Shown: positions 1-26,872 of the stretch, piece after piece
How positions within the stretch are numbered: position 1 is the stretch's first letter
Layout of the letters: each line of letters opens with the position of its first letter
Origin: a virus
DNA: 26,872 nt
IMG/VR virus record: IMGVR_UViG_3300049207_000057
Span: 1-26,872 of that record
Reading direction: 5' to 3' (one strand)
Translations under genes and position numbers: made by a program
The notes under the pieces: generated by a model
What the model saw: only the letters and a program-made list of their open reading frames with translations
The model's database searches: none
Told to the model about the DNA's origin: nothing

Positions 1-31
1 CTTTTAGGACTGCAATCTCTTGCTCCGTCAT
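1..31 (-). CDS. Start of the next structural-region gene (cut by window end)
   Basis: Only the first ten codons are visible, reading MTEQEIAVLK, and the gene runs off the left edge. Its ATG overlaps the portal stop codon as ATGA, the same coupling seen at many other junctions here, so it belongs to the portal operon. Genes after the portal in tailed phages often encode a protease, scaffold or head protein, but ten residues are too few to choose. The only start evidence is the ATGA overlap; no ribosome binding site is obvious. Confidence 0.6.
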   Translation of the reverse strand, partial: MTEQEIAVLK

Positions 32-1803
32 ACCGTAGTCGTTTGCTGGCCTAGTTGTAATGGCGATTTAACTGGTGCCGAAACTCCTCCCCCCGAACCT
101 ACTGCCACATTTGCTCGTGCGGCCATAGTGTCCTCACTCTTAGTAGTAGTGTCGAAAAGTTCATTCGGGTTAATTCCCCCATCTTCACAAATCTTGTAGA
201 GGAATTTCTTTTTGACTGGGTCAGTGGTCATCATTGGGTCAGCGGTAATAGCTTGGAGCACTGCGAACATCGTAGCGGAGCGTACTCTGGTATCAATACT
301 CTCGCCAGTGATATCGATGTCGACATCATATTTAATATCTTTATAAAATCCTTTCGGTATCGTCACGAGTCTTTCCTTGCCTTGTTTGATACTTTCTTCC
401 ACTGCGACGGAGATTAAATCCTTTTGCTCAGTGGATGGGAAATTTCCCAAAGTAGCTTGGCGAATAATTTCCTTCAAAACCATTTCATTTTTAACCATCT
501 CGACAAAAGCATTTAGGTCTTGGCCGACTAACCGCAGGGTGTGTTCCGTCGTATTTTCTTTTTCAAATTGAGGAATGATCACGGCATATAACATTTCTTT
601 AATATCCATAGCTACTTCTTCTTGAATGCCTTCAAAGTATGATAGCGTTTGTGATATCGATATTTGGGTGGAACCGAGGGGTGTACCAGCGGGACTGCGT
701 TCCCCTTGCACCGCGTCATAGGAGAAAGTCAACTCGTCCCGGTTGCGCATCCACTTCTGAGTTTCTTCATTAAAGAAAGCTAGATTTTGATCTTGAATAT
801 TCACTTGGGTGACTTCCGAATCAATATTAAGTACTTCTCCATTTTGGACACCAGTCTTTAGGTTGCGGTTAAAGCCTGGATCGCGAGTTTGGAAGACAAC
901 CATCGCCTTCCAAGCGGCACTCTTACTTTGCAGGTTAGCGATTTCATTTTGTTTAATCTGTGGTTCAAAGAGTTCTTCTACTACGCCCACCCCCAGCCAG
1001 CGGCCTGGAATTTTATCCTTATGAAATTCCCAGTAAGGATGTTCTCCCCATTCCTCGTTGCCAAGTTCTACGCCATTATGCTGGGCCATCATTCTGCCAT
1101 AATTGTCGTACTCATCTTCTCCCACATCGGCCCAGAACACCCGGCGGTAGGAATATTCCCCAGAATCAACCGGAGTTTCTAAGTCACCATAACGCTCGTA
1201 CACGCGGATATGGGAAGCCTTTTTCATTTGGCGGAAAAGCTTGATTGTTTCGTCTACTTTGGTCTTATCCCATTTCATCTCCTTGGCCGCCTTACGGAAC
1301 TCGCCCACCGTATAGTTGTGAATTTCAGTAATAAAGTTCGTATCTGCCAAGGTATCTGCGCCTTGTTCCACGACAAAGTTACGCAAGTCAACGAAGTATG
1401 GAAAACCGTTTACAATCTTAAGAACCACCGAACCATAGATAGGAAGCTCTCGAAAGATACGATTGAGTACTTTACCGAATTGTTTGTCGCGCATCCAGAA
1501 CTTAAGATCGCGCTCCATGAACCAGGTTTTAGTTGGGTCACCCCCGCCCGTCGTTAAGAGACGAATATTTTTTGTGTCAAAATCAATTGCTTTAGTAAAA
1601 ATCTTGCAGGGGTTTCGGACAATGTTATAGAAATATTTGCGGTCACCGTCAATGTCTGTCGCACCGGAGGTAAACTGAGAGTTGTGGTAGAAAAAAACAG
1701 TCTTGATGGTTTCAAATTGATTAAAAAAAAGACCCGGAACTACCTCGATTCTTTTGCTCTGAAAATCTTCGATCTCCTTATTTATTTCTTTTAGGTATTG
1801 CAT
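28..1803 (-). CDS. Portal protein
   Basis: This 591-residue protein is read as the portal, the ring at the capsid vertex through which DNA is packaged and to which the tail attaches. Support is its size, its position after the two terminase genes, and its texture: an alpha/beta N-terminal half rich in aromatic residues, the stretch GERSPAGTPLGSTQ near the middle, long helices after it and a glycine-rich tail. No catalytic motif is expected. I chose the ATG at 1803 rather than 1827 because it overlaps the previous stop codon as TAATG and has AGGGA just upstream. The family call rests on general resemblance and gene order, not on a signature motif. Confidence 0.8.
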   Translation of the reverse strand: MQYLKEINKEIEDFQSKRIEVVPGLFFNQFETIKTVFFYHNSQFTSGATDIDGDRKYFYNIVRNPCKIFTKAIDFDTKNIRLLTTGGGDPTKTWFMERDLKFWMRDKQFGKVLNRIFRELPIYGSVVLKIVNGFPYFVDLRNFVVEQGADTLADTNFITEIHNYTVGEFRKAAKEMKWDKTKVDETIKLFRQMKKASHIRVYERYGDLETPVDSGEYSYRRVFWADVGEDEYDNYGRMMAQHNGVELGNEEWGEHPYWEFHKDKIPGRWLGVGVVEELFEPQIKQNEIANLQSKSAAWKAMVVFQTRDPGFNRNLKTGVQNGEVLNIDSEVTQVNIQDQNLAFFNEETQKWMRNRDELTFSYDAVQGERSPAGTPLGSTQISISQTLSYFEGIQEEVAMDIKEMLYAVIIPQFEKENTTEHTLRLVGQDLNAFVEMVKNEMVLKEIIRQATLGNFPSTEQKDLISVAVEESIKQGKERLVTIPKGFYKDIKYDVDIDITGESIDTRVRSATMFAVLQAITADPMMTTDPVKKKFLYKICEDGGINPNELFDTTTKSEDTMAARANVAVGSGGGVSAPVKSPLQLGQQTTTV

Positions 1804-1949
1804 TATTTCCCTGTACCTCGGCCCCACTGATAGCCTTTGTATGAAGTAGGTTTAAACGGTTTCATCGTGACCTTCGGCCCAGCTGCCACTTTAGGGGCTT
1901 TAGGGGTTTGATATTTTTGAGTTGTGTAGCCAAATATTTTTTGCCACAT
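1803..1949 (-). CDS. Small basic protein of unknown function before the portal
   Basis: A 48-residue protein rich in Lys, Pro, Gly and Thr, with a helical-looking start (MWQKIFGYT) and a low-complexity tail that begins at a PKAPK stretch. I do not recognise it. The ATG at 1949 lies one base after the preceding stop codon and its own stop overlaps the portal start, so the three genes should be translated as a chain. The same frame is open up to 1997, but that longer version would overlap the previous gene by about 47 bases. Small disordered proteins between terminase and portal are common in phages and often virion-associated; that role is only an inference. Confidence 0.6.
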   Translation of the reverse strand: MWQKIFGYTTQKYQTPKAPKVAAGPKVTMKPFKPTSYKGYQWGRGTGK

Positions 1950-1950
1950 A

Positions 1951-2115
1951 CTATTTCCGCAACCAGCGTTGCTTAGACTCTGGTAATGTGGGGTCAAACG
2001 AGGAAGTCGGTTCGCTTACGAAGACTTCATTTTTTGCACTCGAAGTCGTAGCCGTTTCAACCGTAGCTTCGCCTTCAGTATTTTTTCCTGAATCTTTTTT
2101 TTTAACTTTTGGCAT
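1951..2115 (-). CDS. Small charged, disordered-looking protein heading the portal operon
   Basis: A 54-residue protein starting MPKVKKKD, rich in Ser, Thr, Glu and Lys through the middle and ending in a charged WLRK-type tail. It has no recognisable domain. An open frame extends to 2148, but the ATG at 2115 is preferred because a good promoter (TTGACA at 2148-2143, TATATT at 2127-2122) puts the predicted transcription start on this ATG, which would make the mRNA leaderless. It is the first gene of the unit that continues into the portal. Function unknown. Confidence 0.55.
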   Translation of the reverse strand: MPKVKKKDSGKNTEGEATVETATTSSAKNEVFVSEPTSSFDPTLPESKQRWLRK

Positions 2116-2121
2116 GCCCGA

Positions 2122-2148
2122 AATATACCATGGCAATTTTCTTGTCAA
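2122..2148 (-). promoter_or_regulatory. Sigma70-like promoter of the portal operon
   Basis: On the minus strand TTGACA (2148-2143) is followed after 15 bp by TATATT (2127-2122), preceded by TGG as in an extended -10. The 15-bp spacer is short, which the extended -10 can offset. The expected start of transcription, about seven bases after the -10, falls on the ATG at 2115. A cluster of GGATAAC half-sites lies immediately upstream. Confidence 0.65.
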
Positions 2149-2153
2149 GACCC

Positions 2154-2185
2154 TGTGGATAACTTCTGTTATCCGCTAGGATAAC
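2154..2185 (-). promoter_or_regulatory. Operator-like cluster: AGTTATCCACA motif plus alternating GGATAAC half-sites
   Basis: Three 7-bp half-sites alternate in orientation with exactly 4 bp between them: GGATAAC at 2157-2163, GTTATCC at 2168-2174 and GGATAAC at 2179-2185. Each neighbouring pair is a perfect inverted repeat. The first is part of the AGTTATCCACA motif (2164-2154) that recurs at other operon heads. The cluster ends 5 bp before the -35 of the portal promoter, a typical place for an activator or repressor. The TTATCCACA core also equals a DnaA box. Confidence 0.65.
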
Positions 2186-2197
2186 TTTCGTTAACCG

Positions 2198-2281
2198 TTA
2201 ATTAAGCAATATGAAAATAGAAGTGGTTCCTAATACGAAACCAGTGATTCCTCCTATACAAAACCAATATATATTTCTCAT
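2198..2281 (-). CDS. 27-residue single-span membrane microprotein
   Basis: A very short frame encoding a protein that starts MRNIYW and continues as one hydrophobic, glycine-bearing segment to a short LLN tail, so it should be a single membrane helix. The composition is far from random translation and matches other microproteins in this window (20, 28, 29 and 34 residues). No ribosome binding site is visible; the ATG directly follows the T-run of the structured element at 2282-2354, so expression may depend on how that RNA folds. Function unknown; holin-like or membrane-regulator roles are possible. Confidence 0.5.
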   Translation of the reverse strand: MRNIYWFCIGGITGFVLGTTSIFILLN

Positions 2282-2354
2282 AAAAACACCGCTCTGGGTG
2301 GGTGAACCTTGCGAGTAGACCCACACCGAAAGCGGTGGTTTTGGCGCAAGGTTC
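2282..2354 (-). ncRNA. Interleaved-stem RNA element (pseudoknot or terminator/antiterminator switch)
   Basis: Three stems can be drawn. Stem A pairs 2282-2293 with 2331-2342 (11 of 12). Inside it stem C pairs 2298-2303 with 2319-2324. Stem B pairs 2304-2313, in the loop of C, with 2345-2354, a perfect 10-bp match. B and A interleave, so they form a pseudoknot or compete. On the minus strand stem A ends in a run of five T, as a terminator would, and stem B's first arm is transcribed first. It lies between the large terminase and the 27-residue gene. Plain reading: a terminator after the terminase with an alternative fold. Confidence 0.55.
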
Positions 2355-2396
2355 TATATTTATCAGCCCTTTTGGGGCATATGTTCACTATACCAC

Positions 2397-3824
2397 TTAA
2401 TTGTATTGAAATCTACGCACCATTTTAGGCATAGCTTTAGCTGCTTGGATTTGGACTATTTTGATCGGATCAAATTCCCAATACGCTAATAAGGTAGACA
2501 TCACGTCATCGTCATGGAAACCTCTCGCAGCGCCTGCCCCTTGCTGGACTGCATCATCGTTCCATAGGAAAGTCTTCATTTCTTCAATTGTTTTCCGGTC
2601 ATATATCCTAGGCTTGCGTTGTCTAAGTAATTTCTGGAAATGTTGAATGAGTTGTTGTTTAGTTTCCCAACTCATCCGAAAGCCTAATTTTTCGGTTTCT
2701 TTGTCTTCCTTGTAGTCCAGTTGCTTCCTACGGTAAACTTTCAGGTCGCGGATCTCTCGTATTAGGGCTGCCCCGGCGGCGTTACTCTCTGGCACGATCA
2801 AAGGTTTGCGATACTTGTAATATAGGAACTTCACTTTGTCCGAAAGGGCCATGATTGGGACTTTGCCGTTAAACTTTGCTACTTTCTTGCCGTCAAAGGA
2901 TACAACCGAGATGGAACTCGGGTCAACAATGCCCTCGGAAGGGTCCACGCCCATGCGATATTCTGTATTCCGCGGTTCTTCGTAAATTTCACAGCCTTCT
3001 TCGATCTTGAGCGGGGGCTTACAATGCATTTCCAACTCCTTAATGTGTTCCTTAGCAAAGACGGATCCCTTCAAGAGGACATCGGTCGTCCACTCTCCCT
3101 TCACGAACCGGCGCACGTAATCTTCTCCCATCGCTTCCTGCTTCCGAAGATAATCTTCCGGTAAGTTAGCCGCGTTGTCGTACATGGAAGACTGATAGAG
3201 CTTATGCCCCGGTAACGGGTTGGCCACAAATTGATCATACGCCCAGAAGTTCGCCGGGTTACAGGTAGAATTCCCTTGCCGCATAGGTACATCATTCCTC
3301 CTAAGACGAGAATTCAACACCTCAATGACGGCATATTCTACTTCTTCCAACTGATCGATGAAATAAGCTCCCAGGTTGAGACTCTTCAACTTCTGTTGCG
3401 CCTTCTTTATGTCCGCCACCCCGCCACTTTGCATCGCATCCAGGCCAAAAAGAATGATCTGGCTTCCGTTATTGAAGTTGATCAACCCATCCTTGACCCG
3501 GTGTTCGTACCAACCCGGTGGCATAAGGTCAAACAACTCCGGCAACACCGCCCGATCAATATCACTTAAAGTCTTACGTCCTAATAGAATCCTGTTTCCT
3601 GGGAAACATTTTACAAACAAGATTAGTTTTATATAAAGTGCCAGAGACTTACCCGAACCGAACCCTCCAGCGTTCAAACAATAGTCACTCTTAAGGTCAG
3701 AAATGAACTCACTCTGAATAGGGTTAAACTTGTACAGCTTCCGGTTGAGTGTGATCTCCTGAATTTTCTTCCCAGACAGAAGTTCCTCCCCCAACTTAAC
3801 CCATTCACTTTTATATTGACTCAT
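2397..3824 (-). CDS. terL: Terminase large subunit
   Basis: A 475-residue packaging motor: an ATPase that pumps DNA into the capsid, with a nuclease that cuts the concatemer. The Walker A motif GGFGSGKS is at residues 53-60, a Walker B-like FIDQLEE at about 155-161, and a coupling-type TCNP segment at 187-190. The C-terminal RNase H-fold nuclease shows acidic residues D294 (GVDPSEG), E346 (VPES) and the HDDD at 437-440. The length is normal for the family. The start overlaps a 17-codon upstream frame as ATGA. A structured element sits after its stop. Small subunit and a hairpin-rich region lie upstream. Confidence 0.95.
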   Translation of the reverse strand: MSQYKSEWVKLGEELLSGKKIQEITLNRKLYKFNPIQSEFISDLKSDYCLNAGGFGSGKSLALYIKLILFVKCFPGNRILLGRKTLSDIDRAVLPELFDLMPPGWYEHRVKDGLINFNNGSQIILFGLDAMQSGGVADIKKAQQKLKSLNLGAYFIDQLEEVEYAVIEVLNSRLRRNDVPMRQGNSTCNPANFWAYDQFVANPLPGHKLYQSSMYDNAANLPEDYLRKQEAMGEDYVRRFVKGEWTTDVLLKGSVFAKEHIKELEMHCKPPLKIEEGCEIYEEPRNTEYRMGVDPSEGIVDPSSISVVSFDGKKVAKFNGKVPIMALSDKVKFLYYKYRKPLIVPESNAAGAALIREIRDLKVYRRKQLDYKEDKETEKLGFRMSWETKQQLIQHFQKLLRQRKPRIYDRKTIEEMKTFLWNDDAVQQGAGAARGFHDDDVMSTLLAYWEFDPIKIVQIQAAKAMPKMVRRFQYN

Positions 3825-3874
3825 ATGTTATTTAAATTCAGACAGTACTCTCCCCTTGACTTATTCTCTTTCAT
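3821..3874 (-). CDS. 17-residue leader ORF coupled to the large terminase
   Basis: A short frame (MKENKSRGEYCL...) begins about six bases after the predicted transcription start of the terminase promoter, and its TGA overlaps the terminase ATG as ATGA. The terminase start itself lacks a Shine-Dalgarno sequence, so translation of this leader may bring ribosomes to it. The peptide need have no function of its own. Chance occurrence of so short a frame cannot be excluded. Confidence 0.35.
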   Translation of the reverse strand: MKENKSRGEYCLNLNNI

Positions 3875-3886
3875 ATGGTGTTCATA

Positions 3887-3916
3887 TTTATAGTATGTGT
3901 AGATGGGTTATATCAA
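3887..3916 (-). promoter_or_regulatory. Sigma70-like promoter of the large terminase
   Basis: TTGATA (3916-3911) and TATAAA (3892-3887) are separated by 18 bp on the minus strand. The predicted start lies near 3880, just ahead of the 17-codon leader frame. It is the best promoter match between the two terminase genes. Confidence 0.55.
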
Positions 3917-4316
3917 CAATTCACCACTATTCTCGACTAGACCACCCTCCCCCCGTGTCGCACAATCTACATTGTAGACACCACTTACGCCTTGTGGTGT
4001 AAGGGTATTTAAACAATCGTAAATAATCACACTCGATATTAGATTACTAATATTCTCGTGTGTATGTGGTAGTGTTTAACTCCGTATATAAAATATACTC
4101 CGTTGTAGTATAACTCTTAAGAACTAATTCACTACGCCTCACGGCTTGAACTCCTATTGATAGGATATTACTAAAGGCGTTATGTTTTAAAAGCATTGTC
4201 CTGTTTGGTGTCAGTTGTTTGCCCTTTACTCCAGCCTTGACTGGACGATAGGAACGGCGAGTTTCACCGCGCTTTTAAATTTTACCTCTTTATTCTCCTA
4301 CGTCCTGTCCACAAGT

Positions 4317-4335
4317 AAATACCTGGGGATAACTC
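4317..4335 (-). repeat. 19-bp direct repeat, copy 1, containing an AGTTATCCCCA motif
   Basis: The plus-strand 19-mer AAATACCTGGGGATAACTC is identical to positions 15543-15561, about 11 kb away. It includes the 11-base operon-head motif (4324-4334). Both copies are at non-coding boundaries, which argues for a protein-binding site. Confidence 0.7.
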
Positions 4336-4349
4336 CTTTCCTCTATTTG

Positions 4350-4379
4350 TTAACACCCTTACTTAGCGTTACGGATGAT
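4350..4379 (+). promoter_or_regulatory. Possible promoter of the rightward gene
   Basis: TTAACA (4350-4355) and GATGAT (4374-4379) are spaced by 18 bp. The predicted start near 4386 would leave a leader of about nine bases before the ATG at 4395. The -10 match is moderate (four of six). Confidence 0.35.
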
Positions 4380-4394
4380 ATATACTTCATCTTA

Positions 4395-4592
4395 ATGGAT
4401 TCTGATGGCCTTAAAACTGATTTAAAACGAGAGAAAAACCCACATGCTGTTGCAATGGGTCATTTAGGTGGCATAGCACGATCTAAGAGGTTGACTAAAG
4501 AACGCATGCGAGAGATATCCCTACATGCTATATCAGTACGCTGGCAGAATAAACGAGACAATGAGGAACTCCGTATTACTTACTCGGATTAG
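4395..4592 (+). CDS. Small GGxAR-motif protein, probable DNA-binding, on the opposite strand
   Basis: A 65-residue rightward gene. Its centre reads HAVAMGHLGGIARSKRLT, followed by an amphipathic helix ending in ARW-like SVRWQNK. This matches a widespread family of short basic bacterial and phage proteins of the pattern AxGxxGGxAR-x-LT-...-RW, usually thought to bind DNA. The frame is open back to 4215, but that extension is hydrophobic low-quality sequence crossing the repeat motif, so I start at 4395, behind a plausible promoter. It converges on the small terminase and the two ends overlap by 17 bases. An isolated rightward gene between terminase genes looks like a moron. Confidence 0.65.
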   Translation: MDSDGLKTDLKREKNPHAVAMGHLGGIARSKRLTKERMREISLHAISVRWQNKRDNEELRITYSD

Positions 4593-4953
4593 CGATCACC
4601 ACCAACACTTTCTCCTCGCTCTCCATTGGCCTATTATCAGGCTCAATCTTGTCCAAGGCAATCTTGATAGCTGCATTTCTGGCATTACGGTCAGGTCTAT
4701 CCTGCCCTTCTTGCTTAATGTTGTCGATCAAATAATCAGCTAGTTCGCTGATCTTCATCTTGGCCGTGAACTCGTCCTTGAATACACTCTGGATAGCCTG
4801 GTAGGTCTTAGAGCGCTCTATTTGAGTAACATGTTGCACACCTTTATACCCAGCCACAATCTGCGCCTCCTTTTTAGTCTTACCCTGGTGCACAGCCAAG
4901 GCATACTTCACTATCTTACTGCTTGGGTTCAGTTTTTTTACTTTTGTCCTCAT
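4576..4953 (-). CDS. terS: Terminase small subunit
   Basis: A 125-residue protein that should recognise the packaging site and hand DNA to the large subunit. Residues 14-50 contain the family's DNA-binding pattern: KYALAVHQGKTKKEAQ, then AGY and VTQIERSKTYQ. A helical oligomerisation region follows (about 65-110). Its length is typical. The ATG at 4953 lacks a clear ribosome binding site and the gene overlaps the preceding one by 38 bases. It faces the rightward small gene tail to tail. The 750 bases separating it from the large subunit are unusual, because the two genes are normally adjacent. Confidence 0.85.
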   Translation of the reverse strand: MRTKVKKLNPSSKIVKYALAVHQGKTKKEAQIVAGYKGVQHVTQIERSKTYQAIQSVFKDEFTAKMKISELADYLIDNIKQEGQDRPDRNARNAAIKIALDKIEPDNRPMESEEKVLVVIANPSK

Positions 4954-5107
4954 TTAATATAGTTCGATAATAACACACCCTACAAACTTCAGTGAACCTT
5001 AATAACTTCGACCTTGTTAAACTATTAAAATTAGGGTTCTTGAGTACCTTCAAACACACCCTACACCTCTCTCGCTTATCACTATGTGGTATATCCCAGA
5101 TATTCAT
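4916..5107 (-). CDS. Small protein with two CxxC knuckles (zinc-binding candidate)
   Basis: A 63-residue protein with CRVC at residues 15-18 and CRVC again at 42-45, the spacing of a zinc ribbon, followed by a Lys-rich tail. It probably binds one zinc ion and may bind nucleic acid or act as an adaptor. The ATG at 5107 overlaps the stop of the membrane-protein gene as ATGA, which is why a longer open frame to 5221 is not used. It overlaps the small terminase by 38 bases at its end. No specific family recognised. Confidence 0.65.
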   Translation of the reverse strand: MNIWDIPHSDKRERCRVCLKVLKNPNFNSLTRSKLLRFTEVCRVCYYRTILNEDKSKKTEPKQ

Positions 5108-5265
5108 GCGGCAATAGCGTCCACAAAACAAAAGAAGGAAACGCAAGCGAGGCCGACCCAGAAGTTCCATATAAACCAAGGTACTAGGAGGAACGCTAGG
5201 GCCACGCTTAAAGGAAACCATTGAATATTATGCCAGAACTCCTTTAATTTATTATTCTTTACCAT
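5104..5265 (-). CDS. Small membrane protein, two probable helices
   Basis: A 53-residue protein with a basic start (MVKNNKLKEF) followed by two hydrophobic stretches rich in Trp, Phe, Val and Ala, at about residues 16-31 and 34-50. It should sit in the cytoplasmic membrane, N-terminus inside. Function is unknown; holin-like roles are possible, although better holin candidates lie in the lysis module. I took the ATG at 5265, overlapping the previous gene by 14 bases; one at 5298 is also open. Neither has a clear ribosome binding site. Confidence 0.55.
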   Translation of the reverse strand: MVKNNKLKEFWHNIQWFPLSVALAFLLVPWFIWNFWVGLACVSFFCFVDAIAA

Positions 5266-5425
5266 AATATTGTTCGATTTTAGTAATAAACTCCTCATCT
5301 TCTACATGGTAAGGGTCATCTCTAAATACGTTGCCGATTAATTGAGCTAAGCGCAGATGTGGATGTTCGTTCCAAACATTCCATAGCCTTGTTATTATTG
5401 GTTGGATGCGTTCTTTTTTTCTCAT
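5252..5425 (-). CDS. Conserved-looking 57-residue phage protein
   Basis: The protein begins MRKKERIQPII and then follows a pattern I have seen in small phage proteins: a Trp-rich helix, HPHLRLAQLIGNVF, then DPYHVEDEEFITKIEQYYG. In such proteins the LRL-QLI and DPxxVEDEE segments recur, but no biochemical role is known to me. A good ribosome binding site AAAGGAG lies just before the ATG, rather close to it. Its end overlaps the membrane-protein gene by 14 bases. Confidence comes from composition, the start signal and fit in the tiled operon. Confidence 0.7.
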   Translation of the reverse strand: MRKKERIQPIITRLWNVWNEHPHLRLAQLIGNVFRDDPYHVEDEEFITKIEQYYGKE

Positions 5426-5450
5426 TCTCCTTTAATTTTAGTTAATCTAT

Positions 5451-5825
5451 TCATTTTGAATTTTGGGTATAATGTTTATTTATTATTTGAGCGATATGGT
5501 CGGTTAATCTTTCCCTGGCATCTTCTATTGCTTGTTTTGTCGGCCAATTTATTACTACGCTATAAAACTGGTCTGTAACTATATGGGTAAATTCGTGAAT
5601 CAATCTACGCTCGGCATCTAACTTATTTTTTTGCCAGTCGTTTAGGTATTTTTCACTATATAAAATCTTTGCATCTAGGTATGGGTAATTGAATTGTGAA
5701 GCTAAATATCTATCTTTATCCAAATCCTTTTCTATTTTAAGGTGATATTTTTCAATAAAAAGAACGGCTTTATATTTGTCGTACATTTCCTCTATCCATT
5801 CTATGAGTTGTTTTTCTTCCCTCAT
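5451..5825 (-). CDS. Small zinc metallopeptidase-like protein (HEFTH motif)
   Basis: A 124-residue protein with HEFTH at residues 77-81, the HExxH signature of zinc metallopeptidases, at the end of a predicted helix, and a second acidic helix EDARERLTDHIA (101-112) where E105 could be the third ligand, as in gluzincin-type enzymes. The small size resembles ImmA/SprT-like or other minimal peptidases. The substrate is unknown. A proper ribosome binding site (AAGGAA) precedes the ATG, which overlaps the previous stop as ATGA. It could be an inactive fold relative, but the motif is intact. Confidence 0.6.
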   Translation of the reverse strand: MREEKQLIEWIEEMYDKYKAVLFIEKYHLKIEKDLDKDRYLASQFNYPYLDAKILYSEKYLNDWQKNKLDAERRLIHEFTHIVTDQFYSVVINWPTKQAIEDARERLTDHIAQIINKHYTQNSK

Positions 5826-5989
5826 TGTGGTTCCTTTTTAACAGTTACTATTCTAATATCGCCTGTATCTAAGTCCATCCTATCTATTATCTTCTGTACT
5901 TCCTTACGGTGCCATCGCATAAACCAATCGCCCGCCCATTTGCCTCTCACGTTTAGTTTTAGCAGTACCCACCAAATTATGTTATACAT
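5822..5989 (-). CDS. 55-residue protein of unknown function with Trp-rich N-terminus
   Basis: The protein has a hydrophobic, Trp-rich beginning (MYNIIWWVLLKL), then a basic middle (WFMRWHRKEVQKIIDRM) and a short acidic and basic end. It may attach to the membrane by its N-terminus. The stop overlaps the next gene as ATGA and the ATG overlaps the end of the preceding gene by 8 bases, with a weak AGAG-type binding site. I recognise no family; the support is continuous tiling and plausible protein composition. Confidence 0.55.
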   Translation of the reverse strand: MYNIIWWVLLKLNVRGKWAGDWFMRWHRKEVQKIIDRMDLDTGDIRIVTVKKEPQ

Positions 5990-6143
5990 TTTTCTCTTTA
6001 AGGTTAGCTTTTAAGTATTCTTCGTCGAGGTAAAGGGTTATAGCCCGATTCTGAATTTCGTGAAGAATATTATCGCTATATGTTCCTGTTAAATTCGCCA
6101 CTATCGTATCTTCTATTTGTTTTATTCTTTCACTTGGTTTCAT
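5982..6143 (-). CDS. 53-residue helical protein of unknown function
   Basis: A short acidic and basic helical protein (MKPSERIKQIEDT...). The frame is open to 6221, but the ATG at 6143 overlaps the previous gene by only 14 bases and is more in line with neighbouring junctions. No motif or ribosome binding site is apparent. Function unknown. Confidence 0.5.
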   Translation of the reverse strand: MKPSERIKQIEDTIVANLTGTYSDNILHEIQNRAITLYLDEEYLKANLKEKNV

Positions 6144-6435
6144 CTGTTTTAGGGTTAGCGAGGAGTAATAGGAGGAAATCTTCAAGTCGTGCAATCTCTT
6201 CGTAAACTTCAGCTTCGCCATTCCAATGCATTAAAAGAAATTCCGCAAACGCTTTATTTATCTTCTGCTTCACTTCCCCTTCTATAAAGGCGGCGTGGGA
6301 GGAGAGGGTGGAGCGGAGGAAAGATTTTATTCTATCGTGTTGTAAGTCACCTGCGTATATTCCGTCCATTGGGGAAAAGTATAGTCTTGAAAACTCATTT
6401 ATATATTCATTTATCTTCTCGTTATTTGTTGGCAT
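6130..6435 (-). CDS. 101-residue helical protein of unknown function
   Basis: Almost entirely helix-forming, with alternating charged and aromatic residues (INEYINEFSRLYFSP, then EGEVKQKINKAFAEFLLMHW). The end carries a Leu-rich helix (LEDFLLLLLANP). It may form a small helical bundle or bind another phage protein. No family recognised. The ATG at 6435 has no obvious ribosome binding site; a 45-base gap with no gene separates it from the upstream gene. Confidence 0.55.
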   Translation of the reverse strand: MPTNNEKINEYINEFSRLYFSPMDGIYAGDLQHDRIKSFLRSTLSSHAAFIEGEVKQKINKAFAEFLLMHWNGEAEVYEEIARLEDFLLLLLANPKTDETK

Positions 6436-6480
6436 GGGAATTAGTAGTTAGCAAACTCTTTATGATACTTAATGCAAGCT

Positions 6481-6684
6481 TTAAGGTAATACTTGTCTAA
6501 AGAAATTCAGCCAGCCTAATTTATTTTTTTCGACCTTTATTTCTTGATACTTAGGTAAAGGTTCGGCTGATCGGCTAGCCCATTCGTGAATCATTTCTTT
6601 CTGGACATGGCGCTCTAGTATCTCTCTGGCATCTTGACCCCAGCCGCCATATTCTTTTAATGATATTCGTTTAGTTGGTTTCAT
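6481..6684 (-). CDS. 67-residue protein of unknown function
   Basis: A soluble, charged protein with GGWGQDAREILERHVQ near the start and a Trp-Phe-rich C-terminus. No domain recognised. The ATG overlaps the nuclease-like gene's stop as ATGA, so the two are probably made together. After its stop another reading frame continues for about 17 sensible-looking codons (KYYLKACIKYHKEFANY) without a start codon, which might mark a frameshift or simply be chance. Confidence 0.55.
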   Translation of the reverse strand: MKPTKRISLKEYGGWGQDAREILERHVQKEMIHEWASRSAEPLPKYQEIKVEKNKLGWLNFFRQVLP

Positions 6685-7073
6685 AACTTCTTGTACTCCT
6701 GTAATAAATTAATGTAATGATCATAGGCTTTGACAGTTTTACTTCGATCGGTCAGGATTTGATTTACGTACTCGTTGCCTTCGATTTTTCGCATGTTTTC
6801 TATGAAAATGGCTCCCATCCCACCCTTGTTGATATTGCAAGAGTAACATTGCGGCCGAAGGAGCCTCAGGTCGTACTTGAGATACGCTCCAAGTGACGCC
6901 TTTGATATTAGATGTCCGGTGTGCCAATTTATAGCAATCAACTGCCGAGCCCCGCAGGTATAGCATGTATTCCCATACTTCGCTCTTATTATTCTTTTGC
7001 ATTCTTGCCATATAGCTCGTTGAATTTTACTAATACTCTGCTTAGACTTCTTTTTTAAACGGCTGCGTTTCAT
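6681..7073 (-). CDS. NinG/Rap-like recombination nuclease
   Basis: A 130-residue protein with a basic N-terminus (KRSRLKKKSK), C37 and C40 (CYTC), HTGH at 51-54 and a second pair C76/C79 in PQCYSCN followed by INKGGMGA. This is the pattern of lambda NinG (Rap) proteins, which bind branched DNA and act in phage recombination; related HNH-type nucleases use the same zinc-stabilised core. It probably cuts or binds recombination intermediates. Its start overlaps the preceding stop as TAATG. Length is a little shorter than NinG. Alternative: a generic HNH endonuclease. Confidence 0.75.
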   Translation of the reverse strand: MKRSRLKKKSKQSISKIQRAIWQECKRIIRAKYGNTCYTCGARQLIAINWHTGHLISKASLGAYLKYDLRLLRPQCYSCNINKGGMGAIFIENMRKIEGNEYVNQILTDRSKTVKAYDHYINLLQEYKKL

Positions 7074-7357
7074 TAGTACAGATTTTTACTTTCATTTTCT
7101 AGTAATCTCAGCATTGTGTTACTGGCAGACATTTTCTTCTCAATACTTTTGAGTTTTAACTTGATCGTAGTCATCAATATTCCCTCATCGGTCCTCTCCC
7201 ACGCCCGTTCCGTTGCTGTATCGCTCTTGTAATTTTCTCTGGCTTGCCTAAAGTGTTCCGCTCGTTTTCGTATCAAATCTGCGAAGATACCTGTGTAGCG
7301 GGAATACTCCTCAGCCATACCTACCCGCTCTTCGGCAATTTGATGCGGGGTCTTCAT
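7073..7357 (-). CDS. Helical (coiled-coil-like) 94-residue protein
   Basis: Nearly all helix, with many Glu, Arg, Ala and Lys and heptad-like Leu and Met spacing in its second half (LKLKSIEKKMSASNTMLRLLE). No family recognised. The ATG at 7357 gives an ATGA overlap with the winged-helix gene; a longer start at 7372 would overlap by 19 bases. Being sandwiched between a DNA-binding protein and a recombination nuclease suggests a DNA-metabolism helper, which is only a guess. Confidence 0.6.
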   Translation of the reverse strand: MKTPHQIAEERVGMAEEYSRYTGIFADLIRKRAEHFRQARENYKSDTATERAWERTDEGILMTTIKLKLKSIEKKMSASNTMLRLLENESKNLY

Positions 7358-7581
7358 GCGTAACTCTGCCACTTATACCAGACACTTCTAACCTTTCGAC
7401 CTTTACGTTCATCCCGCTCTAGGTAGCGCTCTTCATGTAACTCTCTTAGCCTCCTAGAAGCGTTGGATGCCTTGTAACCTGCATGCATAGCCAGCTCTTC
7501 GATGTCTCTACCGTTAATCCATAACTCGGGTCTCTTAGCAAAGTATTGAGTTATACGTTCGCGCAGGCTTTGTTCGCTCAT
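7354..7581 (-). CDS. Winged-helix DNA-binding protein
   Basis: A 75-residue protein whose whole length fits a winged helix: helix 1 SLRERITQYFAKRP, helix 2 GRDIEELAMHAG, recognition helix KASNASRRLRELHEE, then a basic wing ERDERKGRKVRSVWYKW. It is likely a small transcriptional regulator or replication-associated DNA-binding protein. The start overlaps a 15-codon leader frame as ATGA, and no strong ribosome binding site is present, so translation may rely on coupling. Confidence 0.7.
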   Translation of the reverse strand: MSEQSLRERITQYFAKRPELWINGRDIEELAMHAGYKASNASRRLRELHEERYLERDERKGRKVRSVWYKWQSYA

Positions 7582-7625
7582 ATCTTGGTTTTATCTATAA
7601 ACTCTTTAAACATCTTGTTTCTCAT
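7578..7625 (-). CDS. 15-residue leader ORF coupled to the winged-helix gene
   Basis: A short frame (MRNKMFKEFIDKTKI) ends in ATGA at the start of the winged-helix gene, the same arrangement as the leader before the large terminase. It may only serve to deliver ribosomes. So short a frame could be accidental. Confidence 0.3.
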   Translation of the reverse strand: MRNKMFKEFIDKTKI

Positions 7626-7644
7626 TTTGGGGTTGGAATAGTGT

Positions 7645-7809
7645 TTACAGTCGTTTAGGGGATGTTGGGAAACCTACAGTACTGAAGTAAATTGATTTCT
7701 TGTTCCAACCGGTTGTGTCTGATAATTCTTGGATAAGTCTTTTACGCTCTTCATTCTTAGCGGGTTTTTTTATTTTAAATCTCTCTAAAAAACCTTTTTC
7801 TATATCCAT
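7645..7809 (-). CDS. 54-residue basic protein of unknown function
   Basis: The protein runs MDIEKGFLERFKIKK, then NEERKRLIQELSDTTGW and ends KKSIYFSTVGFPTSPKRL. The T-G-W-x-K-K-S-I-Y-F pattern resembles small helix-turn-helix or helicase-loader-like phage proteins, but I cannot name a family. It starts a run of genes after a gene-free, hairpin-containing stretch, with an AT-rich CTATACTAA just before the ATG. No Shine-Dalgarno sequence. Confidence 0.6.
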   Translation of the reverse strand: MDIEKGFLERFKIKKPAKNEERKRLIQELSDTTGWNKKSIYFSTVGFPTSPKRL

Positions 7810-7923
7810 TTAGTATAGATTTAACATTACTAAGTTAGACTCCCGACTTTACATCCCCCAACTCTATACGAAATCATTTGCTTGCTTTAACTCACCATCT
7901 AATGAAAAAAGCAAACACAAGTT

Positions 7924-7995
7924 AATTTCAGTACAGATGGGGTCGCTGGTTGTCAGTCGGCGACATTGCCAGCACTTTGAATCTGTACTTAAATT
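7924..7995. other. Long imperfect inverted repeat (hairpin or cruciform)
   Basis: Positions 7924-7938 pair with 7981-7995 in 14 of 15 positions, the core being AGTACAGAT/ATCTGTACT. Inside, GCTGG (7945-7949) pairs with CCAGC (7969-7973), and TGTC with GACA. It lies in the 200-base gap between the 36-residue gene and the 54-residue gene, with a T6 run further along the minus strand. It could be a terminator-like RNA structure, a small RNA or a protein-recognition cruciform. The rest of 7810-8011 contains no gene that I can support. Confidence 0.6.
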
Positions 7996-8011
7996 TGTAG
8001 GCCCAAGTTAT

Positions 8012-8122
8012 TCAGGAGATGCGCCTATTGCTCCTATGATATTCGATTATCAATTTAGAGAACTGGTTGGCCCAATCTATCCAACTTTGCTGGGATAATT
8101 CTCTTGAGTTTAACGTCATCAT
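8012..8122 (-). CDS. 36-residue protein of unknown function
   Basis: A short frame starting MMTLNSRELSQQ, followed by an amphipathic helix with Trp, Phe and Ile on one face (SWIDWANQFSKLIIEYHRS). It starts 12 bases after the stop of the OB-fold gene. There is no ribosome binding site, and either of two adjacent ATGs could be used. Composition suggests a real peptide, but length limits confidence. Confidence 0.4.
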   Translation of the reverse strand: MMTLNSRELSQQSWIDWANQFSKLIIEYHRSNRRIS

Positions 8123-8134
8123 TGGACGAACGAG

Positions 8135-8635
8135 CTAAAACGGTGGTGGACTATTAAAGTCTTTATCATTCAAGAACCAGTTGCGCCATTTAACTATCTC
8201 TTCTTGCGTCATAGATTCTGTTAAGTCTAATCCTCTTGCAATTCTATCTTTCATTAGAGTCGTCGCTACCAACACCGCATCTCTTTGCGCCGAGGCTAAC
8301 TTGATACTCTCTTCCTTCCGATCCATTGTCTTTTCTATCCCTTTCTCAGTTCTCTCTTGAGCTTTTTCCACCGATTTCTCGATAGTAGCCCGGGAGTTAT
8401 TGAAACTTGGCTTAGGCTTGTCTGCCACCTCATTTGATTTCAAGTTCCAAAAAAGCCCATTCTGTTCTAATTCCCCATCGACAGTATGCCCCGGGGCGAT
8501 GTCCGCGAAGTGCGGGAAGAAGGAGAATATGTTTACATCAGTCTTCTTACCAAAGGGGTCCTCGATGGAGAGTTTCTTCATCGGCTTGCCCAGCTTGGTT
8601 GTTTTATTTTCTACCCAAAGTACTTTATAGATCAT
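8135..8635 (-). CDS. OB-fold nucleic-acid-binding protein, SSB-like
   Basis: A 166-residue protein. Residues 1-72 look like an OB fold: alternating strands (IYKVLWVENKTTKLGKPMKKLSI), a glycine turn and a second half with PHFADIAPGHTVDGELEQNGLFWNL. The middle is a charged Lys/Glu helix, and the last 50 residues hold helices (RDAVLVATTLM, EEIVKWRNWF). The extreme end, with acidic residues and then PPPF, recalls the acidic PF tip by which bacterial SSB recruits partners. It probably binds single-stranded DNA in replication or recombination. The start overlaps the 20-residue gene as ATGA. No strict SSB signature, so the name stays general. Confidence 0.6.
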   Translation of the reverse strand: MIYKVLWVENKTTKLGKPMKKLSIEDPFGKKTDVNIFSFFPHFADIAPGHTVDGELEQNGLFWNLKSNEVADKPKPSFNNSRATIEKSVEKAQERTEKGIEKTMDRKEESIKLASAQRDAVLVATTLMKDRIARGLDLTESMTQEEIVKWRNWFLNDKDFNSPPPF

Positions 8636-8694
8636 ATAAGTGCCAGTACTCCGCCTATTACTATTCCGACTACAAACATTGTTATTTTTTTCAT
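8632..8694 (-). CDS. 20-residue membrane microprotein
   Basis: A frame of 20 codons beginning MKKITM followed by one hydrophobic segment with two glycines, enough for one short membrane span. It is fixed by overlaps at both ends: TAATG with the preceding 28-residue gene and ATGA with the OB-fold gene. Such double coupling is unlikely by accident in a tiled operon, though so short a frame can arise by chance. Function unknown. Confidence 0.45.
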   Translation of the reverse strand: MKKITMFVVGIVIGGVLALI

Positions 8695-8780
8695 TAGTGT
8701 ATATATACTGCTAGTGTTGCTAATGCGACTATTATTCCTATTCCGATCCAATTCAATATCTCATTAGTTATTGTTTTCAT
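8694..8780 (-). CDS. 28-residue membrane microprotein
   Basis: Begins MKTITNEILNW, then an IGIGIIVALATLAV-type hydrophobic helix and a short end. One membrane span is predicted. It overlaps the 81-residue gene by 17 bases and the 20-residue gene as TAATG. No family recognised; small phage membrane peptides can be holins, antiholins or inhibitors of host membrane proteins. Confidence 0.5.
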   Translation of the reverse strand: MKTITNEILNWIGIGIIVALATLAVYIH

Positions 8781-9009
8781 AAGGATCAATTCCGTATAAA
8801 TTTTTGTTAATATTCCCTACCATTTTAGTTACATTCTCGAAAGAGAAATCGTTCGCCAACCGTTCTCGATTTATCAGCCGATATGCTGCCATGAGTCGGT
8901 CTTCCTTATAACACTCACTGCAATCACTGTGATAACTCTGGTGATAGATGTGCAGTTTGTAGGTATCGATTATTTCCCCATCTATCAATTCACTTTTCAT
9001 TTTTGCCAT
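8764..9009 (-). CDS. 81-residue protein with a CxxC motif, first gene after the structured RNA
   Basis: A soluble protein with HSDCSECY at about residues 27-34, many Tyr, His and Asn, and an acidic Asn-rich end. One CxxC plus nearby His could bind a metal, but a full zinc site is not evident. It is the first gene downstream of the structured region 9010-9435, and a closing GTCCGC/GCGGAC stem ends about a dozen bases before its ATG, so that RNA may control it. No Shine-Dalgarno sequence. Alternative ATG three codons in. Confidence 0.6.
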   Translation of the reverse strand: MAKMKSELIDGEIIDTYKLHIYHQSYHSDCSECYKEDRLMAAYRLINRERLANDFSFENVTKMVGNINKNLYGIDPYENNN

Positions 9010-9435
9010 ATACTTGCTTAGTCCGCCTTACCTAGAACCCTTAGGGGGAAACTAGATATTGCGGACAAAGAACCTAAAGGTTTTTAATGCGTTACTGGCT
9101 AGGAGCCGGTGAGAGGTTTCTTCAATGCTTGCTAAGGAGTGAGCCAGCCGGAGCCAAGTCATCCTCAAAACATTTGCGTCAATATAAATTGATTCTCACC
9201 AGTTTCCAACCAGCAACTGTTTCGACCAACTAGACTGTTGGTAAGAGAAAAAGAAATGAAAAACACCATTCCGCCGTTATCGTAAAATGGTATTTCTCAT
9301 TTCCACCCAACGTTGGTAATACTATTTACCAGTCAGGGAATATATGTTGTGGGCCAGCCTTATAGGCTGAACCCATCATATATTGGAAACTTTTACGATA
9401 ACCGATTTCTTGACTTCCCTTTCCAAGGAGCTAGT
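9010..9435 (-). ncRNA. Large structured RNA or very long structured leader
   Basis: No gene is visible over 426 bases downstream of a good promoter. The minus-strand transcript folds into many elements: a hairpin 9384-9339 (AATATATG outer arms, TGGG and CAGCCT inner arms); GGTAA/TTACC at 9328-9313; an unbroken 18-bp stem 9303-9286 with 9270-9253; a branched domain around 9250-9190; CTGGCT/AGCCAG at 9147-9095; and GTCCGC/GCGGAC closing a terminal hairpin at about 9066-9020. The loop of the 18-bp stem (9285-9276) is complementary over 10 bases to 9402-9393, a pseudoknot. I recognise no known class; not a tRNA, tmRNA or RNase P by its motifs. Confidence 0.65.
9253..9303 (-). ncRNA. 18-bp stem with pseudoknotted loop inside the structured RNA
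   Basis: Bases 9253-9270 pair with 9286-9303. Sixteen pairs are Watson-Crick. The other two (9260 with 9296, 9264 with 9292) are A-C and C-A on the plus strand but U-G and G-U on the minus strand, so only the minus transcript forms an unbroken helix. The 15-base loop carries TTACGATAAC, complementary to GTTATCGTAA at 9402-9393. Confidence 0.7.
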
Positions 9436-9441
9436 ACTTAG

Positions 9442-9471
9442 ATTATATTAAATTACCAACACCCTTGTCCA
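9442..9471 (-). promoter_or_regulatory. Sigma70-like promoter of the structured RNA
   Basis: TGGACA (9471-9466) and a perfect TATAAT (9447-9442) are separated by 18 bp on the minus strand. Predicted transcription start is near 9435. A copy of AGTTATCCACA lies 9 bp upstream of the -35. Confidence 0.65.
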
Positions 9472-9480
9472 GCCCCTAGC

Positions 9481-9491
9481 TGTGGATAACT
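9481..9491 (-). promoter_or_regulatory. AGTTATCCACA operon-head motif
   Basis: One of seven copies. It overlaps the TAG stop of the regulator gene and precedes the structured-RNA promoter. The core equals a perfect DnaA box. Confidence 0.65.
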
Positions 9492-10008
9492 ATTTAACCA
9501 ACGGGTAGCAGCTATACCAGGTGTATACGTTTTTGACGTCCTTTCTGAGAGCCTTAGCAATCTGCCTAAAACTGAGATTTCCTTGGTCTTTTAAGAACTT
9601 TACCTTTCTTACCAACTCTTCGTTTACGCGTTTGCCGGGTTTTTGCCTTTTCATCATGGGAATTATAACTGAATTACCAACATCTGTCAAGTTAATAACT
9701 CCCCCATCTTCCAGCAGTCTTGGATTAAGGCACTCTACCTTATTAGCGTGAAAGTAGCGGAAGAATCCGCGCATAGCCTGCATGAACTTCTTTGCAGTGT
9801 AAGGGGTGGCATTTATCCTAATGTCATTGTACACCTCCTGTATATCCCCTATTATGATTTGAGAGATGTTGGTGTAGTTAAATCTTGAAACAAAGTCATT
9901 AAGAACTTTCTTGTGTTCCAGAGCACTCCAATATGAAAACTTCTCTTTATAGGAGATATATTCCTCTATCTGATACTGTAATTTAGTTTTAATTTTGAAA
10001 AATATCAT
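9490..10008 (-). CDS. Recombinase core-binding domain fused to a helix-turn-helix
   Basis: A 172-residue protein. Residues about 13-97 match the SAM-like core-binding domain that precedes the catalytic domain of tyrosine recombinases: helices around EEYISYKEKFSYWSALEHKK and YTAKKFMQAMRGFFRYFHANK. No catalytic Arg-His-Arg-Tyr domain follows. Instead there is a linker and a helix-turn-helix at about 128-166 (LSFRQIAKALRKDVKNVYTWY). It should bind DNA but cannot recombine it; a regulator or accessory factor is likely. The frame is open to 10212, but promoters and a 5' hairpin lie inside that extension, so I start at 10008. No Shine-Dalgarno sequence there. Confidence 0.65.
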   Translation of the reverse strand: MIFFKIKTKLQYQIEEYISYKEKFSYWSALEHKKVLNDFVSRFNYTNISQIIIGDIQEVYNDIRINATPYTAKKFMQAMRGFFRYFHANKVECLNPRLLEDGGVINLTDVGNSVIIPMMKRQKPGKRVNEELVRKVKFLKDQGNLSFRQIAKALRKDVKNVYTWYSCYPLVK

Positions 10009-10042
10009 AACAAAAGGCCCGCGTGTTACCGTGGACCCTTTG

Positions 10043-10066
10043 GACACTCGTTCTACAACAAGCGTC
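10043..10066 (-). promoter_or_regulatory. 5'-terminal mRNA hairpin of the regulator gene
   Basis: On the minus strand GACGCTTGTT (10066-10057) pairs with AACGAGTGTC (10052-10043) around a GTAG loop: ten pairs, two of them G-U in this strand only. The predicted transcription start of the promoter at 10073-10101 is about 10066, so the mRNA would begin with the hairpin, a common way to slow decay. Confidence 0.55.
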
Positions 10067-10072
10067 AGACTA

Positions 10073-10101
10073 ATTATACCAAGTCTGGGCCCCATTGGTA
10101 A
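10073..10101 (-). promoter_or_regulatory. Promoter proximal to the regulator gene
   Basis: TTACCA (10101-10096), 17 bp, then a perfect TATAAT (10078-10073) preceded by TGG, on the minus strand. It leaves a leader of about 58 bases before the ATG at 10008. Confidence 0.6.
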
Positions 10102-10154
10102 CACTCTTCCTTCGAAGACAACGGGCTTATTTAATTGGATGGCTATGAGACGGC

Positions 10155-10182
10155 ATACTACGCGGAATTTTCCGTATGTCAA
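10155..10182 (-). promoter_or_regulatory. Upstream promoter with an inverted repeat in its spacer
   Basis: TTGACA (10182-10177) and TAGTAT (10160-10155), spacer 16 bp. The spacer holds CGGAA-AA-TTCCG (10174-10163), a likely operator where a bound protein would block RNA polymerase. Confidence 0.5.
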
Positions 10183-10231
10183 GAGGGCCACTTTTGGTAA
10201 GTGTTCTAGCATAGTAAATATATTTTAGCAT

Positions 10232-10261
10232 AAAAAAATGGGGTGACACTAGGATCACCCC
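10232..10261 (-). terminator. Rho-independent terminator after the 41-residue gene
   Basis: GGGGTGA (10261-10255 region) pairs perfectly with TCACCCC (10246-10240), followed on the minus strand by T, then A, then seven T. The stem begins within the stop region of the zinc-ribbon gene. Confidence 0.85.
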
Positions 10262-10380
10262 TCCATGCACAATGATTGTACTACAGTCACGGGACACTTC
10301 GGGTTCGGGCAGTACAGGAAACCGCCGGAATCCGTCTTGATCACAAAGACGAGCAACACTCCACACTTATGGCAAACCAT
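10255..10380 (-). CDS. 41-residue zinc-ribbon mini-protein, self-contained unit
   Basis: The protein has C3 and C6 (CHKC) and C24 and C29 (CPNPKC), a zinc-ribbon arrangement with a short beta-like stretch between. It probably binds one zinc and may bind nucleic acid or a partner. It has a textbook AGGAGG ribosome binding site seven or so bases before the ATG, its own promoter (10397-10424) and its own terminator (10232-10261). This is the layout of a phage moron. Base composition is richer in G+C than the genes on either side. No family name can be given. Confidence 0.7.
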   Translation of the reverse strand: MVCHKCGVLLVFVIKTDSGGFLYCPNPKCPVTVVQSLCMEG

Positions 10381-10396
10381 CGTCCCTCCTATTCAA

Positions 10397-10424
10397 AATT
10401 TAGCATCTAGTATTTTACTGTCAA
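10397..10424 (-). promoter_or_regulatory. Promoter of the 41-residue zinc-ribbon gene
   Basis: A perfect TTGACA (10424-10419) is followed after 16 bp by TAAATT (10402-10397) on the minus strand, about 20 bases before the AGGAGG ribosome binding site. Confidence 0.55.
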
Positions 10425-10449
10425 ATTATGAAAAATAATAAGTCTGGGG

Positions 10450-10485
10450 AAAAATTGGCTGCGGAAGTCCGAAGACACCGCAGCC
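10450..10485 (-). terminator. Rho-independent terminator of the JAMM/zinc cassette
   Basis: GGCTGCGG (10485-10478) pairs with CCGCAGCC (10464-10457) on the minus strand. Inside, GTC-TTCG-GAC makes an extra-stable UUCG tetraloop, and AATTTTT follows. It closes the cassette that begins at 11519. Confidence 0.85.
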
Positions 10486-10498
10486 GCAAACCGATTCA

Positions 10499-10906
10499 CT
10501 ACTTGTCTTGCATCGCACGGGCTACAGCCTCCTTGCTGTACCAAACGAGCTTATCCTCGCAGATCAGGAACCCGTAGGGTGCCTTACCTTCGAGGAGCGT
10601 GTGGATGTCGACATCCGAGAAGACACACTCGGAGCCGACTGGGTGGGAGTGACCGATACCGAGGTAATCGCGGCCGGTACATGGCTCGAAGTTCACGAAG
10701 TCTTCGGTCGCCTTGTAGATGAACGGCAGGTCAATCCGGCGAATGTTCACGCTCTTGTCGTTGGCCTCGCCATAGGCACAGAACGCGAACTCGGTGGGCA
10801 TCCGGGTGTACAGGAAGCCCAGGTTGTTGAGGGGCGTGGGTGCCACTTTGATACTCTGCGGCAGCGCACAGCCGCTCATCACGACGACGCAGATGAGCCA
10901 TTTCAT
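10499..10906 (-). CDS. JAMM-motif (JAB/MPN) putative metalloprotease, lipoprotein-like
   Basis: A 135-residue protein. A short hydrophobic N-terminus ends in a lipobox-like MSGC with C13 as the possible lipid-bearing cysteine. The JAMM zinc-protease motif is complete: H86-S-H88-P, seven residues, S97, then D100, with E47 as the probable catalytic glutamate. Such enzymes cut isopeptide or peptide bonds; in phages JAB domains occur in tail peptidases and in proteins acting on the cell wall. A lipoprotein signal would place it outside the cytoplasmic membrane, where it might change the infected cell surface. It is last in a GC-rich cassette, with ATGA overlap upstream and a terminator downstream. 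Confidence 0.7.
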   Translation of the reverse strand: MKWLICVVVMSGCALPQSIKVAPTPLNNLGFLYTRMPTEFAFCAYGEANDKSVNIRRIDLPFIYKATEDFVNFEPCTGRDYLGIGHSHPVGSECVFSDVDIHTLLEGKAPYGFLICEDKLVWYSKEAVARAMQDK

Positions 10907-11007
10907 CGCTTGCCCTGACTCCTTTCAGGGCTTGTGAGCCAGTGTAGAAACCAGACGTGAGCGAGGTACAGCAGGAGCATCAAGCCGCCGATGGCGTTGT
11001 CGGACAT
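10903..11007 (-). CDS. 34-residue membrane microprotein in the zinc cassette
   Basis: Starts MSDNAIGG, followed by a Leu-rich hydrophobic stretch (LMLLLYLAHVWFLHWL) and a charged end. One membrane helix is predicted, N-terminus probably outside. An AGAAGGA ribosome binding site lies immediately before the ATG. Its stop overlaps the JAMM gene start as ATGA, so the two are likely produced together and may act together at the membrane. It overlaps the preceding zinc-ribbon gene by 28 bases. Confidence 0.55.
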   Translation of the reverse strand: MSDNAIGGLMLLLYLAHVWFLHWLTSPERSQGKR

Positions 11008-11219
11008 TCCTTCTGCCCCCTTTGCTGGAGAGCGTACGGATTGACTGGGACCACCAGGTACAGGTAGCGTCCGCACGGCGTGCAGATTGCTTCCAGCTTG
11101 AGCGCGTTGTCACGGGTGCGAATACCCGTGTTGGTGACGAGTGCTGCGTTGCCGCAGTCGGGGCACTTGACCGATAGGTCATTGGTTACCCCGATTCTCC
11201 ACGCGAAGGGTCGGTCCAC
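10980..11219 (-). CDS. 79-residue zinc-ribbon protein with GTG start
   Basis: C19/C22 (CPDC) and C46/C49 (CTPC) form a classic zinc ribbon, with a strand-rich stretch YLYLVVPVN after it. The GTG at 11219 is chosen because a perfect AAGGAGG lies six bases upstream, inside the previous gene. A competing frame that starts at 11182 with ATGA overlap translates into Arg/Ser/Thr-rich sequence without motifs and is judged not real. Likely a small nucleic-acid or protein-binding module. Part of a run of zinc mini-proteins. Confidence 0.7.
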   Translation of the reverse strand: MDRPFAWRIGVTNDLSVKCPDCGNAALVTNTGIRTRDNALKLEAICTPCGRYLYLVVPVNPYALQQRGQKECPTTPSAA

Positions 11220-11337
11220 GATTCGCCTCCTTCCACTTGAGCCACGCGGGTAAACACACGATCGGGTGGAAATGGAACCCGTCGAACACGACGAGTGGTT
11301 TCTTGTCTGCGGGTTTGCCGCAGAACACACAGTACAT
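11179..11337 (-). CDS. 52-residue LIM-like zinc-finger mini-protein
   Basis: C3 and C6 (CVFC) near the start, then HFHPIVC with H24 and C28: a CxxC...H/C treble-clef or LIM-like zinc site. The end is basic. A GAGGTG ribosome binding site precedes the ATG, which overlaps the previous stop as TGATG. It resembles the neighbouring 60-residue protein in layout, so the two may be diverged duplicates. Function unknown. Confidence 0.65.
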   Translation of the reverse strand: MYCVFCGKPADKKPLVVFDGFHFHPIVCLPAWLKWKEANRGPTLRVENRGNQ

Positions 11338-11519
11338 CACGCCACCTCTTTCTTGTCTGGCTGTTGACCTGGCCAGCGCGTCCACTCCTTACCGTGGCGG
11401 AGCGCGTAGTCGATCTTGCACACGCGGTGGAGGAGTTTTCCATCCACCACCTCGCACTTCGCCGCCGCGACCATCCAGTCTGAGATACGAGTGCCACAGA
11501 TGCCACACTTTTCGTTCAT
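11337..11519 (-). CDS. 60-residue LIM-like zinc-finger mini-protein, first gene of the cassette
   Basis: C5/C8 (CGIC) and LLHRVC with H31 and C34 give one zinc-finger site; a charged C-terminus follows. AAGGGAG lies about five bases before the ATG. It opens the GC-rich cassette that ends with the JAMM gene and terminator. The AGTTATCCACA motif lies upstream at 11583-11593; the promoter between them is not clear (a CATACT near 11553 is the best -10). No family recognised. Confidence 0.65.
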   Translation of the reverse strand: MNEKCGICGTRISDWMVAAAKCEVVDGKLLHRVCKIDYALRHGKEWTRWPGQQPDKKEVA

Positions 11520-11582
11520 ACATTCTCCCTTGAATGAGCTTGTTTAAATAAGTATGACGCTAACAAATTCCCCGTCTAGATA

Positions 11583-11593
11583 TGTGGATAACT
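11583..11593 (-). promoter_or_regulatory. AGTTATCCACA operon-head motif
   Basis: One of seven copies. Its first bases overlap the TAG stop of the lysozyme-like gene, and it stands about 65 bases before the zinc cassette. The core equals a perfect DnaA box. Confidence 0.6.
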
Positions 11594-11981
11594 AATACCA
11601 ATTATGGTCTGAATGATGTCGTAATGCTTTACTAGGAGTTTGATACCGCTGGGCTACGTATTCCACTGTTGCGTCTATTTGTAGATATGGGTCAGAGGTT
11701 TTTTTGTACCCCACGCTACCCCATGTACTAGTAAGGAATTGTCCCAAGCCATATGCGGAAGAATTAGAATTCTTGGCCTCGCTGTTCCATTTACTTTCCC
11801 GGTAAATTAACATGTCAAAACTCTCCCATTCATTGGAGTTCCATTTCTGAGTTATCATTTGCTCTGCGTATTCCTTAGGCGACAACACAATTTCCGGCTC
11901 GCTTAGATAAGATTGAGCCTTGGAAGGTATCAAGAAAACTGCAAGTGCAAAAACAAACGCACCCACTATTGTATTTTTCAT
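11592..11981 (-). CDS. Secreted lysozyme/lytic-transglycosylase-like endolysin
   Basis: A 129-residue protein. Residues 1-22 form a signal peptide (hydrophobic core GAFVFALAVFLIP, then a probable cut after SKAQS). The catalytic domain shows RESKW with E62 as the probable catalytic acid, then SSAYGLGQF (75-82), TWG and the C-terminal QRYQTPSKALRHH...NWY. This matches SLT-type transglycosylase domains, which cleave the glycan strands of peptidoglycan. Export by the host secretion system would free it from needing a holin. It is adjacent to a holin candidate and two genes from an amidase. Confidence 0.85.
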   Translation of the reverse strand: MKNTIVGAFVFALAVFLIPSKAQSYLSEPEIVLSPKEYAEQMITQKWNSNEWESFDMLIYRESKWNSEAKNSNSSAYGLGQFLTSTWGSVGYKKTSDPYLQIDATVEYVAQRYQTPSKALRHHSDHNWY

Positions 11982-12007
11982 AGTCTGCCACCGTTTAGGT
12001 GGACTTA

Positions 12008-12238
12008 TTAATCAACGAGAGCGCTCTTGACTTCCCTGTAACCTAAAGTAGTACCTAGGCCTACTAGTACCCCTGCGCCAGCAGCTAAAAGATCAGGACC
12101 ACCGAAATATACGGCTCCTGCTACGCCTAGTACCGCTGAAAGTAAGGGTATATACTTCGCCCTTAGTCCTGCTCTTTTTACGGCCTCACATACTACTAAA
12201 ATACCTCCTACTAGCTCTCCAACTTGAACTACGTCCAT
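12008..12238 (-). CDS. Holin candidate
   Basis: A 76-residue hydrophobic protein with three likely membrane segments: a first (LVGGILVVCEAV), a second after a basic turn KRAGLRAKYI (PLLSAVLGVAGAVYF) and a third (LLAAGAGVLVGLGTTLGY), ending in a short charged tail. The KRAGLxxxYxPLL turn is typical of a family of small phage holins. It sits directly before the lysozyme-like gene. Holins open the membrane at a set time. No Shine-Dalgarno sequence; a TATTAT about 20 bases upstream may be the -10 of its promoter. Confidence 0.7.
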   Translation of the reverse strand: MDVVQVGELVGGILVVCEAVKRAGLRAKYIPLLSAVLGVAGAVYFGGPDLLAAGAGVLVGLGTTLGYREVKSALVD

Positions 12239-12300
12239 AATTTGTATGTTAATTGATAATACCCCTAAATCGTACTCCTCCCAGTCAAGAGGGTAAGGGG

Positions 12301-12311
12301 TGGGGATAACT
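12301..12311 (-). promoter_or_regulatory. AGTTATCCCCA operon-head motif
   Basis: One of seven copies, directly at the TGA stop of the exonuclease gene and about 63 bases before the holin start. C-variant of the motif. Confidence 0.6.
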
Positions 12312-13105
12312 CACCGTATGGGTGTCTCCCGTTTGATTCTCTCCCCTCTTGGCCTGGAGCCGCAGTTTAAACAACGATACGATTGGTAGGTCCCCACTGC
12401 GGTATAATCCATGCCCGCCTTTTGGATATGGAGACTATGGCACCTGGGACAGTTTTCTATGCCACCTAAGATTAAATTCAAGTTAGGGCCAGTTTTACTC
12501 CAAGCCCGCAGTTTGTAATACACCTTTTCCAGGAGGATGACATCTTGTTTGTTATACTCTTTCATGAACTCCCAGGCTTTTAAGTCCCCTTCCATACAGT
12601 CCTTCCACAAACCTTTTTCGGTCCGTAGTTTTCTACCAATACCCAAATAGTCCGCCAGGTCGTCTAGTTTATTTGAGTCAAATTTAAAATCTCTTTTAGC
12701 TAGTTTTTTAGTATCTATCGTTTTATATGGTGCAGGGGGTTCGAGGTGATGGTATAGAAAGCGAGCGTTAGTTTTCTTAATATCAAATTGGTCGCCATTA
12801 TGAGCGATGATTACTTCCGCGGTGTTAAAAAGTTTCCATAACTCTTGGACCAGTTTTCCATCGTTGGATTTATCTTTCCTGTATCCCTTAAAGTCCGGCA
12901 AACCAATTACGTATGTTTCTTTCTCCCCTAACCATTTATACGCAACGGATAGAATATACCAATGTTCTTCATTCCAAACAATATTCCCTTCTCGATAAAG
13001 TTCGAAATATGCTCCGATATTTGGTGCGGTTTCTAAATCGAATAGAAGTATTTTTTTATTATAATCGGGGTCTTTGAATAAAACTGGTTTATCCAATAAG
13101 GACAT
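12311..13105 (-). CDS. DEDDy 3'-5' exonuclease with C-terminal zinc ribbon
   Basis: A 264-residue protein of the DnaQ-like RNase H fold. Motif I is LLFDLETAP (D23, E25), motif II IIAHNGDQFD (D105/D108), motif III YNKQD (Y184, D188), all metal-binding positions of DEDDy exonucleases. A zinc ribbon (C219, C222, C245, C248) follows. It probably trims single-stranded DNA or RNA 3' ends; the ribbon may give substrate binding. Such stand-alone exonucleases occur in many phages, but placement among lysis genes is unusual. It is two bases after the amidase stop, so same operon. Confidence 0.8.
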   Translation of the reverse strand: MSLLDKPVLFKDPDYNKKILLFDLETAPNIGAYFELYREGNIVWNEEHWYILSVAYKWLGEKETYVIGLPDFKGYRKDKSNDGKLVQELWKLFNTAEVIIAHNGDQFDIKKTNARFLYHHLEPPAPYKTIDTKKLAKRDFKFDSNKLDDLADYLGIGRKLRTEKGLWKDCMEGDLKAWEFMKEYNKQDVILLEKVYYKLRAWSKTGPNLNLILGGIENCPRCHSLHIQKAGMDYTAVGTYQSYRCLNCGSRPRGERIKRETPIR

Positions 13106-13108
13106 AAA

Positions 13109-13603
13109 TTAGAGTTGGTCAAGTAGGGTGACTATCTTTTTCTTGATTTCCTCTTTTGGATTAATGGGACTATCCGGTTCGTTGACTAGCGTAGCGGCCC
13201 AGGCCGATGAGAGCCTGTTGCCATAACAAGTTTTTTGCGCAAAAGCACGGTGAGGAACTATGTTGGTGAGAGCGATCTTATATTGGGCTTTTTTCTCTTT
13301 CAGAAGTTTCTTTAGGGTTGCAACTTGTCCGTCAGTAGGTAGAGTAAGGTCAAAGTTCCCAGCCAAACATATCCCGATAGACTTATCGTTGTAACCTATC
13401 GTATGGGCCCCGGTCTTACTCTCATCTCTACCCTTCTTAAGAGTTCCTGCTTTCTCGATAAACCAATTGTAACCAATTTCGTCCCAGCCTTTCGATTTAT
13501 GGTAAGCGTCTACCTGCTCCATTGTTTGGTTAGAACTATCTGCTAGAGGGTCGGCGTCGGTACCACCAGTATGGTGCACGATGAGCCACTTCGGATCATT
13601 CAT
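13109..13603 (-). CDS. N-acetylmuramoyl-L-alanine amidase (Amidase_2)
   Basis: A 164-residue peptidoglycan amidase that cuts the bond between MurNAc and the stem peptide. WLIVHHTGG at 6-14 gives zinc ligand H10; VPHRA at 117-121 gives H118; C126 in KTCYGN is the usual third ligand position. GYNWFIEKAG and GAHTIGYNDKSIGICLAGNF are further family blocks. There is no signal peptide, so it needs a holin, unlike the lysozyme-like enzyme. The C-terminal 25 residues form a charged helix. The ATG follows the previous stop by one base. Confidence 0.9.
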   Translation of the reverse strand: MNDPKWLIVHHTGGTDADPLADSSNQTMEQVDAYHKSKGWDEIGYNWFIEKAGTLKKGRDESKTGAHTIGYNDKSIGICLAGNFDLTLPTDGQVATLKKLLKEKKAQYKIALTNIVPHRAFAQKTCYGNRLSSAWAATLVNEPDSPINPKEEIKKKIVTLLDQL

Positions 13604-13604
13604 A

Positions 13605-13883
13605 TTAATACTTCGTCAAAAAAAAAGTCACCAATCCGACTAGAGTGGTGATGACTAACCAAAGAATCTTTTCGTAAGTGCCTTGCAATCTGGCAGTGGC
13701 TGCCTTGACTGCGAGGTCTTGTTTAATCTGGACTATATCCTCCTGACTTTTAATTACCTTACCATTTGTCGTGTCCTGTCTTTCATGGACTCCTTTAAAA
13801 CCTACATTAACTGTTTCAGTTAGCGTCATTAACTTCTGATCCAGGATTGCATTCGTTACCGATACTGCTTCTATCTTTCTCAT
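13605..13883 (-). CDS. XhlA-like membrane protein with coiled coil
   Basis: A 92-residue protein: a coiled-coil-like region (residues about 10-65, with VIKSQEDIVQIKQDLAVKA) followed by one C-terminal membrane helix KILWLVITTLVGLVTFFL. This matches hemolysin XhlA-type proteins, which work with holins and endolysins in lysis. It could alternatively be a tail-associated or spanin-like membrane protein. It directly precedes the amidase gene. No clear ribosome binding site. Confidence 0.65.
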   Translation of the reverse strand: MRKIEAVSVTNAILDQKLMTLTETVNVGFKGVHERQDTTNGKVIKSQEDIVQIKQDLAVKAATARLQGTYEKILWLVITTLVGLVTFFLTKY

Positions 13884-13903
13884 TTAATTGTGGAGGGCCC
13901 GAC

Positions 13904-14314
13904 CTAAGTCAAGCCCGTCCCTGCGTCTAATATCCTCCTTCGGAGTCGACCGGAACCATAGTCATGGTCTCGCTGGATGTAGATCGTCTTGATCCCGAGA
14001 TCGTCTCCCGGGCACGGCAGACCTTCGTGGTCTGCACCCCGGAATACCATGTCCGGCATCAGTTTCTGTTTGAGGGTCCGGCAGTCGTCCTGCGTCTCAT
14101 ACAGAATGATCTGATCGACGTATCTACAGCCTTCTAGGCGCACCACCCGTTCTTCCACGCTCTCCACCGGTTTGTTCTTACCGGGACGTTCGATGGAGGG
14201 ATCGATGTGCAGCCCTACCACCAGCCAGTCGCATTGTTCTTTGCAAGCTTTAAGCATGAGAACATGCCCGGCATGCAAGAGGTCGAACGTACCGCAGACT
14301 ATGCCTTTGGTCAT
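13904..14314 (-). CDS. TagD-like cytidylyltransferase
   Basis: A 136-residue nucleotidyltransferase. GTFDLLHAGH at 8-17 contains the HxGH nucleotide-binding motif, and YGSGRLRRRI near 119-128 replaces the usual phosphate-binding end motif. Relatives join CTP to glycerol-3-phosphate (TagD) or similar phospho-alcohols, yielding activated units for surface polymers; here the product could feed modification of fibres or of the host surface. I start at 14314, behind GGAG, rather than at 14428. It is richer in G+C than most neighbours, hinting at separate origin. An AT-rich TATACTATATAAAA lies upstream. Confidence 0.8.
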   Translation of the reverse strand: MTKGIVCGTFDLLHAGHVLMLKACKEQCDWLVVGLHIDPSIERPGKNKPVESVEERVVRLEGCRYVDQIILYETQDDCRTLKQKLMPDMVFRGADHEGLPCPGDDLGIKTIYIQRDHDYGSGRLRRRILDAGTGLT

Positions 14315-14351
14315 ATCATCTCCATAGGAACCTTTTATATAGTATATCACG

Positions 14352-14711
14352 TTATTTATCTTCGTATTTGGTGCGGATATCTCCGATTTCCTTAGTCGAC
14401 AAAACCTTAACTTGTTCAAATTCGGCATCTAATCTTGCTTCCATAGCCTGCGGACTTTCAAGCACGCCATCTTTGGTTATCGGTTCTTGTTCCGCGCGCA
14501 TAGCAACGATGTCATCTTCGCTATCAATAAGACTCATTACCGCCTTATCACTTTCGTTGGTAACTTTAATAAGTAATGCCGATTTACAACTGGGACATTG
14601 GTAGGCTGTTAAGCCTGGGAAGTGAACGTTCATGTTTTCTTGCGTTGGTTCAAAATCTTGTTTGTAGCCACATGTGTCGCAACCCCAAGTTTTAATTGAA
14701 AATGTAATCAT
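14352..14711 (-). CDS. Zinc-ribbon protein next to the fibre genes
   Basis: A 119-residue protein. C11/C14 (CDTC) and C39/C42 (CPSC) form an N-terminal zinc ribbon within strand-like sequence; the rest is an acidic helical tail (EDDIVAMRAEQEP, then EARLDAEFEQVKVLS). No family recognised. It starts one base after the stop of the fibre gene and may be a small structural or chaperone-like factor for the fibre; that is inference from position. Confidence 0.65.
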   Translation of the reverse strand: MITFSIKTWGCDTCGYKQDFEPTQENMNVHFPGLTAYQCPSCKSALLIKVTNESDKAVMSLIDSEDDIVAMRAEQEPITKDGVLESPQAMEARLDAEFEQVKVLSTKEIGDIRTKYEDK

Positions 14712-14712
14712 A

Positions 14713-15510
14713 TTATTCGCCGTCCCATAAAAGATTAAGTTGAGAAATTACAAAGGTGGGTGCCCAATCTGTAACTTCACCTGCTTCGTTCTTGACGCCG
14801 ATACTAGCGGGAAAGTTCCCATATCCGCCAGTAGGTAAATTAGTGGTGTGCGTCGCTACTAGTGTTTTGCCGATGTAGTATTTCACATTTGTCCCCGAAG
14901 TCATCTTAGCCCTAAGCCAGGTGTTGTTCGTCCAAGTTAAACTGGCTTTCACATCAGTTTTAGTTTGCGCGGAACCGCTAGCATTCGAAGCATTGAAAAC
15001 ATTGATAGCACCTACGGCGATGTTAGCGTAGAACCCGATGTGGGCACTATTGTACGCACCATTTTTCACAGTCGGTGGGCCTACCGCCGAAATAAAAAAT
15101 ACAGTGGCTTCATGAGAAGCAGGAATTGCCCCGCCTGCTATGAAGAATTGAATTTCAAAGTTATCGTCATAGTCTAGATCTTGCGGTATCCCCCCTCCCC
15201 CCGTGTTATCCCAGACAATGTTAGAACGAGAACCGTCGGTGGTACCGGTGTTAAACTGTAATCCACCGATACCAGTATATGACGTTGACCCGGAACCGGA
15301 GTGATTATTCTCGGCTTTGTTGCCGGTAACGTATGTTTCAAAACCCATTGAGGTCATTAGCCGCGTCTTCGGCGCGACCGCGGTTGCGAGATTGGCTATA
15401 GTTATTTTTTTGGTTACGGGCGTTCCAGCCGGATCATCCACAATCGGAAGTAAGTCATCAGTTGTTGCAGTAGTTAGTTCAGTCAACTCAGTTATTTTTT
15501 TATCTGCCAT
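14713..15510 (-). CDS. Tail fibre/adhesin with lectin-like domain
   Basis: A 265-residue virion protein. The first 45 residues (ADKKITELTELTTATTDDLLPIVDD...KKITIANL) are a widespread phage module found at the N-termini of tail and decoration proteins. The remainder is Gly, Asn and Thr rich and strand-like, with FETYVTGNK, SGSGSTSYTGIGGLQF and a closing FVISQLNLLWDGE, as in concanavalin-like jelly-roll domains. It probably binds the host surface. The promoter at 15518-15546 predicts a start at about 15511, so the mRNA may be leaderless. Confidence 0.7.
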   Translation of the reverse strand: MADKKITELTELTTATTDDLLPIVDDPAGTPVTKKITIANLATAVAPKTRLMTSMGFETYVTGNKAENNHSGSGSTSYTGIGGLQFNTGTTDGSRSNIVWDNTGGGGIPQDLDYDDNFEIQFFIAGGAIPASHEATVFFISAVGPPTVKNGAYNSAHIGFYANIAVGAINVFNASNASGSAQTKTDVKASLTWTNNTWLRAKMTSGTNVKYYIGKTLVATHTTNLPTGGYGNFPASIGVKNEAGEVTDWAPTFVISQLNLLWDGE

Positions 15511-15517
15511 ATTTTAT

Positions 15518-15546
15518 ATTATAAGTCTGTTATTTTAATTAAAAAT
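15518..15546 (-). promoter_or_regulatory. Promoter candidate for the fibre gene at 15510
   Basis: A perfect TATAAT (15523-15518) with a 17-bp spacer to a weak ATTTTT (15546-15541). The AGTTATCCCCA motif ends 3 bp upstream of that -35, so an activator could compensate for the weak -35. Confidence 0.45.
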
Positions 15547-15561
15547 ACCTGGGGATAACTC
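15543..15561 (-). repeat. 19-bp direct repeat, copy 2, containing an AGTTATCCCCA motif
   Basis: Identical to 4317-4335. The motif itself is at 15550-15560, at the TGA stop of the short fibre gene and ahead of the promoter of the next one. Confidence 0.7.
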
Positions 15562-15829
15562 AAGATTGCCACGTATTGCCATCCCACCATTTTAGGGCTC
15601 CGCCTCCAGTGCTGCTTGGCGAGAGAGACGGTGAGATGGAGGGTGATAGCGAAGCACTGGGGCTGTTAGATGGGGAAACTGATGGTGATAGAGATGCCGA
15701 AGGTGAAGCCGACGGAGAGAGTGAGGGTGAAATTGAAGGACTTTCCGAACTGACTGCTTCCAGTAAAATACCACTGCCGTCTTCTTGGAGGATTTTAGAA
15801 CCATCTTCTTGTAGTAAATATGAGGCCAT
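15560..15829 (-). CDS. Short Ser-Pro-repeat fibre protein
   Basis: An 89-residue protein in three parts: an N-terminal double repeat (LLQEDGSKILQEDGSGILLE), a Ser-Pro-Ser-x repeat block, and a C-terminal LKWWDGNTW unit that also ends the larger neighbour. The parts look like a miniature of modular fibre proteins, perhaps an attachment or capping subunit. Its ATG overlaps the stop of the larger gene as TAATG, so the two are co-translated. Ser-rich repeats are probably extended and could be glycosylated. Confidence 0.65.
   Translation of the reverse strand: MASYLLQEDGSKILQEDGSGILLEAVSSESPSISPSLSPSASPSASLSPSVSPSNSPSASLSPSISPSLSPSSTGGGALKWWDGNTWQS
15612..15750 (-). repeat. Ser-Pro-Ser-x coding repeat, block 3
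   Basis: About 11 units of a 12-bp coding repeat in the short fibre gene, purine-rich on the plus strand. Boundaries are approximate. Confidence 0.75.
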
Positions 15830-17892
15830 TATGCTTGTACCCAGGAACTACCGTCCCAGTATTTTAAGGCTTTTAATATCCAGCTCGAACCGTTCCAATA
15901 TTTTAATCTATCAGTGGTCGGCGCGGCGGAAGGTGAAATGCTTGGGCTTAAAGATGCACTGGGACTTTGAGAAGGGCTTATTGAAGGAGAAACGGACAGT
16001 GAGAGACTCGCACTCGGAGATTGACTCGGAGAGATGCTAGGAGAAATAGATGGGGAATGAGAAGGACTTAAGGAGGGCGAAAAACTGGCTGAAGGACTCT
16101 GGGACGGACTAATACTAGGGGATAAAGATGGCGAGAGGGATGGTGAAAGAGATGGGCTTAACGAGGCACTCGGACTCTGAGATGGAGAAATACTAGGACT
16201 TATTGAAGGGCTAATAGAGGGAGAGCGACTTGGTGATAAAGACGCGGAGGGACTTTGGGAGGGAGAAATAGACGGACTTAAACTAGGGCTTATTGATGCG
16301 GAAGGCGACTGACTCGGAGATATGGACGGTGACAATGAAGCTGATGGGGAGGCCGAGGGGCTAATACTTGGTGAGATACTTGGACTTAAGGAGGGCGAAA
16401 GCGATGCCGAGGGACTCTGACTAGGACTAATGGATGGGCTAAAGGAAGCTGATGGACTGACAGATGGTGAAATACTAGGTGAGATAGAGGGTGAAAGTGA
16501 GGGCGACAAACTGGCACTTGGGCTGACTGAGGGCGACAAAGATGCTGAAGGTGATACCGATGGGGAAAGGGATGCACTCGGCGAGGCAGAGGGTGAAATT
16601 GAAGGAGATAGTGAGGCGGAGCTGGCTGACGGAATATAGGCAACAATGATTCCACATTCATATAGACCGACTGTCGTAACAGTTGCATCAGTAAGAATTC
16701 CTATGTCTGTGTTTCCAGTAGGATAGGTACCGGAGTTTGCCACTTTCATAAATAAAGTAGCAGCACTTGTTAAAGAAATATTTGTATCTACGTTAGCAAC
16801 TCTAATTTTTGCTGTTTCACTTGTTACAGAACTTGCATCTACCCAACCCATGAAGTCCACTATCGTGGCGCTAGATATATCTATATCTCCAGTAGAAGTA
16901 GATTCAATAGAATATTCCTCAGTTTTTATGCTGCCAGCATTGATCACTGACCATCCGTTAGTTGTACTCAAAGCCCGTTCGTTTACTTGCGGTGAATGGC
17001 CGGAACCATATCCTGAACCAGCCGCACCTATTTGAGTAGTAAATTCAACAAGAGTCCCATTAGCGTTTGGTCGTTTAGCTGTAACCCATATATTTCCTGG
17101 ATCGGTGAGAGAGGCGGAATTGTCCACATAGTGGTCGGAAGAACGAAAATCTAATGTTGTGTCAGAATTTCCGTTTCCTATCCTTAAAGCGGACGTACCT
17201 ACTACTGCTACTGTCCCATTTGTTACTGAAATATCCGAACTTCCATTTTTAAATAGTTCAAATCTATTATGGGTACCGTCAGTGATGGTGTAGGCGAGAG
17301 AGATGCGGTACCAAATCCCGGTTGACAAGGTAGATCCATCAATACCTATTTGGGCAGTACCACCATTCCATAATTGAAGCACACCTCCAGTTGTAACTCG
17401 GATATTTACAGATTGCGCGTCTGCGCCGGTCCTTAATCCTATAATATTTGCAGTTGCACTACCGAAAGAAACGAAATATATATAACAACTGATTCTAGAA
17501 CCAGTATCACTAATTGTTCCAAATGCGGTCCTTACGATGTTTGGTGCGGATGGCGCATATTGAATAGATTTTAAATGATTTCCATTAACAAAATCCGTTG
17601 CTATAGTTGGAGTGCCAGAAATAGAAGTCCAAAATCCTCCCGCAGTCGTTAAAGCTACATTAAATGTTGCATCACCACCTGGTTCTAAAAATGTTGCTAT
17701 TGCTGGGGGTGGGCTTGGAGAAATACTGGGAGAGATACTTGGTGAGACGCTTGGAGATTTAGAAGGGCTTATAGAGGGGGATCTCGAAGGGCTTATAGAA
17801 GCTGAAGGGCTAGCTGAAGGGCTAGCTGAAGGTGAAAGAGATGCGGATGGAGATGCGGATGGAGATGCGGAGGGTGAAGCGGATTTAGCCAT
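15829..17892 (-). CDS. Large fibre with lectin-like domain and Ser-Pro-Ser-x stalk
   Basis: A 687-residue protein: a first SPSx block (about residues 5-63); a central Gly/Thr/Asn-rich, strand-rich region of some 360 residues that reads like one or two LamG/concanavalin-type domains (for example WYRISLAYTITDGTHNRFELF); a second SPSx block of roughly 235 residues; and a C-terminal pair of LKYWxGSSW units. The layout suggests a receptor-binding domain held on an extended stalk. The ATG at 17892 is used, not 17955, because it removes most overlap with the preceding gene. Function as fibre is inferred from architecture and position. Confidence 0.7.
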   Translation of the reverse strand: MAKSASPSASPSASPSASLSPSASPSASPSASISPSRSPSISPSKSPSVSPSISPSISPSPPPAIATFLEPGGDATFNVALTTAGGFWTSISGTPTIATDFVNGNHLKSIQYAPSAPNIVRTAFGTISDTGSRISCYIYFVSFGSATANIIGLRTGADAQSVNIRVTTGGVLQLWNGGTAQIGIDGSTLSTGIWYRISLAYTITDGTHNRFELFKNGSSDISVTNGTVAVVGTSALRIGNGNSDTTLDFRSSDHYVDNSASLTDPGNIWVTAKRPNANGTLVEFTTQIGAAGSGYGSGHSPQVNERALSTTNGWSVINAGSIKTEEYSIESTSTGDIDISSATIVDFMGWVDASSVTSETAKIRVANVDTNISLTSAATLFMKVANSGTYPTGNTDIGILTDATVTTVGLYECGIIVAYIPSASSASLSPSISPSASPSASLSPSVSPSASLSPSVSPSASLSPSLSPSISPSISPSVSPSASFSPSISPSQSPSASLSPSLSPSISPSISPSASPSASLSPSISPSQSPSASISPSLSPSISPSQSPSASLSPSRSPSISPSISPSISPSQSPSASLSPSLSPSLSPSLSPSISPSQSPSASFSPSLSPSHSPSISPSISPSQSPSASLSLSVSPSISPSQSPSASLSPSISPSAAPTTDRLKYWNGSSWILKALKYWDGSSWVQA
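15923..16633 (-). repeat. Ser-Pro-Ser-x coding repeat, block 2 (about 710 bp)
   Basis: A 12-bp coding period for S-P-S-x, where x is A, I, L, V, Q, R, F or H, with higher-order units such as SPSISPSQSPSASLSP recurring. The plus strand is strongly purine-rich. Such arrays change length readily by slippage or recombination. Confidence 0.9.
17704..17880 (-). repeat. Ser-Pro-Ser-x coding repeat, block 1
   Basis: About 15 units of the same 12-bp period at the N-terminus of the large fibre gene, just after its start codon. Confidence 0.85.
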
Positions 17893-18412
17893 ATGGGTGT
17901 AAGTTAGGGATTTCTCCTTTGACGAGGAAATAATAAATGACTTCGGCACAACCACTTGCCTTATTCTGACCGACTTTCTTTAAACCTTTATAAGCGGACA
18001 TATCGGTGTGCAGACTGTTTACAATCAGGTAGTTAGATATTCTAGTTAGGTCTTTGACAAAGTCTTTATCCCCGACAAATTCACAGGGCTCAGCGTAGTC
18101 AGTGTAAAATATGTCGACGATGACACAATCAAATTCGGGGCAGGTTTTTACATATTCTCGAGCATCAGCCTGAATCAGAGTAACATCATATTTATTTTCA
18201 CAAGGTTCTATATCTACTGCTGTGATGGGGACATCGCCATAAAGAAGTCTAATTAAGCCAGCCACCGTGCCCCCGGCATAACCTAAGATTAATACATTCT
18301 TAGGCTTATATTGAGGCACCATATATATCCAATAAGCAAAAGTTAAATATGTAGTCGGGGGATAGGCCGAGTAAGAGTTGTTATTTTTATCTGACCAGAA
18401 TTTAATTTTCAT
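17885..18412 (-). CDS. Spermidine-synthase-like methyltransferase fold protein
   Basis: A 175-residue Rossmann-fold protein. VLILGYAGGTVAGLI (40-54) is the nucleotide-binding loop, ITAVDIEP (63-70) the acidic strand end, then LIQADAREYV and CVIVDIFYTDY. This order is typical of spermidine synthase-like enzymes and related SAM-dependent methyltransferases. It probably uses S-adenosylmethionine or decarboxylated SAM. As the last gene of the sugar cluster, it may methylate a sugar or other small group. Substrate unknown; shorter than full spermidine synthases, which lack is consistent with a lost N-terminal domain. Confidence 0.65.
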   Translation of the reverse strand: MKIKFWSDKNNNSYSAYPPTTYLTFAYWIYMVPQYKPKNVLILGYAGGTVAGLIRLLYGDVPITAVDIEPCENKYDVTLIQADAREYVKTCPEFDCVIVDIFYTDYAEPCEFVGDKDFVKDLTRISNYLIVNSLHTDMSAYKGLKKVGQNKASGCAEVIYYFLVKGEIPNLHPYG

Positions 18413-19358
18413 ATGTTTTTAATTGCTCTAATGCTTCTTTTGTCCAGCCATGTACTGGCCAGAACCTCTCCACCAACCAGGATACGGGATGAATCGCTTG
18501 CGGCCATTTGTTATTCCATAAAAGGTCTTTAACTTTATCTCTGGTCTTCTGTTGCTCTGAACCAGAAGTAGGCCACGGAAAGTGCAGAACGGCATTGGTG
18601 CGAAATAGGTGGGCATACCAGGTTTTATGGTTGATTAGAACTCGTCCACCGGAGAGCCAAGTCTTACAAGCAACTTCGATACCTTGACTGCCCCAGTTAC
18701 CTAATTTCTCGTCGCAGATGTCGAGTTCCCAGTACTTGTCCCGCGAAAGCATAAAGCAAGAACCTTGCACTGACATACTTTCGGTTAAACCTTGCTCCTT
18801 ACCTTTAGCGTACTCGGGTCGGCTTTTATATTGATTGAAATATTGGAAGTGGGGCGTGGAATCAAAGCAGTAGGAGGTACTTTGCGGACTTTCCTTCCCG
18901 ACCCACACCATTTTTATTTTTATCCGATTACTCTGGCAAACATCACACACCTCTGGTCGGTTGGCTTGATACCATTTCTTACCACAACTGTAACACTTCC
19001 AGTCGTAAGCGTGTAGGTTACGCATGATGGGAACCATAGTTACATCATCCCCTGTTTCTTTAAAAGCCTCGATCATCTTGCGGTCAAAACCTTTATCGAA
19101 AGCACAGTGGGCATCAATCTTCATCACATACTTCCCTTCCGCTACCTTGCAGGCTAGGTTGGTAGCAGCGCGTTGGCCTATCGCTTCCGGTACATAGATT
19201 ACCTTGACCCGTTCGTGCTGGGGAATGGGTGGTTCGGACCACTGGCCATCCAAAACTGCGATCACTTCCGTGTCTGCTTCGATGTTACTCAAAATATCCT
19301 CAATCGTTCTAGTGAGGAGCATTTCGTTTCTGGCTGGAATTAGGATACTAAGTTCCAT
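18402..19358 (-). CDS. Family-2 glycosyltransferase with inserted zinc ribbon
   Basis: A 318-residue GT-A fold enzyme. LSILIPARNE at the start, VLDGQWS with D37, and KIDAHCAF with D82/H84 in the place of the metal-binding DxD are the family-2 pattern. Residues 122-141 hold C122, C125, C138 and C141, a zinc ribbon inserted after the sugar-nucleotide half and absent from the two related enzymes upstream. SMSVQGSCFMLSRDKYWE and GNWGSQGIEVACKTWLSGG are acceptor-side blocks. It should transfer a sugar from a nucleotide donor. No membrane segment, so it acts in the cytoplasm. Confidence 0.85.
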   Translation of the reverse strand: MELSILIPARNEMLLTRTIEDILSNIEADTEVIAVLDGQWSEPPIPQHERVKVIYVPEAIGQRAATNLACKVAEGKYVMKIDAHCAFDKGFDRKMIEAFKETGDDVTMVPIMRNLHAYDWKCYSCGKKWYQANRPEVCDVCQSNRIKIKMVWVGKESPQSTSYCFDSTPHFQYFNQYKSRPEYAKGKEQGLTESMSVQGSCFMLSRDKYWELDICDEKLGNWGSQGIEVACKTWLSGGRVLINHKTWYAHLFRTNAVLHFPWPTSGSEQQKTRDKVKDLLWNNKWPQAIHPVSWLVERFWPVHGWTKEALEQLKTYEN

Positions 19359-20047
19359 GGTTTTTCCCAGCCTGGGATGTTATCGATAATGTCTTCTCGC
19401 CAGTTGGTAGGTTTCTTTCTGAATTGTTCCGGAATCCAACGCGGGATAGTCATACATCTCGTATGTCTAATATCTATGATCGGGTATTCAGACCGCCATT
19501 CCTCAGATTTAGCTTTTTCTAGTTTATTTCTTTTACCGGCTCTACCTGGTTCATAACCTAAGTCTCTAGCCCAACTAGGGTTGCCAAATGTTTTAATCTT
19601 ATCCCAACCGTTCTTGTAAATTATTTTCAAACGATTCTTATAAAAATCTAGAGCAAGTTTTCGATTGACACAGATACCCGAAACGGAAGCCACTTGGTCA
19701 TAAGTCACAATCTTTTTACCTGTATAATCCCATCTCCAGACATTTACATTATAGTAAAACGTATCATCTCTCGGGGGTGTGAATTCGAAGTGGGAAGGAT
19801 GGTAAAGTACGTCGTGTTCGCAGAAAAACACATAGTCTGCGGTACTCGTTTCGAGAGCCTTTACAATCTGATTAAAATAGGAAATGATCCCACGCTTTCC
19901 TGGATAAACTATATTAGTGCCAAAATCAAGTGGCTGTAAAGAACATGAGACTATCGGTAAACCACTTTTAAGAATCTGCTTCTGTACTCCTTTTAAGATA
20001 GCAGATTTAGCCCGGTGATGCGTGTAGTAAATTATTTCTTTGGTCAT
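19340..20047 (-). CDS. Glycosyltransferase-like protein
   Basis: A 235-residue protein with a Rossmann-like start (EIIYYTHHRAK) and the block YVFFCEHDVLYHPSHFEF, where EHD stands at the end of a hydrophobic strand like the metal-binding DxD of GT-A glycosyltransferases. A Trp and Arg-rich C-terminal half follows. Genes of this type occur beside family-2 transferases in phage sugar clusters. The donor and acceptor are unknown. ATGA overlap with the methyltransferase gene upstream and a 19-base overlap downstream tie it to the operon. Confidence 0.65.
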   Translation of the reverse strand: MTKEIIYYTHHRAKSAILKGVQKQILKSGLPIVSCSLQPLDFGTNIVYPGKRGIISYFNQIVKALETSTADYVFFCEHDVLYHPSHFEFTPPRDDTFYYNVNVWRWDYTGKKIVTYDQVASVSGICVNRKLALDFYKNRLKIIYKNGWDKIKTFGNPSWARDLGYEPGRAGKRNKLEKAKSEEWRSEYPIIDIRHTRCMTIPRWIPEQFRKKPTNWREDIIDNIPGWEKPWNLVS

Positions 20048-20655
20048 GGCTTGATAAAAAACCAGCTACGCCACTTATCCCTTTTGCCGTAGCGTTCTCC
20101 TAGGACGTATAGCTTCGAGATTCGCATAACTTCGACACAGGCATCGACCGCAGACTTCACATGGCAACCGTCGTATACTTTAGGATCATCCCTTTCCCCA
20201 AAACCTACTATGTTGGCATAGTCATGTCCCGAAATTATGCCTCCTTTCTTAACTTTTCTCTCCCAGCCAAAGATGTCTTGGCACACGTAGGGTAAGGTGT
20301 GGTTCGAATCGATATAGACAAAGTCAAGCGAGTTATCGGGAAAGTGTTTCAGTGCGTCCATGGAATATTCTTTGTATATGGTGTAATCGTAACCGCGTAG
20401 ATTTCTTACTGCATCTTCATGATGACTAACATATGTTCCTGTTCTTTTATAGCCTGGATAGTTTTCCCAACAATCTACTCCGTGAACTTTAAGACCTGCT
20501 TTACAAAGGATGACACCGTATTCCCCTTGGTTAACGCCGATCTCCGCTCCAACTTTGTACCCATTGTCGAAAAGAAACTTAGCAAAATCATCTCGCGTGG
20601 TGTCAGGGATCTCAACTAACTTACCTTTTAATTTTAAACCATCTTCTATCTTCAT
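20044..20655 (-). CDS. Class I SAM-dependent methyltransferase (Methyltransf_24-like)
   Basis: A 203-residue protein. GAEIGVNQGEYGVIL is the SAM-binding loop, VHGVDCWENYPG the second acidic strand, and DFVYIDSNHTLPYVCQDIFGW followed by KKGGIISGHDY is highly typical of sugar- and antibiotic-cluster methyltransferases. It probably O-methylates a sugar laid down by the neighbouring glycosyltransferases. The ATG at 20655 overlaps the previous stop as ATGA, so I do not use the longer frame to 20685. Confidence 0.85.
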   Translation of the reverse strand: MKIEDGLKLKGKLVEIPDTTRDDFAKFLFDNGYKVGAEIGVNQGEYGVILCKAGLKVHGVDCWENYPGYKRTGTYVSHHEDAVRNLRGYDYTIYKEYSMDALKHFPDNSLDFVYIDSNHTLPYVCQDIFGWERKVKKGGIISGHDYANIVGFGERDDPKVYDGCHVKSAVDACVEVMRISKLYVLGERYGKRDKWRSWFFIKP

Positions 20656-21509
20656 TTTAAAATTTCTTCTTGATATTCCAGCCACTTACTCTTATCAAAC
20701 TCACCTTTGGCCAACCAACCTTTTAATTTATTCACCGGATAGACGGGTCCACCTACTTTCTTCTTACGATCCGCCACTTCAGGGAGATACTGCGCTAGAA
20801 TCTGTCGTAAGGTCCATTTACCATACTCGCCTTGAATTTTTTGTTCGATAGACAGGTTGCGCATGTAATCGTCTAGCTCTTTGTTATCCTGGTAAGGTCG
20901 GATATTCTTAATTCCAAAGTGAGCCGCGATACCGTCTGACATATCGTCCATGTCTTTACGCATTAAGAGTTCTGCTTCCAACATTGTTTTGGTTTTTATA
21001 CCCGTGAGTTTTTTAATTGTCTTAGGTAAAGGTGGGAGGATCTTGTCGATCAACTCTTTGTAATTCTTGAAGGCTTCTATCTCATATATGTTATACAGAT
21101 GATAAGTAATTAGGTCTCGGGCATAGCCACACATAGTTTCGTCCGGGCCGTCTCCGAGTACAATTTCTTTCACTCCCATCTGAAATAGTCGCTGGTACAT
21201 ACAGAATAGTGGGAAGATATTGAAGTGAGGTATAGGACGGCCGATAGCTTTAACTGCAATGGTACAGTACTCATCAAACTTAAATTCGTCTGGAGTAACA
21301 ATGATGTGTTCCAACTTACGTTCCGTCGCTACTTTCTTCGCCCATTCGATTTCGTTATATTTATCTCCCCCAGGCAGTTCTACTGAAATGACAAATTTAG
21401 GTTTGAGTAGACAAGCCAAGAGACTAGAGTCCACACCCCCAGATAGAGCAATTGGTTTTCCTAGGTGAGGCAAGCAAGCTTGTTCTATTTTTTGTTCTAA
21501 TTCTTCCAT
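20652..21509 (-). CDS. Asparagine-synthase-type ATP-dependent amide ligase domain
   Basis: A 285-residue protein with the PP-loop ATP-binding motif ALSGGVDSS at 21-29, the block VLGDGPDETMCGY and the C-terminal KVGGPVYP typical of the synthetase half of asparagine synthase B. The N-terminal glutaminase half is missing, so amide nitrogen must come from free ammonia or another protein, or a different nucleophile is used. In surface-polysaccharide clusters such domains make amides of uronic acids. Acts in the cytoplasm. Overlaps the glycosyltransferase gene by 13 bases and the methyltransferase as ATGA. Confidence 0.85.
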   Translation of the reverse strand: MEELEQKIEQACLPHLGKPIALSGGVDSSLLACLLKPKFVISVELPGGDKYNEIEWAKKVATERKLEHIIVTPDEFKFDEYCTIAVKAIGRPIPHFNIFPLFCMYQRLFQMGVKEIVLGDGPDETMCGYARDLITYHLYNIYEIEAFKNYKELIDKILPPLPKTIKKLTGIKTKTMLEAELLMRKDMDDMSDGIAAHFGIKNIRPYQDNKELDDYMRNLSIEQKIQGEYGKWTLRQILAQYLPEVADRKKKVGGPVYPVNKLKGWLAKGEFDKSKWLEYQEEILK

Positions 21510-22330
21510 AATCTTTCTTGCCAGTTGGCTGGCCAGTTAGGTAGGGGCCAGAATTTCTCGACCAATTTGATAAAGTTTTCCTTGTTATCAGTGACCCAAT
21601 GTTTATAGGAGTACTTGTAACATTCCCGTCTGAGTACGTCATTCATATGGTAGCCGCGCCCATCTTGCTTCTTTTTGTGCCAGTGGGCGTACCAGGTATT
21701 TTTATTCACCACTACTCTACCGCCAGTGAACCAAGTTGTGTTGCCTAGGTAAGCCGCTTCTTGGGCATGCAGTTGATTATAGCCTTCGTCTTGCATGAAA
21801 TTATTTCTATCCCAGTGAGTACGAGTCATGAACCAAAAAGAGCCTTGGAAGGTCAGAGTATCGTCGAGTAGTACATCTTTCCGTTCATTGGCTCTTTGAT
21901 ACCAGCGGAAACCGTGGAGGGAGGTCGTCGGATATTTGGGTGGGAAGATATAGTATTCGTAATCAATCCAATCCGTAAAGTTTACCGTCCAGTCTAACTG
22001 CATTAGTTTGTACCTTCTAGGGATTTGAATCCAGTTATCTTGATGGTCTTTTATTAACTGAAGATCAAACCCGGGGGCCACGATACAGTGGGCATCTATT
22101 TTCATAATGTATTTACCTTTTGCAATAGCCACCCCGGCATTGATAGCGTAACGCATGCCTTTGTTTTGCGGGAAATAGATATAAGTTACCCCTTCTAATC
22201 GTTCGGCATCTGCGCCATCTAAGACCACAATAATTTCGATACTCCCCCCCGCTTTCGATTTTAAGTCCGCAATAGTTAGGTTTAAGTATTTATCATTATT
22301 GGCAGGGATTATTATTGAGACTGTTTCCAT
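21497..22330 (-). CDS. Family-2 glycosyltransferase
   Basis: A 277-residue GT-A enzyme: VSIIIPANND at the start, VVLDGADA with D38, KGKYIMKIDAHC with D79/H81, then LTFQGSFWFMTR and WFTGGRVVVNKNTWYAHWHKK. It closely resembles its upstream neighbour, pointing to gene duplication. Catalyses sugar transfer from a nucleotide donor. The ATG at 22330 is preferred over 22363 because the protein then begins directly at the first beta strand, as in its relatives. Confidence 0.85.
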   Translation of the reverse strand: METVSIIIPANNDKYLNLTIADLKSKAGGSIEIIVVLDGADAERLEGVTYIYFPQNKGMRYAINAGVAIAKGKYIMKIDAHCIVAPGFDLQLIKDHQDNWIQIPRRYKLMQLDWTVNFTDWIDYEYYIFPPKYPTTSLHGFRWYQRANERKDVLLDDTLTFQGSFWFMTRTHWDRNNFMQDEGYNQLHAQEAAYLGNTTWFTGGRVVVNKNTWYAHWHKKKQDGRGYHMNDVLRRECYKYSYKHWVTDNKENFIKLVEKFWPLPNWPANWQERLWKN

Positions 22331-23079
22331 TGTTGTTTGAGTTCTTGATAATAATCTTTCCAAGTTTCGTAGGAATATTTAACTGCTTGCTTGGCTTCTT
22401 CCCCACCGTAGTTGTGGGTGCGGGGAAAACTTACATGCTTATGCGCAAACCAAGTGTCTGTGTTAATCATTAGCTTGCCACCAGCTTGCCAGGTCTTAAA
22501 CACCATTTCATGTGAGTCTTGGAGATGAGTCCCGTAACCCTCTGACTGGAGTCCGACAATTACTTTGTCCCACCAGGCGCGGGGCATGAGCCACATACTA
22601 CCCTGCATGGCCTGGGATTCGATTAAGCCGGTTTGGGTAGTCTCAGTCGGCATACCTGTAAACTTGCGCAAGTCTTCAACTGATTGAACTACAAGCCGTT
22701 CGTAAGACACGGGGGGGGTGTCCATAACTGCCCATTTTACGGGGTCAAGGAAGTAACGCTTGGCGGTGATGATCCAATTAGGCTGACACGCTTGGGTTAA
22801 GATTCGGTCAAAACCAGTCCCGAACATACAGTGTTCATCGGTGCGCATAATATATTCCCCTTTAGAAACTGATACCCCAGCGTTGATGGCATTACGCATC
22901 CCTTTGGATTTACCATGGTGAACTATCTTAATCCGAGGGTCAGACTTAAGTGGGGTATCCGGCCAGTAACCATCTAAGACAACTATGATCTCAATTTCGC
23001 CTTGAGCATTCTCCAGTAAGGAATCCACCGTTTTGTGGAGAAGCGGATCTTTGTAACTGGGGATTATAACTGATAGCAT
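22312..23079 (-). CDS. Family-2 glycosyltransferase, first of the cluster
   Basis: A 255-residue enzyme: MLSVIIPSYKD, VVLDGYWP with D36, KGEYIMRTDEHC with D81/H83, then QAMQGSMWLMPR and WQAGGKLMINTDTWFAHKH. Same family and layout as the next gene, with the metal motif DEH instead of DAH. It starts directly after the stop of the coiled-coil structural gene, so it is co-transcribed with virion genes, which supports a role in modifying the particle. Confidence 0.85.
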   Translation of the reverse strand: MLSVIIPSYKDPLLHKTVDSLLENAQGEIEIIVVLDGYWPDTPLKSDPRIKIVHHGKSKGMRNAINAGVSVSKGEYIMRTDEHCMFGTGFDRILTQACQPNWIITAKRYFLDPVKWAVMDTPPVSYERLVVQSVEDLRKFTGMPTETTQTGLIESQAMQGSMWLMPRAWWDKVIVGLQSEGYGTHLQDSHEMVFKTWQAGGKLMINTDTWFAHKHVSFPRTHNYGGEEAKQAVKYSYETWKDYYQELKQQWKQSQ

Positions 23080-23823
23080 TTAATTTAGGTCATACCACAA
23101 ATCGTACAGTTTGGGATTAGTTGGGGCAGTATACCCAACAGTTAATTTAGGCACAGTTCGATTATCACTAGAACCAATAACTCTTTCATCTATGTCTTGT
23201 CTTAAGCCCATACCCATTTTACGGAAGTCGAGCATGCCTAACGCGTTAATATTGTTTTCAAAATTTTCAGAGAATTCGTTTGTGATTTCTTCTCGGAATT
23301 TCTTTAAATCGGGCAGTGGAGGAATAGACTCTACTTTTTTCTCCAGGTTTTGTAATTCCTTTTTAAGCGGCGTGGCGTCGTACTCCTCGCGTACTTTTAC
23401 CGTCTCTTTAATGATCTGAGGTTTCTCGATTGTTACGCGGTCTACGATCTTATTGATGATCTCAGGAGGTTTGATGAATTCCTTGGCTACCTCTCGGGCA
23501 ATAGCGGTGATCTCTTCTTTCGTAGGTATGTGTCTATCCTGGACTTCTTTTATAGTGGAAAGCGTGGCGTCTAGTTTTTTCTGGGTATCTTGCATCACGC
23601 CTAGAGTCCCAGCCTTATCTATACCTGACACTTGTTCTTTGATCGTCCTGTACTCCTCTAAGGTAAAGCCTGCTTTCTCTAAGACAGCTAAACGTGCCTT
23701 ATTTACAAGCTCTTCGTATTCTGGGGAGAGTAAATTAACCCCCTCTTTTAGAGCTTGGGTCTCCAGTTCTTCGTATATTTGCTTTAATAACCGTCCTATT
23801 TTTTTAAAATCTTTTATTTCCAT
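23080..23823 (-). CDS. Coiled-coil virion protein
   Basis: A 247-residue protein, mostly charged helix (residues about 1-190) with repeated Lys/Glu heptad-like segments, then a compact end KLTVGYTAPTNPKLYDLWYDLN. The closing NPxLYDLWYDL unit is a common end of phage tail or fibre-attachment proteins. It likely forms a rod linking parts of the tail. Its ATG is embedded in an AGTTATCCACA motif, which could therefore directly control its expression. There is no Shine-Dalgarno sequence. Confidence 0.65.
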   Translation of the reverse strand: MEIKDFKKIGRLLKQIYEELETQALKEGVNLLSPEYEELVNKARLAVLEKAGFTLEEYRTIKEQVSGIDKAGTLGVMQDTQKKLDATLSTIKEVQDRHIPTKEEITAIAREVAKEFIKPPEIINKIVDRVTIEKPQIIKETVKVREEYDATPLKKELQNLEKKVESIPPLPDLKKFREEITNEFSENFENNINALGMLDFRKMGMGLRQDIDERVIGSSDNRTVPKLTVGYTAPTNPKLYDLWYDLN

Positions 23824-23833
23824 GTGGATAACT
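23823..23833 (-). promoter_or_regulatory. AGTTATCCACA motif overlapping a start codon
   Basis: One of seven copies; here its last base lies in the ATG of the coiled-coil gene, so a bound protein would sit on the start region. Confidence 0.55.
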
Positions 23834-23872
23834 TTAATTGACTTTTAATGGGGCCGAGAACAATATTGAGGA

Positions 23873-23962
23873 ATGGAACATTTTCTTATGGGTATATTGG
23901 TAGGATTTATAATTGGGCTTTTGGCTGCGGTGTATCGTGAAAAACATAACCTTACAAATTAA
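23873..23962 (+). CDS. 29-residue rightward membrane microprotein
   Basis: Starts MEHFLMG, continues as one hydrophobic segment (ILVGFIIGLLAAV) and ends in a basic YREKHNLTN tail, so one membrane span with a cytoplasmic C-terminus is likely. GAGGA lies directly before the ATG, and TTGACT (23838-23843) with a 17-bp spacer to a weak CAATAT could be its promoter. It is convergent with the ejection-like gene and the two ends overlap by 11 bases. One of only two rightward genes, so perhaps a moron. Confidence 0.5.
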   Translation: MEHFLMGILVGFIIGLLAAVYREKHNLTN

Positions 23963-26000
23963 GCGGGTTACTTGTAATTTTCTCTTTAAAAGTATTCGTC
24001 TGTACTCCAAAGAATGAAGGAAGGCCTACTTGGAATAATGCTTCTGCCCCCCTGTCGTTTATTGCATCAACTAAATCCCCTGCATAAAGTGGTATAACTT
24101 GATCTAATAATTCTGAGGAAAGCGTAACTGGTTCTCCTACCACATTCTCACCCGCGGCTAGATTAAATAAAGAAGCCCATGCGGGAGCCAGTTTCCCTCT
24201 TAAAACTCGCCCGACTGCGTCAGCTCTTGTTTCGCTATATGGACCTTTATCGCCAAATTTTTGTAAATTTCCTGATTGTGTAATCTTTTCTCCTGTCAAT
24301 AATTGTGAAAATAATCTTACATACTGTCCGAAACCAGCGGTTAAATCGAAGTAAGTATTTCCTGATTTCATCTTTCCAAAATTTGAAGATCTAGGATCGA
24401 GTTCTACATCTGCGCCTCCTAGCTTGACTAAAGAAATCACTGAACTTACCGTTCCCAAAAAAGTTCCAAAAGTTTTTAGTGCCTCCTTTCTCACAAATTG
24501 TGGTTGTTTTGCATACCAATATGGATTCATGAACTGGACTCGGGACATTACATATCTAGGAGCAAACATGACTTTATTAAAAAGAGAGGCATGTTTTTCT
24601 AGGCTATATAATCCCCCCGAACCGGTAGCCGTATTAACAAAATCAGCTAAAGATTTTAAATTCTTTTGAGACGGCTCGCCCAGAACACTCATCGATTGAG
24701 CTAAGTCATTAAATACAGTAAATCGAAGATTATTTAAAAATCCAGTATAGGCACGATTAGAACCTTTGACAATACTGCCAATCACAGGAATCTTTTCTGC
24801 AAGATTACTTAGGAAGAACTCTTCTCTATCTCCGAATATTTTTGTAGGGTCAGACAGTCTTAATCCCGCATCTTTAGCTACCAAATATTCCGGGCTCGTC
24901 TTCATTTCCCCCAGTGCCTTCTCAAAATAATTGTTGGAGAGCATGGATTTGAAAGATTTAGCAAATGATTCAGTAGACCTAATAGGGTGTCGGACTGTAA
25001 AAAGTGCCCCTTGGCGTAGTGTAGCTGACATATCTAATGTAGTTTTTAATGCTCTCGGCAAGTCAGCTACAATTTCTCCAGCAAGGTTCCAAATCTTTTC
25101 ACTTAAAGGTCGTTTGTCATAAATAGCTTTTACTACATCGGAACCAAATACTTCTTCTAAAACTTTGAGTTCACTAGGCACCGGGACGTGGCCGTCTAAA
25201 AGTTTTTTTAACCCTTTCTGACCAGTAAGTTTTTCTCCAAATGTTATAACTGGATTCTTTTGAACAGCGGTAAATAGAGCATCAATTCCCTCTTTAGGTA
25301 ATGTACTTCGAGGTGGAGTAAATTCAGGTAGTTTTTCTATTAATGCTCCTTTTAATTTAGAGAGGCCAGCAAAATATCCTTGTTCTCCTCCCACACTAGA
25401 TTGAGCTTGCGAAGCACTCGCAAATCTCTTAGATCTCTCGATTGTTTGTAACTTCTCAATTTCTCCCCGGAGAGGTTTTGATTCTCTGATTGCAGAGGTA
25501 AGGACATCTATTGGAGTAGGGTTGAGTATTGCTTGAACTGCTTTGGCATCCTTGGCCTTGGCTAGCCTTTTAGCAGCATCTTCTATCGCATTTGCGGGAT
25601 GGCCCAATTCTTCTAAAACAGATTTAATAACTTTTGGTTTCGTTTCTTTGATAAAGAAGTTTTCTAAGGTATCTTTAATTGCAGTCTTTAATACTTTTGA
25701 TTCGCCAGATGCAGGATCGATAAAACCCATAGTAAGATCCAGGACATTTTTTGGATCTTTTAGCCTACTAAGCGGACTTCCTTTAAATCCTGAAATATAT
25801 GGTTTCCAATCTCCGGTTTTTATTCCATGCACAACTTGAGTTACTCCTGGGAATTCTTTATTCAAGAATCCAAGTATGCTTTTGCCTATACTAAGGGTTG
25901 CTCTAGGTAATCCTAAAACAGTGTTTACCCCAATACCAAAATTAGTATTGGCAAATGGTTCTTCTATATTTAATGGATTGGAAATGTTTAATGGATTCAT
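23952..26000 (-). CDS. Internal virion (ejection) protein, LPD38-like
   Basis: A 682-residue protein, largely helical. The N-terminus (MNPLNISNPLNIEEPF, then hydrophobic helices around TVLGLPRATL) resembles proteins released into the host at infection. The middle contains TLDMSATLRQGALFTVRHP and the later half RYVMSRVQFMNPYWYAKQ, followed by two hydrophobic segments around FGTFLGTVSSVISLVKLGG and DLTAGFGQYVRLFSQLLTG. This order matches the large-polyvalent-protein (LPD38-type) region seen at the ends of podovirus-like internal proteins that help form the DNA ejection channel. Starts by TAATG overlap with the upstream gene. Confidence 0.65.
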   Translation of the reverse strand: MNPLNISNPLNIEEPFANTNFGIGVNTVLGLPRATLSIGKSILGFLNKEFPGVTQVVHGIKTGDWKPYISGFKGSPLSRLKDPKNVLDLTMGFIDPASGESKVLKTAIKDTLENFFIKETKPKVIKSVLEELGHPANAIEDAAKRLAKAKDAKAVQAILNPTPIDVLTSAIRESKPLRGEIEKLQTIERSKRFASASQAQSSVGGEQGYFAGLSKLKGALIEKLPEFTPPRSTLPKEGIDALFTAVQKNPVITFGEKLTGQKGLKKLLDGHVPVPSELKVLEEVFGSDVVKAIYDKRPLSEKIWNLAGEIVADLPRALKTTLDMSATLRQGALFTVRHPIRSTESFAKSFKSMLSNNYFEKALGEMKTSPEYLVAKDAGLRLSDPTKIFGDREEFFLSNLAEKIPVIGSIVKGSNRAYTGFLNNLRFTVFNDLAQSMSVLGEPSQKNLKSLADFVNTATGSGGLYSLEKHASLFNKVMFAPRYVMSRVQFMNPYWYAKQPQFVRKEALKTFGTFLGTVSSVISLVKLGGADVELDPRSSNFGKMKSGNTYFDLTAGFGQYVRLFSQLLTGEKITQSGNLQKFGDKGPYSETRADAVGRVLRGKLAPAWASLFNLAAGENVVGEPVTLSSELLDQVIPLYAGDLVDAINDRGAEALFQVGLPSFFGVQTNTFKEKITSNPLNL

Positions 26001-26872
26001 TAATTAAATATGTCTTTAATACTTGTCCATATATTACTCCAGGAGAAACCACCACCGGAAGAAGTATTTGTCGAGGTTGTGATTCGTGATTTAAAATACT
26101 CTTTAACCGCGGGTGCGAGACTACTTGAATCTATCAATGCAGTGTCACCTTTCTGAACCGCTTGTAGCATTGCATCTAGTGCACTTTTTGAAGCACTAAT
26201 GTAATAGTTTTGAACATCAGGATCCAAAGATTTAAAAGAAGATAGATCCATCCCAGCCGTAGCGGCACCTTTATTTAACTGCGTACTGGTAAACTTGTAT
26301 CCTCCACTGGTTGTACCGCTTCCCGAAGTTCCACCTCCCGTCGGCGTAGTCTGTGCCATTACTCCTGCCTTCTGATAGGCTTGTTCTATAGTGTCATTCA
26401 TTGTTATCCCCGCCTTAGGATAATTTAAAATCAACTGCCCAATGGTATTCTTAGTGGACAAGGATTGGTCATATTGGTCCCTGGCTAGGGTGATACTTGT
26501 TTTTAATGCATCTTGGTATTTATTATCCAACCGATCGATTGAATCCTGATTCATCTGGTAGAAAGTCATTAGGGTATCGAGTTTGTACTTAGTGTCAGAT
26601 ACAGAGTCTTGCACCGCTTGGCGGATGAAGTCTTGGGCGGAATTGAAGTTTCCTTCTAAGGCCTGCATGGTAGCAGCTTTAGAATTAATATTCGAGGACA
26701 TCTGATTGAGCTCAATCGCATAGTTCTGTTTTATCTTATTTAGTCTAGCGTCCAGGGCATTGGAGAGCATGCCTGTAGAATTCTCTTCGGCTTGCATTAA
26801 TATTTTGTCTCTTTCTGCTACTTTCTTGTTGTAGTCTTGTGAGAGCGAATCGATTTCGGCTACACGTGCTTT
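26000..26872 (-). CDS. Coiled-coil virion protein (5' end beyond the window)
   Basis: At least 290 residues. The first ATG inside the window is at 26797, but the frame stays open to the edge and codes for a heptad-like stretch (KARVAEIDSLSQDYNKK), so the true start probably lies outside. The body is a long charged helix region, then a Gly/Thr/Ser linker (about residues 150-170 from the inner ATG) and a second helical domain ending in GGGFSWSNIW. It fits a tail or internal virion protein working with the next gene. Family not recognised. Confidence 0.65.
   Translation of the reverse strand, partial: KARVAEIDSLSQDYNKKVAERDKILMQAEENSTGMLSNALDARLNKIKQNYAIELNQMSSNINSKAATMQALEGNFNSAQDFIRQAVQDSVSDTKYKLDTLMTFYQMNQDSIDRLDNKYQDALKTSITLARDQYDQSLSTKNTIGQLILNYPKAGITMNDTIEQAYQKAGVMAQTTPTGGGTSGSGTTSGGYKFTSTQLNKGAATAGMDLSSFKSLDPDVQNYYISASKSALDAMLQAVQKGDTALIDSSSLAPAVKEYFKSRITTSTNTSSGGGFSWSNIWTSIKDIFN

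Follow-up and report, generated by a model that had tools for sequence, protein, structure and literature searches.

The locus considered here raises the question of what is specified by a stretch of about 430 nt that lies between two reading frames of a phage, contains no gene of its own, and can be folded into many hairpins. The window, by which we mean the whole stretch of DNA analysed, is the 26,872-base IMG/VR virus record IMGVR_UViG_3300049207_000057, a phage from a metagenome. The minus strand carries all of the recognised genes, and features are on this strand unless stated otherwise. The gene order is portal-like, large terminase (2397–3824), small terminase, HNH endonuclease (6681–7073), a 166-aa gene (8135–8635), an 81-aa gene (8764–9009), the putative RNA, an integrase-like/HTH frame (9490–10011), and the lysis and tail region. 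The 81-aa gene, with its ATG at 9009, is the first after the RNA and belongs to no known family, having no match in Pfam and PHROGs searches; the 166-aa gene lies in the same presumed operon, and its product shares 34% identity with a protein of the related phage L097. A sequence-only reading had proposed that the stretch is a structured RNA of no recognised class, either a new phage RNA or an extreme leader controlling the 81-residue gene. On our analysis, the stretch very probably gives rise to an RNA with an elaborate fold, placed where a long gene transcript begins.

Several observations support a structured RNA. First, the stretch is free of genes as had been claimed, with no open reading frame of at least 50 aa on either strand of 9010–9440, the longest minus-strand frames within it being 34–38 codons. 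Secondly, the many hairpins seen by eye correspond to a strong computed fold: the domain at 9010–9437, whose predicted start is at about 9435–9438 and whose well-folded body ends near 9021, has a minus-strand RNAfold energy of −157.9 kcal/mol, with a z-score of −7.7 against dinucleotide shuffles (−4.6 for the plus strand). Its 200-nt core at 9201–9400 has a z-score of −12.1, the most extreme of 534 windows in a scan of the whole record with none other near it, and is likewise the top-ranked of about 17,900 windows taken from the present and related phages. Thirdly, the pairing is strand-biased. In the minus-strand fold, 20 pairs are G-U and A-C single mismatches are absent, whereas the plus-strand fold contains five A-C mismatches (0.9 ± 1.0 in shuffles), and the energy gap between the strands is −23.5 compared to −9.6 ± 5.7 in shuffles (z about −2.4). 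Together, the bias and the energy gap favour an RNA made from the minus strand with moderate strength, and it is to this extent that the earlier statement that selection acts on the minus-strand RNA is supported. We regard the RNA as real, strongly folded and probably transcribed; it belongs to no known family.

The center of the fold is a long helix whose 5′ arm (9286–9303) and 3′ arm (9253–9270), each of 18 nt, are 89% complementary; in the minus-strand fold it extends to 21 pairs (9304–9284 with 9272–9252, mean pair probability 0.97). The 18-bp stem was described in the sequence-only reading, and its two imperfect pairs indeed read G-U on the minus strand but A-C on the opposite one. A pairing of the loop with ten bases at 9393–9402 had also been proposed. 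The complementarity is present and somewhat longer, with a proposed loop strand at 9276–9287 perfectly complementary over 12 bases to an upstream strand at 9391–9402, separated by a gap of 103 nt; two of the 12 bases overlap the stem and ten are clear of it. No 12-base complement occurred anywhere in 400 dinucleotide shuffles, in which the maximum was 11. The helix itself does not form in the unconstrained minimum free energy structure; freeing both strands would cost about 4.5 kcal/mol, and the duplex would return about −10 to −14 kcal/mol, loop penalty excluded. We therefore regard the pseudoknot as a strong complement and an energetically plausible pairing, rather than a demonstrated helix. 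Hairpin A (9339–9384, pair probability 0.87–0.97) lies between the two strands as a separate element, in agreement with the earlier description. It is accompanied by hairpin B (9306–9337, 0.90–0.93), hairpin C (ACCAAC/GTTGGT, 9225–9242, 0.97), and a branched arm D (9091–9217, 0.85–0.98), which is also supported by inverted repeat I1 and is composed of 12-bp and 9-bp helices with inner hairpins. The last stable hairpin of the RNA, the 3′ hairpin F (GTCCGC/GCGGAC plus TATCTAG/CTAGGTA, 9021–9066, 0.99–1.00), stops 11 nt short of the ATG at 9009.

The promoter to which the earlier reading drew attention, here P2, is present at 9442–9471, with TGGACA (9471–9466) and TATAAT (9447–9442) separated by an 18-nt spacer, and matches the consensus at 11 of 12 positions. 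A second promoter, P1 (9690–9662, TTGACA-17-TATAAT), matches at all 12 and precedes a 55-aa HTH frame that begins immediately after it. This small frame lies inside a longer one of about 172 aa (9490–10011; 240 aa if read from 10212), which has a weak integrase-like match (PHROG_1, E 0.007) and weak, below cut-off helix-turn-helix matches at its C-terminus; of the listed 240-aa frame, roughly the first 68 codons are probably noncoding. We note that the adjoining segment at 10012–10230 is itself structured (z about −3.7) and follows a terminator at 10261–10240.

Just upstream of P2 (9481–9491) is a DnaA-box-like element, AGTTATCCACA, which also occurs on the minus strand at 2154, 11583 and 23823, with many more sites in L005–L095. 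The DnaA-box word TTATCCACA is over-represented in this phage family (54 copies, compared to a median of 10 for permuted words), and an exact TATAAT lies within 60 nt downstream of 16 of 51 unique family sites but upstream of only two. P2 belongs to a phage-wide promoter type, newly recognised in this analysis, in which AGTTATCCACA is located upstream of TATAAT. The recurrence of this oriented element, which contains a perfect DnaA-box word, might reflect host DnaA or a phage factor driving transcription. Among about 30 AGTTATCCACA-type promoters in the family, P2 alone precedes a long structured leader, with 438 nt to the first open reading frame and a z-score of −6.3 for 300 nt. Because only this one has such a leader, the device, if it is one, is peculiar to this phage, and we take the RNA to be accessory, confined to this phage or to a lineage close to it.

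The P1 and P2 spacers contain the same ten bases, GTTGGTAATT, at 9672–9681 and 9451–9460 respectively. The simplest reading of this common motif is that both are candidate operators, and that P1 and P2 likely share a repressor site. The window contains six copies of GTTGGTAA, five of which are located within 445 bp (9237–9681), on both strands. This GTTGGTAA/TTACCAAC cluster, which places two copies in promoter spacers, those of the two strongest promoters, forms a candidate operator set.

No known family accounts for the RNA, as the earlier reading had supposed. The window has no match to Rfam 15 at gathering thresholds, and at E-values up to 10 yields only long-hairpin miRNA-type and other matches far below threshold; ARAGORN finds no tRNA in the window. 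A tRNA, a tmRNA or a known ribozyme can be rejected on the basis of these Rfam and ARAGORN results. Homologues were sought in phages, plasmids, viral contigs and genome contigs by DNA, neighbouring proteins, terminase, covariance model and pseudoknot pattern, and none was found. DNA searches of phage and plasmid records gave chance-level matches only, and the neighbouring proteins (81, 240 and 166 aa) compared against viral contigs gave nothing beyond one distant relative of the 166-aa protein, at whose locus the structured element is of another kind, with terminator-like hairpins nearby. In L097, a different, strong but imperfect long hairpin of about 105 nt (3270–3375, plus strand; z −4.7 over 3225–3400) is located upstream of a 67-aa frame, and has no Rfam match. 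Neither blastn nor a covariance model built on 9253–9404 identified a homologue in 80 terminase-related loci and 35 whole virus records, most of the terminase relatives being short fragments from which the equivalent region is possibly missing. The sole weak covariance-model match, in L095, falls in coding sequence and was rejected, and the strong folds in the relative L090 correspond to a tRNA region and coding sequence and are not homologues. A scan for the pseudoknot pattern gave 44 matches, but in no case was the loop strand enclosed by a comparable stem. We therefore have a credible orphan phage RNA whose role is read from its surroundings alone and, as a single sequence, it stays a lead.

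These surroundings favour an operon leader. There are no minus-strand terminator-like sites from 9010 to 3800 (the scans are blind to Rho-dependent ends and RNA processing) and no strong minus-strand promoters between the RNA and the large terminase gene; promoter-like sites in 3800–8150 match at only 9 of 12 positions, and their total number is at chance level. With neither a terminator nor a strong promoter downstream, the RNA is most simply read as a leader that heads a long operon, and of the two earlier readings it is this one that is favoured. Direct hiding of the start codon of the 81-aa gene is not supported. The 5′ and 3′ ends of the RNA pair with a probability of 0.97 when it is folded alone, and this closing helix fades once coding sequence follows, a weakness that leaves occlusion of the start codon by it unsupported; in the fold model the AUG is about 60–80% unpaired with the leader present. 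Neither of the simple leader modes, translation-start control or a terminator, is therefore seen, and with the start codon largely free of pairing a simple translational block is less likely than an influence on elongation or stability, or the binding of a factor. The position of the RNA between a promoter and the first gene of an operon is like that of autoregulatory and riboswitch-type 5′ leaders; unlike these, it has no Rfam cis-regulatory match at gathering, its start codon is accessible in the model, and no expression platform is recognised. The put RNA elements of phage HK022, which are processive antitermination leaders, provide another comparison. As in the predicted transcript, a phage promoter that serves a long operon first yields a structured RNA; the put elements, however, are short hairpin elements of about 65 nt, and no relation in sequence or structure is seen.

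The explanation that we prefer, with confidence evenly balanced, is that a self-contained multi-helix domain forms the 5′ end, about 430 nt, of a long phage transcript and acts in cis as an operon leader. P2 would drive the minus-strand RNA, with a probably pseudoknotted domain forming at its 5′ end, and transcription would run on through the 81-aa gene, the membrane-peptide frames and the 166-aa gene towards the terminase genes. One DNA-binding protein, plausibly the adjacent HTH product, probably represses both P1 and P2 at GTTGGTAATT. We infer that the RNA most likely acts in cis, and it may stabilise the transcript, alter elongation through the long operon by put-like antitermination, or bind a factor that times expression. 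The fold, the promoter match, the motif common to both spacers and the lack of terminator-like sites are computed results, whereas transcription, the operator, and the action in cis with its mechanism are inferred. The leader explanation is weakened by the failure of the homologue searches, by the mostly accessible start codon, and by the other AGTTATCCACA-type promoters, none of which is followed by a long structured leader. Two frames of 28 and 20 aa, encoding tiny membrane peptides, are located at 8635–8780 between the 81-aa and 166-aa genes.

Phages offer few examples of large structured RNAs, most of them without a known function. It is possible, although we suggest this tentatively and think it somewhat doubtful, that the present RNA is the first representative of a novel class of phage RNA, large (about 430 nt) and pseudoknotted, expressed from a repressible promoter at the head of an operon leading to the DNA-packaging genes. 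An independent structured RNA for which the promoter is defined, an operator is likely and a specific operon lies downstream would provide a testable setting for the role of such RNAs.

A stand-alone noncoding RNA, processed out of the transcript or terminated inside it and acting in trans as a protein-binding scaffold or an RNA-only assembly, is the next best, although rather unlikely, alternative. Its models would be ROOL and GOLLD, ornate phage and prophage RNAs that are often, although not necessarily, near tRNA genes, with many GOLLD members exceeding 800 nt (PMC12286853). The present RNA resembles them in being phage-encoded, large, multi-helix and (as proposed) pseudoknotted, without a known protein partner; it differs in its length of about 430 nt, in matching none of their Rfam models, and in running into a gene. 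Its size, branching and pseudoknot are beyond the needs of a simple leader, it has its own promoter, and its folded body ends cleanly at 9021 with the short closing pairing of its ends. Nevertheless, the 3′ end has no terminator, the closing pairing fades in the longer transcript, and the tRNA island frequent with ROOL and GOLLD is absent.

The stretch could instead act as DNA, such as a cluster of repressor sites, an origin or a packaging region, with inverted repeats that fold as RNA only incidentally. The clustering of GTTGGTAA on both strands and the DnaA-box-like site adjoining the promoter are consistent with this, but that site is promoter-associated and recurs elsewhere in the genome and the family, and an operator needs neither a 21-bp stem nor a long-range 12-base complement. 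The imperfect pairs of the helices also argue for RNA, being G-U on the minus strand but A-C on the plus strand, which has five A-C mismatches against none, and we regard a DNA-level element as improbable. An antisense-like action in trans, in which the RNA would use its TTACCAAC segments to pair with GUUGGUAA sites in the mRNA of the adjacent HTH frame, is very improbable: hairpins B and C do hold 9–10 bases complementary to 9609 and 9674, in or just before the HTH frame, but the pairings are short, the segments are buried in stable hairpins, and operators in two promoter spacers explain the same repeats better. Least probable is an unrecognised ribozyme, intron, retron or other mobile-element RNA, as the complex, probably pseudoknotted fold and an HNH gene 2 kb away are offset by the failure of Rfam intron, ribozyme and retron models to match even at an E-value of 10, by the lack of a recognised reverse-transcriptase-like product among the predicted frames of the window (by inspection, with part of them searched against families), and by HNH relatives in other phages of the family where the RNA is not found.

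Elsewhere in the window, a second well-folded stretch without a long open reading frame (7810–8134) lies in the same presumed operon; it contains 9–10 bp stems, has a z-score of −6.3 for the 200-nt window at 7801–8000, and has no Rfam match. The tail-region proteins encoded at 15560–17955 contain long SPSxSPS low-complexity repeats.
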